Origin: Acidobacteriaceae bacterium
Lineage (GTDB): Bacteria > Acidobacteriota > Terriglobia > Terriglobales > Acidobacteriaceae
Direction of reading: 5' to 3'
DNA: 60,764 nt
NCBI GenBank assembly: GCA_003140075.1
Contig: PLIO01000068.1
Location: forward strand, 72,239-133,002
Part shown: in pieces, positions 1-60,764 of the stretch
Position numbering within the stretch: the stretch's first letter is position 1
Layout: each line of letters begins with the position of its first letter
Notes under the pieces: model-generated
What the model saw: the letters and a program-made list of their open reading frames with translations, nothing else
Told to the model about the DNA's origin: nothing
Database searches by the model: none
Position numbers and translations under genes: made by a program

Positions 1-344
1 TGGAAGAAGACGGTTGCGTCGGGGCCGAACTCGTAGATGACCTGACGGCACGCGCCGCAGGGGGCACAAGGCGCCCCAGGCTTGGCGGCCACTGAGACCG
101 CGCGGATCTCGATCCTGGGCCCTAGCTGCGCGACAGCCGAGAAAATGGCAGCGCGTTCGGCGCAGTTGGTCAGTCCATACGATGCGTTTTCCACGTTGCA
201 GCCGGAAAAGATTTTGCCATTCGAGAGAAGGATAGCGGCCCCGACCCGGAATTTCGAGTAGGGCGCGTGTGCGTTCTTCATGGCTCTCTGCGCGGAGCGC
301 AACAGCTTCGCTCGCATGCGGGCGGGCACAGTTTTTTCGGACAT
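1..344 (-). CDS. cdd: Cytidine deaminase, C-terminus cut by window edge
   Basis: Cytosolic zinc enzyme of pyrimidine salvage that deaminates cytidine and deoxycytidine to uridine and deoxyuridine. The readable 114 codons start at ATG 344 (MSEKTVPARMRAK). They contain the zinc/catalytic signature NCAERAA (about residues 52-58) and the second zinc motif PCAPCGACRQ (about 92-101), as well as the substrate-binding GCNVENASYG stretch. The frame is open to base 1, so only roughly the last 15-25 residues are missing. It is divergent from the aldehyde dehydrogenase at 619 across 274 bp. The function fits pyrR at 2.2-2.8 kb, although the two are not in one operon. Identification is firm. Confidence 0.93.
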   Translation of the reverse strand, partial: MSEKTVPARMRAKLLRSAQRAMKNAHAPYSKFRVGAAILLSNGKIFSGCNVENASYGLTNCAERAAIFSAVAQLGPRIEIRAVSVAAKPGAPCAPCGACRQVIYEFGPDATVFF

Positions 345-618
345 AGAGGAAAAGATCTCGCGACGAGACGGGGAAATCGAGGGCCATTGTAAACCCTGTC
401 GAAACAATTCAGGGCTTTTTCTGATATGGGGCAAGCGGAGTCGCGGCTTACTGCGAGAAGCGCCCTCGCTTCTTGTCTCGAAATCTAACCAGCGCCACGC
501 AGCTTGCCGAATGGGAATTGCTTTTGTTCCGGCCCGGGACTAGCATATTCGAGATCATTCTCCGCCCGGCATCTTTAGCGTCACATCACCAAGTTCGCGC
601 TTGATCTAAGGAGGACGT

Positions 619-2124
619 ATGGGCATCGCAGTGTCACCGCAAATTCATCCGCAAGTGGCTGATTTCATCGACAAACCGCGCAAAATGTTGATCAATGGAA
701 ATTGGGTCAACTCCATTTCCGGCAAAACCTTTCCCACTTACAATCCCGCTACCGGCGAAATTCTGGCACAGGTGGCGGAAGGCGATCGTGAGGATGTTGA
801 ACAAGCCGTGAAGGCCGCACGCAAAGCCTTCGACCAGGGCCCGTGGCGGCGGCTTACCGCATCCGAACGCGGACGCCTCATTTGGAAGCTTGCCGACCTG
901 CTGGAGGCCCATACCGAAGAGTTCGCATATCTGGAGAGCCTCGACAACGGCAAACCGCTTACCATCGCGAGAGCTGCCGATGTGCCGTTGGCCGTAGACT
1001 TGTTTCGCTACATGGCGGGATGGGCCACGAAGATCGAAGGCAATACGATTCCGATCTCGGTTCCATACACGCCCGGAGCAAAATATCTTGCTTACACGTT
1101 GCGCGAGCCGGTCGGTGTTGCGGCACAGATTATTCCGTGGAACTTTCCTCTGCTGATGGCAGCGTGGAAGTTGGGGCCGGCGCTGGCCTCCGGCTGTACC
1201 GTGATATTGAAACCGGCGGAACAAACGCCGCTTTCGGCGCTGCGCCTCGGCGAACTGATTACGGAAGCCGGGTTCCCTGAAGGTGTAGTCAACATTGTGC
1301 CCGGCTACGGCGAGACAGCTGGCGCTGCGCTGGCTGCTCATCCGCACGTGGACAAAGTAGCTTTCACCGGTTCCACGGAAGTTGGGAAGCTGATCGTACA
1401 CGCCGCAGCCGGCAACTTGAAGAAAGTTTCGCTGGAACTCGGCGGTAAGTCTCCCAACGTCGTGTTCAAGGATGCGGACCTCGACTCCGCGATTCCGGGC
1501 GCCGCAAGCGCAATCTTCTTCAACCACGGTCAGTGTTGTTGTGCGGGATCGCGACTCTACGTCGAGAAACCGATTTTCGATCGAGTGGTGGAAGGTGTCG
1601 CCGATCAGGCGAAGAAAATCAAAGTGGGCTCGGGTCTCGATCCGGAAACGAGCATGGGACCACTCGTTTCCGCAGAACAGTTAAGCCGGGTCTGTGGTTA
1701 TCTGGACGCGGGCTTCTCGGAAGGCGCTACTGCCGTGACTGGCGGCCACAAAAAAGGCGACAAAGGCTATTTTGTCGAGCCCACCGTTCTGGTGAATGCT
1801 CGCGAAGACATGAAGGTGGTGCAGGAGGAAATCTTCGGGCCGGTGGTTGCCGCGATGCCGTTCGACGATCCCGAAGAAATTCTGCCGCGCGCCAATGATA
1901 GCGAGTACGGCTTGGCCGCTGCCGTCTGGACGCAGGACATCGGCAAGGCCCACCGCATGGCAGAGCACCTGCGCGCAGGGACGGTGTGGATCAATTGCTA
2001 CAACATCTTCGACGCCGCGCTGCCTTTCGGCGGATACAAGCAATCTGGATGGGGGCGTGAGATGGGACACGACGCTCTCAACCTTTACACGCAGACGAAA
2101 GCGATCTGCACCAAGATCGCCTAG
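619..2124 (+). CDS. NAD(P)-dependent aldehyde dehydrogenase (ALDH1/2-like)
   Basis: Oxidises an aldehyde to a carboxylate with NAD(P)+, in the cytosol; the substrate cannot be read from sequence. At 501 residues it has normal family length. It carries the coenzyme-binding IPWNFPLLMAAWKLGPAL stretch, FTGSTEVG, the general-base segment LELGGKSPNVVF and the nucleophile segment GQCCCAGSRLY. EIFGPV and the PFGGYKQSGWGRE C-terminal motif are also present. The start at ATG 619 is supported by a strong AAGGAGG ribosome site at 608-614. It is monocistronic and followed at once by a good terminator. It differs from the second ALDH of the window (10.4-11.9 kb), which belongs to the kynurenine operon. 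The profile is closest to the broad betaine/retinal/acetaldehyde dehydrogenase group. Confidence 0.92.
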   Translation: MGIAVSPQIHPQVADFIDKPRKMLINGNWVNSISGKTFPTYNPATGEILAQVAEGDREDVEQAVKAARKAFDQGPWRRLTASERGRLIWKLADLLEAHTEEFAYLESLDNGKPLTIARAADVPLAVDLFRYMAGWATKIEGNTIPISVPYTPGAKYLAYTLREPVGVAAQIIPWNFPLLMAAWKLGPALASGCTVILKPAEQTPLSALRLGELITEAGFPEGVVNIVPGYGETAGAALAAHPHVDKVAFTGSTEVGKLIVHAAAGNLKKVSLELGGKSPNVVFKDADLDSAIPGAASAIFFNHGQCCCAGSRLYVEKPIFDRVVEGVADQAKKIKVGSGLDPETSMGPLVSAEQLSRVCGYLDAGFSEGATAVTGGHKKGDKGYFVEPTVLVNAREDMKVVQEEIFGPVVAAMPFDDPEEILPRANDSEYGLAAAVWTQDIGKAHRMAEHLRAGTVWINCYNIFDAALPFGGYKQSGWGREMGHDALNLYTQTKAICTKIA

Positions 2125-2145
2125 CCTGTTGCGAGAAAAACTTCA

Positions 2146-2180
2146 GGACGGCGGTGCTTTGCTGCCGTCCTTTTATTTTG
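2146..2180 (+). terminator. Rho-independent terminator after the aldehyde dehydrogenase
   Basis: Perfect 7-bp stem GGACGGC (2146-2152) with GCCGTCC (2164-2170) and an 11-nt loop, followed by TTTTATTTT. On the opposite strand the stem is followed within a few bases by a T run (complement of 2136-2140), so it may also stop transcripts leaving pyrR, which converges on it. Confidence 0.8.
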
Positions 2181-2209
2181 CCTGTGGCGTAGCGCCGTGT
2201 TCCGAGTTC

Positions 2210-2779
2210 CTACTTCTCCATGAGGAGCACTTTTTCGGCGTCGTCAATCTCAGTTAACTTGACCTCGATTACCTCGCTCATGGTGGTCTGAACATTGCGG
2301 CCGACGAAGCTGGCTTCGACCGGCAGTTCTCGATGTCCGCGATCAATCAGAACGCACAACTGCACCCTTCGTGGTCTGCCATGCGAAAATAACGCGTCCA
2401 GCGCAGCCCGTGTCGTACGTCCTGTGAAAAGAACATCGTCGACCAGAACAATATTCTTGTCCTCAATGGAGAATCCAATCTCCCCCTCCTGGACCACAGG
2501 CTTGGGTCCGAGCGTCGAGAGATCGTCGCGATAGAAAGTGATGTCCAACGTGCCGACGGGGACCTTAGCATTTTCGATGCGCGCGATGATCTTGCCCAGG
2601 CGCTCCGCAATGGGTACGCCCCGGCGGCGAATGCCGACCAGCCCCAAACCATCAACGCCACCGTTTTTCTCCACAATTTCGTAGGCCAAGCGGACGAGCG
2701 TGCGCTCAATTTCTGATGCGGACATCAGTTGCGCTTTCTGGCGCAAACCTGTTTTGCGGAGAGAAGTTCTTGCGTTCAT
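2210..2779 (-). CDS. pyrR: PyrR, pyrimidine-operon attenuator / uracil phosphoribosyltransferase
   Basis: Member of the phosphoribosyltransferase fold. PyrR proteins bind pyr leader RNA in response to UMP and usually retain uracil phosphoribosyltransferase activity. The PRPP-binding loop VLVDDVLFTGRTTRAALDAL (about residues 111-130) is complete. The N-terminal LVGIRRRGVPIAERL segment and the C-terminal VLIDRGHRELP and VEASFVGRN blocks also match PyrR. The 189-residue length with ATG 2779 fits the family, and an internal Met (2725) would clip the first helix. It stands alone here; no pyrB/pyrC follows within the window. Family assignment is firm. The RNA-binding role is inferred from the family, because no canonical PyrR binding loop could be recognised nearby. 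Confidence 0.93.
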   Translation of the reverse strand: MNARTSLRKTGLRQKAQLMSASEIERTLVRLAYEIVEKNGGVDGLGLVGIRRRGVPIAERLGKIIARIENAKVPVGTLDITFYRDDLSTLGPKPVVQEGEIGFSIEDKNIVLVDDVLFTGRTTRAALDALFSHGRPRRVQLCVLIDRGHRELPVEASFVGRNVQTTMSEVIEVKLTEIDDAEKVLLMEK

Positions 2780-2844
2780 CGTCGAATGTGCCTCACTCGG
2801 TTGTTCGCCAGCGTACAGCGTGATTTCACTTTAGTGCCAAGACG

Positions 2845-2938
2845 GCAAACCTGCAAGGCGGCGTGCCAATTTATTCGGCTTGACCCTGGCCTCGCAAGAG
2901 GATAAAGACGGTGCCGGCTGGCGTCCAAGCAGGTTTGC
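2845..2938. repeat. 10-bp inverted repeat in the pyrR / diguanylate-cyclase gap
   Basis: GCAAACCTGC at 2845-2854 is perfectly complementary to GCAGGTTTGC at 2929-2938, 74 bp apart. It lies upstream of pyrR and downstream of the minus-strand diguanylate cyclase. It could close a leader RNA structure or the 3' end of the long upstream operon. There is no T run, so it is not a classical terminator. Confidence 0.4.
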
Positions 2939-2957
2939 AGGTGCGGGATAGAGGAAA

Positions 2958-4793
2958 TCAGGCGCCCTGTGGTTGTTCAGGAACCACATTTGGGGCATGA
3001 GTTTGAGTAAAGCCCCTGAAGCCAGGGTTTTGAATAGTCAGCGTGCGCGTCACAACGCCGGTATCGTTCTGCAGAGCTCGCAGCGAAATCGCCTGGGCCG
3101 CAGCAGTAGCTCCATCCGCGGGCAAAATTCCTGCTCCCTGATTTCTCCCCGCAGCTTTGGCTCGGTAGAGCGCGGTGTCCGCGAGTTCGATCACCTCTTC
3201 GGCGCAAACCGCGTCATAAGCGCCGCGGCTCCAGGGAAAGCTGGCCCAGCCCACCGAACAGGTTTTTCGGACATGAACGCCGTGTCCTAGATCGAAAGTC
3301 TCCGACGCCATGATGTCCAGAATGCGCTCGCAGAATGCAGGCGTACCGGAGGGGTCTGCGGAGCGGGACATAATAAGAAATTCTTCTCCTCCCCAGCGGA
3401 CCAGAACATCGGACTTGCGCACAACCCGTCCCAAACGCTCCGCCACTAAGCGCAGCAAGCGATCCCCTGCCGGATGGCCGTGTACGTCGTTTACTTGCTT
3501 GAAGAAGTCAACATCGACCATGAGAAAGATTAAATCGCGATGATCCATCTTGCGAATTTCATTACCGCGAGCCCGTTCGTAGTTTCGCATGACTTGGCCA
3601 GCTTCCGCTGCCAGAATCTCTTCCAGATAGCGCCGGTTCCACACGGCGGTCAAGGGATCGGTAAAGGAAATTTCCTGAAGCTCAAGATTCTTACGCTGCA
3701 GTTCCAGGCTATGCCAGCGGAGAGACTGTTCTTTGTTTTCTAGTTCGTCCTTCAAATTGCACATTTCATCCAGATTCTGACGCGACAGGCGCAGCAAGTG
3801 GAGCATTTCGCGGTCCATCCAGTGTTGCTTTAGGAACACCATCACGCCCATGAAGATCATGGCGGCCGCGGTCAGCAACAGTCTGTAGGAGCGCACTCGG
3901 GTTGGAGTTCCTCCTCCGAACTGCGCCCATGCCACCATGAGCGGCGTGGAAAATACAGCCATCATGGCCAATCGTGCGGTCCACATGCTGTGGCTCGGAA
4001 GCGGCACTTGGTCAGCAGGCGTGTCGGGAGAAGATCCGCGCGCCATAAAACCCACGGCCGCAAACCATGCCATAGCGGCTACCAAAGGCACGTCGTAAAG
4101 ACTACCCGTGTAGTACTGGTGACAATCGATCGCCACGCTGGCCAGAATTGAGCCCCCACTGTAGAACATGGCAGCCTTGAGAAGTTGCGAATAGATTGCA
4201 CGCCATGGGCCGACGCTGCGCTTCCAAACCATGCCTACGCCAACAATCAAGACGAACTGTTCACAAGCGTAGAGCAGGTCGAAGCTGCGGTTGTATGCCA
4301 CTTCGTTTGCCGAAACATACTGCCAGGGAATCACAATGAACAGGTATAGGTAAAGCCACCATGTGAGCAGCAAGGAGAAGTCGAGGGTTACAAGCCGCAG
4401 GGACTGGTTGTTGCGATGAATGTGCGGCTGCAAGGCCAGGGCCGCCATCATGGGAACGACATGCAGGAACAGAATCACGTCTCCGACAAACGGGTTGGGC
4501 GCTTCCTGGCGAAGAAAGACCTCGAAGCAAGTCCACAGAACCTGCGCGGAAAGCCACATTCCGCAACCTAATGCCATGAGCGCCCAGAAGAACTGAGCTT
4601 TTTTGTCGCTGGTCCTTATATTGGAGAGGATTGATAATGTTGCACAAGAAAGCAGAGCACACTGCGTCAGATCGCCGAAAGCGGTCAATCCGGTCCCGCG
4701 CCGGACCAACAGAGATACGAGAACGTGAACGCAAACCACCGCGCACACGAGTCCTGTCCACCTGCTCGGCCGTCGTAAAGGAATTAAGCCCAC
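2958..4793 (-). CDS. Membrane-bound diguanylate cyclase (GGDEF)
   Basis: Makes the second messenger c-di-GMP from two GTP. The first ~325 of 611 residues are hydrophobic, with roughly eight or nine transmembrane segments (for example 13-30, 67-85, 105-122, 138-155, 237-250, 305-321). A short coiled helix (about 335-375) leads to the GGDEF domain. DVDFFKQVNDVHGHPAGD (from about 427) and the active-site GGEEF (468-472) are intact. An RKSD inhibitory I-site (459-462) lies the canonical five residues upstream, so the enzyme should be active and feedback-inhibited. The start is GTG 4793. It lies 76 bp downstream of kynureninase in the same direction and could be cotranscribed. The sensor part matches no ligand family I recognise. 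Confidence 0.9.
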   Translation of the reverse strand: MGLIPLRRPSRWTGLVCAVVCVHVLVSLLVRRGTGLTAFGDLTQCALLSCATLSILSNIRTSDKKAQFFWALMALGCGMWLSAQVLWTCFEVFLRQEAPNPFVGDVILFLHVVPMMAALALQPHIHRNNQSLRLVTLDFSLLLTWWLYLYLFIVIPWQYVSANEVAYNRSFDLLYACEQFVLIVGVGMVWKRSVGPWRAIYSQLLKAAMFYSGGSILASVAIDCHQYYTGSLYDVPLVAAMAWFAAVGFMARGSSPDTPADQVPLPSHSMWTARLAMMAVFSTPLMVAWAQFGGGTPTRVRSYRLLLTAAAMIFMGVMVFLKQHWMDREMLHLLRLSRQNLDEMCNLKDELENKEQSLRWHSLELQRKNLELQEISFTDPLTAVWNRRYLEEILAAEAGQVMRNYERARGNEIRKMDHRDLIFLMVDVDFFKQVNDVHGHPAGDRLLRLVAERLGRVVRKSDVLVRWGGEEFLIMSRSADPSGTPAFCERILDIMASETFDLGHGVHVRKTCSVGWASFPWSRGAYDAVCAEEVIELADTALYRAKAAGRNQGAGILPADGATAAAQAISLRALQNDTGVVTRTLTIQNPGFRGFTQTHAPNVVPEQPQGA

Positions 4794-4868
4794 CTCGGGA
4801 TTGTATGTTCACGCTGAGGTGCCAAGGATATTACGGAAGTAATCGCACAAGTTCAGAGAAACTTGGCG

Positions 4869-6149
4869 CTACGTGTTCGGGCCAATCGCAGCTATGAATC
4901 GCCGAACGAAGCGGAAGACGTCCTGGTATGAGTTGTAAAGGGGCACGGGCGCAACTCGAAAAGTATCCGGTTCCCGCCAATCGCCGAAGATGCCCTCTTC
5001 GGCCAGCCGTTGGCACAGGGCCCGTCCGTTCTGATGGAGTCGAATAGAGAGCTGTGCGCCGCGCCGATCTTTTTCATGAGGGGTGATGATTGAGAAGCCC
5101 GGAGCGGCCTTCTCACGTAACAGGAACTCCAGATAGCCGGTTAACGACACGCTCTTCGCTCGCAGGCGTTCCATGCCCGCTTCGTGAAAGATATCCATCG
5201 ATGCGCGCAGCACAGCCAGACTGACAATCGATGGATTGCTCAGTTGCCAGCCATCGGCGCCACGCATCGCGCGAAAGTCCGGGCCCATCTCGAACCGTGA
5301 TTCTTCGTCGTGACCCCACCAGCCCGCGAACCGCGGCAAATCAAAAGCGCGCGCGTGCCGTTCGTGGACAAAACAACCGGCAACGCATCCCGGACCGCCA
5401 TTCAGATACTTGTAGCTGCACCACACGGCAAAGTCCGGACCCCACTCATGAAGTTTCAAAAGCAAATTGCCGGCCGCGTGCGCCAGATCGAAACCGACCA
5501 CGCAGCCCTGCGCATGGCCCGCGCGCGTAATGCGTGCCATATCGAATGCCTGGCCGGTCGCATAGTTCACGCCTCCCAACAAGATCAGCGCAACTTCCTC
5601 CCCCGCGTGCTCGATTAAGGACTCAATGTCCTCATCGCGAACGCAGGACTCTCCTGGCCGCGGCGTCAGTTCGATGAATGAAGTCGCGGGGTCAAAGCCG
5701 TGAAAACGAATCTGCGACTGGACTGCGTACTGGTCGGAAGGGAAGGCTCCGCGCTCCACAACAATCTTGTGCCTCGTCGCTGTCGGACGGTAAAACGAAA
5801 CCATCATCAGGTGAAGGTTGATGGTGAGCGAATTCATCACCACCACTTCGATAGGTTTCGCCGCCACCAGTTCTGCAGTCTGTTCCGTGAGCAGCCTATG
5901 GTAAGGCATCCAAGGATTACTGGCCCGGAAGTGGCCTTCCACTCCAAGTCGGGCCCAGTCTTCCAATTCCTGCTCGACGTACCCCGCCGCCGTCTTCGGT
6001 TGCAGCCCGAGTGAGTGGCCGCACAGGTACGCGCAATCGCCGCCTGCTATCTGAGGAATAAAGAAGCGCTCGCGGTAGCGCTTCAACGGATCGCGATCAT
6101 CCATCGCGGCCGCAAAGTTTTCCCCGGGTTGAAAAACGGAGTTGCTCAC
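4869..6149 (-). CDS. kynU: Kynureninase
   Basis: PLP enzyme that splits 3-hydroxykynurenine (or kynurenine) into 3-hydroxyanthranilate (anthranilate) and alanine. The fold-type I signature is clear: CGHSLGLQPK near residue 43, NSLTINLHLMM at 106-116, FDLAHAAGN at 220-228, and the PLP-binding lysine in CSYKYLNGGPG (Lys247). I place the start at GTG 6149, giving 426 residues, the normal length. Its first bases form a GTGA overlap with the kmo stop codon, which implies coupled translation. The frame stays open to an ATG at 6239, but that extension lies inside kmo and has no family counterpart. It is the last enzyme gene of the kynurenine operon. Confidence 0.95.
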   Translation of the reverse strand: MSNSVFQPGENFAAAMDDRDPLKRYRERFFIPQIAGGDCAYLCGHSLGLQPKTAAGYVEQELEDWARLGVEGHFRASNPWMPYHRLLTEQTAELVAAKPIEVVVMNSLTINLHLMMVSFYRPTATRHKIVVERGAFPSDQYAVQSQIRFHGFDPATSFIELTPRPGESCVRDEDIESLIEHAGEEVALILLGGVNYATGQAFDMARITRAGHAQGCVVGFDLAHAAGNLLLKLHEWGPDFAVWCSYKYLNGGPGCVAGCFVHERHARAFDLPRFAGWWGHDEESRFEMGPDFRAMRGADGWQLSNPSIVSLAVLRASMDIFHEAGMERLRAKSVSLTGYLEFLLREKAAPGFSIITPHEKDRRGAQLSIRLHQNGRALCQRLAEEGIFGDWREPDTFRVAPVPLYNSYQDVFRFVRRFIAAIGPNT

Positions 6150-7513
6150 TGCCGGAGCTCCAACGGAGCAAGATCGCACCGTATGAGCCTGTCCGCTTTC
6201 TCCCAGTCGAGATCTTCGACGCGACCGATGGACTCGCATAGTTCTTCCAGCATGCGGTCCTGAAAGGCCCCGCGGGCCAGTGCGACGGAGTAGGGAATGC
6301 GATGAAACGTCACCATGGCATACTTTGGCACGAAGAGCTGCGGGTACTTCGCTTCCAGCGCCAACTCCACCTTCTTACGAAGTAGAAACCTCGAATCGGC
6401 AACTCGATCTCTCATCTCCGTGAAATTTTCGATGGCCATGTCTGCGATGGCGTCGGTATTGACCTTGCGTTCGTTCTCGAACTCCGTGAATACTCGCAGC
6501 CAGTCCGCGCCGTACCGGTCGAGCAATTCGACCAGACAAGTACAATCTTCGAATCCGCAGTTCAATCCCTGTCCGAAGAAGGGAACGATGGCGTGAACCG
6601 CATCCCCCAGCAGCAATACTCGTCCTTCCACGTGCCACGGCGAGCACTTGACCGTAACCATGGCGCCGGTCGGATTTGCGAAGTAGTTCTCTGCCAATTG
6701 CGGCATCAGCGAAACTGCATCCGGGAAGCGAGAGTCGAAAAACTGCACCACCTGTGCCTGCGTGGTGAGACTGGCAAAGCTATCCGCGCCCTCAAATGGC
6801 AAGAATAGAATGCAGGCGAACGTGCCATCGATATTCGGGAGCGCAATCAGCATGTAGTTGCCGCGCGGCCAAATGTGCAAGGCGTGGGTTTCCAGCAGGT
6901 GCTCGCCTTTTGAACCGGCAGGAATCGTCAGCTCTTTATAGCCGTAGTCGAGATGCTGTTGGGAAAAGTTAAACCGGCTCAGCTTGAGCATTTCCCCCCG
7001 GATCGACGATGCCGAACCATCGCAGCCGATAACGACCTCAGTCTCCCGGATCGTCTCTTCGCCGGTCTCCTCATGGCGAATTCGTATCGTGCCGGTCCTC
7101 AGATCGTATCCGGCGCAGCGCTGACTGAAATGAATCGTCGCGCCGTGTTCCTCCGCGGCGTCCATGAGCGCGATATTTAGTTCCGCCCGCGAGATCGAGT
7201 TGATGACCTCGGTTTCATTCTTGCCATACGGTTGAAACGTAAGTTCTCCAGCGATGGAATGCATCATCCGTCCCTTCATCGGGATGATGATGCTCCGCAT
7301 TCGTTCCCACAGGCCGGCCTGCCGCAAGGCGTGAATACCGCGGGTCGAGAGCGCAAGATTGATCGACCGCCCGGCGCTCATGCGCACCCGCCTCATGTCC
7401 GGCCGCCGTTCGTAGATCTCGACTGAGAATCCGCGCTGCATCAGAAGAGTGGCGAGAAGGGGACCGTTCAGTCCGGCGCCGATCAGGGTGATTTTGCCAG
7501 GTGCGGGCTTCAT
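6146..7513 (-). CDS. kmo: Kynurenine 3-monooxygenase
   Basis: FAD-dependent aromatic hydroxylase converting kynurenine to 3-hydroxykynurenine with NADPH and O2. It has 455 residues. The N-terminal dinucleotide fold GAGLNG sits at 12-17 with YERRPDMRR after it. SAGRSINLALSTRG (47-60) is a KMO-specific block. The FAD-ribose motif LLGDAVHAIVPFFGQGLNCG lies at 301-320. The C-terminal region keeps the conserved RIPYSVALARG stretch. The start is ATG 7513. The gene sits 52 bp after the ACMSD-TDO fusion and overlaps kynU by 4 nt. Its product feeds KynU and then HaaO, encoded on either side. Confidence 0.95.
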   Translation of the reverse strand: MKPAPGKITLIGAGLNGPLLATLLMQRGFSVEIYERRPDMRRVRMSAGRSINLALSTRGIHALRQAGLWERMRSIIIPMKGRMMHSIAGELTFQPYGKNETEVINSISRAELNIALMDAAEEHGATIHFSQRCAGYDLRTGTIRIRHEETGEETIRETEVVIGCDGSASSIRGEMLKLSRFNFSQQHLDYGYKELTIPAGSKGEHLLETHALHIWPRGNYMLIALPNIDGTFACILFLPFEGADSFASLTTQAQVVQFFDSRFPDAVSLMPQLAENYFANPTGAMVTVKCSPWHVEGRVLLLGDAVHAIVPFFGQGLNCGFEDCTCLVELLDRYGADWLRVFTEFENERKVNTDAIADMAIENFTEMRDRVADSRFLLRKKVELALEAKYPQLFVPKYAMVTFHRIPYSVALARGAFQDRMLEELCESIGRVEDLDWEKADRLIRCDLAPLELRQ

Positions 7514-7565
7514 CTGAGAGATTCGACGATCATCTTTCGAAAAACAAGCTGAGAAGGCAAACGCC

Positions 7566-9437
7566 TCACTCGGTTAACAACGTGCGCGCCTCCCACAATT
7601 CGGGAAAGAATTTCTTGTCGAGGGTCAGCTTCAGGTAGGACGCTCCCGTGCTTCCCCCTGTGCCCATGCGGATGCCGATAATGCGCTCGACCAGTTGAAT
7701 ATGACGCAAACGCCAGCTCACCACAAGTTCGTCAAACTCCGTCAGCCGCTCGCATACGTCAATCCAATCGCGGTGATGATGCTCATCCTTATAGAGTTCG
7801 TGGACTGCGCGGGCCCGAGCCTCGAAACGCTCCCTGTCGGTCGTGCCGTCGGCCGCGGGTGCGAGCTTACCCATCGCCTGCAAAGCTCCAAAGAAAACGT
7901 CGTGCAGCGAGGGTTCCTCCAACCGGCGCTTCAGACTCGCATAAGCCTCCGGAGTGGGCCGGTGATAGCGCAGCATCTTCTCGTCTTTCAATCCGCATAA
8001 GAACTCGATCTCGCGAAACTGCTCGGACTGAAATCCGCTGGCGGGCTCCAGTAGTCCGCGAAAGGCGAGAAAATGCGTGGGCAGCATGGTTTCCAGAATC
8101 GTGAACTGCTCAACCAGCACCCGGGTGATCTCCGTGCAACGGCGCAGCAATCGCGCCGCCTCATACACCTCGTCGTGCGATTGCGGCGCCACTCCCGCCT
8201 TTCGCAAATTCGCGACTACAGCGTCGAGGTCGTGCAGCAATTCCTTGAACCACAGCTCGTAGGTCTGATGCACAAGGATGAAGAGCAATTCGTCGTGATG
8301 TGGTGGTAATGACTGCGGCTGCTGCAACTCCAACAGCTCCGGAACCTTCAGATAAGAGCTGTACGTGAGCCGTCCGGGCTCGGGCGGGAGGGGCGACGAA
8401 GCAAGAGCTGCCCCCGAACGCTCGTTCCCGGTTTCGCGCGTCTCGCGTTCGATTTCCAGAAACCGTGCCGCATTTCCACTCAGCAGCTTGGCTTTCGTAT
8501 GCTGCGGCAAATTGCTCTGGCGGATTAAGGAGCCTACGCGCTCTTCGCCCAGCGGAAAAGGATAGTCCGAACCCAGCATCACCTGATCCGCTCCCATCGT
8601 TCCGACAAGGAATTGCAGCGATCGCTGGTCGAACACTGCGGAGTCGACATAGAAGCGGTTGAGATAGTGGCTGGGTGGATATTGGCAGTCCCCGCGCGCA
8701 ACCGGATGATGATGCCACGCATTTTCCAGTCGCCCGAGCAAAAACGCGAAACTCCCGCCGCCGTGCGCGAAGCAAATGCGGAGCGTGCTCGGCAGCCGGT
8801 CAAACGCTCCGCTCAGAATCAGCGCTACCACGGAGAGCTGCGTTTCCGCCGGCATACCGACCGTCCACGGCATCATGTACTTCGGCATGCGATCTCGCCC
8901 AAACATTTCCCAAGGATGGACGAGCACCGCCGCGCCCTGATCCGCGCAGTGATGCAGAAACGTGACAATCCCCGGATCATCCAGATCTTTGCTGCCGACG
9001 TGATTGCCAATTTGTACACCCAGATGTCCTGACTGCATGCAGCGCGTCAGTTCCTTGCAAGCCACGTCAATATCCTGCAACGGCACCTGGCAAAACGATT
9101 TCAACCTGCCTCTCCCTCGGCTGCAAAGCTCGAGCGCGGCATCGTTGAACGACTGTGCGCAATCGAGCGCATGTTCTACCGGCCGCTCATACGCGAAAAG
9201 CACCGGCGTGGCAGAAATGACCTGCACGTCAACGCCGTCGCGGTCCATTTCCCGCAGCCGAACTTCCGGATCCCAACATGCCGAATAAATATGGCGGAAA
9301 AATCGGTCGCCGATCATGATGTCCGCTTTCCCCGGCTCGGAGTGTTTGATCCAGGGCCAATTCGGCGTGCCGTAGCGCGCAGCGAGGTCGGGCCACGAGC
9401 TGGGGAAAAAGTGGTTATGAATATCGATGACTTGCAT
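7566..9437 (-). CDS. Fusion of ACMS decarboxylase (N) and tryptophan 2,3-dioxygenase (C)
   Basis: A single uninterrupted 623-codon frame encodes two kynurenine-pathway enzymes. Residues 1-330 form an amidohydrolase of the 2-amino-3-carboxymuconate-6-semialdehyde decarboxylase type. Its metal ligands are visible: IHNHFFP (His7, His9), VLVHPW (His174), FAHGGGSF (His225) and GSDYPF (Asp291). Residues 331-357 are a polar, Pro/Gly/Ala-rich linker. Residues 358-623 form a haem-dependent tryptophan 2,3-dioxygenase with HHDELLFILVHQTYELWF (380-397), RYHRPTPEAY near 490, the proximal haem histidine in RHIQLVERIIG (His579) and GTGGSTG (592-598). No Met lies near the junction, so an independent TDO start is unlikely. 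The ATG at 9437 is 3 nt after the haaO stop. The two enzymes are normally separate and act at the first and the sixth step of the pathway. Confidence 0.92.
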   Translation of the reverse strand: MQVIDIHNHFFPSSWPDLAARYGTPNWPWIKHSEPGKADIMIGDRFFRHIYSACWDPEVRLREMDRDGVDVQVISATPVLFAYERPVEHALDCAQSFNDAALELCSRGRGRLKSFCQVPLQDIDVACKELTRCMQSGHLGVQIGNHVGSKDLDDPGIVTFLHHCADQGAAVLVHPWEMFGRDRMPKYMMPWTVGMPAETQLSVVALILSGAFDRLPSTLRICFAHGGGSFAFLLGRLENAWHHHPVARGDCQYPPSHYLNRFYVDSAVFDQRSLQFLVGTMGADQVMLGSDYPFPLGEERVGSLIRQSNLPQHTKAKLLSGNAARFLEIERETRETGNERSGAALASSPLPPEPGRLTYSSYLKVPELLELQQPQSLPPHHDELLFILVHQTYELWFKELLHDLDAVVANLRKAGVAPQSHDEVYEAARLLRRCTEITRVLVEQFTILETMLPTHFLAFRGLLEPASGFQSEQFREIEFLCGLKDEKMLRYHRPTPEAYASLKRRLEEPSLHDVFFGALQAMGKLAPAADGTTDRERFEARARAVHELYKDEHHHRDWIDVCERLTEFDELVVSWRLRHIQLVERIIGIRMGTGGSTGASYLKLTLDKKFFPELWEARTLLTE

Positions 9438-9440
9438 GTT

Positions 9441-9968
9441 TTACTTGCCCGGGTGGATCGTGCCGCAGTGTTTGCATTTCCGCCGGCTCTCGGTCGAATA
9501 AAACTGATCGAACAGAGGCGGCAGATCCTTGACAATGCTCTTCAGCTTCACTTCCGCGCGATAGATCAACTGGTGGCAGTTGGGGCAGTACCATTCAAAG
9601 GCATCCAGAGAGCCCTCGGGGCGCGGCACTTCAACAACTACGCCGATGGTATCAGCGGGCCGCTGCGGGGAATGACGCATGTGCTTGGGCAGGAGAAATA
9701 TCTCGCCTTCTTTGACCGGTATTTCCAGCGGAGGTTTTCCGGGCGTTTCCATGATGCGCAGGGAGATATTGCCCTTTAACTGATAGAAGAATTCCTCCGT
9801 CGGATCGTCGTGATAGTCGCGCCTCTGGTTCGGCCCACCGACCACGGTCACCATCATCTCGCCATCTTCCCACACCTGCGCGTTGCCCACCGGAGGTTTG
9901 AGCTTCTCTTTGTTCTCCTCGATCCACGCCTGAAAGTTGAAAGCTTTCAGATTCTTGATGGACGCCAT
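9441..9968 (-). CDS. haaO: 3-hydroxyanthranilate 3,4-dioxygenase
   Basis: Non-haem iron cupin that opens the ring of 3-hydroxyanthranilate to 2-amino-3-carboxymuconate-6-semialdehyde, the substrate of the ACMSD half of the next gene. It has 175 residues. The iron-ligand motif YHDDPTEEFFYQLKG (His53, Glu59) and KHMRHSPQRP (second His about 99) are present. The bacterial/fungal C-terminal rubredoxin-like metal site is complete: YCPNC (Cys128, Cys131) and CKHC (Cys165, Cys168). The ATG at 9968 lies 8 nt after the stop of the deaminase gene. The spacing to the following gene is 3 nt. Identification is firm. Confidence 0.95.
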   Translation of the reverse strand: MASIKNLKAFNFQAWIEENKEKLKPPVGNAQVWEDGEMMVTVVGGPNQRRDYHDDPTEEFFYQLKGNISLRIMETPGKPPLEIPVKEGEIFLLPKHMRHSPQRPADTIGVVVEVPRPEGSLDAFEWYCPNCHQLIYRAEVKLKSIVKDLPPLFDQFYSTESRRKCKHCGTIHPGK

Positions 9969-9976
9969 CGCGACTC

Positions 9977-10405
9977 CTATTTCAGCGGTTTATAAGCTGT
10001 GGCTTTAATCTCAATGAGCAAGTGCGGATGCGGCAACTGATGCACGGCCACCGTCGTTCTTGCCGGACCATCGTATCCGAAGAATTCGCCATACACATCG
10101 TTGTACCCGGCGAAATCGTTCATGTTTACCAGATGCGTTGAAACCTCGACCACATCCTCCAGTTGCGCTCCGGCACTCTGCAGAATGTCGCGAATGTTCT
10201 CGATCACCGCGCGCGTTTGCACGCGGATGTCGAGCCGTGTGGTCCCCAACGAATCGACTTCGGCGCCGGAAATTGTGTTGTCCGCGCGGCGCGCGCTGGT
10301 TCCGGACACAAACAAAAAGTCACCGGCTCGCTTGACGTGCGGATACTTGCCGCGCGGCTTCGCTTTTCCCTCGACAACCCTGCTCTCTGTTCCGCCGGTC
10401 TTCAT
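9977..10405 (-). CDS. amnD: 2-aminomuconate deaminase (RidA/YjgF family)
   Basis: Small RidA-fold protein of 142 residues. In this operon it should hydrolyse 2-aminomuconate to 4-oxalocrotonate and ammonia. It has the family blocks [38 protein letters not shown] and [23 protein letters not shown], the last with the conserved Arg/Glu region of RidA trimers. The specific call rests on context, between an aminomuconate-semialdehyde dehydrogenase and haaO, and on the likeness to NbaF/AmnD. A generic imine deaminase is the alternative. I use ATG 10405, preceded by AGGA at a short spacing. An upstream in-frame start would run into the preceding gene. Confidence 0.83.
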
Positions 10406-10434
10406 CGTTCCTGTTTTGTGCAAAACCACAAGTC

Positions 10435-11889
10435 TTACAGCCGAATGCAAATGTTGTTCAGCTCGGAATAGAAGTTCAACGAATGTATTCCGCCTTCGCG
10501 ACCGATGCCGGAAAGGCCCGCTCCGCCGAACGGAGTACGCAGATCACGCAAGAACCAGCAATTGACCCAGGTTATGCCCACATTCATCTGTTGCGCTACG
10601 CGATGACCGCGCTTCAGATTGCCGGTCCAAATCGAGGCCGCGAGTCCGTACTTCGTGTCGTTGGCCATGGCGACGGCTTCTTCTTCCGAATCGAATGGCG
10701 CGATGTGGCAAACCGGCCCAAAGATTTCTTCCTTGACGCACCGCGCCGATTCCGCAAGTCCAGTATAGATGGTTGGCTGCACGTAAAAGCCGTGGTCGCG
10801 GTCGTCGCTAAACGTAGGAACCCCTCCGCCAGTTACAACCGTTGCGCCTTCTTCACGAGCCAGTTGGTAGTAAGAGAGAACTTTCTCTCGATGTTGCGCC
10901 GAAATCAGCGGGCCAAGGTTGGTCTGTTCGTCGTTCGGCCAGCCCGAGTGCAGGCTCCCAGCTTTCTGTTTCAGAGCTTCCACAAATGCGACGAAGATCT
11001 GTCGCTCCACATACACGCGCTCTGCGCAAAGGCAGACTTGCCCTGTATTCAAAAACACAGCGTCGGACAGCCCGCTGACCGCTTCTTCAAAATTACAATC
11101 CGCGAAGACAATCGCCGCATTCTTTCCACCCAGTTCAAACGACACCGGTTTCACCGTGGGCGCCACGGCCCTCATGATAGCGGCCCCGGTTCTCGATTCG
11201 CCGGTAAAGGTGATCGCATCGACATCAGGATGCTGCGTAAGAAACTCTCCTGCCGATCCAGGCCCGAAGCCATGCACCACGTTATAGACGCCATTCGGAA
11301 TTCCTGCGTCCTGCATCGCCTCGGCGAGGAGCGTCGCGGTGGCTGGAGTTTCTTCCGAAGGTTTGACCACCACGGCGTTCCCGCATGCCAGCGCAGGCGC
11401 AACTTTCCAGGTGAGCAATAGCAAAGGCAGGTTCCACGGCGTGATCACGCCCACTACACCGAGCGGCTTGCGCACCGCGTAGTTCAGAGCATTTGTTCCG
11501 TCGGGAGTCTCCGTCTGAAAAGATTCCAGTCCGGACATTTTCACTAAATCGGCGAAGACGCGAAAATTCGTTGCCGCACGAGGGACATCGAGCTTCGAAG
11601 CCAGAGAGATCGGTTTGCCCGTGTCTGCGACTTCGGCCTGAACGAAGCAATCGAAGCGCTTCTCGATCACATCCGCAACCCGGTGCAATCGTGCCGCGCG
11701 TTCGCGGACTCCAATCCGACCCCATTCTCCGCGCAACGAACACCGAGCCGCGCCCACGGCCTCGTCCACTTGTGACGCGTCGGCCTCGGTCACCTGTGCG
11801 ATCACCGTCCCGTCCGAGGGATTCACGTCCGCAAACTCGCACTTCCCAGACGCAAAGCGGCCATCGATATAATTTTGGACTATCTTCAC
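10435..11889 (-). CDS. amnC: 2-aminomuconate-6-semialdehyde dehydrogenase
   Basis: ALDH-superfamily enzyme oxidising 2-aminomuconate semialdehyde, the product of ACMSD, to 2-aminomuconate with NAD+. It shows [31 protein letters not shown], the Glu segment [12 protein letters not shown], the Cys segment [24 protein letters not shown] and [15 protein letters not shown]. This pattern is that of the hydroxymuconic/aminomuconic semialdehyde dehydrogenases (XylG/NbaE) rather than of general ALDHs. I take GTG 11889 ([12 protein letters not shown], 484 residues), which gives the family's usual N-terminus; TTG 11913 is an alternative. It is the first kynurenine gene, 67 bp after the rfbD stop with no terminator visible between. 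Confidence 0.88.
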
Positions 11890-11956
11890 GAGACACCCAG
11901 GCGGGCTCGGCAATCGTAGCAGGCGGGAAGGAAGGGAAGCAATGAGGCGGTAACGG

Positions 11957-12793
11957 TTAACTCAGTCTCTGCTCCAGATAGCGCCGCAGTGCATCGCGCC
12001 AGGAGGGCGCTTCAATTCCCAGGGATTGCAGGCTGGCCAGCGACAAAACCGAATATGCCGGTCGAGGCGCGGGTCGCGCCATTTGCTGACTGCTTACCGG
12101 CCGCACGGTTGTGGCAAGCCCCGCTCTCCGGACGATCTCTTGCGCAAACTCAAACCAGGTGCAATCGCCAGCGCCAGTCACGTGGACAATTCCGCTCGCT
12201 TTTTTCCGGCATAGTTGAGTGATCGCCCGCGCCAGATCGACCGCATACGTTGGACAACCGCGCTGGTCATTGACCACGTCGAGCGCGGGACGGCTGGTGG
12301 CCAGCTTCAAGATCGTGTCGGGAAAACATTTGCCGCCTATTCCAAACAGCCAAGAGGTTCTGGCGACGCAACAATCCGGCATCAACTCCAGCAGCTTGAT
12401 CTCACCTTCCGCCTTGGTCCGTCCGTAGACGCTCTGCGGATTGCGCGCATCTCCAGTTTCGTACGGCGTGGTATTTTTCCCATCGAACACGTAATCGGAG
12501 CTGAGGAAGACCAACTTCGCTCCCACTCCTTTCGCTGCCGCCGCGACATTCACCGCGCCGTCGCGATTCGCTGCAAAAGCCAGGTCGGGATTACTTTCGC
12601 ATCCGTCCACATCGGTATAAGCTGCGGCCAGCACGACCCATTCCGGACGCGTTTCCTGCACTACCTGTTGCACCCGCTTCGCATCGCGAATGTCCGCATC
12701 GCGCGAACCGAGCCCGATCACGGCGTCGCCGCTCCATTCGCGCATGAGCGCCTTGCCCAGCAGGCCGGAGGCGCCAAAAATCGTCACTCGCAT
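11957..12793 (-). CDS. rfbD: dTDP-4-dehydrorhamnose reductase
   Basis: Last step of dTDP-L-rhamnose synthesis (NADPH reduction). It is a 278-residue short-chain dehydrogenase of the extended type with an N-terminal Rossmann motif GASGLLGKAL (8-17). SSDYVFDGKNTTPY and the catalytic YGRTKAEGE (Tyr-x-x-x-Lys, about 127-135) follow. RTSWLFG and the substrate segment TGAGDCTWFEFAQEI are also present. ATG 12793 lies 6 bp after rfbC. It completes the rfbB-A-C-D set, all in one direction. The family name in some genomes is rmlD. Confidence 0.95.
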   Translation of the reverse strand: MRVTIFGASGLLGKALMREWSGDAVIGLGSRDADIRDAKRVQQVVQETRPEWVVLAAAYTDVDGCESNPDLAFAANRDGAVNVAAAAKGVGAKLVFLSSDYVFDGKNTTPYETGDARNPQSVYGRTKAEGEIKLLELMPDCCVARTSWLFGIGGKCFPDTILKLATSRPALDVVNDQRGCPTYAVDLARAITQLCRKKASGIVHVTGAGDCTWFEFAQEIVRRAGLATTVRPVSSQQMARPAPRPAYSVLSLASLQSLGIEAPSWRDALRRYLEQRLS

Positions 12794-12799
12794 GGTGAT

Positions 12800-13381
12800 T
12801 TAGCCGTAACTCTCGGCGTCGCGGAATGCCACGCCCCGCTGGTCCTTTGCCGATACGATGGGTTCGCCGTCCAACTCCCAGTTGATCTTAAGCTGGGGAT
12901 CGTTCCAGGCGAGTGTGCGTTCGTGCTCAGGCGCGTAGAAATCGGTCGCCTTGTAAAGCACGTGGGCTTTGTCCGAAATCACTCGAAATCCGTGCGCGAA
13001 ACCGGGGGGGATCCACAACATGCGTTTATTCTCACCCGACAATCGCACCGCGTCCCAGCGCCCAAAGGTGGGAGCACTCCGACGCATGTCCACTGCGACG
13101 TCTAGAATCTCCCCGTCGGCGACGCGCACCAGTTTTCCCTGCGGATGCCTTATCTGATAGTGCAAGCCTCGCAGAACGTTGCGCGAGGAGCAGGAATGAT
13201 TATCCTGCACAAAACTCTCGGCGATTCCCGCCTCCGCCATGATTTGCTGGTTGTAGCTCTCGAAGAAAAACCCGCGCTCGTCCCCGAAGACCCTAGGTTC
13301 GAGTGCGAATACGCCGGGCAGCGCTGTCGGAATTTTCTTGAGAGCGTTCATCGCGGACCGCGTGGCTTGAGCTGATTCCAT
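12800..13381 (-). CDS. rfbC: dTDP-4-dehydrorhamnose 3,5-epimerase
   Basis: Cupin-fold epimerase converting dTDP-4-dehydro-6-deoxyglucose to dTDP-4-dehydrorhamnose. In 193 residues it shows EPRVFGDERGFFFESYN, FVQDNHSCSSRNVLRGLHYQ with the catalytic-site histidine, KLVRVADGEILDVAVDMR, and the IPPGFAHGF and DFYAPEHERTLAWNDP blocks. The ATG at 13381 shares its A with the rfbA stop (TGATG), strong evidence for this start and for translational coupling. A second Met 11 codons later is less likely for that reason. Usually called rmlC elsewhere. Confidence 0.95.
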   Translation of the reverse strand: MESAQATRSAMNALKKIPTALPGVFALEPRVFGDERGFFFESYNQQIMAEAGIAESFVQDNHSCSSRNVLRGLHYQIRHPQGKLVRVADGEILDVAVDMRRSAPTFGRWDAVRLSGENKRMLWIPPGFAHGFRVISDKAHVLYKATDFYAPEHERTLAWNDPQLKINWELDGEPIVSAKDQRGVAFRDAESYG

Positions 13382-14280
13382 CAGAATACCTTCTCTCGCA
13401 AAAGTTGCAGCAGGTAAGCGCCGTAACTATTGTTTTTCATCGAATTGCCAATTTTCTCAACCTGCTCCGCGCCGATGTACCCCGAACGGAATGCAATCTC
13501 TTCAGGGCATGCCACCATCAATCCCTGCCTCTTCTCGATCGCTTGAATGTAGTTCGAAGCATCCATCAGCGACTCGTGCGTGCCCGTGTCCAGCCAAGCC
13601 ATACCTCGTCCCATGACGACGACCTCCAACTGCCCGCGCTCCAGGTAGGCCTTGTTTACGTCGGTGATTTCCAACTCACCGCGTGGACTGGGTTTGAGCG
13701 ATTTCGCGATCTTGACGACCTGATCGTCGTAAAAATAAAGTCCGGTGACTGCGTAACGCGATTTCGGCTTGCTGGGTTTTTCTTCGATGCTGAGCGCACG
13801 TCCCGCGCTATCGAATTCCACAACTCCGTAGCGCTCGGGATCGTGTACCGGATATGCAAATACGCGTGCGCCTTCGTGCTTAGCGGCGGCCTCGCGCAAG
13901 TCCTTGGCGAGGTCGTGGCCATAGAAAATATTGTCGCCCAACACCAGCGCGCAAGCGCTGGCTGCGAGAAACGCTTCCCCCACTAAGAACGCCTGCGCGA
14001 TTCCCTCCGGCTTGGGCTGAACTTTGTATTGCAGACGGATGCCAAACTGACTTCCATCACCCAGCAGCGCTTGAAACTTGGCGACGTCCTCCGGAGTGGT
14101 AATAAGAAGGATATCGCGAATCCCCGCCAGCATCAGGGTGCACAGCGGGTAATAAATCATGGGCTTGTTGTAAACCGGGAGCAGGCTTTTGCCCATGGCA
14201 TGGGTAACCGGGTACAAGCGGGTTCCCGACCCTCCCGCCAGAATAATTCCCTTGTAGCTCGTGCTCGAGGTTTGCGTCAT
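13381..14280 (-). CDS. rfbA: Glucose-1-phosphate thymidylyltransferase
   Basis: Couples dTTP to glucose-1-phosphate to give dTDP-glucose, the entry step to dTDP-rhamnose. The nucleotide-binding signature [16 protein letters not shown] follows the N-terminus, then [24 protein letters not shown] and [23 protein letters not shown] and the C-terminal [11 protein letters not shown] match RmlA. I place the start at ATG 14280 (299 residues, near the usual length). A TTG at 14328 overlaps the rfbB stop as TTGA and would add 16 residues with no family match, so it cannot be excluded. Order rfbB-rfbA-rfbC-rfbD. Confidence 0.94.
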
Positions 14281-14324
14281 AGGACGATTGCTCTGGGGCT
14301 GCGGCTGGCATTCAACTTCCGCAT

Positions 14325-15389
14325 TCAAGAAGAATAATGCGTTTCAACCCACTGGCGGTAGCTTCCGCTGGTAACGTCTCGTACCCACTCGTCGTTTTCC
14401 AAGTACCACTGGACGGTCTTGCGAATGCCGCTCTCAAATGTCTCCACTGGACGCCATCCCAGTTCACGCTCAATCTTAGTCGCATCCATGGCGTAACGGC
14501 GGTCGTGTCCGGGGCGGTCTTTCACGAAGGTAATCAAGCCGCGGCGCGGCGCACCGCGGCTTCCGGCCATCTCATCCACAATGTCGCAGATCGTTTCCAC
14601 GATGTCGATGTTCCGCTTTTCATTCCAGCCGCCGATGTTGTACGTCTGCCCCACTCGTCCCCGGGCGAGGACAGTTGCGATCGCTTCGCAGTGATCCTCC
14701 ACGTAAAGCCAATCGCGAACATTCTTTCCATCTCCGTAAACGGGAAGCGGTTTACCGTCACTAGCATTCAGGATCACCAGCGGGATTAATTTCTCCGGGA
14801 ACTGAAAGCGCCCATAGTTATTCGAGCAATTCGTGGTCAGCGTGGGCAACCCATAAGTGTGCTGATAGGCGCGCACAAAATGGTCAGAGGCTGCCTTGGA
14901 CGCGGCGTACGGACTATTGGGCGCATAGGGGGTCGTCTCCGAAAAAGCGGGGTCGTTTGGCCCGAGTGAGCCAAACACTTCATCGGTAGAGACGTGCAAG
15001 AAACGGAAGTCAGTTTTCTCCCGCTCGGCTAGGCCGCCCCAATATGTTCGAACCTCTTCCAGAAGCGCGAAGGTTCCATCCACATTCGTGCGAACGAAAT
15101 CCTCTGGTCCGCGGATGGAGCGATCGACGTGGCTCTCGGCGGCAAAATGCACGACGGCCCGCGGCTTGCGGCGCTCCAGTAGTCCCCGCACCAGCCCGCG
15201 GTCTGCAATGTCGCCGTGTACAAACTCATACCTCTGATTCTTTGCGATAGCCTCCAGGTTGTGCAGATTCCCCGCGTAGGTGAGTTTGTCCAGGTTCACC
15301 ACCGAAGCCGAATCCCGCTCGATCCGCTGCAGGACGAAGTTGGACCCGATAAACCCTGCTCCACCCGTGACGAAAATCGTATTTTCCAT
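14325..15389 (-). CDS. rfbB: dTDP-glucose 4,6-dehydratase
   Basis: NAD+-dependent extended SDR enzyme producing dTDP-4-dehydro-6-deoxyglucose. It has 354 residues. [14 protein letters not shown] (about 7-20) is the Rossmann motif; [23 protein letters not shown] and the catalytic [15 protein letters not shown] follow. [17 protein letters not shown] and [16 protein letters not shown] are RmlB hallmarks. The start is ATG 15389. It is the first gene after the terminator at 15.47 kb, so the rfb set probably has its own promoter in the 167-bp gap upstream, where I cannot point to a convincing -35/-10 pair. Confidence 0.95.
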
Positions 15390-15465
15390 AGCGTGGAGAT
15401 TGCTCCGGACTCAACTGCGTGAACACCACTTGCCTCGCCGCTGCACATGGGGCGAATGTCAATTG

Positions 15466-15496
15466 TAAACAAAAAGGACGGGATTCACCCCGTCCT
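15466..15496 (-). terminator. Rho-independent terminator at the end of the export/glycosyltransferase operon
   Basis: Read on the minus strand, a perfect 8-bp stem AGGACGGG / CCCGTCCT (positions 15489-15496 with 15475-15482, 6-nt loop) is followed directly by TTTTTGTTT. It sits 60 bp after the double glycosyltransferase and 77 bp before rfbB, and so separates two transcription units. Confidence 0.82.
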
Positions 15497-15556
15497 CTGT
15501 TGGTGCATTCGGTTCTGTGTGAGCTAGCACATCTTGTGGAGCAGCCACTGAGACCA

Positions 15557-18124
15557 CTATCCCGCCCTTCGCTGAGCCGGTGCTGGCGCCAATACGCGCC
15601 CACTCGGTTTCTTTCCTGGCATTGCGGCCAATTCCCAGCCCATCATCTCGAAATAGACCCGTTCAATCTCGGCGGCAATGGTGGGCCATTGATAATGCTC
15701 GCGAATGCGGCGTTTCGCGGCCTGCCCCGCAGCCTCCCGAACCGCCGGATTCGCGATCAGGAATCGTAGGCGGTCTGCCAAGTCGGCAACGTTACCACGC
15801 TGAAAGGTAAATCCCGCGTCGTCAATGGCTTCTTTGTTTTCGGCAACATCGCTCGTGAGCACACAGAGCCCCGCACCCATCGCATCGAGTAAGGCAAGGG
15901 ATAAACCCTCAAGATCGGACGGCATGACGAACAACATGGCATTGGTCAGCAACTCGTCGAGCGCTTCGCCGGAAACCCAATCCAGTATTCTGATCCGTTC
16001 GTTGGCATGGCTTCGCAGTTGGCGTGAGTAGTCGTCACAGTAGCTCGACGCTCCCGCCATCACTAATTTTATTTCGGTGTCCAACTGCTCATAAGCCTGC
16101 AGCAGGAGATGGCAGCCCTTTTCCGGCGAAAATCTCCCGAGAAATAAAATGTATTTTCTCGGTTCGAAACCCCAATCGAGGATTTTTTCTGGCAAACGCC
16201 GTTCACGCAGCAAGCCGCCATTCGGGACATAAGAAGTCTCGGCACCGTAGTTTTCTCCATAGTGCTGCTGCAGCGTCTGGGAGACTACCATCGTGGCGCT
16301 GGGAAGAGTAATCGCCGCGCGCTCTCCAAGCCGCAGAACGGCAGAGGCCATCCGGCCCCACTTCTTGCGCTGCCAGTCGAGCCCCTGCACGGTGACCACG
16401 GTTTTCTTGCCAGCAAGGCGTGGTAGAAACGAGAATAGTGCCGGCCCTAACGCGTGATAGTGCACGATGTCGCAGGGCTGCACGAGAACATGGAGGGTGC
16501 TGAGAAACGTGTGAACCAGCGTTTCCAGGTGTTTGGACCGGATCGTAGGAAGCCGCACCACGCGTATGCCGTTGTGCTGTTTCCCAGGTGGAGTAAAGTA
16601 TGTCCGGCAATACACTGTGACCTGGTGACCCATTCCCGTCAGGCGTTTTCCAATCTCTTCGTAGTAGGTTTCAATCCCGCTGTACTTTGACACCACACCT
16701 CGGCCGCCAAGGAATGCAACCCGGAGCATTGGCTTCTGCGGCCCTTTATATGCCGGCGAGCCGCTTGCCAACAAAGCTGGCGCCAACGCCAGGTGCTTCA
16801 CCGGAACGAAACCATTACTCTCCGTTCGATCGATTGGAGCTTGCGCCGCACTCGGAGTAGTATTTTGTGTGCTCCACAGCTTCCGAGCGCTTGCGGAGCG
16901 CCGGGATTCGCCGGCCAGGCGCTCATAGACAGCAACCAAGGCTTTGTAGTGCCGCTCAGCTGTGTGCCGTTGCCGCACCTGTTCCTGGCCGGCTTGCCCC
17001 ATTTTCTCAGCCAGTTCCGGCTGTGAGCTGAGAAACTGAATAGCCGACACCAACTGCCCCACATCGCCTGTCTTGTACAGCAGCCCCGTTTTGCCCTCGT
17101 GCACCAATTCCCGTCGCGATCCCAGGTCCGTGGCCACCACGGCTCGTGCTTCCGCATAGGATTCAAGAATCGTTTTACCCAGCGTTTCATAGGCGTGCGA
17201 CGGCAGCACGGTGAAGCGCGAGTTCACAATGGCGCGCCGCAGGTCCGTTCCCTGCATGTAGCCGGCAAATTCCACGTTAACCAATCCCAGTTCGGTAGCC
17301 AGGTGCTCCAGATTGCGGCGCTCCGGTCCGTCTCCCGCTACGATCAGGCGAAGATTTGGCAAGCGCTGCATAGCACGCAGCAAGTCGTCCACGCCTTTTT
17401 CCGGCGACAAGCGGCCGAAGTACAGCAGCGGAGCATTTTCTGCAACGCGTGCGGGGACCGCGTTGACCTGCTGAAAATGGGGAAGAACTTTGAACTTGTC
17501 CGGGCTCCAGCCGTGTTCGACAAACTTGTCGCGCACAAACAGGCTGGGCGCGAGAAAGCAACCCACGCATTTTCGGTAGGTGCCCAGCCACCTGTGGAGG
17601 TAAGCTTCCGCCACCAGCGTCATCCGTTGGCCCCATCCCGGATAGCATTTCTCCTTCAGCGCGTGCCAGAATTCGCCGCCCTTGCACGCCTCACAAGCGT
17701 CTCCACGCAACACCAGGTTATAGCTGGGGCACAGGACCTTGAAGTCGTTCAGGTGATATACGACGGGAACCTTCTGCGCCTTTAGTTCCCACAAAATCGA
17801 GGGCGACAGGTGATGGTAGATGTTCCGCACGTGGGCCACGTCAGGCCGGAACTCTGCGATCATCCCACGAATCCGGCGCCTCGCCTCGAAGGAATAAATC
17901 GCACGCCCTGCCAGCCCAACCTTGTGAAACCATCCGCTCCGCTTCTTGAAGTCAATGTGCGGAATGAAATGGTGGTCGTAGGGAGTGGACTGACCTCTCG
18001 GATCAGCCATGGAAAATAAGGCAACGTCGTGTCCCCGGGACCGCATTAGTTCCATGGCTTCGAACAAGTACACCTCGGTCCCGCTGAAAGCGTAGTTATA
18101 TTTGTTGCAAAACAAGATCCTCAT
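15557..18124 (-). CDS. Tandem (double) GT4 glycosyltransferase
   Basis: About 855 residues carrying two complete GT-B glycosyltransferases. The first (about 1-405) starts RILFCNKYNYAFSGTEVYL, has a CEACKGG cysteine insert, and the donor-site blocks LLYFGRLSPEKGVDDLLRA and the EX7E-like HAYETLGKTILESYAE. A 60-residue low-complexity linker follows. The second (about 465-850) begins LRVAFLGGRGVVSKYSGIE, a start typical of rhamnosyltransferase-like GT4 enzymes. It contains LFLGRFSPEKGCHLLLQAY and the second EX7E-like block DLEGLSLALLDAMGAG. I use ATG 18124, with GGAG 8 nt upstream; it overlaps the upstream gene by 29 nt. Probable role: adding two successive sugars, one perhaps rhamnose from the adjacent rfb set, to the lipid-linked exopolysaccharide unit. 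Confidence 0.88.
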   Translation of the reverse strand: MRILFCNKYNYAFSGTEVYLFEAMELMRSRGHDVALFSMADPRGQSTPYDHHFIPHIDFKKRSGWFHKVGLAGRAIYSFEARRRIRGMIAEFRPDVAHVRNIYHHLSPSILWELKAQKVPVVYHLNDFKVLCPSYNLVLRGDACEACKGGEFWHALKEKCYPGWGQRMTLVAEAYLHRWLGTYRKCVGCFLAPSLFVRDKFVEHGWSPDKFKVLPHFQQVNAVPARVAENAPLLYFGRLSPEKGVDDLLRAMQRLPNLRLIVAGDGPERRNLEHLATELGLVNVEFAGYMQGTDLRRAIVNSRFTVLPSHAYETLGKTILESYAEARAVVATDLGSRRELVHEGKTGLLYKTGDVGQLVSAIQFLSSQPELAEKMGQAGQEQVRQRHTAERHYKALVAVYERLAGESRRSASARKLWSTQNTTPSAAQAPIDRTESNGFVPVKHLALAPALLASGSPAYKGPQKPMLRVAFLGGRGVVSKYSGIETYYEEIGKRLTGMGHQVTVYCRTYFTPPGKQHNGIRVVRLPTIRSKHLETLVHTFLSTLHVLVQPCDIVHYHALGPALFSFLPRLAGKKTVVTVQGLDWQRKKWGRMASAVLRLGERAAITLPSATMVVSQTLQQHYGENYGAETSYVPNGGLLRERRLPEKILDWGFEPRKYILFLGRFSPEKGCHLLLQAYEQLDTEIKLVMAGASSYCDDYSRQLRSHANERIRILDWVSGEALDELLTNAMLFVMPSDLEGLSLALLDAMGAGLCVLTSDVAENKEAIDDAGFTFQRGNVADLADRLRFLIANPAVREAAGQAAKRRIREHYQWPTIAAEIERVYFEMMGWELAAMPGKKPSGRVLAPAPAQRRAG

Positions 18125-19391
18125 GAGGAGGTCTCCAATTCTGGTCTGTGACATCCCTGGTTGCGATCAACTGCAGGAACTGGTCGGCAAAGTGAACTAG
18201 GTTTTTCCTGCGATCAAAGTTGTGAAAAACGTGTGCTTCCGCGGCGTGCCGGACCCAGTCCAGCCGACTCACTGGGTATCGATCCTCCGAGCGCATCTGT
18301 GTGTCGAGGAAAAGAATCCTCGCAACCAAATCCTCCAGTGCTCCGGGCTTATAGAGGAATCCAGTTTTTCCGGGAATAACGATCTCCGGGATCCCGGTGA
18401 TCGCTGGCGCGAGCACCAGTCGCCTGCGGATCAGTGCTTCCATGAGAACCAGCGGAATTCCTTCGCTGCGGCTGGTGAGCACAACCACATCGGCCCGCCG
18501 GTAGAGCGAATCCAGATGCGATCGGCCGACATGGCCGAGAAGCTTGAGCTGATCTTGCAGACGGTTTTCTCTGATCAGAGATTCCAGATGTTGCCGTTCG
18601 GGGCCATCGCCGGCGATCAGACACTCGAAGTCGAGTTCACGATCACGCAATCGAGCACAGGCGCGAATCAGAAATTCGTGATCCTTCACCGCATGCAGGC
18701 GTCCTACGGCGAGCAAAGTCAAGCGCCGGCGCTCATTTCGAGAAACCGGGCCCGGGGATTTCGAAGGCACCCTGGCATCTACGCCCAGCCTTGACACGAC
18801 GATTTTGCCAGGGTCTACTCCAGGAAAATGTTCCAGAATATAGCGGCGGTTGTACTCCGAGATCGTGAAGCAAAGTCGGCAATTCTTCAGTTTCGCGTCG
18901 AGATAGGTTCCGTCGACCAGCAGGTCGGACCCATGCAGCGTCAAGCTGAAATCCACACCCAGCAACCGGGCCGCCACCATCGCGATCCACGAACCGAAAT
19001 AGCCGTGGTGCACATGGATGTGATCCACTCCCCGTTCTTGCAACCGCACGGCGTAATACGCGCCCAACCATGTGTGCAACAGAGCTTTCAGTCGACGCAT
19101 CGGCGATTCCGTTCCAGTCAGGAGCACACGCTTCAGCAGGTCGGCGATCCGCTGCCAGCGCGTCACCGCCAGCCCAACAGCCTGTAGAAGAGTGAGCATT
19201 TGAAGCGGCTGGAGGCAAAGGATCTCCGTGCCGGACGGTGAGTCGACCAATTCTTGTTGTGCCTCGTCCGGCCTTCGTACACTTCCCGGAATGATCTTCA
19301 CGCCGTGCTTCCGCAGTTCCTGAATCTCTTCGCCCACATAGGGCTCCACGGCAGCAGGAAATTGATTCGCGAGATAAGCAACCGTGAGCAT
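18096..19391 (-). CDS. GT4-family glycosyltransferase (WcaL-like)
   Basis: A 431-residue retaining glycosyltransferase presumed to extend the exopolysaccharide repeat unit on the inner face of the cytoplasmic membrane. VAYLANQFPAAVEPYVGEEI is followed by HIHVHHGYFGSWIAMVAARLLG, the acceptor-side LTLHGSDLLVDG, and CFTISEYNRRYI. The C-terminal half has LLAVGRLHAVKDHEFLIRA and RSEGIPLVLMEALIRRR with the donor-binding EX7E pattern. These match colanic-acid-type (WcaL/AmsK) glycosyltransferases. The donor sugar is unknown. ATG 19391 lies 27 bp after the O-antigen ligase gene. Confidence 0.88.
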   Translation of the reverse strand: MLTVAYLANQFPAAVEPYVGEEIQELRKHGVKIIPGSVRRPDEAQQELVDSPSGTEILCLQPLQMLTLLQAVGLAVTRWQRIADLLKRVLLTGTESPMRRLKALLHTWLGAYYAVRLQERGVDHIHVHHGYFGSWIAMVAARLLGVDFSLTLHGSDLLVDGTYLDAKLKNCRLCFTISEYNRRYILEHFPGVDPGKIVVSRLGVDARVPSKSPGPVSRNERRRLTLLAVGRLHAVKDHEFLIRACARLRDRELDFECLIAGDGPERQHLESLIRENRLQDQLKLLGHVGRSHLDSLYRRADVVVLTSRSEGIPLVLMEALIRRRLVLAPAITGIPEIVIPGKTGFLYKPGALEDLVARILFLDTQMRSEDRYPVSRLDWVRHAAEAHVFHNFDRRKNLVHFADQFLQLIATRDVTDQNWRPPHEDLVLQQI

Positions 19392-19418
19392 TGTGTGAGA
19401 TAAGGAATCGGGCGGGGC

Positions 19419-20783
19419 TTAATCCACAGCAACGCGAAGTGCTCGCAGCGGCGGACTTAAGTCGCGTTTCGAGTCTTCAACTGCGCGGCGTTGCTGCGCC
19501 GCCAGCATCCCTGCCAAGGTAAAGAGGAGGCCATTCACGAACTGATAGTTCATTACAACCACCGCTGCATTCACCCAATAGATGCCGAGCAAAACTGGCC
19601 AGATGGCATGGAACTGACTATTTAACAGACCGCTGGATTCGGCCCGCGGAATTGTTCCGCGCGCAAGTCTCCAAAGCTCCCACATCAGCCACACATAGAG
19701 GGCCAAACCAAAAATACCGTGCTCCACCAGCAGCTCCAGGTAAGTATTATGCGGATATAATTCCTTCTCCTTGTAGCCACTGACGTGCCGCGCCAATTCC
19801 GCGGGCATTTGATTGATTCCCCACCCGGTGAGGGGCTTTTCCAGGAACATCTGCCACCCCCCGGCGTATACCGCCTCGCGGAAATCTACTGGGCCAGATT
19901 CCTGCATCCTGTCCGTGAGGGCACGCCGCTGATCGTCAAAGCTGAGCGTGATGACCACGCTCACAGCTGCCACCAACGCCACGGCAACGCAGACGAGCCG
20001 GAGCCGCCGGTTGTTCGAGCGCAGGATCAGAGCCCCCACACTGGCAGCGAATGAGAGCCAGACGGCGCGTGTCATCGTCGCCAGAATTGCGAATGGCACG
20101 GAAGCCAGTAAGACTGCAGCCTTCAGACCACGAATTCTTCCGCGCAAAAACGCGTGCAGCGCTAGCATGCCCAAAAGGTTCAACGAAACGCCGTTCGCCA
20201 CGGCCTGCAGCAGCGGTCCCCGCGCCCGGTCTGCGTGGTAGCCCAGGCTTTCATCCAGGATAAAGCGGGGAAAAATCAAGGACTTGGCGCCAACCATGAA
20301 CGCAATCGAAGTGAAACAGAGATAGGCAAGCACGACGAGAGTGAAAGACTCGAACCGGCGAAGCCGGCACTCCTCCCGAAAGACCATGCCCGCCAGATGA
20401 AACAGTGCAAATGGCACGATAAACTTCGCCGCCAGGAGGCACCAGGTCTGGTTGTCGAAGGGTTGATCTATTACACTCGCGACCGCCAGAAGTGTGAGCC
20501 CGATCATCGGCCACGTGGCCCGCTCCACCATCAGAAACTTCTGCCGCATCGAGACCGCTCGTCCCACTACGCCGATCACCAGCAGCGCAAACGCCACTCG
20601 ATCGATCTCGTAGAAGGGCACATCGGGATGACGCAATAGCATGGCCGTCAGTGCCGCCAGGAACAGCGTGGTAGGCGCCGCCGTTATTACCTGCAGCAGG
20701 CGCAGCCACAACTCAAGGCATCTATGCGCTACTTCTCCTGCCGCAACAGCGGGCAGCGTCGTCCTCACCCAGGCGGTCGACAT
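19419..20783 (-). CDS. O-antigen ligase / Wzy-type polymerase family membrane protein
   Basis: Integral membrane protein, about 454 residues with ATG 20783 (MSTAWVRTTLP), with ten or more hydrophobic segments. The Wzy_C/RfaL signature lies in the last third: KPLTGWGINQMP, LYPHNTYLELLVEHGIFGLALY, the large periplasmic-loop histidine region followed by a transmembrane helix. Conserved arginines and RGPLLQAVANGVSLNLLGM precede it. In this context between Wzz/Wza and glycosyltransferases it more likely polymerises exopolysaccharide repeats than ligates O-antigen to lipid A; sequence alone does not separate the two. The frame is open to 20924, overlapping the NusG-like gene, but the extension is hydrophilic and unlike the family. 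Confidence 0.85.
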   Translation of the reverse strand: MSTAWVRTTLPAVAAGEVAHRCLELWLRLLQVITAAPTTLFLAALTAMLLRHPDVPFYEIDRVAFALLVIGVVGRAVSMRQKFLMVERATWPMIGLTLLAVASVIDQPFDNQTWCLLAAKFIVPFALFHLAGMVFREECRLRRFESFTLVVLAYLCFTSIAFMVGAKSLIFPRFILDESLGYHADRARGPLLQAVANGVSLNLLGMLALHAFLRGRIRGLKAAVLLASVPFAILATMTRAVWLSFAASVGALILRSNNRRLRLVCVAVALVAAVSVVITLSFDDQRRALTDRMQESGPVDFREAVYAGGWQMFLEKPLTGWGINQMPAELARHVSGYKEKELYPHNTYLELLVEHGIFGLALYVWLMWELWRLARGTIPRAESSGLLNSQFHAIWPVLLGIYWVNAAVVVMNYQFVNGLLFTLAGMLAAQQRRAVEDSKRDLSPPLRALRVAVD

Positions 20784-20862
20784 TAATCCCCGCTCCGCCG
20801 CAGCCCGACCTCTGCTTTCGTCTGCATATTGGATGGAAAAAGAAGAAGACACGGAAGACACT

Positions 20863-21441
20863 TCAGGCCAATTCCAACTCGTACCCCTTGATCTCAATTG
20901 CCAACGAGCGTTGGATCGACTCAATCGAGATCACCAGTTTTTCGCCTTCGTGGTGCAGAAGCACTCCTTCTAATCCGTGTAGGCTACCGCCCCGAATCCG
21001 CACTCGTTGTCCCGTCTTCACGAACGGGTGCAGAGAGAAGCGTCCCTTCTGCTGCAACAGCAGTTTCAGATCTTCAATCTGCTTCGGGGGCACCGCGGCA
21101 ACGACCCCTCCAAAGCTCACGAAGCCGATTACTCCCGCGGTCTGCAATACCGCCTGCCGCGCGTTTCGGGATTGATCGATATGCACGAACGCGTATCCCG
21201 GGAACAAAGGAGTCGTCACCACCTTCTGTCGGTCACTCCAGGTGTGATGTTCGGTCAGCGTTGGCAGGTAGACTTCGCAGTTCTTGCGGGTAAGCTCTGC
21301 AGCGACCTTCTTCTCAAATCGGTATCGTGTCTGGACCGCAAACCAGTGTGGTAGGGACGGCTCTACCGCAGGGTTCGGCTGCTGGTTGGTCAGCGTCGAA
21401 CGCGCAACCCCTGTGATCGAGGCACCATAGCTACCGCTCAT
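20863..21441 (-). CDS. NusG-paralogue antiterminator (UpxY/RfaH-like)
   Basis: A 192-residue specialised NusG paralogue. HWFAVQTRYRFEKKVAAELTR (about 32-52) opens the NGN domain, with VYLPTLTEHHTWSDR and TPLFPGYAFVHID typical of UpxY/RfaH proteins. The C-terminal KOW domain is KTGQRVRIRGGSLHGLEGVL (about 142-161). Such proteins ride on RNA polymerase and allow readthrough of one long operon. Placement inside the exopolysaccharide operon, before the polymerase and glycosyltransferase genes, is the usual position of UpxY. Its target is probably the rest of this 9-kb operon; the recruiting element on the DNA was not identified. The start is ATG 21441. Confidence 0.9.
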   Translation of the reverse strand: MSGSYGASITGVARSTLTNQQPNPAVEPSLPHWFAVQTRYRFEKKVAAELTRKNCEVYLPTLTEHHTWSDRQKVVTTPLFPGYAFVHIDQSRNARQAVLQTAGVIGFVSFGGVVAAVPPKQIEDLKLLLQQKGRFSLHPFVKTGQRVRIRGGSLHGLEGVLLHHEGEKLVISIESIQRSLAIEIKGYELELA

Positions 21442-21557
21442 TGAGTCCCATTACTCATCTGCTCCTCAGTTTGCACGGCTTTCTTGTTGAGGCACCACGG
21501 TTCTTGCGGATACAGTGGCCGCCGATTTGGAACCCGTACTCGCTCAGCCGCAACTGT

Positions 21558-22265
21558 CTACAGCCGCCGGTAAATCCGCTCCGGGACTGGAAACGTTCTC
21601 TGGCTCAGCACTGTTCCCAGAATTCGGCAGTGCGCGGCTTCAAGGGTTTCCTTGATCTGGCGAGCGGTCGCTCTCCGTGTGCTATGAGCCCCGAGTACAA
21701 GAATGATTCCGTCCGTCAACTGGCCCAGCAACGCGGCCTCGCTCGATGTTCCTGCAGTTGGCCCGTGAATCACGGCAAACTCAAACTCATTTCGCAGCGC
21801 CGCCAAGTGGGAAAGCCAATGGAGTCCGCTCACTGATTCCTCGCCATATTCGCCGTTCCTGATCCCCGGCACCCGCCACAGGTTGATCGCCATTTGATTG
21901 GACCAGGATTTGATCGCAGCTATCCCGGGAGAATGAGGAAACGAGCTTACCGTCTCTCCCATCCCATGCCCGCGGTCTGCGATGGCGACATGAGCGCTCG
22001 TCTCGAGGGCCAGAGCCTGCGCCACCTGGTCGCATATACTTGCAACATCGAGGTGCGGTTCCGCCGCGCTAAAGACGACCTGGTTTATGGGTTGCTCCCG
22101 GCGGGAAAAGAACACCCGCCGCACCAACCCCCGAATCTGCTCGCGCGCAAAGCTCTCCGGATTCCAATCGGGCTGGCCAAGAACCAAAACCTGCGGCAAC
22201 GCCGTTTCCTGCGCAGGTGAACCTATTAATACGGATCCTTGCAGCACCTCCGCATTCGCGCTCAT
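21558..22265 (-). CDS. CpsD/Wzc-kinase-like protein lacking the P-loop
   Basis: A 235-residue protein at the place where a BY-type tyrosine autokinase is expected, right after the Wzz protein. The SIMIBI fold order is recognisable: NQVVFSAAEPHLDVASICDQ (61-80) matches the Walker-A region, VAIADRGH (93-100) the Walker-A' strand, and FEFAVIHGPTAGTSSEAALL with ILVLGAHSTRRATARQIKE the remainder. However, the GK[ST]T nucleotide loop is absent and no C-terminal tyrosine cluster exists. It is therefore probably an inactive pseudo-kinase or partner that regulates chain length through the Wzz cytosolic face. ATG 22265, 10 bp after the Wzz gene. I infer the role from position and fold. Confidence 0.75.
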   Translation of the reverse strand: MSANAEVLQGSVLIGSPAQETALPQVLVLGQPDWNPESFAREQIRGLVRRVFFSRREQPINQVVFSAAEPHLDVASICDQVAQALALETSAHVAIADRGHGMGETVSSFPHSPGIAAIKSWSNQMAINLWRVPGIRNGEYGEESVSGLHWLSHLAALRNEFEFAVIHGPTAGTSSEAALLGQLTDGIILVLGAHSTRRATARQIKETLEAAHCRILGTVLSQRTFPVPERIYRRL

Positions 22266-22275
22266 ATCATCTCCT

Positions 22276-23778
22276 TCAGGCGGATAACCGCTTGCACGTT
22301 CCTCCCGGCAAGGAAGCCAGTACCGGAATCTCCAAACATGTCAACACTTCCTCAGGCGTGCGCAGAGCAGGGTCCAGATAATCTGCCGCGAACGCAGCGC
22401 CCGTGCCCGTGGTCACGGCCGCGACAAGGCCCACCAGCACCACCACCGCGGCCGGCCACACCGGCAGTGCCGGCACTATGGGTTGCTCAGCGATGGCAAC
22501 ATTGACGATGCCGCCTTCGTCCAAAGCATCGCCCATGCGTGCTTCTTCGCGTTTCTTCACATAAAGCAAGTAATTCTCCTCTGCTGCCTTCTCGCTGCTG
22601 GCCAGATCGTCTTGGGTAATCGCATCGTTCCCAAGTTGGCGAGCCAGAGTCCGATACTCCGCCAGATGTGCGCTGGTGGTTGCCTCCCGCGCTTGCAGCC
22701 CCTTCATCTCAACCTGTGCTTTCTGCAGTTCTGCCCGGGCCCATTCGTAATCGGCGTCCTTGTCCGTTGTTTCGTCGCGCACCGGCGTCACGCTCTCGGC
22801 CGTGATCGCAGACTTAGCCTGAAGTATCTGCTGCTCCACCTCCTGCACCAGGCGGTGGCTGAACTCGAACTTGGTCAGTAACTGTGTCTTCTTCAACTCG
22901 AGATCCAGCAGGCTCGCCTTCAACGCCCGCAACAATTCCGGATTGTCCGCCGTGCGAACCTGCGTGATGGTACGCTGCGGCAACTTCGCCAGCTGGAAAT
23001 CGAGCTCTTGAATTCGATTCGCCGTCTCCGACATCTGCACCCTCGTCTGCCGGTAACTTGCCTCTACTGCGTCAAGCCTTTGCAACACGAGGTCACGCTG
23101 CCGCGCGGCCATTACCACGCCGTGATCGTCCGTAAACGCCACCAGCTTCCGCTTGGCGTCCTCTAATTGCTGGCGCGATTCTCCGGTCTGCTGATCGAAG
23201 AAGTGAAGCTGGCCCGCGGGCCGGTGAACCTCCATATGTTTTTCCAGGTAGACGCTGGCTACCGACCGCAGCACCTGGGCCGCCAGTCGAGGATCGGCCG
23301 AATCGTAGCTCACCGCGATCAGGTTGGTTTTCTTGATTAGCTCAACATCCAGCCGTTTCTCCAGCCTCTTGGCCGCTCGCTCCACCCGTGCCGCTTGTTC
23401 TTCGTGTGGACGGAGCCATCGCAGCCAATCATGTGCGGCCAAGTCGTTGGCTTCGGCCACGCGACGCAGAACATCATCGTCCTTCAGCAGTTCCACCTCT
23501 GAATTCAGTTCTTCTTCAGTAACCTCCACTCGGGAAAAATCGGGGGGGGCATTCTCTTGTGCTGCCACCGGAGGGTCGGCGCGTCCCCGACGCACCAATA
23601 CACGCAGGTGAGCACGATACGCTGCCCCGGCGAATGCATAGACCACAGCCAGGACAAAGACCAAGCCTGCGACGCCGACGAAGAGTCTCCTCTGGCGAAA
23701 CAGCACCATCGCCAGCTCCCGAATCGTCGGCGATACCGGTTCTTCTTTTTTATTGCGCATTAGATCTTGTTCTGACAT
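22276..23778 (-). CDS. Wzz/GumC polysaccharide chain-length / export protein
   Basis: Inner-membrane polysaccharide co-polymerase of 500 residues. TM1 is at about 30-53 (LFVGVAGLVFVLAVVYAFAG). A long periplasmic part with extended coiled coils (about 190-270 and 340-385, rich in Q/E/K/L) carries the Wzz/GumC block ELNSEVELLKDDDVLRRVA. TM2 lies at about 437-458 (LPVWPAAVVVLVGLVAAV), followed by a short cytosolic tail. The C-terminus resembles the Wzz domain of chain-length regulators with the kinase as a separate gene (the next one). It starts at ATG 23778, 20 bp after the Wza-like gene. Confidence 0.9.
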   Translation of the reverse strand: MSEQDLMRNKKEEPVSPTIRELAMVLFRQRRLFVGVAGLVFVLAVVYAFAGAAYRAHLRVLVRRGRADPPVAAQENAPPDFSRVEVTEEELNSEVELLKDDDVLRRVAEANDLAAHDWLRWLRPHEEQAARVERAAKRLEKRLDVELIKKTNLIAVSYDSADPRLAAQVLRSVASVYLEKHMEVHRPAGQLHFFDQQTGESRQQLEDAKRKLVAFTDDHGVVMAARQRDLVLQRLDAVEASYRQTRVQMSETANRIQELDFQLAKLPQRTITQVRTADNPELLRALKASLLDLELKKTQLLTKFEFSHRLVQEVEQQILQAKSAITAESVTPVRDETTDKDADYEWARAELQKAQVEMKGLQAREATTSAHLAEYRTLARQLGNDAITQDDLASSEKAAEENYLLYVKKREEARMGDALDEGGIVNVAIAEQPIVPALPVWPAAVVVLVGLVAAVTTGTGAAFAADYLDPALRTPEEVLTCLEIPVLASLPGGTCKRLSA

Positions 23779-23798
23779 ACAGATTGAACTGTGTCCTA

Positions 23799-24590
23799 CT
23801 AGAACTGTGTGGAACTCACGTACATGCTTAAGGCGGGCTTGCTCAGGAACTGTCCAATCTTCGAGATGGAATTTTGGGGAACAAACACCAAATCACCGGG
23901 GCACAGTTGGGGGAACTCGCCCAGGCTTCTTTCCTTCAACATCTTCTTCAGGTCGAAAATGCGCGCTTCCACCAGATCATCGTTAACATGCCGGAAAAGA
24001 AGCACCTGCGAATGCTTGGCCTCGTGGGTGAAGCCACCTGCGATTTCTATTGCCTCCATGATGCTTGTGTCCGCCCGCAACTCGTACTTGCCGGGATGTC
24101 CCACCTCTCCGCCCGCCACAAAGTAAGGATGCTCGAACTCCTTCAGCGCCACTGCCACCTGCGGATCGTGCAGATATCCGGTATACGCCTGCCCCACCGC
24201 CAGGCGGAATTCCTCCACCGTCAATCCCTGGGCGAGTACTGGGCCCGCGTCCTTGAGAGTGACATAGCCATCCGGCTGTATGGTGAGCGTCTGGTCGAAC
24301 TCCGGCGAAAGCGTAAAACTCAACGCCACAACGTCACTGCGAGTCAGCCGGTAAAGCGGACGGCGTTCCCCTCCGAGCCGGAGGTTTCCTATGCCGCCCG
24401 CTTGCCCGGGTTTTGCAGCCGCCGTTCCTATGCTTCCCACCCCAGCCCCGGTTTGGCCAGTTTGAGAAACCTGAGCGCTTGTTCCCAGGCTCTGCTCTCT
24501 CTTTTCTTCCTGGGCGAATGCGGCCACGCAAAACTGCAGTGCCAACAGCGCCACCATTGCAACTCTTGTCCAGCTGACGAAGGGCTTCAT
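23799..24590 (-). CDS. Wza-like polysaccharide export protein (SLBB)
   Basis: Periplasmic/outer-membrane export channel subunit. From ATG 24590 the 263-residue protein opens with a signal peptide (MKPFVSWTRVAMVALLALQF, cleavage near AFA-QEE). A Gly/Gln-rich linker follows. The Poly_export domain is YRLTRSDVVALSFTLSPEF to VALKEF, and one SLBB domain is FVAGGEVGHPGKYELRADTS with EAIEIAGGF. The C-terminal PQLCPGDLVFVPQN is typical. No lipobox Cys is visible at the cleavage site. It is the first gene of the exopolysaccharide operon; the frame extends upstream to 24656 but the signal peptide fixes the start. Confidence 0.9.
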   Translation of the reverse strand: MKPFVSWTRVAMVALLALQFCVAAFAQEEKREQSLGTSAQVSQTGQTGAGVGSIGTAAAKPGQAGGIGNLRLGGERRPLYRLTRSDVVALSFTLSPEFDQTLTIQPDGYVTLKDAGPVLAQGLTVEEFRLAVGQAYTGYLHDPQVAVALKEFEHPYFVAGGEVGHPGKYELRADTSIMEAIEIAGGFTHEAKHSQVLLFRHVNDDLVEARIFDLKKMLKERSLGEFPQLCPGDLVFVPQNSISKIGQFLSKPALSMYVSSTQF

Positions 24591-25085
24591 TGCGTGATGG
24601 GCTCTATGTTCCTGGATTTCGAGAAGCCATTCAGATTCGCGGCTCTCTTTGTGCAAGTTATCTCGATGCCGCTTTCACAACAAGACATGGGAAGTGCAGT
24701 CCACTAACGGAGTACGTCCGATTCAGGCCGGTAAGGCGACGAACCCCGTAGTAACGCTCTTCTTCGCGTTGGGGATTTTTCGATGAAGCCGCAAGACTGT
24801 TCCCTCACGGGCTACCTACAAAAGTAGACTTGCATGTTTGCGGAATCACACTGTGCTGAAGCAGCTGCGGCTGGATGGGCAGCGTTAAAGCCAAACTGTT
24901 CAATATTCCCGCGAAACCGCCGGAGGATTTTCCGGACCGGAGGTTTACGCTTTACTTTTCCACAGCGTAGAAACTTGTTTTCCCGATTTGAATAGCTCAA
25001 CCGAATAATGTGACATGTTTCCTTGAGTACCTCCTCGCGTTCCCCCTAAGATCACATTACTCAATACCTCTTTGGAGCCCTGTTC
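24591..25085. promoter_or_regulatory. 495-bp divergent control region (Wza operon / LuxR regulator) with inverted repeat
   Basis: No gene is seen in this region. It must hold the promoters of the leftward export operon and the rightward regulator gene. The one clear element is the perfect 8-bp inverted repeat TAATGTGA (25006-25013) / TCACATTA (25052-25059), 38 bp apart, just upstream of the regulator ATG. Both arms contain TGTGA, a CRP/FNR-like half site, so a looped or tandem binding site is possible. I found no convincing sigma-70 hexamer pair. Confidence 0.5.
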
Positions 25086-25817
25086 ATGAGTTCGTCTCTG
25101 GCCGCCGCTTCACCCGCGATTACTGTCCTCATCGCGGACTCCAATCGGATGCAGGCACAGCTACTGACCAGCGCCTTGCGCCGTCGCTCCGAGTTCCGCA
25201 TCTCCACCTGTCCGGTCGATGTTGCCTCAATCCTCCAGGCGGTTGCCTCCACTCCGGCTAAAGTGGTTGTTCTGTCGCTGAATCACTCCGTCAACATTGC
25301 CAACCAGATGGCGGCCATGCGCCGCATTCATCTTTCCCATCCCGCCGTGGCCAAAGTTCTCTTGGTGGAATCCTATGATCGCGAACTGGTGGTCGGAGCG
25401 TTCCGTTCCGGCGCCCGCGGAATCTTCTGCATTTCCGACACGCATTTTCGGCTGCTCTGCCGGTGCATTCAGCGGGTTGCCGGAGGTCAGATCTGGGCCA
25501 ATACCGAGCAACTAAGTTTCCTGCTCGACCTGATCTCTGAAGTCCCTTCGTTGCGCGTTCTCAACTCCAGCGGCCACCAGTTGCTCACTCCGCGGGAAGA
25601 ACAGGTGGTAGCTCTCGTGGCCGAAGGCCTCAGCAATCGCGACATCGCCCGCGAACTCAACCTAAGCGAGCACACTATTAAGAAATACCTGTTCCGCATC
25701 TTCGACAAACTGGGAATCTCATCGCGCGTCGAACTCGTCCTCTACGCCGTCAACCATGGCGATCCCCTCCAGGCCGAATGGCTCATAGGAATGAGCCATT
25801 CCACGCCGGATTCTTGA
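25086..25817 (+). CDS. LuxR-type regulator with degenerate receiver domain
   Basis: A 243-residue protein of NarL/FixJ layout. Residues 12-130 follow the receiver fold (TVLIADSNRMQAQLLTSAL; VVVLSLNHS; VLLVESYDRELVVGAFRSGARG; HFRLLCRCIQRVAGGQIW). The phospho-acceptor Asp is replaced (VVVL-Ser64-L-Asn66) and the acidic pair is reduced to one Asp (Asp18). Residues 164-226 are a normal LuxR helix-turn-helix: LTPREEQVVALVAEGLSNRD, then SEHTIKKYLFRIFDKLGISSR. It is probably phosphorylation-independent. It is divergent from the exopolysaccharide export operon and is the obvious candidate to control it. ATG 25086. Confidence 0.88.
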   Translation: MSSSLAAASPAITVLIADSNRMQAQLLTSALRRRSEFRISTCPVDVASILQAVASTPAKVVVLSLNHSVNIANQMAAMRRIHLSHPAVAKVLLVESYDRELVVGAFRSGARGIFCISDTHFRLLCRCIQRVAGGQIWANTEQLSFLLDLISEVPSLRVLNSSGHQLLTPREEQVVALVAEGLSNRDIARELNLSEHTIKKYLFRIFDKLGISSRVELVLYAVNHGDPLQAEWLIGMSHSTPDS

Positions 25818-25897
25818 GACTGCTTCGGAAGCGGGTTCGTCGCGCCTGAATTTGAAAACCTTGCCCAGCACCTGTATAAATCTGGGGACGGAACTCC

Positions 25898-26299
25898 GTG
25901 CCCGACAACCCCTCCAACCCCGGCCCCAATCCTCAGCCGCGCGGTGCGACCCTCGTCGCCGCCGGCCTGCTGCTCGCTGGGCTTGCCCTGGTCGTCCTCT
26001 ACACCAGCCGTCGAGCATTCCTCAGCCCGGTGGCGCTGGTAGTGGTCGCCGCCATTGGGCTGGCCGCGCTGCTCTTGCAGCTTCGCCTGCGTCCCAATCT
26101 TTCTTCTTCCGCGCGCTCTTCCTTGGTTGGAGGTCCGCTTTGGCTCAACGCGCTCGGAGTTATCTGCGCCGTTGCAGCCGTATTTGCCGATGTTTTTCAC
26201 CGCAACGAAGTCTTCACGCTGATTGCTGCCCTTGCCGCTGTCGTGTCCTTTGCGGTCAGCGGCATCATCGTCCTCAGCGCACTACGCGGGCGCGGGTGA
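25898..26299 (+). CDS. Small four-helix membrane protein, unknown function
   Basis: 133 residues starting at GTG 25898, with GGGGACGGA a few bases upstream. After a Pro/Asn-rich N-terminus there are four hydrophobic segments (about 17-36, 42-62, 80-100, 107-128) separated by short basic loops (SRR, RLRPN, FHRN), ending RGRG. No family recognised. A TATAAA at 25874-25879 could be its -10. It converges with the PilZ-TonB_C gene (4 bp between stops). The composition and clean start make it likely a real gene, but nothing in it indicates a substrate or partner. Confidence 0.62.
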   Translation: MPDNPSNPGPNPQPRGATLVAAGLLLAGLALVVLYTSRRAFLSPVALVVVAAIGLAALLLQLRLRPNLSSSARSSLVGGPLWLNALGVICAVAAVFADVFHRNEVFTLIAALAAVVSFAVSGIIVLSALRGRG

Positions 26300-26303
26300 A
26301 GCC

Positions 26304-27173
26304 CTACGGCTTGAACTCCACGGCCACCGTGGTCTCCACCACCACCGGCTTTCCATCCACGCGGTAAGGCTCGAACCGCCACCAGCGCAGGGCATTCATC
26401 GCCGCCTGGGCAAGAACATCCGGACCATTCAGCGCATGCACATCCGCTACCGATCCATCGCGTCCGACCACTACATCCAGCACGATTACTGCCTGCAGAT
26501 TCGCTGGCCGGGCTGCCTCGGGGTAATCAGGATCCACGCGATGAGTCACCAGCTTCTCCATTACGTCGGCTGGAACCTGAGCCTGAGGCTGTTGTTTTGA
26601 CGCCGCTTCGCGCCCCGACAGAGGCGACTCCAGATCCTCCCACCCCCGATTCCACCGCCACCACAAGACTGCCACTAAGACTGAGGCCGACACCAGCAGG
26701 AAAATCCATCCTCGGACGCTTCGCTTGCGGATCGGAGGCCGATCCCCGCCCGCTCCACCACTTTCAGAACCCTTCCCAGTGCCTGCGGTTGCGGTCTTCG
26801 CGCGTACTCTCGGCTCAAGTTCCGCTTTTGCTGCTCCCGCCCAATCGCGAATCGCCGCCTGCTGCTCCGCCGACAGCCCCACAAACTCCATTCCCGAGCG
26901 CAACTTGTCGTGATGCCGCACCAGCGCCCGCGCGCGCAGCAGACCCTCGACCATGGGCAGGCTGATCTCCACTCCCACAGCCTCACCTGGCAACAATTCA
27001 CCCGCCAGCACTGCGCCCACGCCGCCTGCGCCCAGGTTCACCAACCGTCCCGGCAAAGTATCGGGAATGCCCGAACGCAACACGGTCACGTCCAGCGGCG
27101 CCTGCACACGGTAGCGCAGAGCACGACGCCGCGTCGGTTGATCCTGACCGGAACCCTGTGCTCCTGCTGCCAT
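26304..27173 (-). CDS. PilZ - transmembrane - TonB C-terminal domain protein
   Basis: 289 residues with an unusual arrangement. Residues 14-112 are a PilZ domain: the RRRALR motif (RxxxR, 16-20) and NLGAGG (46-51), where the usual D/NxSxxG serine is Gly. A polar Gly/Ser linker follows. One transmembrane helix lies at about 156-172 (WIFLLVSASVLVAVLWW). A Pro/Gln linker follows, then a TonB_C domain (about 207-289: HRVDPDYPEAARPANLQAVI, VGRDGSVADVHALNG, ALRWWRFEPYRVDGKPV). The orientation implies a cytosolic c-di-GMP sensor linked to a periplasmic TonB-like tip. No ExbB/ExbD is nearby. The start is ATG 27173. Confidence 0.85.
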   Translation of the reverse strand: MAAGAQGSGQDQPTRRRALRYRVQAPLDVTVLRSGIPDTLPGRLVNLGAGGVGAVLAGELLPGEAVGVEISLPMVEGLLRARALVRHHDKLRSGMEFVGLSAEQQAAIRDWAGAAKAELEPRVRAKTATAGTGKGSESGGAGGDRPPIRKRSVRGWIFLLVSASVLVAVLWWRWNRGWEDLESPLSGREAASKQQPQAQVPADVMEKLVTHRVDPDYPEAARPANLQAVIVLDVVVGRDGSVADVHALNGPDVLAQAAMNALRWWRFEPYRVDGKPVVVETTVAVEFKP

Positions 27174-27208
27174 CGCAATGCTCGGATGAAGAACGGTGAA
27201 AAGGCTAA

Positions 27209-27277
27209 CTCACCACCGAGTCACAGAGACACAGAGAAGCCCCCTTTATGGTTCCTCTGACTCTGTGACTCTGTGGT
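27209..27277. repeat. Imperfect 29-bp inverted repeat (CACAGAG-type hairpin)
   Basis: CTCACCACCGAGTCACAGAG... (from 27209) pairs with TTCCTCTGACTCTGTGACTC... (ending 27277) with about five mismatches across ~29 bp and a ~13-nt loop. Internally it repeats the CACAGAG unit. It lies between rpiA and the PilZ-TonB_C gene, downstream of neither T-rich tract, so it looks like a dispersed palindrome rather than a terminator. Confidence 0.55.
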
Positions 27278-27289
27278 GAATGGCCCTCT

Positions 27290-27985
27290 TTAGGACTTAA
27301 CAACCCCTTGCCGCCGCAGCTCTACTACCTCACTCCCATTCGCCACCAGTACTACGCTCGCCATACCGATGAACAGCCCGTGTTCCACCACCCCGGGCAT
27401 ATCGCTGAGTTGCCGCGCCAGCCCATCGGCATCGGGAATCTGCCCGAAGTGGCAATCCAGGATGTGATTGTTCTCGTCAGTCAAGTACGGCTTGCCATCC
27501 GTCGCCTGCCGCAGCTTCACCTCCGCGCCCAGAGCCGCAATCTTCTTCTGCACCACCGCCTGCGCAAACTTAATCACTTCCACCGGCAGCGGAAACCTTC
27601 CCAGCACCGGAACTCTCTTCGTCGCGTCGGCCACAATCACGAGTTGCCGGGTTGCCGAGGCCACAATCTTCTCCCGGAGCAGAGCTCCACCGCCACCTTT
27701 AATCAACCGCAATTGCGGGTCGAACTCGTCCGCTCCATCCACGGTCACGTCGATCTCCGGGCATTCATCCAGCGTCGTGAGCGGAATCCCCAGACTGGCG
27801 GCTAATTCTCCAGAACGGTCTGAGGTGGGAATGCCGCGGATTCTCAATCCATTCTTCACCTGCTCGCCCAGCAGTTGAATGAAGTACTTCGCCGTCGAGC
27901 CTGTTCCCAGGCCGACGACCCGACCATGTTTCACGAACCGCAAACTCGCGCGCGCCGCTGCCTCTTTTTCCTGATCGTTCGCCAT
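27290..27985 (-). CDS. rpiA: Ribose-5-phosphate isomerase A
   Basis: Interconverts ribose-5-phosphate and ribulose-5-phosphate in the pentose-phosphate pathway. With ATG 27985 it has 231 residues, the normal size. VVGLGTGSTAKYFIQLLGEQ (about 20-39) is the phosphate-binding loop. DVTVDGADEFDPQLRLIKGGGGALLREKI contains the catalytic Asp/Glu/Lys region; EVIKFAQ and NHILDCHFG are conserved. The open frame continues 33 codons upstream, but that part has no family counterpart and lies over the DUF202 gene. Confidence 0.95.
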   Translation of the reverse strand: MANDQEKEAAARASLRFVKHGRVVGLGTGSTAKYFIQLLGEQVKNGLRIRGIPTSDRSGELAASLGIPLTTLDECPEIDVTVDGADEFDPQLRLIKGGGGALLREKIVASATRQLVIVADATKRVPVLGRFPLPVEVIKFAQAVVQKKIAALGAEVKLRQATDGKPYLTDENNHILDCHFGQIPDADGLARQLSDMPGVVEHGLFIGMASVVLVANGSEVVELRRQGVVKS

Positions 27986-28037
27986 AGGTTTTCGATGCCG
28001 AGGACTGCTTCTGGAGTTTCGCCAACCAGCAGCGCTC

Positions 28038-28418
28038 TTAACTCCAGCTCTTCTCCACGTAGACCAAATATCCCGCCAACGCAAGACCGAAGAGCACGGT
28101 CAGGATCGTCACCAGATCGACGATAAATCCCGCGGGCTCAAACTTGCCTTCATCGAGTTGCGCGCGGGTTTTGCGATAGCGCAACAATCCCGCGACTACC
28201 ATTACTACTCCGGCAAGAATCGAGATGGTTCCCATCCAGACCGAGAAGCCGGTTGCTTTGGATTCATGCCCTTGAAATGCGGTGAACTGGCGCATTGCGA
28301 CGGCGAAGCGTCCAATGGCGAAGCCGAATACGACGATCGCGACACTGGTTCGCACCCAAGCGAGAAAGGTGCGCTCGTTGGCGAGATGATCGCGGGCTCG
28401 GTTGGAATCTTCAACCAC
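28038..28418 (-). CDS. DUF202 (YidH-family) membrane protein
   Basis: 126-residue inner-membrane protein. The family opening DHLANERTFLAWVRTSVAI (about 10-28) is followed by three transmembrane segments (about 23-41, 61-81, 98-119). The start is GTG 28418. YidH/DUF202 proteins have no settled biochemical role. The stop lies 53 bp before rpiA in the same direction, so the two may share a transcript. Family call is confident; function unknown. Confidence 0.87.
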   Translation of the reverse strand: MVEDSNRARDHLANERTFLAWVRTSVAIVVFGFAIGRFAVAMRQFTAFQGHESKATGFSVWMGTISILAGVVMVVAGLLRYRKTRAQLDEGKFEPAGFIVDLVTILTVLFGLALAGYLVYVEKSWS

Positions 28419-28713
28419 GGCGTTTTCTCAGGACGCGAGCATTATTCCACAGCCGTGAGGAAAAATATTTTTCGAGGGAGGGCGGCGGGGCATTTGTTGG
28501 GAGGTTGAATCTTGGTTCCGCGTGGGGGTGGCTGCATTGGGAAGCGTAACGAGCGGTACCCTCCCCCACCCCCCTCGATATTTAAGAATCATCGGGTTAG
28601 CGCGAAATTGGCCGCAAAATACGCCGGATAAAGGACTTAGGGTCAAAATATAGAGGGCAAAGGAGTTCGGGCCCGATTCGTGGCCGGGTGCGGCTGGGTC
28701 GGGTTGGATACGG

Positions 28714-29076
28714 TTACTTCACTTTGCTGGGACAATTATGCGACGAGTTGAGGTGAGGCGCAAGGTTAGATGTCACATGGGGCTGTGGATTTCCGGCGGC
28801 CAGCGCGGGGAAGCGAACCCTAATCGCCGGTGCCGTAGACCAGGATAACGTCCCGTCCCCGTTGCCTAGCAGAATCTCCACACTGCCGCTGCCGCTATCA
28901 TCCACCACTGCTACGTCGGGGATGCCGTCGCGATTGAAATCGCCGGCCATAAGGGAGTAAGGGCGGCAGGGCACGGGAAAGATTGCTCGCGTCTCGAACT
29001 GCGCCTGGGCTGCGGGGCCCGACATCGGGAGGGCCGCCAACATAACGGCCAGGCGAGCAATTCTTCGTAAGGACAC
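28714..29076 (-). pseudogene. Truncated FG-GAP/VCBS-repeat secreted protein
   Basis: 120 codons from GTG 29076, with GGAGG 5 nt upstream. A signal peptide (LAVMLAALPMSGPAAQA, cleavage near AQA-QF) is followed by a single FG-GAP repeat, SLMAGDFNRDGIPDVAVVDD...VEILLGNGDGTL, with the calcium-loop DFNRDGIPD. Proteins of this family normally carry many such repeats over several hundred residues. Here the frame runs off into an unrelated tail (HLNSSHNCPSKVK) and stops. I read this as the 5' remnant of a larger gene; no other fragment of it was seen downstream. A short functional secreted protein is the less likely alternative. Confidence 0.6.
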
Positions 29077-29464
29077 CAGAGCCTCCGTGAGCGTGCGCCC
29101 GTGGTGAAGCTTGGCATTGAAAGGGGGGACTGGCCACCTTTACGCTACGGCAAACGAGGCTGCCCCATCCGTCGCGGCTTTCGACGGATGGGCACCACGA
29201 ATGCCGACACAACCGATTTGCTGTCGCTTCCAGACGGGAATCGAAACGATCTCGACAAATCCAACCACAGGGATAGACTCGGAGTACCCACCCTTGCAAA
29301 AAACGCAAGGATGGGGCAATCGGAGTAATGCAGGCGAGAAACGAGGGTTGGGGCCAGGCGCCCACCAGCGCCAGATTGACAGGGCCCCCGTAAAGGCGTA
29401 AGTTCTCTCTGCGTTCTTTTGCCGTTCCCCCCAGGACGCCCCACCCTTGTTCGCTTGAGGTCCT
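29077..29464. repeat. Non-coding stretch with dispersed hairpin elements
   Basis: 388 bp between the truncated and the intact FG-GAP genes. It contains a perfect 11-bp hairpin CCCATCCGTCG (29164-29174) / CGACGGATGGG (29182-29192), and a 6-bp CCTTGC/GCAAGG hairpin around 29292-29310 flanked by CCCA/TGGG. CGCCCCACCCTTG recurs at about 29437. The GCCCCAYCC core repeated here also occurs near 47.9 kb, so this is a family of interspersed palindromes. No gene is supported; reading frames through it are fortuitous. Confidence 0.6.
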
Positions 29465-30715
29465 ATGAAAACTATCCTGGGCTTGACCCTCGCACTGCTT
29501 TCCCTCGGTGCGTCCGCGCAGAGCCGACTTGGCCGCCCGACTTATGAAACATTCCAACAATTGGCGGAGTTAACTGGCTCGCAGCCATATGCTCTTTCAT
29601 CAACCAGCGTTGCGATCAGCGGGAACACTTTGGTGATTGGTGCGCCGGAGGCAAACAACAGCGGCGGTGCGGCCTACGTGTATACAGCCCCTAACGGCGA
29701 CTGGACAAACCTGACCCTGACTGCGACTTTGGAGCCGTCAAACGGCACTACCGACGACGAATTCGGTAGCTCGGTGGCGGTCAGCGGTAACACGGTTGTA
29801 GTCGGCGGCGACGATTCCGACGCCCTGATGGGCGCTGCTTACGTGTACATTAGCCCGTCCGGAACGGTTTACGAAAACGCGGAACTTACTACCTCCGGTT
29901 CTCCGAGCGGAACGTTCAATTCTGTTTCCATTGACGGAACCACTATCGTTGCTGGGAGCCAACTCGCGCAGGTTGGCAATGAGAAGGAGCTCGGCTCCGT
30001 CTACGTGTACGTGCAGCCTCCTGGGGGTTGGGCAAACATGACCCAGACTGCGCTGTTGGTGGCCAATAATGCATCTATCGGGTGCTATTTCGGCAACTCG
30101 GTTGGCATAAGCGGAAATACCGTCGTAGTCGGGGCGCCGCGTTCCGAGGCGAACGGGCTCGTGCAGCGTGGTCGCGCTTACGTGTTTGTCGAACCTGCCG
30201 AAGGATGGAGTGGGACCAGAGGACAGACGGCAGAACTTGACCCCTCCGATGGCACCAAGAAGGCCTATTTTGGACTCTCCGTGTCGATTAGTGGCGGCAA
30301 CGTGGTGGTAGGCGCACCGCAGCAGACGATTGGGTCGAACGGGACGCAAGGAGCAGCTTACGTTTATACTCGGCCCTCGTCTGGGTGGCCAAAAGCGTCG
30401 ACAGAGACAGCCGAGCTTACTGCTGTCGACGGAAAGGCTGGTAGCGAACTAGGATATTCGGTAGCAATCAGCGGCACGACGCTTTTGGCTGGGGCACCTT
30501 TTGCTCACAGCCACGATGGCGTCTCATACGTGTTTAGCGAACCTTCTGGCGGCTGGCAAACAGCGTCAGGCGGAGTAGCAATAACTGCATCCGATGCCGC
30601 GCCTAACGATGGTTTCGGAAATGCAGTGGGAATTGGCGGCGGCGTACTGGCGATTTCCGCCAGTGGTTGGCAAGGCGAAGACGGAGCGATTTACATTTTC
30701 GGAGAGAGCCGGTAG
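29465..30715 (+). CDS. Secreted seven-bladed FG-GAP/integrin-like beta-propeller protein
   Basis: 416 residues with a signal peptide (KTILGLTLALLSLGASAQS). Seven repeats of the pattern SVAISGNTLVIGAP...GAAYVY can be counted, each followed by a Trp/Pro turn (for example GGW) and an AEL strand. They begin near residues 46, 98, 148, 206, 267, 325 and 380, and each gives one blade, so the protein is a whole propeller and nothing else. There is no sorting signal or membrane anchor. Homologues are extracellular or periplasmic; a binding role is assumed and the ligand unknown. ATG 29465 is preceded by GAGG. It is divergent from the truncated gene of the related family. Confidence 0.85.
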   Translation: MKTILGLTLALLSLGASAQSRLGRPTYETFQQLAELTGSQPYALSSTSVAISGNTLVIGAPEANNSGGAAYVYTAPNGDWTNLTLTATLEPSNGTTDDEFGSSVAVSGNTVVVGGDDSDALMGAAYVYISPSGTVYENAELTTSGSPSGTFNSVSIDGTTIVAGSQLAQVGNEKELGSVYVYVQPPGGWANMTQTALLVANNASIGCYFGNSVGISGNTVVVGAPRSEANGLVQRGRAYVFVEPAEGWSGTRGQTAELDPSDGTKKAYFGLSVSISGGNVVVGAPQQTIGSNGTQGAAYVYTRPSSGWPKASTETAELTAVDGKAGSELGYSVAISGTTLLAGAPFAHSHDGVSYVFSEPSGGWQTASGGVAITASDAAPNDGFGNAVGIGGGVLAISASGWQGEDGAIYIFGESR

Positions 30716-30890
30716 CAGGCGAAGCCAAAGTTTCATTTTCAAAGTCGGTTAGAACATTGTGGCTTTTCCCGTTAGGCGTGCGTTGCCAGTAAGCGTGCTA
30801 GTTCCGCTCGGCTGTCCTGTGGCTAATGCTAGAACGGCAGCTAGGTAGGCGGACTGCGTCGTACAGATTGCCGGTAACACGATGCTGTCC

Positions 30891-31277
30891 TTATTCCAGG
30901 GCCTTGGCTACCAGCGGGCCGACGACGGCGATGTTTTTGATTAAGTCCTCGGGCACGCCGTGGCGCTGCTGCAGGTACTCCGGACTATTGTAGGAGACCT
31001 GAGTCTTTCCGTTTTCATCCTCCGCGATCAGCACTTTCAGCGGCAGATCGATGGCGAGCGCGGGCGCGGCGACCATGAGCGGAGTGCCTCCTTTGGGATT
31101 GCCGAAGATCAGCAGCTTGGTGGGGCGCATTTTCAGACCGACTTTTTCGGCTTCGCCGCTGTGGTCGATCAGGGCGAATAGCTGCACTCCGCGCGCGGAG
31201 AGAAGCGATTGCAGACGCTGCAGCGTTTCGTCCACCGAATAAGGGCTTGCGACTTGTAACAGGCCGTTGGCTGGCAT
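30891..31277 (-). CDS. DUF302-family protein
   Basis: 128 residues covering the whole DUF302 fold: SPYSVDETLQRLQSLLSARGVQLFALIDHSGEA at the start, PTKLLIFGNPKGGTPLMVAAPALAIDLPLKVLI in the middle and VSYNSPEYLQQRHGVP at the end. No signal peptide or metal ligand set. DUF302 proteins are small alpha-beta proteins of unknown function. The ATG at 31277 is preceded by AAGGAGA. It stands alone. The 175 bp between the propeller gene and this one show nothing recognisable. Confidence 0.88.
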   Translation of the reverse strand: MPANGLLQVASPYSVDETLQRLQSLLSARGVQLFALIDHSGEAEKVGLKMRPTKLLIFGNPKGGTPLMVAAPALAIDLPLKVLIAEDENGKTQVSYNSPEYLQQRHGVPEDLIKNIAVVGPLVAKALE

Positions 31278-31650
31278 GAATGTCTCCTTTGCGAGGCTAC
31301 TCTAGCAGTTCCTGAGGGGCACCGGGGCCGTTGATGGCGACAAGATGGCGGGCAAGTTTGAGATACAGGGTATGAACGATGGCTACGACTGGCATGGCGA
31401 GAATGTCCGTCCAACCAATTATTCATGGACCGCGGTTCGCGAGCCCGATCAGCCTCCAACCGAGAGCACTCAGAATCCAGGAGAAAAGAGAGCCTCCCGC
31501 AGTAACTAGTCAATACGGTGATTACCCGGTGAGCCATTGCCGCCCTGTGGAATTTTTTTCACCAAAAATTCATCTCTCTGTCACCTGAGGGTGACAAACA
31601 CCTAGCTACCTTGGCATCTGGACGTCTCTGCAAGTCTCAGGAGGAAATGT
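31278..31650. promoter_or_regulatory. Intergenic region with a TGTCACC palindrome upstream of the phosphoesterase
   Basis: 373 bp between divergent DUF302 and phosphoesterase genes with no supported gene. TGTCACC (31579-31585) TGAG GGTGACA (31590-31596) is a perfect 7-bp inverted repeat 55 bp before the start codon, a plausible operator or a leader hairpin. No further element recognised. Confidence 0.4.
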
Positions 31651-33603
31651 ATGTCTTCACCGAGTTTCCTGGCGAAAGCCAGACAGCACGTTGCGGTGGG
31701 CACAAGCTTGTTCGCTTTGCTCGTCAACCTTGGAGCTCCAACCGCTTCGGAAGCCAAAACCCCAGCGAAACCAGCTCCTACTTCGTCGCCCATCACACAT
31801 GTGATCGTGATCATCGGCGAGAACCGAAGCTTCGATCACGTGTTTGCCACTTTTAATCCAACCAACGGGCAGACGGTTTCGAACCTGCTCTCCAAGGGGA
31901 TCATCACTGCCGGCGGACAGCCCGGCCCGAGCTATGCTCTCTCCGCCCAGTACCGCGCTATCGATACAACCACGTACGCGATTAGTCCGACCGAAAAAAA
32001 GGTCTTCGAACACAATCCTCCCGTCGTGGCGGGTGGCCCGACCGACGCATACTTTTCGAGCGTCACGCTGGCTCGCGAAACCGAGCCAGGCCAGTTGGCC
32101 AAAGGCTACTACTATGATCTGACGATCGGTGGCACCGGCCTCTCCGCCTATGTCGTCCCTGACACCCGTCTTCCCGACGTTTATCACCTGCCCAACGGTG
32201 GATTCGGGCTCACGCCGTTTGTCCCTTACAGCTCGTATGCCAACAGTCCGGTGCACCGGTTCTACCAGATGTGGCAGCAGACCGACTGCAGCGTGTCGCA
32301 TGCGACTGCCGCAAACCCGAGCGGTTGCTTGAGTGACCTATTTCCATGGGTGGAAATCACCATCGGCGCTGGCAGCGATGGCTCCAGCGGTTACACCACG
32401 CCGCCTACCAACTACCTCTCGACCGGGGAGGGCTCAACCTCAATGGAATTTTTCAACGTGCAGCATGGCGATGTTCCGTATCTGACGAGCCTGGCCAATT
32501 CCTACACGCTGAGCGACAACTTCCATCAATCGGTGATGGGCGGCACCATGGCCAACCACATCGAATTCGGCTACGCAGATTCGATCTGGTACAGCGATGG
32601 CAAGGGCAACGCGCTCACTCCGCCTGCCAATCAGATTGAAAATCCGAATCCTCAGCCCGGTACCAATAACTGGTACGACGATGACGGCTACGGAGGCTCA
32701 GGTGGAACCGGCGGGGGCAGCTACGTCAACTGCTCCGACGTCAGCCAGCCCGGCGTGCCGGCCATCGTGAACTACCTCGAAGCTTTGCCCCGCCCGGTCG
32801 GGCCTAACTGCGAGTCTGGACACTACTACATCCTGAATAACTACAATCCAGGCTACAACGGCGATGGCTCCTCGGCGCTTGGCAACTCGCCCTTCACCGT
32901 TCCCGGAACCTCCGTTCGCCATATCGGCGATGCCCTCATGGAGAAGGACATTTCGTGGAGGTATTACGGTGACGGCTGGGATATCTATGTCACGGACCCG
33001 CTCCAAACCAACCCGCTGGATACCTATTGCACGATCTGCAATCCGTTCGGGTACGCTACGGACATCATGACCAACGCAACCCTGCGTCAGGATCACATCC
33101 AGGATTCGCAGAACCTCTATACCGACATAGCAGGAAATACTCTGCCGTCGGTTTCGATCGTGAAACCGGGCTGGCCGTCTGATGGCCATCCGGCCTCTTC
33201 CAAGCTCCAGATTTTTGAGGGCTTCGTAGAGAACATTGTCAATGCGGTGCAGGCAAATCCGACGTTATGGGCAACCACAGCGATATTCATCACCGAGGAC
33301 GAAGGCGGCGGATACTATGATTCCGGCTACATCCAGCCCGTCGACTTCTTCGGCGATGGTACGCGCATCCCGTTGCTCGTCGTTTCTCCCTACAGCACCG
33401 GAGGCATCGTCAACCATTCCTATGGTGATCATGTCTCGATCATCAAATTCATTGAACGGAACTGGGGCCTGTCGCCGTTGACCATCCGGAGCCGGGACAA
33501 CCTCCCGAACCCGACGGCGGCGAGCGACAATCCGTACGTGCCGACAAACAGCCCTGCGATTGACGACTTGTTTGACGCTTTCAGTTTTCCTCAGGCTCGC
33601 TAA
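31651..33603 (+). CDS. Secreted phosphoesterase (PF04185; phospholipase C/acid phosphatase type)
   Basis: 650 residues of the alkaline-phosphatase superfamily branch that includes bacterial phospholipase C and AcpA. An N-terminal signal-like segment (SLFALLVNLGAPTASEA) is followed by the nucleophile motif ITHVIVIIGENRSFDHVF (about 48-65). A long insertion precedes DNFHQSVMGGTMANHIEFGY (from about 289), and C-terminal metal ligands lie in FITEDEGGGYYDSGYIQPVD and NHSYGDHVSIIKFIERNWGLSP. The Asn/Gly/Ser-rich region is typical of exported enzymes. The substrate (phospholipid or phosphate ester) is not defined. ATG 31651 has a strong CAGGAGGA site and the gene ends in a strong terminator. Confidence 0.88.
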   Translation: MSSPSFLAKARQHVAVGTSLFALLVNLGAPTASEAKTPAKPAPTSSPITHVIVIIGENRSFDHVFATFNPTNGQTVSNLLSKGIITAGGQPGPSYALSAQYRAIDTTTYAISPTEKKVFEHNPPVVAGGPTDAYFSSVTLARETEPGQLAKGYYYDLTIGGTGLSAYVVPDTRLPDVYHLPNGGFGLTPFVPYSSYANSPVHRFYQMWQQTDCSVSHATAANPSGCLSDLFPWVEITIGAGSDGSSGYTTPPTNYLSTGEGSTSMEFFNVQHGDVPYLTSLANSYTLSDNFHQSVMGGTMANHIEFGYADSIWYSDGKGNALTPPANQIENPNPQPGTNNWYDDDGYGGSGGTGGGSYVNCSDVSQPGVPAIVNYLEALPRPVGPNCESGHYYILNNYNPGYNGDGSSALGNSPFTVPGTSVRHIGDALMEKDISWRYYGDGWDIYVTDPLQTNPLDTYCTICNPFGYATDIMTNATLRQDHIQDSQNLYTDIAGNTLPSVSIVKPGWPSDGHPASSKLQIFEGFVENIVNAVQANPTLWATTAIFITEDEGGGYYDSGYIQPVDFFGDGTRIPLLVVSPYSTGGIVNHSYGDHVSIIKFIERNWGLSPLTIRSRDNLPNPTAASDNPYVPTNSPAIDDLFDAFSFPQAR

Positions 33604-33634
33604 CCGGACCTGAGTAGCTCCATTCCAACCAATA

Positions 33635-33670
33635 CCGGCCAGGAAAACTCTTCCTGGCCGGGTTTCTTTG
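33635..33670 (+). terminator. Strong rho-independent terminator after the phosphoesterase
   Basis: Perfect 11-bp stem CCGGCCAGGAA (33635-33645) / TTCCTGGCCGG (33651-33661) with a 5-nt loop, followed by GTTTCTTTG. Confidence 0.88.
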
Positions 33671-33813
33671 CGGCAAGGCCGGGCGCTGTTGCTCACTTTT
33701 TAATCAGATTTTCACAAAACCCCAGGGCCGCCACTGGAATTCAGTGCGAAGATTCAAAAGGCGTTAACAAACTTACCGCTTGAACGCGGCTAACAGTCAA
33801 AGGGAGCCCATTT

Positions 33814-35559
33814 TTGAGTCTGAATCGGCGCGATTTATTGCGAGTGGGCCTTTGCGCGGGTGCGGGCTTATTGCCCGCTGCGCGGAGGCTGCTTGCCCAA
33901 TCGGCTCCGCATTCCGGCATGAGTATGCCTGTCGCCGGCGCGCAAGTCCCGTCGGTCCCGGCAATGCCGCAGCCGCATCCGGTCGCACTCGAAAGTTACG
34001 TAACGCCGTTGGCGATTCCGCCAGTGATCCGTCCGCGTGCTGGCGCACCGCCTGTCCAGATTCACATGAGCCCGTTCCGCCATCAAGCGCACCGCGATCT
34101 TCCGGCCGCTACCATGTGGGGATACAACGGCATGTGGCCCGGACCGACCTTCGAAGTACTCAAAAGCCAGCCCATCTCCGTGAAGTGGATGAACCGGCTT
34201 CCCACTAAACATTTCTTGCCGCTCGATTACACCATCCACGGCGAAGAAGAGAACGGGCCGCAAGTGCGCACCGTTACCCATGTCCACGGTGCGCAGGTCC
34301 TACCCGATAGCGACGGCTATCCCGATGCCTGGGTTACCTCCGACGGACGCTCCGGATCGGTGCGCCCTGCCGATCCCTGCCATTACCCCAACGATCAAAG
34401 GGCTACCACTCTTTGGTATCACGACCACGCTCTCGGCATCACTCGACTGAACGTCTACGCGGGTCTGGCCGGTTTCTACCTCATCCGCGATCCGGAAGAA
34501 GACAGCTTCAACCTGCCCAGCGGACCTTACGAAATCCCGCTGATGATCCAGGATCGCAGCTTCAATGCGGATGGCTCACTGCTGTATCCCGCGGCACCGC
34601 AGGGTACGCATCCGGTATGGATGCAGGAATTTTTCGGCAATGCCATTTGTGTGAACGGCAAAGCCACTCCATTTCTTGAAGTGGAGCCCCGCAAGTATCG
34701 TTTTCGGATGGTGAACGGCTCCAACTCGCGCTTCTATCACTTCACGCTCGTGCCCGCCGATGCCTCCGGCAAGCGCAGCGGCAAGCCTGTGGATGCTCCG
34801 CCCTTCATTCAGATTGGCAGTGACAGCGGCCTTTTGCCAGCGCCCTTGCGATTGCACTACCTCATCTTCTCTCCCGGCGAGCGCTTCGACATCGTCATCG
34901 ATTTTTCCGAACACAAAGGCATGAACCTCGCCCTCGTCAACGATGCGCCTGCGCCCTACGCGCGCGGCGGAGAAATCGTTCCCACCGATGTCATGCTCTT
35001 CAAGGTCACGAAGCCGCTCGCCGAGAAGGACACAAGTTCACTTCCAGAAACACTTGTCTCTTGGTCGCCCATGGACCCCGCCCACGCTGTGCGTGAAAGA
35101 ACACTGGCTCTCACGGAAATGGATCGCCCATCCGACGGCTACACCATGATCGGACTGCTCGGCCAGAAACATTGGGACGATCCAATCACCGAAGATCCTA
35201 AAGCCGGCTCCACAGAAATCTGGTCGTTCGCCAACACCACCGGCGATGTGCATCCCATTCATCTTCATCTGGTGCGGTTCCAGGTGCTCAATCGCCAGCC
35301 ATTCGATGCAAAGACCTACGTGCAGACCGGCAAAATTGTTTACACGGGAATCCCGATGCCGCCGGAATCGAACGAACGTCCGGCCTGGAAAGACACGGTC
35401 AAGACCTACGCACGCTACATCACTCGCGTCATCGCAAAGTTCGATCTTCCTGCGGGAACAGCGGTGAAACCGGGCGACGAATTCCGTTACGTGTGGCACT
35501 GCCACGTGCTGGAGCACGAAGACAACGAGATGATGCGGCCCTACAAAATTGTCGGTTGA
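33814..35559 (+). CDS. Tat-exported multicopper oxidase (CotA/bilirubin-oxidase type)
   Basis: Oxidises an organic or metal substrate with four copper ions and reduces O2 to water in the periplasm. 581 residues with a Tat signal (LNRRDLLRVG, 3-12, then a weakly hydrophobic stretch to LAQS). All copper motifs are present: THVHG, WYHDHALG, HPIHLH and the C-terminal HCHVLEHEDNEMM, whose last Met is the axial type-1 ligand. The order and spacing are those of three-domain CotA-like enzymes. The start is TTG 33814 with AGGGAG 8 nt upstream. It stands alone between two terminated or separate units. Substrate not deducible; a Met-rich copper-efflux insert as in CueO is not seen. Confidence 0.92.
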   Translation: MSLNRRDLLRVGLCAGAGLLPAARRLLAQSAPHSGMSMPVAGAQVPSVPAMPQPHPVALESYVTPLAIPPVIRPRAGAPPVQIHMSPFRHQAHRDLPAATMWGYNGMWPGPTFEVLKSQPISVKWMNRLPTKHFLPLDYTIHGEEENGPQVRTVTHVHGAQVLPDSDGYPDAWVTSDGRSGSVRPADPCHYPNDQRATTLWYHDHALGITRLNVYAGLAGFYLIRDPEEDSFNLPSGPYEIPLMIQDRSFNADGSLLYPAAPQGTHPVWMQEFFGNAICVNGKATPFLEVEPRKYRFRMVNGSNSRFYHFTLVPADASGKRSGKPVDAPPFIQIGSDSGLLPAPLRLHYLIFSPGERFDIVIDFSEHKGMNLALVNDAPAPYARGGEIVPTDVMLFKVTKPLAEKDTSSLPETLVSWSPMDPAHAVRERTLALTEMDRPSDGYTMIGLLGQKHWDDPITEDPKAGSTEIWSFANTTGDVHPIHLHLVRFQVLNRQPFDAKTYVQTGKIVYTGIPMPPESNERPAWKDTVKTYARYITRVIAKFDLPAGTAVKPGDEFRYVWHCHVLEHEDNEMMRPYKIVG

Positions 35560-35683
35560 ACCTATCGCGGTTGAACTGGATCAAGCAGATTTTCCTTGGC
35601 GGGAGCCTCCCGCGAATGACGATCGAATGGTCGCGAATCGTGCGCGCGGTCCTGTCATCCTTTATCCTAGTACCTGCATTCCC

Positions 35684-38200
35684 ATGACCCCGAAATCCAA
35701 GACTGCCAACGGCGGCGCCGGCGCTGCCGAAACTTCCAAGAGTTCCAACCTGGAGCGCGAAAGCGTCTTCAACGCCTTCCGGCAATGGGGATATCTCGAA
35801 GGCGATCTCGACCCCCTCGGTTTTCTCCGCCCGCGCCCGACTGTTGAACTACAGATCGACAGCGAGTACGCCCGCGAAGCCCGCGCCATTTACTCTTCGA
35901 CGATTGGCGTCGAAATCAACCACATCTATGCTCCCGAGCGCCGCCGTTGGATCTACGAGCAAATGGAATCGCCGTCTCAGGGTTTCGAGGTGACAGAAAA
36001 AGACCAGCAGCGCATTCTCGACCTGCTTATCCGCGCCGATATTTTCGAGCAGGTCATGCAGCAGCGTTATCTCGGCAGCAAGCGTTTCTCGCTCGAAGGC
36101 GTCACCGCGCTAATTCCTTTGGTCGATGAGATTCTCGATACCGGTTCTGGCCTCGGCGCAGCCGAACTCGTAATGGGTATGAGTCACCGCGGACGGCTGA
36201 ACGTGATAGCGCACGTTGCCAAGCGACCCTTGGAGGAAATCTTCGCCGGCTTCGAGGACGTTGACCCGCGCAGCGTTCTCGGCTCCGGAGATGTGAAGTA
36301 CCACATGGGCGCGACCGGAGAGTACGTCACGCGCAGCGGCAACAAAGTTCACATTCACCTGGTTTCCAACCCCAGCCACCTCGAGGCCGTCGATCCCGTC
36401 ACCGTCGGCCGCACGCGCGCCAAGCAGGACCGCACCGGCGAAGGTGGACGCGAAAAGTATCTTCCGCTCCTCATCCACGGCGATGCCGCTTTCGCAGGGC
36501 AGGGCATTCTTGCCGAAACCATGAATTACGCCGATCTTCCCGGCTACACCGTCGGCGGCACGATTCATGTTATTGTGAACAATTTGCTTGGGTTTACGAC
36601 AAGTTATCTGGAAGAGCACTCCACCCGCTTCGCCGCCTGCATCGCGCGCCGCCAGTCGATTCCCATCTTCCACGTCAACGGCGAAGATGTGGATGCCGTC
36701 GTCCGCGTTGCCCGCCTCGCCACCGAATACCGGTACCGCTTCGGCACCGACGTGGTCATCGACCTCATTGGCTACCGCCGCCATGGCCACAGCGAAGTCG
36801 ACGATCCAACGATCACCCAGCCGCTGCTCTACAAGAAGATCAAAGAGCATCCGCCGCTGTGGGAAATCTACGCTGACGACATCGGCGCAACCGACGCTCC
36901 CGCGCAGACCGCTGCCATCAAAGCCGAATTCGAATCGGCGCAGAAAGATGCCGGCAAGGTCACCAAGAAGCCGTTGATGCGCGACCTGCCCAAGTATTGG
37001 GATCAATACTACGGCGGCCGCCACAAGCCGGAATTCGAAGTGGAAACCGGACTCTCGTCCGAAGAGTTAGCCGAGCTCACGAAACATCTCACCGCGTATC
37101 TCGAGGGTTTCCACATTCATCCGAAAGTAAAGAAGCTCCTCGAGCAGCGCGCCGAGATGGGCGCAGGCAAACGCCCCGCCGATTACGGCATGGCTGAAGC
37201 CCTCGCTTTCGCGAGCCTGGTAAAGGTCGGCATCCCGGTTCGCCTCAGCGGCCAGGACTCCCGGCGCGGAACCTTCAACCAGCGCCACTCGGTGCTAATC
37301 GACATCGAAAATGAGAACGAATACGTTCCGCTGGAAAACATTGCGCCCGGCCAGGCCCGTTGCGGAATCCACAACTCCACTCTTTCCGAACAAGGCGTGC
37401 TCGGCTTCGAATACGGCTACAGCCGCGATTATCCTGAAGCGCTCGTGCTCTGGGAAGCCCAGTTCGGCGACTTCGTGAACGTGGCACAGGCCATCATTGA
37501 TCAGTTCATCTCCGCCGGCGAGGCCAAGTGGAACCTGCTCTCCGGCCTGGTTTTGCTTCTGCCGCACGGCTACGAAGGCCAGGGACCGGAACACTCCAGC
37601 GCCCGCATCGAGCGTTTCATCCAGCTCGCCGCGAAGCACAACATCCAGATCACGCAACCTTCCAACGCCGCGCAATATTTTCACCTGCTCCGCCGCCAGG
37701 CCCTGCGCCACTGGCGCAAACCGCTGGTTGTGTTCACGCCGAAGAGCATGTTACGCCATGCCGATGCGTCGTCGCCGATCGAAGATTTTACCCACAAGAA
37801 TTTCTTGAACGTAATTCCCGACACCGAAATCGGGGATGCCGACCGCATTCTGGTTTGCACCGGAAAGATCGGTCATGAACTCCAGGCCGAACGTAAGAAG
37901 AGAAAAGACAACTCCACCGCAATCGTGTTTCTCGAACAGCTCTATCCCTTCCCGGAAAACGAACTCATCGCGGAATTCGCCCGCCACGGCGAAGCCGGTG
38001 ACATTGTGTGGGTGCAGGAAGAACCAGCAAATATGGGAGCACTTTTCAACATGCTGCCGCGCCTGCAGCGCATCGCCGGCGAACGCCATGTGATGTCGGT
38101 CAAACGCAGCTCCAGCGCCAGCCCCGCCACCGGCAGCGCCAAAGCTCATGAGGTGGAACAAAGGACGCTGCTGACGCTGGCATTCACGACAAAGGGATAG
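35684..38200 (+). CDS. sucA: 2-oxoglutarate dehydrogenase E1 component
   Basis: Thiamin-diphosphate E1 of the TCA cycle that decarboxylates 2-oxoglutarate. 838 residues from ATG 35684. ELVMGMSHRGRLNVIAHV (from about 167), NPSHLEAVDPVTVGRTRAKQ, the ThDP/Mg motif HGDAAFAGQGILAET with NNLLGFTT, and the C-terminal transketolase blocks RLSGQDSRRGTFNQRHSVLI and HGYEGQGPEHSSARIERF are all present. It is somewhat shorter than the 930-residue enterobacterial enzyme, mainly at the N-terminus. The usual partner genes sucB and lpd are absent nearby. An in-frame extension back to 35549 overlaps the oxidase gene and is not coding-like. Confidence 0.93.
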   Translation: MTPKSKTANGGAGAAETSKSSNLERESVFNAFRQWGYLEGDLDPLGFLRPRPTVELQIDSEYAREARAIYSSTIGVEINHIYAPERRRWIYEQMESPSQGFEVTEKDQQRILDLLIRADIFEQVMQQRYLGSKRFSLEGVTALIPLVDEILDTGSGLGAAELVMGMSHRGRLNVIAHVAKRPLEEIFAGFEDVDPRSVLGSGDVKYHMGATGEYVTRSGNKVHIHLVSNPSHLEAVDPVTVGRTRAKQDRTGEGGREKYLPLLIHGDAAFAGQGILAETMNYADLPGYTVGGTIHVIVNNLLGFTTSYLEEHSTRFAACIARRQSIPIFHVNGEDVDAVVRVARLATEYRYRFGTDVVIDLIGYRRHGHSEVDDPTITQPLLYKKIKEHPPLWEIYADDIGATDAPAQTAAIKAEFESAQKDAGKVTKKPLMRDLPKYWDQYYGGRHKPEFEVETGLSSEELAELTKHLTAYLEGFHIHPKVKKLLEQRAEMGAGKRPADYGMAEALAFASLVKVGIPVRLSGQDSRRGTFNQRHSVLIDIENENEYVPLENIAPGQARCGIHNSTLSEQGVLGFEYGYSRDYPEALVLWEAQFGDFVNVAQAIIDQFISAGEAKWNLLSGLVLLLPHGYEGQGPEHSSARIERFIQLAAKHNIQITQPSNAAQYFHLLRRQALRHWRKPLVVFTPKSMLRHADASSPIEDFTHKNFLNVIPDTEIGDADRILVCTGKIGHELQAERKKRKDNSTAIVFLEQLYPFPENELIAEFARHGEAGDIVWVQEEPANMGALFNMLPRLQRIAGERHVMSVKRSSSASPATGSAKAHEVEQRTLLTLAFTTKG

Positions 38201-38294
38201 GCTGGAGATCACGGAGCGTGCGGGTGGAGCAGATAGGTGCTACCTGGGCCAAGTCCGCGCGGGAGAGTTGACACATGGTTCTATACTAGTGGAC

Positions 38295-38486
38295 ATGACA
38301 AGAGAACAGCGAGAACACGGCGCGCTGCAGACAATTGCTGAGGTCATTGGGCCGAATATGCCGAATATAAAGACTGCCGAGGTTAGTGCAATGGGCGTCG
38401 AGCTCGGGATCGGGACCCTTTCTGAACTCGGATGGTTTGACCAGCAGATTCAGGGCCGTGTTCATCAATTGATGAAACAGCATTAA
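38295..38486 (+). CDS. Small hypothetical protein
   Basis: A 63-codon frame from ATG 38295 (MTREQREHGALQTIAEVIGP) ending QLMKQH. It is mixed alpha-helical in composition with no membrane segment, cysteines or recognisable motif. The ribosome site is weak. Codon use looks like its neighbours. It lies 94 bp after sucA and converges with the DinB gene. No homologue recalled; real or spurious cannot be decided from the sequence alone. Confidence 0.4.
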   Translation: MTREQREHGALQTIAEVIGPNMPNIKTAEVSAMGVELGIGTLSELGWFDQQIQGRVHQLMKQH

Positions 38487-38530
38487 GCCTCGGCCCTTGC
38501 TTCAACATCCGCACTACCCTGGCCTTTCCG

Positions 38531-39118
38531 TCACCGCCTTCCCCCACTCCCCGGCAACGCCGCCTTCCGCCCTCCCGCGCTCTCCCCGGCCAACAACTCC
38601 TCCAAACTCTCGTACGCATAAATCGTCGGCGCATGATTCTGCATCAGCCCGCCCGTATCCGCGGTCGGCCCATAATTGCTGTGCACATCGCGCCCCAGCA
38701 TGCGCAACATTGCCATCAACTGTCCCCGATGATGCGAGGTATGCGTCATTCGCCGTGTCATCACCCACGCTCGCGACCGCTGCACGTCGAAAAACGTCAC
38801 ATCCTCTTCCCACCACGCCTCACTCTTCTCCCGCAGCGCCGCCAACCGTTTCCCGCTGTCCTCGGCGTATCGCTTCATAAACTCCAGCCGTGTCTCCCGC
38901 TCCGGCAATGGAGGCGCGCCCACATCGATTCCCAGCATGTTGCGAAACCACAAATCTTCGCTCACGCACTGATGCACCATCTGCTCATGTACACTGCGTC
39001 CCCGCGGATCGCCCTCGCGCGGACGCACGGGGAGATCCGCGTCCCGGAACTCGCTCCACACGCTGACCACCTTCACCCGCTCGGTGGCATACGTTTCAAC
39101 GAGAAATGCGTATCTCAT
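38531..39118 (-). CDS. DinB-family putative metal-dependent hydrolase/transferase
   Basis: 195-residue four-helix bundle of the DinB/YfiT superfamily. The three metal histidines are recognisable: one in the first half (RSVHEQMVHQCVSED) and the pair in the C-terminal MTHTSHHRGQLMAMLRMLG. The last ~25 residues are a Gly/Arg-rich tail. Bacterial DinB proteins often act as thiol-S-transferases, but the substrate here is unknown. ATG 39118, divergent from hyuA; the real starts are 37 bp apart. Confidence 0.85.
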   Translation of the reverse strand: MRYAFLVETYATERVKVVSVWSEFRDADLPVRPREGDPRGRSVHEQMVHQCVSEDLWFRNMLGIDVGAPPLPERETRLEFMKRYAEDSGKRLAALREKSEAWWEEDVTFFDVQRSRAWVMTRRMTHTSHHRGQLMAMLRMLGRDVHSNYGPTADTGGLMQNHAPTIYAYESLEELLAGESAGGRKAALPGSGGRR

Positions 39119-39155
39119 AGCCGCAAATGTTACTCTAATTCTCCGAATTCAAGCC

Positions 39156-41231
39156 ATGCCCAGCCGCCCCCAACCCCTCCGCATCGCCATCGACACCGGT
39201 GGCACCTTTACCGACTGCGTCTGGATCGAACACGGACGCCTGCGCATGCTGAAAGTTTTTTCTACTCCGGCAGATCCCTCCCAGGCCATCGTCGAAGCTC
39301 TTCGAAAAATCAATTACGAAGGTGAACTTGTTCTGTTGCACGGCACGACCGTCGGCACCAATACGCTGCTGGAACGCAAAGGGGCGCGCGCCGCTCTCGT
39401 GACCACCGCCGGTTTCGAAGACGCCATCGAGATCGGACGCCAGGCGCGCCCCAAGCTCTACGATTTTTTCTTTGATCGCGTCGAGCCGCTGGTTCCTAAA
39501 GACCTCCGTTTCGGCATCGAAGAGCGTACCGCCAGCGATGGAGAAATTCTGACCTCGCCCACGGCTTCGAACCTGAAATCGTTAGTCTCCCAATTAGTGG
39601 CGAAGCGCCCGGACTCCATCGCCATCTCGTTATTGTTCTCGTTCGCCAATCCGAGAAATGAGATAGCCGTCGCGAAAATCCTCAAGCCGCTTGGCGTTCT
39701 GCTCTCCATCTCTCACCAAATCCTCCCCGAATTCCGCGAATTCGAGCGCACCTCAACCGTAGTGGTCAATGCATACTTGCAACCGGTAATGCAGCGTTAC
39801 CTGGGAAATCTAGAAGCTCATGCGCAGGACTTGGAGGAAGAGCGGCGCTTCAGCATGAAAAGGCTCCACAAGAACGAGGCTTCAACCCCTGTGGCTCCGC
39901 GCATCTTCGTTATGCAATCCAGCGGCGGCATCACGGCTCTCGCTTCCGCCGCCCGCGAGCCCGTTCGCACCGTCCTCTCCGGCCCCGCGGGAGGCGTAGT
40001 CGGCGCTGCCGCCAGCGCCCGCCGCAGCGGCTTCGATCGGATCATCGCCTTCGATATGGGAGGCACTTCCACCGACGTCTCCCTCGTCGAAGGCGCGCCT
40101 ACGACCGCCAACGACGCCCAAGTTGCCGGACTCCCCATCGGTGTCCCCATGCTCGACATCCACACCGTCGGAGCTGGCGGAGGCTCGCTCGCCCGCTTCG
40201 ACGCCGCCGGCGTTCTTCGCGTCGGCCCCGAATCCGCCGGCGCCGATCCCGGTCCCATCTGCTACGGCCGCGGGACCCAGCCCACAGTCACCGACGCCAA
40301 CATCTTATTAGGCCGCCTGCAGCCCGCTTGCTTCCTGGGCGGTGATTTCGCTCTGGATCTCGACCGGACCCGCCGCGTCACTCGCGAATGGTTGAAGCGG
40401 CAGAGAAGTCCGCTGACTCTCGAAAAGTTTGCCGCCGGAGTGATTCGCGTGGTCAACGCCGCCATGGAAAAAGCCATCCGCGTGGTCTCCATCGAGCGCG
40501 GACGCGATCCCCGCGACTTTGCCCTGGTCGCCTTCGGCGGCGCTGGAGCCCTGCACGCTTGCGCTCTGGCGGAAGCGCTTAGCATCCCGCACGTGATCGT
40601 GCCGGCCTTGCCCGGCGCCCTTTCCGCTCTGGGTATTCTGGTCAGCGACGTCGTCAAGGATTACTCGCGCACGATTCTGTGGCGCATCGCGGGCAAGTTC
40701 CCGCGCGCGCGGCTGAGGCAAGAGTTCGCCACGCTAGGGAAACAGGCCGCTAAGGATTTTCAGCAAGAAGCCTGGCGGGGACGAGTGCGATACCAGAGCA
40801 GCATCGACCTACGTTATCGCGGCCAGGGATACGAACTCAACTTGCCGTTTACGAAGAATCTTCTGAAGGAATTCGAACAGGAACACCAGCGCCGCTACGG
40901 CTACGCTCACCCCGGGCGCGAGGTGGAGTTGGTAACCCTGCGCCTGCGCGCCATTGTGAAATCACCACCACTAAAAATCACCAGAGTCGATGTGGGGAGG
41001 GCCGCCCACGCCCGTCCAAGCCGAGCAAAGCTCGGCTCGCCTTCCATGCCCAAGGCCCCAGTCCTTTTCGACGGAAAGAAACTCACAACCGCAATCTATT
41101 CCCGCGACGCATTGAAGCCCGGCAAAAACTACTCCGGTCCCGCCATCATCACCGAATACAGCGCTACCACAGTCATCCCGCCCGGCAATCGGTTTCACCT
41201 TGACCGCACAGCCAACCTGATAATTGACTGA
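39156..41231 (+). CDS. hyuA: Hydantoinase A / 5-oxoprolinase-type ATPase subunit
   Basis: ATP-dependent hydrolase subunit of the HyuA/N-methylhydantoinase family, 691 residues from ATG 39156. The Hydant_A_N opening RIAIDTGGTFTDCVW (about 9-23) and HGTTVGTNTLLERKGARAAL precede the Hydantoinase_A core. That core shows QSSGGITALASAAREPVRTVLSGPAGGVVGAA (split here across known blocks), FDMGGTSTDVSLVEG, DIHTVGAGGGSLARFD and GPESAGADPGPICYGRG. The obligatory partner HyuB is not adjacent. Near the C-terminus (codons at 40991-41041) a dispersed palindromic repeat appears to be embedded in the reading frame without breaking it. The frame upstream of 39156 is non-conserved. Confidence 0.9.
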   Translation: MPSRPQPLRIAIDTGGTFTDCVWIEHGRLRMLKVFSTPADPSQAIVEALRKINYEGELVLLHGTTVGTNTLLERKGARAALVTTAGFEDAIEIGRQARPKLYDFFFDRVEPLVPKDLRFGIEERTASDGEILTSPTASNLKSLVSQLVAKRPDSIAISLLFSFANPRNEIAVAKILKPLGVLLSISHQILPEFREFERTSTVVVNAYLQPVMQRYLGNLEAHAQDLEEERRFSMKRLHKNEASTPVAPRIFVMQSSGGITALASAAREPVRTVLSGPAGGVVGAAASARRSGFDRIIAFDMGGTSTDVSLVEGAPTTANDAQVAGLPIGVPMLDIHTVGAGGGSLARFDAAGVLRVGPESAGADPGPICYGRGTQPTVTDANILLGRLQPACFLGGDFALDLDRTRRVTREWLKRQRSPLTLEKFAAGVIRVVNAAMEKAIRVVSIERGRDPRDFALVAFGGAGALHACALAEALSIPHVIVPALPGALSALGILVSDVVKDYSRTILWRIAGKFPRARLRQEFATLGKQAAKDFQQEAWRGRVRYQSSIDLRYRGQGYELNLPFTKNLLKEFEQEHQRRYGYAHPGREVELVTLRLRAIVKSPPLKITRVDVGRAAHARPSRAKLGSPSMPKAPVLFDGKKLTTAIYSRDALKPGKNYSGPAIITEYSATTVIPPGNRFHLDRTANLIID
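40991..41041. repeat. Dispersed palindromic repeat inside hyuA
   Basis: The stretch beginning TGTGGGGAGGGCCGCCCACG includes the perfect hairpin GCCGAGC AAA GCTCGGC (41020-41036). It is about 75 percent identical to the intergenic stretch 44339-44386 between phoR and phoU. Here it is translated as an Arg/Ala/Pro-rich insert between conserved C-terminal parts of HyuA. Confidence 0.6.
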
Positions 41232-41261
41232 AACGTGGTTAAGGGGCTCTGCTAGACAAAA

Positions 41262-41747
41262 TCAGAACCCAGTTCCACTCAGCAGGCACCGGGCCGTTGA
41301 TCCGCTTTCGTCTGACCTCACAATGCCGGACTGATCGGAGCAATACGCTGGCATATCTTTTTCCAGCGGACGTGCGGTGATTTGAAAGCTTCGACGGGGA
41401 GGGTCTCCGTTTCCACCTGGACAAGTAAGTTCAAATGCGTAGCCATTTCTCTGGCCGCTCGTGGCGATTCCAGAAGGCAATTCATTGGCGGCAAAGTCCG
41501 CAAACGCACAAGCATATCCACGCTCGGGGTGCGTTTGAGCAAAATGCTTTTCTGCGCTATTCACCATTCGCAGGGTGCTGATCGCGGAGTCAACATACGC
41601 AAGACGTACCGCAGGGCGAAGATAATAGATTGTGATCCAGACGCACGCAACAAGGACCAGTCCCATGACAACAAGAATCGAAATGCGAGATGTCTTTTTC
41701 GCCGGCATCGCCTTTATGCCTTCCATTTCAGGATGAAACCTTCGCAT
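41262..41747 (-). CDS. Membrane-anchored protein with a pilin-like globular domain
   Basis: 161 residues. One N-terminal hydrophobic helix (about 22-45: RISILVVMGLVLVACVWITIYY) leads into YVDSAISTLRMVNSAEKHFAQTHPERGYAC, then NGYAFELTCPGG, RSFQITARPLEK and a C-terminal CSDQSGIVRSDESG. These blocks correspond in order to the globular part of acidobacterial type IV pseudopilins (LRTINTAE, GY, ITA.P, DQSG.IR). However, the GFTLIE prepilin-peptidase motif is missing. It is therefore probably an uncleaved, anchored relative rather than a fibre subunit. ATG 41747; a later Met (41726 or 41708) is possible. It is divergent from phoB. Confidence 0.72.
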   Translation of the reverse strand: MRRFHPEMEGIKAMPAKKTSRISILVVMGLVLVACVWITIYYLRPAVRLAYVDSAISTLRMVNSAEKHFAQTHPERGYACAFADFAANELPSGIATSGQRNGYAFELTCPGGNGDPPRRSFQITARPLEKDMPAYCSDQSGIVRSDESGSTARCLLSGTGF

Positions 41748-41909
41748 TTTAGAGAACGGTCGTCTATTCCGATTCGTGCAACTCGTTTAGTGGAGCAAAT
41801 ACCTTGTTCTTCCAACCTGATTGTTACAATCCCGTAAAAATCGCACCCCACACTCCATCCTCGCTACTCGGTACTAGGTACTCGCGACCCCCTTCGTTAC
41901 AATAAAGCC

Positions 41910-42602
41910 GTGAAACCAAGCATCTTCGTCGTCGAAGACGATCCCGATATCTCCCGCCTGGTTCGCCACCACCTGGAGAACGATGGATTTTCCGTCCGCG
42001 TCTATCCCAACGGCTCCACAGTGATCGCGGACGCCTCGCGCCAGCGTCCAGCGCTCTTCGTGCTCGACATCATGGTCCCCGGCAAAGACGGTCTCGAACT
42101 CTGCCGCACGGTCCGCCAAACACCCGGACTCGCTTCCGTGCCGGTAATTTTCCTCACTGCCAAGAGCAGTGAAGCTGACCGCGTCCTCGGTCTTGAGATC
42201 GGAGCCGACGATTACATCGCCAAGCCTTTCAGCCCCCGCGAACTCGTGGCCCGCGTAAAGGCCGTACTCCGCCGCTTCGAACGCCCGCTTCCTCCCAGCC
42301 CGCTCACCGTTGGTGAAATCGCGATCGATCCATCCGCCATGACGCTCACGGTCCGCGGAGAACTCGTTCCTACCACGGCCACCGAGTTTCGCTTGCTCGA
42401 TTACTTTGCCCGCCATCTCGGGCGCGTTTTCTCCCGGGACCATCTGCTTGATTCTGTGTGGCGTGACACTTCTTACGTGACCCCGCGCTCCGTCGACGTT
42501 TATGTTCGCCGCATCCGCGAAAAAATCGAGCCCGACCCTGAAAACCCACGCTACCTTAAGACTGTGCGCGGCGCCGGCTACCGCTTCGAGGCTCCGAAGT
42601 GA
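41910..42602 (+). CDS. phoB: OmpR/PhoB-family response regulator
   Basis: 230 residues from GTG 41910. The receiver domain (4-118) has the acidic pair VVEDDPDISR, phospho-Asp in FVLDIMVPGKDGLELCR (about Asp53), Thr in IFLTAKS and the Lys of IAKPFSPREL. The winged-helix C-terminal domain (about 130-228) ends SVDVYVRRIREKIEPDPENPRYLKTVRGAGYRFE. It is followed with a 4-bp GTGA overlap by its sensor kinase and then by phoU, which supports a phosphate-responsive PhoB identity. No pstSCAB genes are in the window. Just upstream is a GGTACT-type mini-repeat (around 41868-41885) common in intergenic DNA. Confidence 0.9.
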   Translation: MKPSIFVVEDDPDISRLVRHHLENDGFSVRVYPNGSTVIADASRQRPALFVLDIMVPGKDGLELCRTVRQTPGLASVPVIFLTAKSSEADRVLGLEIGADDYIAKPFSPRELVARVKAVLRRFERPLPPSPLTVGEIAIDPSAMTLTVRGELVPTTATEFRLLDYFARHLGRVFSRDHLLDSVWRDTSYVTPRSVDVYVRRIREKIEPDPENPRYLKTVRGAGYRFEAPK

Positions 42603-44326
42603 GAAGCGGGATTTTCCTGAAGCTGATGGCGGCGTTCCTCGTCGTTATCCTGGCCGCCGCCGTAACCTTCGATGTGACGCTCGGCGGCGCCTGGCAAGCT
42701 TCGCTGCGCAACGAGATCGAGCGCAACCTGGTCCAAAAAACCCAGCTTCTGGCTCACCGGGTTGAAACCGACCGCAGCGGCCACTCCCTTGCCGACATCG
42801 CCGCTCAGGAAGCACAGTCCGCCGGTGCTCGCGTCACCATCATCGATCCAGCGGGAAACGTCCTCGCCGATTCCGAATCCGGCGCGGGCGCAGTCGAAAA
42901 CGTCGCTCAGCGCAAGGAGTTCGCCGCCGCTCTTTCCGGCCGCGTGGGCGAAGACCAGCGGCGTAGTGCGACCATCGGCACTCCGTTCCTTTATGTTGCC
43001 GCGCCGGTTTCCGGTGGCGCGGTCCGCCTTGCCTATCCTCTATCCGATGTCGAGGCCGTTTCCCTGCAGGTTCGGCGCAGGCTGGAACTGGCTTCCGGAC
43101 TGGCGTTCTTCTTCGCGCTTTTCGTCGCGGCCATCGCTTCCCAGTGGACCTCTCGCCGCCTGGAACGCATTGTCGATGGAGCCGCCCGCATCGCCGATGG
43201 CGATCTTCAGGCGCGTATTCTTGAGACTTCGCATGACGAGATCGGCCGCGTAGCCGGGGCCATCGACAAAACCGCCCGCCGCGTTGAACAGAGTTTCGCG
43301 GCCGTCCGCTCCAGCCAGCGCCAGCTCGAAACCCTGCTCAACAGCATGCAGGACGCCGTCATCGCCGTCAGCGCCGATGGCCTCGTACAGTGGGCTAACC
43401 AACCCATGGATCGCCTGGTTCCGCAAGGCACCCGCCTGCAACAGCCGGTGGTCGAAACCGTCCGCGACCCCGACTTCCTGGCTGCCGTTAAAGAAGCCAC
43501 CACCACCCACGAAGTCAAGACTGCACGCGCTACCTCGATCGTTCCCGGCCGCGCTTTCGACGTTACCGCTGCCCCCCTGCCCGACGGAGGCGCGGTCGCC
43601 GTGCTCCGCGATCTCACGGAAACCGAGCGCGTTGAGAAAACTCGTCGTGATTTTATCGCCAACGTGTCCCACGAACTGCGCACTCCGCTCACTTCCATCC
43701 AGGGCTATGCGGAGACCTTGCTCGACAGCACCCCCGAGAACGGCGCGCCGACTCGTGAGTTTCTGGAAATCATCCGCAAGAATTCCGGCCGTATGGCCCG
43801 CCTTACCGAGGATCTGCTCACGCTGGCCCGGGTTGAATCCGGCGAGACCCGTTTCGAGTCCGAACCCGTCCCGCCTGCCGAACTTCTCCACGACGCCGAA
43901 GAGAGTTTCCGCGAGATTGCCCGCAGCCACGGCATTGACTTGCAGATTCAGGACCTGTCTCTCCTCGAAGGTCTCCCACAGGTCCTTGCTGACCGCGAAG
44001 CGATTCATCAGGTGTTTGCCAACTTGATTGACAATGCCCTGAAGTATGGAGCTTCCGGCGGGCGAGTGGTCCTCGGCGCGCGCTCAGTTCCCCACGCCGT
44101 CGAATTCTTCGTACAGGACTTCGGCGCCGGCATCGCTTCCGAGCACCTTCCGCGCCTCTTCGAACGCTTTTATCGCGTCGATAAAGCCCGTTCCCGCGAA
44201 TCCGGCGGCACCGGCCTCGGCCTCGCCATCGCCAAACACATCATGCTCGCCCATGGCGGCTCCATCCGCGCCGAAAGCGATCTCGCCCACGGCTCGACGT
44301 TTTTATTCACTCTGCCGACCGCGTGA
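42599..44326 (+). CDS. phoR: PhoR-type membrane sensor histidine kinase
   Basis: 575 residues from GTG 42599 (GTGA overlap with phoB). TM1 at about 6-25; an extracytoplasmic domain (about 30-160); TM2 at about 165-182; HAMP (about 183-235); a PAS-like domain (about 240-345: LETLLNSMQDAVIAVSADGLVQWANQ). The HisKA box is FIANVSHELRTPLTSIQGY with phospho-His358. The ATPase domain has N-box NLIDNALKYG, G1 DFGAGIASEHLPRLFERFYR and G2 GGTGLGLAIAKHIMLAHGG. It is complete and should be active. The architecture (periplasmic domain plus PAS) is that of Gram-positive/acidobacterial PhoR. It should phosphorylate the neighbouring PhoB. Confidence 0.92.
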   Translation: MRSGIFLKLMAAFLVVILAAAVTFDVTLGGAWQASLRNEIERNLVQKTQLLAHRVETDRSGHSLADIAAQEAQSAGARVTIIDPAGNVLADSESGAGAVENVAQRKEFAAALSGRVGEDQRRSATIGTPFLYVAAPVSGGAVRLAYPLSDVEAVSLQVRRRLELASGLAFFFALFVAAIASQWTSRRLERIVDGAARIADGDLQARILETSHDEIGRVAGAIDKTARRVEQSFAAVRSSQRQLETLLNSMQDAVIAVSADGLVQWANQPMDRLVPQGTRLQQPVVETVRDPDFLAAVKEATTTHEVKTARATSIVPGRAFDVTAAPLPDGGAVAVLRDLTETERVEKTRRDFIANVSHELRTPLTSIQGYAETLLDSTPENGAPTREFLEIIRKNSGRMARLTEDLLTLARVESGETRFESEPVPPAELLHDAEESFREIARSHGIDLQIQDLSLLEGLPQVLADREAIHQVFANLIDNALKYGASGGRVVLGARSVPHAVEFFVQDFGAGIASEHLPRLFERFYRVDKARSRESGGTGLGLAIAKHIMLAHGGSIRAESDLAHGSTFLFTLPTA

Positions 44327-44338
44327 GCAGACAACCCA

Positions 44339-44386
44339 TGTAGCGACGGCCGCCTCAGGCGTCCAAGCCTGGCGAAGCTCGGCACC
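44339..44386. repeat. Dispersed palindromic repeat between phoR and phoU
   Basis: TGTAGCGACGGCCGCCTCAG followed by GCGTCCAAGCCTGGCGAAGC and TCGGCACC. It aligns over its length with the copy inside hyuA (40991-41041), though the terminal hairpin is decayed here. A head of the same type (TGTAGCG) starts the element at 58297-58319. Confidence 0.55.
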
Positions 44387-44580
44387 ACCTTGGCGTCTGA
44401 CGAAGGGGAGACTTGCATTCAGTGAGGCCGAGACACACAAACAACCAAAAATTCACGCCACTTTAACCCACTTCGGGAAAAGAAATTCTATCCTTAACCG
44501 TTGACCATTTAGTTATGCGTACGGCAAAATTAGAATCAATAGCACTGCGCACTCCCCCGTCTACGCCACAGGGAGATCTC

Positions 44581-45309
44581 ATGAGTACCGCACGTCTGGA
44601 AAGCCTAACCCCGGAACCGGCGCATCATCACATTGTCCGGCGCACCATCGAAGCCTGTCATCTCGCCAAGGAAGCCGCTGGCGCTGCCGCCGAAGGCATT
44701 GCCACCGGCTCCGGCCACCTTGCTGAACTCTCTTCGCCAACGCGAGCGCGAACTCGACGCGCTTCGACATGGAAATCGACAGCGCTGTAACCACTCGCCA
44801 TCACCGAAGTCGAGCCCGCACGAAGCCCGCGAACTCCTCGCCTGCATGAAGTTCATGATCAGCCTGGAGCGCATCGGCGACCTGCTCCTCAGCTTCGCCA
44901 ACAGCGCTCAAGCCGCATGCCGGGACGAATCGACTCCGAAGACACCCGCGACCTCACTCACATGGCTACCATCCTCGAAAAAATGCTCACCGACGCCGGC
45001 GACGCCTTCTCCACGCGCGACGTCGGCAAGGCGGTCGACGTGCTCCGCGCCGACTCCGAGATGGATCGCCTGCGCAACCTCATTTTTCTCCGCCACATCG
45101 AGAATCCGGAAAACATCGCCCGCCAGGCCAGCCTGCAAATCATCTTCATGACCCAGTCCCTCGAGCGCGCCGGCGATCACGCCAAAAACCTCGCCGAGGA
45201 AGTCTGCCACGTAGTCAGCGGCCACACCGTCCGCCACGTCCTCATGGCCTACGACAAACCCGTGGAACAGATGTTCATTGATTACCTCCGCAGGCGGGAA
45301 GGCCACTGA
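44581..45309 (+). pseudogene. phoU: phoU interrupted by five clustered frame changes
   Basis: PhoU dampens the PhoR/Pst phosphate signal. ATG 44581 with AGGGAG 8 nt upstream begins a PhoU of the acidobacterial type. Conceptual repair gives RRTIEACHLAKEAAGAAAEG, then LRQRERELDAL, MEIDSAVTTAITEVEPHEAR, ELLACMKFMISLERIGDLLL, and onward to YDKPVEQMFIDYLRRREGH, about 240 residues. To read this, the frame must move at about 44719, 44765, 44795, 44815 and 44920. Four moves are +1 and the last is -1 (or +2), so the final frame equals the first. Protein conservation between the breaks is perfect. Either the gene is freshly dead or this 200-bp patch is a local sequence error. It follows phoB-phoR. Confidence 0.8.
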
Positions 45310-45445
45310 CCGTGTGGGGTGGGCACTCCTCCGCCTCTATCCAGCACCGGCCGATCTTTTCATAGTGCCGGATCGTGTCCGGGCTTATGCCTGTCGCTTT
45401 CGCGAGTCCCCGGAATGGAGAGTTTTCTCGATTCGTCGCCCTCAC
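45275..45445 (-). pseudogene. MerR-family regulator remnant (N-terminal helix-turn-helix only)
   Basis: From GTG 45445 the minus strand reads VRATNRENSPFRGLAKATGI, SPDTIRHYEKIG and then an unrelated tail to the stop at 45275. FRGLAKATGISPDTIRHYEKIG is the DNA-reading helix-turn-helix of heavy-metal MerR regulators (compare the LAKATGVSPDTIRFYE pattern). The wing, dimer helix and metal-binding cysteines are gone: the phoU 3' end begins within 40-60 bp. It is divergent from the metal-handling operon at 45.5 kb, the usual place for merR. Probably the stump left by a deletion or by the joining of two segments here. Confidence 0.68.
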
Positions 45446-45542
45446 GAGAAGTATCCACCCTCGAATGCGTCCAAGGGACGAGACTCTTTGTGCCTTCACT
45501 TGCAGCTTGCAGCGACAGGCAGTTGGGGGATAGCATCTAGTC

Positions 45543-45899
45543 ATGGTGCGTTGTCGCTCCGTTGTGGTCTTGAGCTTGCTTGCCCTCTGGCTCGCGATCC
45601 CTGCGCTCGCTTGTCTGCCGAATACGCAAATGACGCCGTCTGAAATGGCGTGCTGCAAGAAAATGGCAGGAGATTGCAACATGGGAACGGGGCAGCATCC
45701 TTGCTGCAAAACTGTTTCTAACGCTCCAGGTTCCATCGCGTCGGTGCAGCCGATTTCGCAGGTTTCTCCCGATTTCGCCGTCGTTGCCGAAACCATAGTC
45801 ACCCTTGTCCCGTCCGTATCCGAGGCAGAGTCAGAGCAAATAGGTCTGGGTCTGCCCCCTCCCGCGCCACCCGGTCACAATTCAATTCTGAGAATCTGA
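45543..45899 (+). CDS. Secreted Cys-rich protein of a metal operon
   Basis: 118 residues. Signal peptide (VVLSLLALWLAIPALA) is followed at once by a cysteine cluster: ACLPNTQMT, EMACCKKMAGDCNMG, QHPCCKT. Seven cysteines with His and Met nearby suggest a periplasmic metal-binding protein. The C-terminal half is plain and ends in a Pro-rich GLPPPAPPGHNSILRI, a tail I associate with acidobacterial proteins found next to copper or mercury genes. It is the first gene of the operon with the outer-membrane protein, MerP-like and MerT genes, and runs divergently from the merR remnant. Function is inferred; no enzyme motif. Confidence 0.65.
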   Translation: MVRCRSVVVLSLLALWLAIPALACLPNTQMTPSEMACCKKMAGDCNMGTGQHPCCKTVSNAPGSIASVQPISQVSPDFAVVAETIVTLVPSVSEAESEQIGLGLPPPAPPGHNSILRI

Positions 45900-45970
45900 A
45901 CTCCGCGTTGTCTGCTTCAGCACACGAGGCAATGCCCACGTGTGTGTTTCAGCCCATCGCGGAGGGAAAT

Positions 45971-46822
45971 ATGAAACGTGCAGTAGTGTTGCTCGTTGTA
46001 TTTGGACTGCCCTTGTTTGCCGCTGCTGCGGCGCATGGGCCAGTTTTCGGGCTTGCGACCCCCACAAATTCGCAAGGCGAGTGGAGCTTCGACGAGGGGA
46101 TATTTGGTCGCAACACGCCCTTTGGCACGCAAGCGTCAGTTCGAGAGTTGATTGCGTATGGGTTCACCCCGCACCTGACACTTTCTCTGACCCTTCCAGT
46201 CGTCGTCGGAGATACCACGCTTCCTCCCACTCGAATCCAGCCGGGAGATGATTTTGACACTACGGTCGCGTGGCGCTTCCAGCACAGGGCTACAAGGGTT
46301 GGCACCCGCTTTGAAAGCACAGCCTTCGCTGGTCTCGCCGTTCCCGGACCGCAGTCGGGGTTCAAGGGTGTCGCTCACACCACAAACGTCCCCGGCACGA
46401 TGCTCGGCGTGGTCAGTGGTATGGCATCTCGTAGCAATTACGTCTGGCTTGGGAGCACCTACACGAAGTTCTACGAGCACGATGGCGACAAGCGTCCCGA
46501 CGTACTCGACTACAGTCTGGTGTACGGCTATCGCCCTCCAAAATGGCGCAGACCACCTGACAAATGGGACTGGAGGCTTTTTGGCGAGCTAGTCGGAGAA
46601 CGTTCTGACAGGTTTCTTCAAGCGAACATCGCCGTACCAAACACACAAGCGCACCAAGTTTTCCTTGGGCCGACAGCACTCGGGATTTTTCACAATTACA
46701 CCGTCAGCTTCGGCGCTCAGTTCCCGATCTATCAGGATGTCGGGTCTGCGTTCCCCAAGGAGCACGTTCGCTTTGCGGTGAATTTTAGTTATCTGCTTTT
46801 TCAACACGGACATTCACACTAG
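45971..46822 (+). CDS. Outer-membrane beta-barrel-like protein of the metal operon
   Basis: 283 residues from ATG 45971, with GGAGGGAA upstream. Signal peptide (MKRAVVLLVVFGLPLFAAAAAHG). The mature part alternates short beta strands with aromatic ends (ATPTNSQGEWSFDEGIF; LIAYGFTPHLTLSLTLPVVVG; YTVSFGAQFPIYQDVG; VRFAVNFSYLLF), a pattern of outer-membrane barrels and of the transporter-like proteins that accompany heavy-metal genes. His-rich end FQHGHSH could bind metal. It lies 10 bp before the MerP-like gene. Specific transport role is inferred from context only. Confidence 0.68.
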   Translation: MKRAVVLLVVFGLPLFAAAAAHGPVFGLATPTNSQGEWSFDEGIFGRNTPFGTQASVRELIAYGFTPHLTLSLTLPVVVGDTTLPPTRIQPGDDFDTTVAWRFQHRATRVGTRFESTAFAGLAVPGPQSGFKGVAHTTNVPGTMLGVVSGMASRSNYVWLGSTYTKFYEHDGDKRPDVLDYSLVYGYRPPKWRRPPDKWDWRLFGELVGERSDRFLQANIAVPNTQAHQVFLGPTALGIFHNYTVSFGAQFPIYQDVGSAFPKEHVRFAVNFSYLLFQHGHSH

Positions 46823-46832
46823 GGAGACTCAA

Positions 46833-47336
46833 ATGAGAAAACTATCTGCTTTGCTCGCTTCTTTCTTGATATTCACATCTTTCGCCTCGGCGGAAATCCA
46901 GTCGATCAATATCAAGATTTTTGGCATGGATTGAGAGGTCTGTGCACACGCCGTGCGCGTGTCATTGAAGTCGGTGTCAGGCGTGGACTCGGTTGACGTA
47001 AGCCTCGAAAAGGGGCTGGCGGTGGTAAAGATGAAACCGGGGAACACGGCTACGCTCAAGCAACTGAACGAGGCCATCGCCAAGAACGGATTCACCATGA
47101 AAGACTCGATGGCGACCGTCGCTGGCGCCGTCACTTTGACGGATAGCGACGCGATGCTGAAGGTGTCGGGCTCCGACGACATGCTGCGACTCGTGCCTGA
47201 GTCCGCGTCCGCGCCGAATGCAACCTCGATGGTCGGCAAAACCGTTTTGGTAGAAGGCACGATTCCCGAGGCGGGGAAAGGCAAGGCACCCGCCTCCATT
47301 CGCTATCAGTCGATCGCGGAAGAGAAGCCACAATGA
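46833..47336 (+). CDS. merP: MerP-like heavy-metal-associated protein, candidate selenoprotein (in-frame TGA)
   Basis: ATG 46833 has GGGAG 6 nt upstream. Signal peptide MRKLSALLASFLIFTSFASA, then EIQSINIKIFGMD, TGA (46932-46934, codon 34), EVCAHAVRVSLKSVSGVDSV and onward to the stop at 47336 (167 residues with the TGA read through). The HMA/MerP metal site is GMxCxxC; the TGA stands exactly at the first Cys, giving GMD-U-EVC (Sec34, Cys37). The frame beyond stays open and conserved (HMA domain to about residue 90, then an ~75-residue extension ending IRYQSIAEEKPQ) and overlaps merT as ATGA. A hairpin consistent with a bacterial SECIS follows the TGA. In the periplasm it would bind Hg(II) or a similar soft metal and hand it to MerT. 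A nonsense mutation is the alternative. Confidence 0.82.
46935..46964 (+). promoter_or_regulatory. Candidate bacterial SECIS hairpin
   Basis: After the TGA come 11 nt, then a 5-bp stem ACACG (46946-46950) / CGTGT (46958-46962) with a 7-nt loop CCGTGCG that has G and U. The loop begins 16 nt after the TGA, within the distance range for bacterial SECIS elements. The stem is short, so support is moderate; it lies in coding sequence, as is normal for bacteria. Confidence 0.5.
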
Positions 47337-47749
47337 ATGATGTCGCAACAACCACACGCAGGCGGTCGGCTCTGCTCAGCTATTTCTCCCTGTTCACGTC
47401 GCTCAGCACGCTGCTTTGCTGTGCCCTTCCTTTTTTGCTCGTCCTTTTCGGCTTGGGAGCGTCGGTCGCTTCCGCGCTCTCGTTCATGCCGTGGCTGGTG
47501 ACGCTCTCGCGGCACAAACAGTGGACGTTCTCAGTTTCCGGCGTCCTGATCGTGCTGAGCTTCGTGAACACGTACTACCTTGCGCCCCGATTGAGACCAG
47601 CCGAGTGCAGCCCTGACGATCCGTCCGCGTGTAAGGATGCGAGCGCGGTCAGTAGAGCTATTCTTTGGGTCTCGGCAGGTATCTACGTGGTCGGCGTCTT
47701 CGTTGCCTACGTGCTCGGGCCTATTCTGACTAAGCTCGACCATTCGTAA
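47333..47749 (+). CDS. merT: MerT-like mercury/soft-metal membrane transporter
   Basis: 138 residues, three transmembrane helices (about 16-38, 64-84, 107-129). The vicinal cysteine pair typical of MerT lies in the first helix (TLLCCALPFLLVLFGLGAS, Cys29-Cys30), and a second pair sits in the loop (AECSPDDPSACKD, Cys92 and Cys100), as in MerT. ATG 47333 overlaps the MerP-like stop (ATGA), so the two are translated together. Family role: takes Hg(II) from MerP into the cytosol. No mercuric reductase (merA) follows, which leaves the fate of the metal open. Confidence 0.88.
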   Translation: MNDVATTTRRRSALLSYFSLFTSLSTLLCCALPFLLVLFGLGASVASALSFMPWLVTLSRHKQWTFSVSGVLIVLSFVNTYYLAPRLRPAECSPDDPSACKDASAVSRAILWVSAGIYVVGVFVAYVLGPILTKLDHS

Positions 47750-48002
47750 GCACTCGCGTCAACCACGCTGAGAACGACGATGAGGCGTGTTCTCGACCTG
47801 TGGAAGTTCGCCCAGATTCAGAATCGGCTATTCTCATGCACGATGACCGATGACGAACGCATGGGGGTTGGCCCACCTTTGCTGTAGCGTTATAACTGAG
47901 GATGCCCCACCTTTGCGTCTTTTGAAAAGGTGTGCCGCGATGCCGCCGGGGTAACGCGTTGTCTGTCCCGTCGACGCCGATTTTTCGGTTTTTCCAATCC
48001 CA
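47750..48002. repeat. Intergenic stretch with CCCCACCTTT hairpin
   Basis: 253 bp with no gene. CCCCACCTTTGCG (around 47905) and its near complement AAAAGGTGTG (47926-47935) form a loose hairpin, and GCCCACCTTTGCTGTAG precedes it, a duplicated GCCCCACCTTTGC unit. Same style as the elements at 29.1-29.5 kb. Confidence 0.4.
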
Positions 48003-48473
48003 CTATCCTCTCCTCAAGTACTCACCTACCACGACCGTACACGCTTCGACAAACTCCTGCTCCGCTCTACTAAACGTGCTCGTAAAGTAGCTCTCGACGT
48101 CAAGCTCACCCACGAGTTTGTTCTTCACAAAGATCGGAACGACGATTTCACACTTCACCAGGGGCGACCCCGCGAGATACCGCGGGTCTTTCGAAACATC
48201 GTCCACTACCACGGTCTGCCCGCTGCTCGCTGCTGCGCCGCAGAGTCCAGTGCTGAGTGGAATGCGGGCATTGGGCGTAAAGCTGCCCACATAGGGCCCG
48301 ACCAGCAGGATGCCTGCATCCGCCGGGTCCACAAGATAAAATCCTACCCAGTTGTAGCGCGTCATCGTTTCGTGCAACCGCTGGCAGATGTGCTCCATGA
48401 CGGAGTTCGCCGTGGGAGCAGTCCGGGCAAAGTCCTGAAATTCTTGCAGCAGTTCTTCATGCACAGGAATCAT
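48003..48473 (-). CDS. GAF-domain protein related to free-methionine-R-sulfoxide reductase
   Basis: A single GAF domain, 156 residues from ATG 48473 (an earlier start at 48512 is possible). HETMTRYNWVGFYLVDPADAGILLVGPYVG, then IPLSTGLCGAAASSGQTVVVDDVSKDP, then KCEIVVPIFVKNKLVGELDVES follow the fRMsr layout (YxWVGFY, GPF.G, G.CG.A, EIVVP, G.LD.DS). Cysteines are kept in GLCG and VKCEI, but the third family cysteine is not seen, so reductase activity is uncertain. Otherwise a small-molecule sensor. It converges with merT and stands alone. Confidence 0.75.
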   Translation of the reverse strand: MIPVHEELLQEFQDFARTAPTANSVMEHICQRLHETMTRYNWVGFYLVDPADAGILLVGPYVGSFTPNARIPLSTGLCGAAASSGQTVVVDDVSKDPRYLAGSPLVKCEIVVPIFVKNKLVGELDVESYFTSTFSRAEQEFVEACTVVVGEYLRRG

Positions 48474-48686
48474 CAATCCGCCCCTCGTGGTAAGCATCGC
48501 GAAGCCCGGCAAGAGCCCGCCGTGGCCTCAGCCTGCATTTAGTTTACGCGTTCAGCGAAGTTTCAAAGAAGGCTTGCGATCCAGGTAGTAATCGGTCTCG
48601 CAGTTCTCGCCTATCACAGGAATGCCGGGCCACAGCGAGCCGGGAGCGCAGCGAGAGCCTGTAGACTGAAAGAACGCGCCATTCCT

Positions 48687-50135
48687 ATGGGTCCGACGAA
48701 TCATTCACGCCGCCGTCGATACTTCCTGCCGGTATTGCTGTGCTTCATGTTCTCAGTACTTGATTTCTCCCCAGCACAACAGACCGATAAAGGCGCTGAT
48801 CCATCAATCGATGCACCGAAGCCAGGCCTCGCCGATTCGAAGAGCTTCTTTGCCCGCTGGGCGGATTTCTATCGCGAAGATTGGTCGGCCACCACTGCTT
48901 CTTCGCCTGCTCCGGAGCGCCGCGGCCTGCCCTCGCCACTGGATTCGCCGCCCTTTCCGAATTCAGATTGGTCCTATGGTGGGTCGCCGGTGATCGGGGA
49001 ACCGGACACGAACAGCTATCCGCTGATGACGGCCATCAACCAGGCCAGAAGCCGCACCAAACTGTACGGATGGATCGATCCGACTCTGAACTTCAGCACG
49101 TCGACACACAGCAATGCACCCGAGGCGAACGATGTCTACGCGAATCGTTTCGAGCTGAACCAACTCGTCCTCTACGCCGAGCGTTTGCCCGACTCTGTGC
49201 AACGCGACCACATCGACTGGGGCTACCACCTCACGGCTCTTTACGGCACGGACTATCGCTTCACGACGGCGAAGGGTTACTTGAGCGGCCCGTGGGTGAA
49301 CCATCATCGCGAATATGGCTTCGATCCTACGCTGGAATATGTCGATATCTACATTCCTCAGGTTGCGCAGGGCATGAACCTGAGGCTAGGGCGCTTCATC
49401 TCCGTACCGGGGATCGAAGCACAGTTGGCGCCGAACAACTACATCTTCAGCCACTCGCTGCTTTACGCAATTGACCCGTTTACCGATACAGGCCTGATTG
49501 CCACAATTAAGCTGAACGACCAGTGGCTGCTGCAACTTGGGATCACCGCTGGCCAAGATGTTGCCCCGTGGACCTCCGATGCAAAGCCTTCCGGCACGGC
49601 ATGCCTGAGCTATACGACAAAGTCGGTGAACGATAATTTCTATGCCTGCGCCAACGGAATCAACAACGGCAAATACGCTTACAACAATCTGCAGCAATAT
49701 GACACCACCTGGTATCACAAGTTCTCGAAGTCGGTGCACATGGCAACCGAGGCCTGGTATATGTATGAGCGCGACGTGCCCGCTCTCGGAGGCACGATCC
49801 AGCCGGAAACGAACGCGAATGCCGCCGATTGCCTGCCCGGAGAACAGCGTTGCACCGCTCCCGAATACGCCATAGTCAACTTCCTGCAGAAAGAACTCTC
49901 TGCGCATAACTTCCTGTCGTTTCGCAGCGATTTTCTCGACGACAAGAAAGGCCAGCGCACCGGCTACGCCACACGATACTCAGAGAACACGATCATGTGG
50001 TGCCATTGGATCGGCACAACGGTCCAGTTGCGTCCGGAGGTGCGCTTCGAGCGTGCCTGGGATCGGAAGGCGTATGACAACGGTCAACGGCAGAATCAAC
50101 TCACCGTGGCGAGCGATCTAATTTTCCACTTTTAG
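48687..50135 (+). CDS. Outer-membrane porin (BBP2/OmpL-like beta-barrel)
   Basis: 482 residues. A basic N-terminus and hydrophobic segment (RRRRYFLPVLLCFMFSVLDF) serve as signal. A Pro/Ser-rich linker precedes the barrel, which opens with LYGWIDPTLNFSTST. Alternating strands follow: FELNQLVLYAERLPDSVQRDHIDWGYHLTALYGTDYRF, LGRFISVPGIEAQLAPNNYIFSHSLLYAIDPFT, WLLQLGITAGQDVAPW. It ends with the outer-membrane C-terminal LTVASDLIFHF (terminal Phe). This layout is that of the putative beta-barrel porin-2 family. Solute unknown. Six cysteines are unusual for a porin and could form loop disulfides. ATG 48687. Confidence 0.8.
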   Translation: MGPTNHSRRRRYFLPVLLCFMFSVLDFSPAQQTDKGADPSIDAPKPGLADSKSFFARWADFYREDWSATTASSPAPERRGLPSPLDSPPFPNSDWSYGGSPVIGEPDTNSYPLMTAINQARSRTKLYGWIDPTLNFSTSTHSNAPEANDVYANRFELNQLVLYAERLPDSVQRDHIDWGYHLTALYGTDYRFTTAKGYLSGPWVNHHREYGFDPTLEYVDIYIPQVAQGMNLRLGRFISVPGIEAQLAPNNYIFSHSLLYAIDPFTDTGLIATIKLNDQWLLQLGITAGQDVAPWTSDAKPSGTACLSYTTKSVNDNFYACANGINNGKYAYNNLQQYDTTWYHKFSKSVHMATEAWYMYERDVPALGGTIQPETNANAADCLPGEQRCTAPEYAIVNFLQKELSAHNFLSFRSDFLDDKKGQRTGYATRYSENTIMWCHWIGTTVQLRPEVRFERAWDRKAYDNGQRQNQLTVASDLIFHF

Positions 50136-50162
50136 CCGCGCTGTTTAGGCGCATTCCTCGGA

Positions 50163-50204
50163 GGTCCGAATTTCAGGCGCTGCCGGGACCTTCTTCGGAC
50201 CTTT
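50163..50204 (+). terminator. Probable terminator after the porin
   Basis: GGTCCGAA (50163-50170) pairs perfectly with TTCGGACC (50194-50201), 23-nt loop, then TTT. The U tract is short, so strength is uncertain. Confidence 0.45.
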
Positions 50205-50292
50205 AACGGCGGCCACCCGGCAAAGAAAAAGACCGCTCAGGGATTGTTAAGGGGACAATGCCGCACGGCGGCAAAACCTTCCGCGAGTTTGC

Positions 50293-50844
50293 CTACTTCA
50301 GCTCCGTAATGATCGCCCGCTGTTTTCCGCGGACCAGCGTTTCGGTGTGCGTCCGATCGCGGAGGTTGAACCGGACCGTACCGAACGTATATGGATTCAC
50401 GACGACTTTCCCGTCCAGCGTGGTAGAACTCAGATCGCCATCGTCGAGGAATACAACCACGGTGTCTTTATCGTGGAAGTGCATGGGCGTGGCCACGCCC
50501 GGCGTCCAGCTGTAATCCCACACAATCACGCGGTCATTTTCCAGGATCTTCTTCGATCCGGGCCGCGGAAAGGCCAGCGGATAGCCGGAAGCGTTGGCGA
50601 TGGGAGCTACCGGATGGTCCTTCAGATCGATCATGATCGATCTTCCGGCAAGGTTCGGCGTGCTGCCCTCGCGCAGGAACGCAGCGCTCCCCGACAAGGA
50701 CACAACCACTGCATCGAATGGCTGCGCAGTCGTCGGACCGCTCACATCCCACACAGCGACGCGGTCGTTCTCAATCAGCGGCTTCGGCGCCGTTTGCGGG
50801 GTGGGCGGGAACAGCATTGCGCAAAGCAACAGGATCGGAATCAT
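50293..50844 (-). CDS. Secreted cupin-like protein
   Basis: 183 residues with a short N-terminal hydrophobic segment (MIPILLLCAMLFPP). Two similar halves each begin LIENDRVAVWDVS / ILENDRVIVWDYS, implying an internally duplicated cupin-like fold. The second has the cupin metal motif residues MHFHDKDTVVVFLDDG and ends in a beta-rich GTVRFNLRDRTHTETL. The first half lacks the histidines. No enzyme family recognised. Convergent with the porin; ATG 50844. Confidence 0.6.
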   Translation of the reverse strand: MIPILLLCAMLFPPTPQTAPKPLIENDRVAVWDVSGPTTAQPFDAVVVSLSGSAAFLREGSTPNLAGRSIMIDLKDHPVAPIANASGYPLAFPRPGSKKILENDRVIVWDYSWTPGVATPMHFHDKDTVVVFLDDGDLSSTTLDGKVVVNPYTFGTVRFNLRDRTHTETLVRGKQRAIITELK

Positions 50845-51082
50845 TGAAGCACCTTCAAGAAAGATCCTCCATCAAGCAAGATACCAGATAATGATCGTGA
50901 AATTCTGTCTTAACATCACCGATCTTTCCAGAGGCCGAGGAGTGCTTTTGCTGTAGCTGCCTCACCGGCCCTGCTGGTTTCGGATTCCGTAACAAAGCCC
51001 CAGTCAGTGATGAATCCAAAGCGTATCGATGTAGGCTTGCCCTGCCCTGCCACGATCTGAAACTTCACCGGAGGGTCGTTGA

Positions 51083-51427
51083 ATGAGTACTGTCTGGAAA
51101 TACGCCATTGCTGCTGGATTCATCGGCTTGCTTCCACTCAGTTTTCTAATCCTGATGCCGCTTGAAGTGGTCATGGTTTTCCATTTGTCGACCATCAACA
51201 AACGCCCGTTTAGTCCCGGCGAGCTGAGCGTTATCCTGGGCATTCTCCTGATCGCCAGTTCCTTCTTCAAGTTCGTGGTGGCCACCATCTTCGTTGTTTT
51301 GGGGGGACCGATCGGATGGATCGCCAAGGCGGTTCTCGCGTTCGCATTTGTCCTTGCCTTCGGCGGGCTGGTGAACCGATATTACGAAATGGAGAACAGT
51401 AAACAGTCGGGGGAATCTCCAAAGTAA
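51083..51427 (+). CDS. Small membrane protein, unknown function
   Basis: 114 residues from ATG 51083, with GGAGGG 8 nt upstream. Three hydrophobic segments (about 7-33, 50-72, 74-98), the second and third close together, and a polar C-terminus (RYYEMENSKQSGESPK). No family recognised. It lies alone between the cupin and the acetamidase-like gene; 238 bp upstream hold nothing I can name. Confidence 0.58.
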   Translation: MSTVWKYAIAAGFIGLLPLSFLILMPLEVVMVFHLSTINKRPFSPGELSVILGILLIASSFFKFVVATIFVVLGGPIGWIAKAVLAFAFVLAFGGLVNRYYEMENSKQSGESPK

Positions 51428-51553
51428 GGTGAGGTCGTGTCGTGGGTCCGGCCTCTTGCTTTATCCTAGTCACCAAGGGTGGTTCCTCGTGCTTGCCTCT
51501 CGGGTCTGCGAGAGACATGGTGACGGCGTAGAGCGCCCTACGGGAGGCCTCTC

Positions 51554-52549
51554 GTGATCGCTCGACTGTTAGCCGCTGCGCTTTTGACCGGATCAGCCTT
51601 TGCCCAGAATACAGTTCAATATACCGCCACCAATGCCAACGTGAAGTACCTGTTCGCCACGGCTGAACCGGTCGCGCATTTAAAATCCGGCGACATTCTT
51701 GACACCAACACGCTCGATTGCTTCGGCAACGTGCTCAGGAAGCCGGGAGACACGCTCAGCATGGTGAAGGGCGACAATCCCCTGACCGGACCATTTTTCG
51801 TCGAAGGTGCGGAGCCCGGCGATACGCTGGCCGTCAAGATTCTCTCTCTCGATGTCGATGGCGACACCGGCGTGGGCGCGTTCGCTCCGGGATTTGGTGC
51901 GCTCAATGAGACCAACTACACGCCCATGCTGCATCCGCCGTTGCCGGAGCGCATCTGGTACTACCACATCGACCACGCCGCGAACACGGCCCTGTTCAAG
52001 GCGCTCGATACCGATTTCTCGGTGAAGATTCCGCTGCATCCTTTCTTCGGCTGCATCGGCGTTGCGCCGGCGGAGGGTGAGGCGCGCAGTTCTGTGGTTC
52101 CCGCCGAGTTCGGCGGCAATATGGATTCGCCCGAAGCCAGCGTGGGCAACACGGTTTATTTTCCGGTGAACGTAAAGGGTGGTCTCTTCTACATAGGCGA
52201 CGGCCACGCCGCCATGGGCGATGGAGAAATCGCCGGCACCGCCATCGAAGTTCCGCTGAAGGCGCGCGTGCAGTTGAGCGTGATCAAGGGCCGCACTATT
52301 GCGTGGCCCCAGTTCGAGAACGACGACGCCATCATGACCGTCGGCGCCTACCGTCCGCTGGACGACGCTTTGCGCATTGCCTTCACCGAACTTGTGCATT
52401 GGATCCACAAAGACTACGGATTATCGGAACTTGATGCTTATGAGCTTCTGTCGAAGGTCGCGAGGATTCATCTGAACGAAATGGTCGACCCAAATTACGT
52501 GGTGGTCGCATCGATTGAGAAGAAGTATTTGCCGCCGAAGAAAAACTGA
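51554..52549 (+). CDS. Secreted acetamidase/formamidase-family protein
   Basis: 331 residues from GTG 51554 with CGGGAGG upstream. A signal peptide (IARLLAAALLTGSAFAQN) makes it exported, unlike most FmdA proteins. The family blocks are present: NPLTGPFFVEGAEPGDTLAVKILSL, HPFFGCIGVAPAEGE, EFGGNMDSPEASVGNTVYFPV, FYIGDGHAAMGDGEIAGTAIE. PF03069 enzymes hydrolyse small amides such as formamide and acetamide. The substrate of exported members is not established. Monocistronic as far as can be seen. Confidence 0.85.
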   Translation: MIARLLAAALLTGSAFAQNTVQYTATNANVKYLFATAEPVAHLKSGDILDTNTLDCFGNVLRKPGDTLSMVKGDNPLTGPFFVEGAEPGDTLAVKILSLDVDGDTGVGAFAPGFGALNETNYTPMLHPPLPERIWYYHIDHAANTALFKALDTDFSVKIPLHPFFGCIGVAPAEGEARSSVVPAEFGGNMDSPEASVGNTVYFPVNVKGGLFYIGDGHAAMGDGEIAGTAIEVPLKARVQLSVIKGRTIAWPQFENDDAIMTVGAYRPLDDALRIAFTELVHWIHKDYGLSELDAYELLSKVARIHLNEMVDPNYVVVASIEKKYLPPKKN

Positions 52550-52757
52550 AGCGGTCGGTGCAGTTTGAAAAACTCAATTCTCCAAACGAACGGGAAGGGC
52601 ACGAGTTTCACTGTGCCGCTTAGTCGCTGAATCTGCCGCGCTTTAGCGCCTGAGGTGAGCCTGTTGCGCTGCTCACGATTTTTCGCAAACTCTCCAGCTG
52701 CCGACGCAGGCCCTCGTCTGGTGTTACCATTCCCTGATCCGCAGCTGATGTATCTAT

Positions 52758-53672
52758 ATGGCCGCGCTCCCTACTCTCCCGAACCCGCGACCCTGGCCCG
52801 AGTTGCCGCTCGAGGCCTGGCAGGATACCTACGCCACGCTCCACATGTGGACGCAGATCGTGGGCAAGGTGCGGCTGGCGCTCAGCCCTCGCATCAATCA
52901 TTGGTGGGAGGTTCCGCTGTATGTAAATGCGCGCGGTCTTACCACTTCTGCCATCCCCTACGGCGATGGGATTTTCGAGATTCAGTTCGACTTTATCGAT
53001 CACACATTGATCATCCAGACCAACTGGGGTCCGTCGAAGACCTTTCCGCTGAAGCCGCAGTCTGTCGCTAACTTCCACGTGGAATTTATGGCAGCCTTGC
53101 GGACGCTGGGCATCGAAGTGAAAATCTGGACGATGCCGGTCGAGGTGCCGGATCCGGTGCGCTTCGAAAGCGACACGCAGCACGCATCCTACGACCGCGA
53201 ATATGCACACCGTTTCTGGCAGATCTTGATCTTGTGCGAAAACGTCTTCGCGGAATTCCGAGCCAAGTTCATCGGCAAGGATAGTCCGGTACATTTTTTC
53301 TGGGGCAGCTTCGACCTGTGCGTGACGCGCTTCTCCGGGCGCCGCGCCCCCGAACGCGTGGGAGCAGATTCCATAACACGCGAGGCTTATTCGCATGAGG
53401 TGATCAGCGCGGGGTTCTGGCCGGGAGGCGGAGACATTAAAGGTCCGGCGTTTTATGCCTACGCGGCGCCAGAGCCTGCTGGCTTTGCTGAGCAAAAAGT
53501 TGAACCTGTGGAGGCCTTCTATCATCCGCAACTGCACGAGTTCCTGCTGATGTATGACGATGTACGCCGTGCCGCATCGCCACGGGAGACGCTGCTAAGC
53601 TTCCTGCAGAGCACCTACGAGGCGGGAGCGAATCTGGCGCGCTGGGATAGGAAGGAATTGGAGAGACACTAG
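52758..53672 (+). CDS. DUF5996-family protein
   Basis: 304 residues from ATG 52758. PWPELPLEAWQDTYATLHMWTQIVGKVRLAL is the characteristic opening. NHWWEVPLYVNARGLTTSAIPYG, FDFIDHTLIIQTNWG, SPVHFFWGSFDLCVTRFSGR and EAYSHEVISAGFWPGG complete the family pattern. It is cytosolic, with no signal and no catalytic motif I know; Trp- and His-rich conserved segments suggest an enzyme. It precedes the UBP zinc-finger gene by 83 bp and may share a transcript. Confidence 0.85.
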   Translation: MAALPTLPNPRPWPELPLEAWQDTYATLHMWTQIVGKVRLALSPRINHWWEVPLYVNARGLTTSAIPYGDGIFEIQFDFIDHTLIIQTNWGPSKTFPLKPQSVANFHVEFMAALRTLGIEVKIWTMPVEVPDPVRFESDTQHASYDREYAHRFWQILILCENVFAEFRAKFIGKDSPVHFFWGSFDLCVTRFSGRRAPERVGADSITREAYSHEVISAGFWPGGGDIKGPAFYAYAAPEPAGFAEQKVEPVEAFYHPQLHEFLLMYDDVRRAASPRETLLSFLQSTYEAGANLARWDRKELERH

Positions 53673-53755
53673 GGATCCTTCGACTGCGGTTGTGCTTGGC
53701 GTTCGCGAAGCACAACCTCCGCTCAGGATGACAGAGCCATCATGGGGAGATGAAA

Positions 53756-54028
53756 ATGGCGAAAAAGTGCAAGCACCTGAATCAAATCAAGTTCACCACC
53801 ACCAATACGCACGTCTGCGAAGAGTGCGTGAAGATCGGCGATACATGGGTTCACCTGCGCATGTGCATGGTATGCGGAAACGTGGGTTGCTGCGATTCGT
53901 CGAAGAACAAGCACGCCACCAAACATTTTCACGACGCCGCCCATCCCGTGATGCGCTCGATCGAGCCGGGAGAAGAATGGATCTGGTGCTACGTGGACGA
54001 AATGATTGCGGGCGAGGTGGACGGGTAG
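53756..54028 (+). CDS. Stand-alone UBP-type zinc-finger protein
   Basis: 90 residues from ATG 53756 (GGGGAG with 6-nt spacing; the ATG at 53750 is too close to it). KCKHLNQ, HVCEECVKIGDTWVHLRMCMVCGNVGCCDSS, HATKHFHDAAHPVMRSIEPGEEW and WCYVDE form the complete set of Cys/His ligands of the ZnF-UBP fold, known from eukaryotic ubiquitin-binding proteins. Bacterial single-domain members exist and their partner is unknown. WCYVDE and GEEWIW lie in the position of the ubiquitin-tail pocket. Family call is firm. Confidence 0.88.
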   Translation: MAKKCKHLNQIKFTTTNTHVCEECVKIGDTWVHLRMCMVCGNVGCCDSSKNKHATKHFHDAAHPVMRSIEPGEEWIWCYVDEMIAGEVDG

Positions 54029-54093
54029 GAAAATCCTAAACAATCAGGAAGCCCGAGAGGTTCGAAGCGGACACTAAAAAAGGCGGGAAAAAA

Positions 54094-54121
54094 TTGAAAG
54101 GGCCGTGACATTGGTTATGCT
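54094..54121 (+). promoter_or_regulatory. Sigma-70-like promoter of the candidate small RNA
   Basis: TTGAAA (54094-54099), 16-bp spacer, TATGCT (54116-54121). It lies in gene-free DNA and would start transcription near 54128. Confidence 0.45.
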
Positions 54122-54127
54122 CTAGCT

Positions 54128-54316
54128 GCCGCCTCCTGCGAGGGAGCCAACAGCGTGGACGCATGTACCGTCACAGCCCCTTGATGCGATCACTGTTTTC
54201 ACAGTCCCAGACCCCAACTGCACCTCGCAGCGCCGTCGGTTTTTTCAGGTCCGGCTGCCTCTCAGGTTGCCCCGCTAGGCTGATCACCCAGTCTACTTCG
54301 GGTCAGCAAGTTTTAT
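54128..54316 (+). ncRNA. Candidate structured small RNA in a 572-bp gene-free interval
   Basis: Behind the promoter at 54094-54121, CTGCGAGG (54136-54143) pairs perfectly with CCTCGCAG (54223-54230). An ACTGT/ACAGT hairpin lies inside, and a run of six T follows at 54240-54245, giving a ~118-nt RNA. A second hairpin (GCTG/CAGC and ACCC/GGGT, 54279-54307) is followed by TTTTATTT, so a ~190-nt form is also possible. The length would suit 6S RNA, but I do not recognise its conserved parts. The rest of the interval (54317-54594) is AT-richer with no supported gene. Confidence 0.4.
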
Positions 54317-54600
54317 TTCGCTGTCCCTTTCGACCGTCGACGGAAGCAACCTTAACAGACCGTTCATAAATGTCAACGCAAACTAATGGTGCACTGCATC
54401 GCATTCGTCCTGTGAATAACAGAAAGTGTAACTTATTGTCGCGGTGCATGTTATGAATAGCCCACCTCAATTCTGGACGACTTTTACACACAAAATGTCA
54501 CAGCGTCCCGGCGAAGGAAAAATCCACAATCGAACCAAATATTCATCTTGACGCAGAATCGTTCTCGGCGCATCTTGCTAATAGTCGAAAAGAAGTGGCG

Positions 54601-55011
54601 ATGTCAGAACTCGTGGCTTATGTGGACGGAGGTTCCCTGGGCAATCCAGGGCCGTCGGGAATTGGGGTGGTGATCGATGGCTGCGAGAGCGGCCCCATCC
54701 GCATCGCCAAATGGATCGGCCACCAGGATAACAACGTCGCCGAATACGTAGCCCTCATGGAAGCCCTGCAGTGCGCCGTCTCCTTGAAAGCCAAGGCACT
54801 GCATGTTTATTCCGATTCCGAGGTCGTAGTCCGGCAGATGAGCGGCGAATATACCTGCCGCAGCTCGCGCCTCTACTCTCTGCACTGGACTTGCCGCAAG
54901 CTGGCGCGCGCCCTGAAGTTCTCCATATCGCACGTCCCACGCGAGAGCAATGCCGAGGCGAACCGCTTGGCCAATGCGGCCGTGCGGGAGCGGGCTGTAG
55001 CGGGCAACTAG
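54601..55011 (+). CDS. RNase HI-family protein (reverse-transcriptase-like RNase H)
   Basis: 136 residues from ATG 54601. Would cut the RNA strand of RNA-DNA hybrids. Three of four metal-binding acids are clear: Asp9 (AYVDGGSLGNPG), Glu48 (NNVAEYVALMEAL) and Asp72 (VYSDSEVVVRQM). The fourth, normally Asp in an ADxLAN motif, is Asn121 (EANRLANAA). In E. coli RNase HI the corresponding Asp-to-Asn change keeps activity, so function is still plausible. The short form without the basic handle resembles the archaeal/RVT-like group. Followed by a long inverted repeat. Confidence 0.88.
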   Translation: MSELVAYVDGGSLGNPGPSGIGVVIDGCESGPIRIAKWIGHQDNNVAEYVALMEALQCAVSLKAKALHVYSDSEVVVRQMSGEYTCRSSRLYSLHWTCRKLARALKFSISHVPRESNAEANRLANAAVRERAVAGN

Positions 55012-55014
55012 CAA

Positions 55015-55082
55015 TTAGCAATTGGCATTTAGCCGTCGAGACTTTCGTGCGTTCCCGGTCCTGGCTAATTGCCAATTGCTAA
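55015..55082. repeat. 20-bp inverted repeat after the RNase HI gene
   Basis: TTAGCAATTGGCATTTAGCC (55015-55034) and GGCTAATTGCCAATTGCTAA (55063-55082) match in 19 of 20 positions, 28-nt loop. Each arm itself repeats an AATTGCTAATTGCCAATT-like unit. No T run follows, so a dispersed palindrome rather than a terminator. Confidence 0.65.
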
Positions 55083-55140
55083 CTGCCGAGACCTTGACAC
55101 CATCCTCCCTCCGAGCGAGACTGCAATTACCGCTTCCGTC

Positions 55141-56646
55141 ATGGATCATTACTCAATTCTCGACCGCAGTTCTGCATCCCCTGCGGTGGAGGGAACGATG
55201 CCGGGCAGCAGCGCAAGCCGATCCGCAATTGCGAGCGTCTCCGCGGGAATTGCCGCTGCCAACGCGCACCTGCCCAAGCCTGCGGAGCCGGGCCCGCGCT
55301 TTCCCGGGGAAGATGGCGGGCGCTCTTTGGCCGAAATGGCCTATCGCGATCTCGATGCCGCTCTGCAATTGCTGGCGGAACGCGCCCTGTACATCACCGG
55401 AGCCAGCGGCGCCGCTATCGCTCTGCGCCGCGGCCAGCACAACGATATGCTTTGCCGCGCCACCACCGGCTCGAACGCCCCTGAGCTGGGCGCATTGCTC
55501 TCCATGGAATACGGACTCTCCGGGGAAAGTGTTCGCACGCGCCAGGTTCTGCGCTGTGACGACGCGGAACGCGATCTCCGCGTGAACCGCGAAGCCTGCC
55601 GCAACCTGGGCATTGCTTCCGTGGTCGTAATGCCCATCGTCAGTGAAGAGCAGGTGCTCGGTGTCTTCGAGCTTCTTTCCGGCGAGCCCCGCGCTTTCGA
55701 TGAGCGCTCTCTTTCTGCCCTGCAGAGGCTAAGCGAAATGGTGGAAACTGCCGTGAAGCATGCTGCGGCTGCGCAGGTTGTGCCGGCGGCCCCGGCAGTT
55801 GGCGCCGTAGAAGTTCAGCCGCCTGTGGATGTGGCCGCACCTGAGACCGCGCCAGTTGCATCCCCCAGCAGCGTGATCGTGGCGGAGCGTACTGATGCGA
55901 TCCCGGCTGCTGCACCCACGCCGTCGGTGAAAGAACTTCCGCCGCAAGAACTAGGAAAAACGGAACCGGAAAAGACGGAGCCGGAAAAGGCCGAACTGGC
56001 AAAGACGGAACCAGAAGAGACCAAGCCACAACCCCTGCCGAAGAAGCCGCTCTTCTGGTCCGCGGCCGTGCACACCCAACCCGCCGCTGTCCGGCCCGAG
56101 GCGGTGTCTGAGTCGATTGCAGTGCCGCCGGTGTTGAGAAATCTGCAGAAATGCCAGGCTTGCGGATTCCCCGTATCGCAGGGACGCACCTTCTGTGTGG
56201 AATGCGAAGAGAAGCAATGGCGGGGCCAGTACCTTCCGCAGCCTGCGGCCGGCCAGCAACCGGATCCGCCTCCGCCACCACAGATGGATGCCACGGTCCG
56301 CGAGGCGCAGGGTATTTTTGTGCAGGACTATCCTTCAGCTCAAGTTTCGGGCCTAACCACCGAACCAGTAGGCACGCTCGTGGCGGGTGCCGCTCCCGAT
56401 TCTGCGGTTGGCAAGCTGGACTTAACTTCCCAGCCGATCGAGCCGGCCACGGCTGAAGCACCCATCGCAACCACCTCAACTCCACCCGCTTCTGAAGTGT
56501 TGGTGGAGGTGCCCGCCACCGACAACTCAACTCCATTCCTTAGCTCGGCTCTGCCGTCAGAATCCTGGTTCGCCGCCAATAAGTACATACTCGGAGCATT
56601 GCTGGTGGTTGCTATCATCATCGCCGCCGTCGCTTGGCTGCGCTGA
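55141..56646 (+). CDS. GAF domain - zinc ribbon - tail-anchored protein
   Basis: 501 residues from ATG 55141. A GAF domain (about 66-206: LDAALQLLAERALYITGASGAAIAL to VGVFELLSGEPRAFDERSLSALQRL) is followed by a ~130-residue Ala/Pro/Glu-rich linker with a repeated KTEPEKxEL unit. A four-cysteine zinc ribbon (CQACG and CVEC; Cys338, 341, 352, 355) and another Pro-rich stretch precede a single C-terminal transmembrane helix (about 482-500, ILGALLVVAIIIAAVAWLR). The body should therefore be cytosolic and anchored at its end. No output domain; perhaps a scaffold or sensor. Weak ribosome site at the chosen start. Confidence 0.75.
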   Translation: MDHYSILDRSSASPAVEGTMPGSSASRSAIASVSAGIAAANAHLPKPAEPGPRFPGEDGGRSLAEMAYRDLDAALQLLAERALYITGASGAAIALRRGQHNDMLCRATTGSNAPELGALLSMEYGLSGESVRTRQVLRCDDAERDLRVNREACRNLGIASVVVMPIVSEEQVLGVFELLSGEPRAFDERSLSALQRLSEMVETAVKHAAAAQVVPAAPAVGAVEVQPPVDVAAPETAPVASPSSVIVAERTDAIPAAAPTPSVKELPPQELGKTEPEKTEPEKAELAKTEPEETKPQPLPKKPLFWSAAVHTQPAAVRPEAVSESIAVPPVLRNLQKCQACGFPVSQGRTFCVECEEKQWRGQYLPQPAAGQQPDPPPPPQMDATVREAQGIFVQDYPSAQVSGLTTEPVGTLVAGAAPDSAVGKLDLTSQPIEPATAEAPIATTSTPPASEVLVEVPATDNSTPFLSSALPSESWFAANKYILGALLVVAIIIAAVAWLR

Positions 56647-56756
56647 GACTCCCGCGTCAACGTTTTTCATTTCCGCACTTCTTTTCTGTGAACGCTGCCC
56701 GCGCGACAGATTACAATTCCTTTCCTGACTTTGCAGAACTGACCGGAGGGCCGATC

Positions 56757-58286
56757 GTGCCACCAACCAAGCGCGTGGTGCTGTGCCGTTACCTGATTCT
56801 TCTGCTGCTGAGCGCGTTAGCCGCAGCCCAGACGTTTGAGCAGCGCACGTCCCGCTATCTGGAGTCTGTTCGCAAACAGCCGCCATTGCTCCTCGCCTTT
56901 GTGCGCGAACTGCCCAAGGGCGGAGACCTGCACAATCATCTGGATGGCGCGATCTACGCCGAAGATCTAATCGATTTCGCCGCCGACGGCCAGCTCTGCG
57001 TGGACCGCACTTCTTCCCGGCTGCTCCCCGGCCCCTGCGATTCCTGCGAGAACTACACGGCCAAGCCCGGGGCCCGCTGCAGCTATGGCGATCACGTTCT
57101 CTACAATCAGATGATCGACGCCTGGTCGATGCGCAACTGGCGGCCAGGCGACGAATCCGGTCACGATCACTTCTTCGCAACCTTCGACAAATTCGGTCTG
57201 GCCTCGCACACCCATGTAGCGGAGGCGATTGCCGCAGCTACGAATCGCGCCGGCATGGATCACCTGCAATACGTTGAGTTCATGCACACCGCCGATGCTG
57301 GCGCAGCCGCGCAACTGGCGGGAAAAGTCGATTGGATACAGGACTTCGCCAAGATGCGCGATGCACTGCTGGCCGCGGGTTTAAAAGACGTGGCCGCGGA
57401 GACCAGCAAGCGACTCGCGGCCGACGATGCCCATGCCAAAGAAATTCTAAAGTGCGGAACTGCGGACGCGGCTCCCGGATGCGACGTCACCGTGCGCTAT
57501 CTTTATCAGGTGCTGCGCGGCTTGCGCCATGAAATCGTGTTCGCGCAGATCCTGCTGGGCTTCGAACTCGCCTCCTCCGATCCGCCCTTTGTCGGGCTGA
57601 ATCTGGTGATGCCCGAGGATTGGTACGTTCCCCTCCACGACTTCAACGAGCACATGGCCATGCTCGACTATCTGCACACGGTGTATCCCAAAGTGCACAT
57701 CACGCTGCATGCCGGCGAACTCGCAATGGGACTCGTTCCGCCGGAGGATCTCACGTTTCACGTTCGCTCTTCGGTGGAACGCGGCCACGCCGAGCGCATC
57801 GGCCACGGCGTTTCCGTGATGAACGAAAAGGATCCCCTCGCCTTGCTGCATGAAATGGCCGAGCGCAACGTGCTGGTTGAAATCGCGCTGACCTCGAACG
57901 ACATGATCCTCGGCGTCAGCGGGGACGACCATCCTCTGCCGATTTATATGAAGTACGGCGTTCCAGTCGCGCTCGCGACCGACGACGAGGGCGTGTCGCG
58001 CACGGACCTGACCCATGAATATCTGCGGGCAGTGGAAAGCTACCGCTTGTCGTACGCGGATCTGAAGCGCATGGCGCGCCAAAGCCTGGAGCACAGCTTT
58101 CTGCCCGGCGCGAGTTTGTGGACGGACACAAAACTCGTCTTTCGCATGGCGCCGGCATGCGTGGCGGACGCGGTGACTCCGGACAAACCATCGGTGGGAT
58201 GCGAACAATTCCTCGCGGCCAACGAACGCGCGCACATGCAGTGGCAATTGGAAGCCGAGTTCGCAAAGTTCGAAAAGAAATACTAG
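56757..58286 (+). CDS. Secreted adenosine-deaminase-family protein
   Basis: 509 residues from GTG 56757 (GGAGGG 7 nt upstream), with a signal peptide (VVLCRYLILLLLSALAAAQT). TIM-barrel deaminase motifs are all present: DLHNHLDGAI (His59, His61), ITLHAGEL, RIGHGVSVM, ALTSND and LATDDEGVSRT. The insert around residues 80-110 with CDSC and CSYG cysteines is consistent with an exported form, as in the secreted ADGF branch. Predicted to deaminate adenosine or a related purine outside the cytosol. With the phosphorylase gene two genes downstream it suggests salvage of external nucleosides. Confidence 0.88.
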   Translation: MPPTKRVVLCRYLILLLLSALAAAQTFEQRTSRYLESVRKQPPLLLAFVRELPKGGDLHNHLDGAIYAEDLIDFAADGQLCVDRTSSRLLPGPCDSCENYTAKPGARCSYGDHVLYNQMIDAWSMRNWRPGDESGHDHFFATFDKFGLASHTHVAEAIAAATNRAGMDHLQYVEFMHTADAGAAAQLAGKVDWIQDFAKMRDALLAAGLKDVAAETSKRLAADDAHAKEILKCGTADAAPGCDVTVRYLYQVLRGLRHEIVFAQILLGFELASSDPPFVGLNLVMPEDWYVPLHDFNEHMAMLDYLHTVYPKVHITLHAGELAMGLVPPEDLTFHVRSSVERGHAERIGHGVSVMNEKDPLALLHEMAERNVLVEIALTSNDMILGVSGDDHPLPIYMKYGVPVALATDDEGVSRTDLTHEYLRAVESYRLSYADLKRMARQSLEHSFLPGASLWTDTKLVFRMAPACVADAVTPDKPSVGCEQFLAANERAHMQWQLEAEFAKFEKKY

Positions 58287-58296
58287 TTTGCAAAAA

Positions 58297-58319
58297 TGTA
58301 GCGCCGCCGTCCCGGCGGC
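58297..58319. repeat. Short palindromic element TGTAGCG-GCCGCC/GGCGGC
   Basis: TGTAGCGCCGCCGTCCCGGC followed by GGC; stem GCCGCC (58303-58308) / GGCGGC (58314-58319), loop GTCCC. It shares its TGTAGCG head with the element at 44339. It lies between the deaminase stop and the nuclease start, without a T run. Confidence 0.5.
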
Positions 58320-58348
58320 TAAGATACACCGCCGCTATCTGGAGACCA

Positions 58349-58951
58349 ATGCCCCGCAAGCCGCGAACGTTAATAACCTCGCCCCTGGAATGGCAGATGA
58401 GCGCGGCACCCGTTGCCCATCCCATCATTCCCGTGCTGGCCGAGCGCGGGGGCACGCAGTTGCGCTCGCCGCTGCCCATCGTAGTGGTCGACACACGCGA
58501 GCAAATCCCGCTTTCGTTTCGGCGCTTCAAAGGCTGGTTTGCCGGGGTCGAGATGCGCGCGCTGGCGCTGGGCGATTACAGCGTAGCCGGGATGGAAGAT
58601 TCCTGCGCGGTCGAACGCAAAGATCTTTCCGACCTGGTCAGTTCCTTCACCGAGAATCGTGTGGTATTCGTAAAACGCCTGCGGCGCATGAGTGTGCTTC
58701 CTCACAGTCTGCTCGTCATTACCGCGCCGCTCAGCCAGATCAAGAGCGCCTATCCCTACGGTCGCGGCAACCCGAACCGGGTCACGCAGTCTCTGATCGC
58801 CGTGTTGGCCGGCTTGCGCCTGCCTTTTATTTGTACTGAAACGCACGAACTGGGAGAAGAAATTGTAGCTTCCTATCTGTATCAAACGTTCTTATATGAT
58901 TGGCTGGAACGCAACGGGCACGGACGATTTCTAATGGACGACGACTTGTGA
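58349..58951 (+). CDS. ERCC4/XPF-type nuclease-domain protein
   Basis: 200 residues from ATG 58349 with GGAG upstream. The ERCC4 nuclease core is clear: IVVVDTREQIP (Asp48), LALGDYSV (Asp76), CAVERKDLSDLVSSF (Glu89-Arg90-Lys91, the XPF family signature ERKxxxD). LLVITAPLSQI and a C-terminal helical part follow. No helix-hairpin-helix or helicase part is present, so it is a minimal form of the structure-specific endonuclease family. It overlaps the following gene's possible GTG start as GTGA. Whether it acts in DNA repair here is inferred from family only. Confidence 0.82.
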   Translation: MPRKPRTLITSPLEWQMSAAPVAHPIIPVLAERGGTQLRSPLPIVVVDTREQIPLSFRRFKGWFAGVEMRALALGDYSVAGMEDSCAVERKDLSDLVSSFTENRVVFVKRLRRMSVLPHSLLVITAPLSQIKSAYPYGRGNPNRVTQSLIAVLAGLRLPFICTETHELGEEIVASYLYQTFLYDWLERNGHGRFLMDDDL

Positions 58952-58956
58952 CTCTC

Positions 58957-59799
58957 ATGGACAATCAATTCACACTCGCGGAAACGGCCGCGCAGTCTGT
59001 GCTCACACGCGCTCCCCTGCGGCCACAGATCGGTTTAGTGCTGGGTTCCGGTCTCGGCGGCTTCGCCGATTCCCTCACCGACGCCACGCGCATCCCTTAT
59101 GCCGAAATTCCCGCTTTCCCGCGCTCCACCGCCATCGGACACGCCGGACAAATGGTAATCGGCAAAGCAGGCACCGTTCCCGTCGCCGTGATGCAAGGCC
59201 GCGTGCATCTCTACGAAGGATATTCCGCCGAGCAGGTCGCGTTCCCCACGCGAGTCTTCGGCCGCATGGGAATTCTCGCGGTCATCCTTACAAATGCCGC
59301 GGGCGGCATTAATCTGAATTTTCAGCAAGGAGCGCTGGTGCTCATCCGCGACCACATCAACCTGCAGGGAGCGAATCCCTTGGCCGGCCCGAATGATGAC
59401 CGCTTCGGCGTGCGCTTTCCCGACATGACGCACGCCTACACGAAGCCATATCGCGAACTGGCCCAGGAAGAAGCCCGCAAGCTGGGTATGACGCTCCACG
59501 AAGGCGTTTACGCCGCCCTCCTCGGTCCCAGTTACGAAACCCCCGCAGAGATTAACTATCTCCGAGCCATCGGCGCCGACCTCGTCGGAATGTCGACGGC
59601 CTTCGAGGTGATCGCCGCGCGTCACATGGGAATTAAAGTGCTGGCCATATCGTGCGTCACCAACATGGCGGCCGGAATTCTCGATCAGCCGCTGTCTCAC
59701 CAGGAGGTGATGGAAACCGGCGAGCGCGTCAAGACCAGGTTCGAGGCGCTGCTGCGAGCAGTGTTGCCGCGCATCGAAAATGAGAGCAAGCCGGCGTAG
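58957..59799 (+). CDS. punA: Purine nucleoside phosphorylase (PNP-I)
   Basis: 280 residues from ATG 58957 (or GTG 58948, which overlaps the nuclease stop as GTGA). Splits inosine/guanosine with phosphate into base and ribose-1-phosphate. The class I motifs are present: QIGLVLGSGLGGFAD phosphate loop, FPRSTAIGHAGQMVIG (His region), VMQGRVHLYEGYS, LTNAAGGIN, LLGPSYETPAEI (Glu), DLVGMSTAFEVIAARH and ISCVTNMAAG. The purine-site Glu and Asn residues are kept, so a 6-oxopurine enzyme is likely. It forms a small set with the deaminase and nuclease genes. Confidence 0.94.
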   Translation: MDNQFTLAETAAQSVLTRAPLRPQIGLVLGSGLGGFADSLTDATRIPYAEIPAFPRSTAIGHAGQMVIGKAGTVPVAVMQGRVHLYEGYSAEQVAFPTRVFGRMGILAVILTNAAGGINLNFQQGALVLIRDHINLQGANPLAGPNDDRFGVRFPDMTHAYTKPYRELAQEEARKLGMTLHEGVYAALLGPSYETPAEINYLRAIGADLVGMSTAFEVIAARHMGIKVLAISCVTNMAAGILDQPLSHQEVMETGERVKTRFEALLRAVLPRIENESKPA

Positions 59800-59829
59800 C
59801 GGTTACTAACGAACCTTTTACACCCTCTT

Positions 59830-60645
59830 CTACTGAGCGTGGGATGCAGCTTCTTCGATCAGAGCAGCAACTTCCTTCGGGTGCGAGACGTAGACCGAGT
59901 GGCTGGCGCCCGCGACTTCGACCTTGTGGCTGTTGGCCCGTGTGGCATACCACCGTTCGAGGTCGGGATTAATAGTTCTGTCTGCTCCCGCTACCAACAT
60001 CCAGCTCGGTTTGGTTTTCCACGCAGCTGTGGTGATGACCGCTTTGAAATTTTCGGCTTTGTTCAGCACCTGCGACCGCGCCATGAAAGCAGCCTGCTCG
60101 GCAGGCAGGTCGGCTGCGAAGTACTCATGAAACTGCGCGGGGTCAAGGTAAGTAAAGCCGTCCGGTGTCTTCTTTATCGCGTTAGATTTGCTGAGATCAC
60201 TGGGGAAGCGCTTTCCGTCATCCGCCTCATTCTCTCCCGCATCCGGCATGTGGGCCGCGATGTACACCAAACCGGAGACCGATGAATCCGTCCCCGCCTC
60301 GGTAATTACGGCTCCGCCATAGCTGTGAGCGACAAGAATGCACGGTCCATCTTGCAGAGCAAGCACGCGCTTCACAGCGCCGACATCTTCTTGGAATGAC
60401 GTCTCCGGCTCCTGCACGATGCTGACGTTGTAGCCGTCCTTGACAAGAATGTCGTAAACGCCTTTCCAGCCAGAGCCGTCTGCCCAGGCCCCGTGAACCA
60501 GAACAATATTCCCCACGCGATGGTCGTGATTCTGCGCTGAAAGTTTCTGCGCTGAGACCAAGCAGCAAGTCAACAGCAAGAATACGATGCAGAGGGACTG
60601 CGACCGCGCTCGCACCGTGGGCATGGCCTTCATTGAATTACACAT
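59830..60645 (-). CDS. Secreted alpha/beta-hydrolase
   Basis: 271 residues from ATG 60645 (AGGAG 8 nt upstream). Signal peptide (LCIVFLLLTCCLVSA, then QKLSAQ). GNIVLVHGAWADGSGW is the oxyanion region, CILVAHSYGGAVI holds the nucleophile serine, SWMLVAGADRTINP the acid, and VEVAGASHSVYVSHP the catalytic histidine. It belongs to the EstC/salicylate-esterase-like group of small hydrolases. The substrate is unknown. Convergent with punA, 30 bp between stops; no terminator hairpin seen between them. Confidence 0.87.
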   Translation of the reverse strand: MCNSMKAMPTVRARSQSLCIVFLLLTCCLVSAQKLSAQNHDHRVGNIVLVHGAWADGSGWKGVYDILVKDGYNVSIVQEPETSFQEDVGAVKRVLALQDGPCILVAHSYGGAVITEAGTDSSVSGLVYIAAHMPDAGENEADDGKRFPSDLSKSNAIKKTPDGFTYLDPAQFHEYFAADLPAEQAAFMARSQVLNKAENFKAVITTAAWKTKPSWMLVAGADRTINPDLERWYATRANSHKVEVAGASHSVYVSHPKEVAALIEEAASHAQ

Positions 60646-60698
60646 CTAGTTGCTCCTTTTACGAATTGATTAGCACTCGGACGCTCGCTTGGTAGTGC

Positions 60699-60764
60699 TT
60701 ATTTCCCGCCCCGCGGAATAAACAACTCCACCGGCGGCTTCACTCCATACACTGCAGAGAAACT
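60699..60764 (-). CDS. Possible C-terminal end of an unidentified gene
   Basis: On the minus strand the last bases of the window read as 21 codons (SFSAVYGVKPPVELFIPRGGK) ending in TAA at 60699-60701, which would be the tail of a gene entering from the right. Too short to identify. The 53 bp between it and the hydrolase contain the hydrolase ribosome site. Confidence 0.35.
   Translation of the reverse strand, partial: SFSAVYGVKPPVELFIPRGGK

Follow-up and report, generated by a model that had tools for sequence, protein, structure and literature searches.

A predicted selenocysteine at the metal-binding site of a MerP-like protein from an Acidobacteriaceae bacterium

In MerP, CopZ, and P-type ATPases, metal is bound by the CxxC motif of the HMA domain, and MerT uses cysteine pairs for Hg. 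Most selenoproteins with an assigned function are redox enzymes. Sec-containing HMA or mercuric transport proteins have previously been listed, both in a 2008 marine survey (PMC2398784) and in the form of two NCBIfam models, NF041115 and NF045683. The selenoproteome table of that survey, which covered the marine GOS data, has a row for “Mercuric transport protein MerP” with 2 sequences and no Cys homologue counted (PMC2398784). A table in a 2026 review likewise includes a putative mercuric transport protein and a UxxU metal-binding protein (U stands for Sec), with zero occurrences of the term “MerP” by count in the main text of that review (PMC13188914). The locus described here encodes a MerP-like protein of the UxxC type and is located in a 60,764-nucleotide stretch of contig PLIO01000068.1 (hereafter, the window) from an Acidobacteriaceae bacterium (assembly GCA_003140075.1).

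The MerP-like gene and its homologues

The features of the locus are collected in Table 1. In the MerP-like gene, TGA is codon 34 and occupies the first ligand position of the GMxCxxC motif of an HMA protein, whereas the second metal-site residue, Cys37, is encoded by TGT; the site reads GMD-U-EVC (in context, FGMD-U-EVC-AHAVRV). This is the single internal TGA of the frame, and it is followed by 133 sense codons (positions 46935 to 47333) and by a TGA stop codon (47334 to 47336) that overlaps the ATG at 47333 of the MerT-like open reading frame (ORF) as ATGA. Re-reading of the window bore out every one of these points as made in an earlier note on this DNA: the coordinates, the codon and the retained second Cys, the length of the open frame, and the overlap with merT. 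Judged by eye, residues 1 to 20 resemble a signal peptide.

Table 1. Features of the MerP-like locus (window positions unless residues are indicated)
Feature	Location	Strand	Description or basis
Small Cys-rich protein gene	45543..45899	+	118 aa; upstream, same orientation; no family above cut-off
Outer-membrane beta-barrel gene	45971..46822	+	Same operon; AF2 model, Foldseek, conserved neighbor
MerP-like predicted selenoprotein gene	46833..47336	+	167 aa with Sec34; start ATG 46833
Parts of the MerP-like protein	residues		Signal peptide (by eye); HMA, ~22-90; further C-terminal strands to ~163
In-frame TGA, read as selenocysteine (predicted)	46932..46934	+	TGA in 16 distinct UxxC sequences; TGT/TGC in Cys orthologues
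SECIS-type hairpin	46946..46962	+	Pairing, synonymous constraint; broken in Cys orthologues
MerT-like membrane protein gene	47333..47749	+	138 aa; weak MerT-model matches, all below cut-offs

With C in place of U, the protein is recognized by the HMA domain model PF00403 at 50.7 bits (gathering threshold, 24.8). Its predicted structure combines the HMA ferredoxin-like fold with extra C-terminal strands; VIA-align structure matches cover residues 19 to 100 of the model, and the first Foldseek rows are chains of human CCS (6fp6, E 5e-5, TMq 0.39, rmsd ~7.5), with single HMA domains coming next. More specific models are not reached: the protein scores 44.1 bits with the MerP model TIGR02052 (curated equivalog cut-off, 92.55), 44.6 bits over residues 20 to 88 with NF041115 (cut-off, 95), with one Sec codon at the site, and 20.6 and 22.2 bits with NF045683 (cut-off, 375), the genes here being separate. 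Among the NCBIfam models listed for the window protein and for seven of its relatives (two UxxU, four UxxC, and one Cys), none reached its cut-off. The earlier note called the protein MerP; the score below the MerP cut-off, the extra C-terminal strands, and the barrel neighbor speak against that name, and the protein is MerP-like.

Homologues were collected from 300 genomes of the same family, an order-level sample, a phylum-level sample, and a number of named genomes. Of the 300 same-family genomes, 87 matched at E 0.001 or better, and the loci of the best 30 matches were read; some of the weaker matches have two TGAs inside. Among these 30 best-matching loci, the TGA..TGY combination was found in at least 11 genomes, the source genome included, with TGT or TGC in the others. 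The same-family UxxC relatives are 47 to 74% identical to the window protein, the 74% match being partial. In total, 80 distinct HMA rows were collected, a site being counted only if Gly-Met-x codons precede it and rows that share the 120 nt around the site being merged: 16 TGA..TGY, 2 TGA..TGA, and 62 Cys..Cys. The UxxC rows come from the family of the window, from a second family of its order (L067), and from two more families within the phylum (L126/L132 and L127), and the shared TGA extends down to 34% identity. All UxxC counts below refer to these 16 rows, including the near copies L025 and L026 and excluding the 2 UxxU rows, and the Cys comparison set comprises the 22 of the 62 CxxC rows, all from Acidobacteriota, that have FGMDC[A/P]PCA and an IHVSM, IRLSM, or IRVSM motif. 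In the alignments of 14 and 22 rows, F30, G31, M32, D33, [C/U]34, and C37 are invariant. Thus, an in-frame UGA occupies a position that holds Cys in homologues, as expected of a bacterial selenoprotein; TGA alternates with TGT/TGC among the relatives, and the 15 further sequences that share the TGA set aside the concern that it might be confined to this one genome.

A tree of 63 of the 80 rows, produced by a quick method with both site columns masked and after dropping rows shorter than 125 aa and CxxC rows that lack GMDC close to their beginning, requires two Sec/Cys changes; because it is unrooted and several of its rows are long-branched, it fits gain and loss of Sec alike. The two UxxU relatives, L047 (genome G164, ~29% identical to the window protein) and L130 (genome G678), have two TGA codons at the metal site and score below the NF041115 cut-off; the genus of the window itself likewise has matches that contain two TGAs (G286, G176, and G260). 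Contig 8 of genome G480 carries two UxxC copies (L126 and L132), ~3 kb apart on opposite strands. In a tblastn search of 72,556 plasmid records, the MerP-like protein had no match at 1e-5, and neither it nor the barrel protein matched PHROGs.

Gene neighborhood and the nature of the site

The product of the MerT-like gene scores 17.4 bits with the MerT model NF010314 (cut-off, 150). It contains a Cys-Cys pair near the N terminus (C29/C30) and a second pair, C92/C100; in an alignment of 13 rows, the former is present in nearly all rows and the latter in all. The ORF of the barrel protein opens at 45908, and the Met at 45971 was taken as its likely start. Its AF2 model has 12 strands (mean pLDDT, 78.2), with FapF (5o68) as the nearest Foldseek match, followed by the COG4313 channel 4rl8.

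Conservation of this operon was evaluated by tblastn of four window proteins against 114 loci, some of which represent the same place twice. Within the flanks, the barrel was found at 15 of the 16 UxxC loci and the MerT-like protein at 13, compared to 22 and 21, respectively, of the 22 Cys loci. The exceptions among the UxxC loci are L132, which is without both, and L067 and L073 (the latter at a contig end), which are without the MerT-like gene; at L126 and L127, the MerT-like gene precedes that of the barrel. The small Cys-rich protein is encoded in front at many loci. In 7 of the 16 UxxC rows, the gene is joined by an ATGA overlap to a MerT-like ORF that is 90 aa or longer, and in 2 more the MerT-like start lies 4 or 7 bases past the first base of the stop codon. 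All of another 26 loci (L094 to L119), from Bacteroidota and others, encode the barrel, and 23 of them also encode the MerT-like protein, the gene order being different, and none of the collected TGA rows comes from them. On the minus strand of the window, an ORF at positions 45278 to 45802 matches the DNA-binding part of MerR-type regulators (PF00376, 28.6 bits, ORF residues 133 to 151) but has no other part of a regulator, and thus seems to be a remnant lying upstream of the operon. A cation-efflux gene (PF01545) is found just upstream of the operon in one Sec and one Cys relative, L070 (1094-1720, minus strand) and L084 (1073-1678, plus strand).

If Sec is inserted at codon 34, the UxxC site could still be a thiol/selenol redox site that serves, for example, to reduce the MerT-like protein or oxidized metal or metalloid species. 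Sec34 would then pair with Cys37 as a redox couple, and the 2026 review regards most uncharacterized prokaryotic selenoproteins as probably redox proteins and notes UxxC and CxxU as redox motifs (PMC13188914). However, the fold is that of HMA and not of thioredoxin, the partner is a MerT-like protein with conserved Cys pairs, and relatives with two Sec residues (UxxU) exist, which makes a redox function of this site an unlikely, though not negligible, competitor of metal binding.

The stem-loop, the selenocysteine machinery, and the reading of the TGA

One description of bacterial SECIS elements gives as their feature a small apical loop with a guanosine (PMC1088965), and the window contains such a stem-loop downstream of the UGA. 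Its 6-bp stem is formed by ACACGC (46946-46951) and GCGUGU (46957-46962), which enclose the G-bearing 5-nt loop CGUGC (46952-46956; CGUGA in L067), and might be extended by a G46944-C46963 pair with C46945 bulged. The stem begins 11 nt downstream of the TGA, in keeping with the 12 nt given in the earlier note. Scanning the window with Rfam models, with gathering thresholds applied, gave 0 matches, a result that speaks neither for nor against a bacterial SECIS element.

The codons that form this hairpin, +5 to +9 after the TGA (CAC GCC GTG CGC GTG), are free of synonymous changes across the 16 UxxC sequences (identity of 1.00), compared to a mean synonymous identity of 0.45 over 60 scored codons of the same sequences, with these five included, and to 0.33 to 0.69 at the same codons in the 22 Cys orthologues. 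The best 5-codon window has a permutation p of 3e-5, and the constraint is confined to the hairpin codons. Codon +8 encodes Arg in 15 of the 16 UxxC sequences and Ser (AGC) in L067. Over seven pairs, including the possible extra G-C, 111 of the 112 cells are paired in the 16 sequences, against at most 63.4% when the partners are slid, and three of the six pairs of the stem are lost in most Cys orthologues, forming in 2, 0, and 4 of the 22 sequences. Covariation is limited to the outermost stem pair (AU in 7 sequences, CG in 8, UG in 1), split mostly by clade, and in the shuffle controls neither the count of pairs in which both sides differ (496/500) nor that of pair types (286/500) is above chance.

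Hairpin free energy was rejected as proof of a SECIS element, since it is unexceptional against synonymous resampling: z is -0.80 for the window and averages -0.66 over 12 UGA rows (11 UxxC rows and the UxxU row L047) versus +0.13 over 9 Cys rows. Given that energy does not single out the hairpin, constraint and pairing were used as the SECIS evidence. The combination of the TGA with this hairpin, as an exact pattern, occurs once in the source genome.

The source genome, a MAG of 5.77 Mb in 276 contigs listed as 100% complete and 5.8% contaminated, contains the full set expected of a bacterium that makes selenoproteins: selA (548.1 bits over two pieces of one frame; cut-off, 267.9), selB (369.6 bits; cut-off, 242.25), selD (373.7 bits; cut-off, 125), and a tRNA-Sec with the anticodon tca (64.4 bits; cut-off, 47), located on four different contigs. 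The search for the four sel genes that the earlier note called for thus recovered all of them and removed the absence of such machinery as an objection. SelB co-occurrence was examined in 14 UxxC, 20 Cys, and two UxxU genomes, leaving out the genome of L073. SelB is above the cut-off in 13 of the 14 UxxC genomes and in 1 of the 20 Cys genomes (Fisher p 2e-7, a descriptive value because the genomes are related). The sole miss among the UxxC genomes is G073, which is 68% complete; in the two UxxU genomes, SelB is above the cut-off in one and scores 219.8 bits in the other, where the match begins at a contig end. The lone Cys genome with SelB, G331 (locus L066), keeps the Sec machinery beside the Cys form.

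These data bear directly on the possibility that the TGA is a plain stop codon, left by decay or truncation of a MerP-like gene or by a sequencing or assembly error. Under the standard code, the frame falls into a stub of 33 codons and an ORF of 127 aa that starts at GTG 46953, and the bare TGA-N6-TGY pattern, flanked by 30 or more open codons upstream and 60 or more downstream, occurs at six places on the two strands of the window, the MerP-like site included. As this pattern is not rare and the hairpin energy is unremarkable, the case rests on homology. There, the same TGA is found in 16 distinct sequences, of which 12 read to at least 157 aa by script, the remainder being L073 (ended by a contig boundary), L038 (without an inner stretch), L127 (short at the C terminus), and L039. 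The frame of L039, which fits the decay reading, is broken near residue 137, with similar residues resuming in another frame, a frameshift that is either real or due to sequencing; general decay of the downstream frames was not seen in the relatives. Together with the synonymous constraint directly 3' of the TGA and the co-occurrence with SelB, this leaves a plain stop very improbable. Decoding of UGA as another amino acid, through a code change or a suppressor tRNA, would account for the open frame alone and is just as improbable, given that this ORF and 12 of the 16 UxxC frames end in TGA and that tRNA-Sec (tca) and SelA, SelB, and SelD are present. Stop, decay, sequencing error, and code change were accordingly rejected on the shared TGA, the constraint, the SelB co-occurrence, and the TGA terminators. 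Recoding of the TGA at 46932 to 46934 as Sec, proposed in the earlier note, gains support from the machinery, the TGA/TGY alternation, and the constrained hairpin with conserved pairing, and on this comparative sequence evidence it is almost certainly what happens.

Proposed function and relation to known systems

According to the preferred explanation, SelB and Sec-tRNA, positioned by the hairpin, would decode the UGA as Sec, turning the HMA metal site into GMD-Sec-x-x-Cys. The mature protein, judging from its signal peptide, would reside in the periplasm, where the selenolate/thiolate pair could capture a soft metal ion. The captured metal might then be handed to the co-translated MerT-like membrane protein at its Cys-Cys pair, this transfer and its direction being putative, and the co-encoded outer-membrane barrel may admit the metal. 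Sec recoding and metal binding by the MerP-like protein, taken jointly, have a probability of approximately 0.75. A soft-metal relay with the MerT-like protein is probable, if somewhat less so. Mercury as the main metal is a tentative proposal that falls short of even odds: it is suggested solely by kinship with MerP and MerT and is weakly founded, because the MerP and MerT models are not reached, the MerR stretch is fragmentary, and the best MerA match in the source genome scores 336.4 bits against a cut-off of 454.45, which falls short of a mer operon. The tighter binding of Hg(II) and other soft metals, compared to a Cys pair, that the earlier note expects of the selenolate-thiolate pair is likewise conjectural. 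There is an even chance that these genes represent a conserved envelope metal relay of Acidobacteriota, consisting of the barrel, a periplasmic Sec/Cys metallochaperone with an extra domain, and a MerT-like importer, in which the role of Sec would be to ligate a soft metal, not to catalyze redox reactions, and Cys would take its place in genomes that mostly lack the Sec machinery.

Conservation of Sec at the position of a metal ligand, with Cys orthologues in the same family, makes these proteins a natural Sec/Cys comparison for the question of whether selenium is used to hold metals. Standard-code annotation would be expected to break genes of this kind in two at the TGA. A literature search that reached only a minority of subscription papers found no description of a UxxC MerP-like protein from Acidobacteriota together with its hairpin and operon.

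Among the known systems, MerP (TIGR02052) is the periplasmic mercury-binding protein of mer operons; the window protein differs from it by having Sec for the first Cys and extra C-terminal strands, and its genome is without MerA above the cut-off. The GOS entry is likewise a MerP-named selenoprotein, although from a marine metagenome, the comparison being limited to the table row (PMC2398784). The NF041115 family consists of HMA-type metal-binding (seleno)proteins, with a likeness that spans the matched residues 20 to 88, but has two Sec residues (UxxU, by its name and the table in PMC13188914), whereas the window protein is UxxC and continues into further C-terminal strands. In NF045683, described as a MerT/CopZ fusion-like heavy metal transport selenoprotein, the MerT-like and HMA parts are, by its name, fused, whereas here they are encoded by two separate genes. 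The window protein represents a UxxC two-part subfamily that lies beyond the NCBIfam models tested, at their cut-offs.
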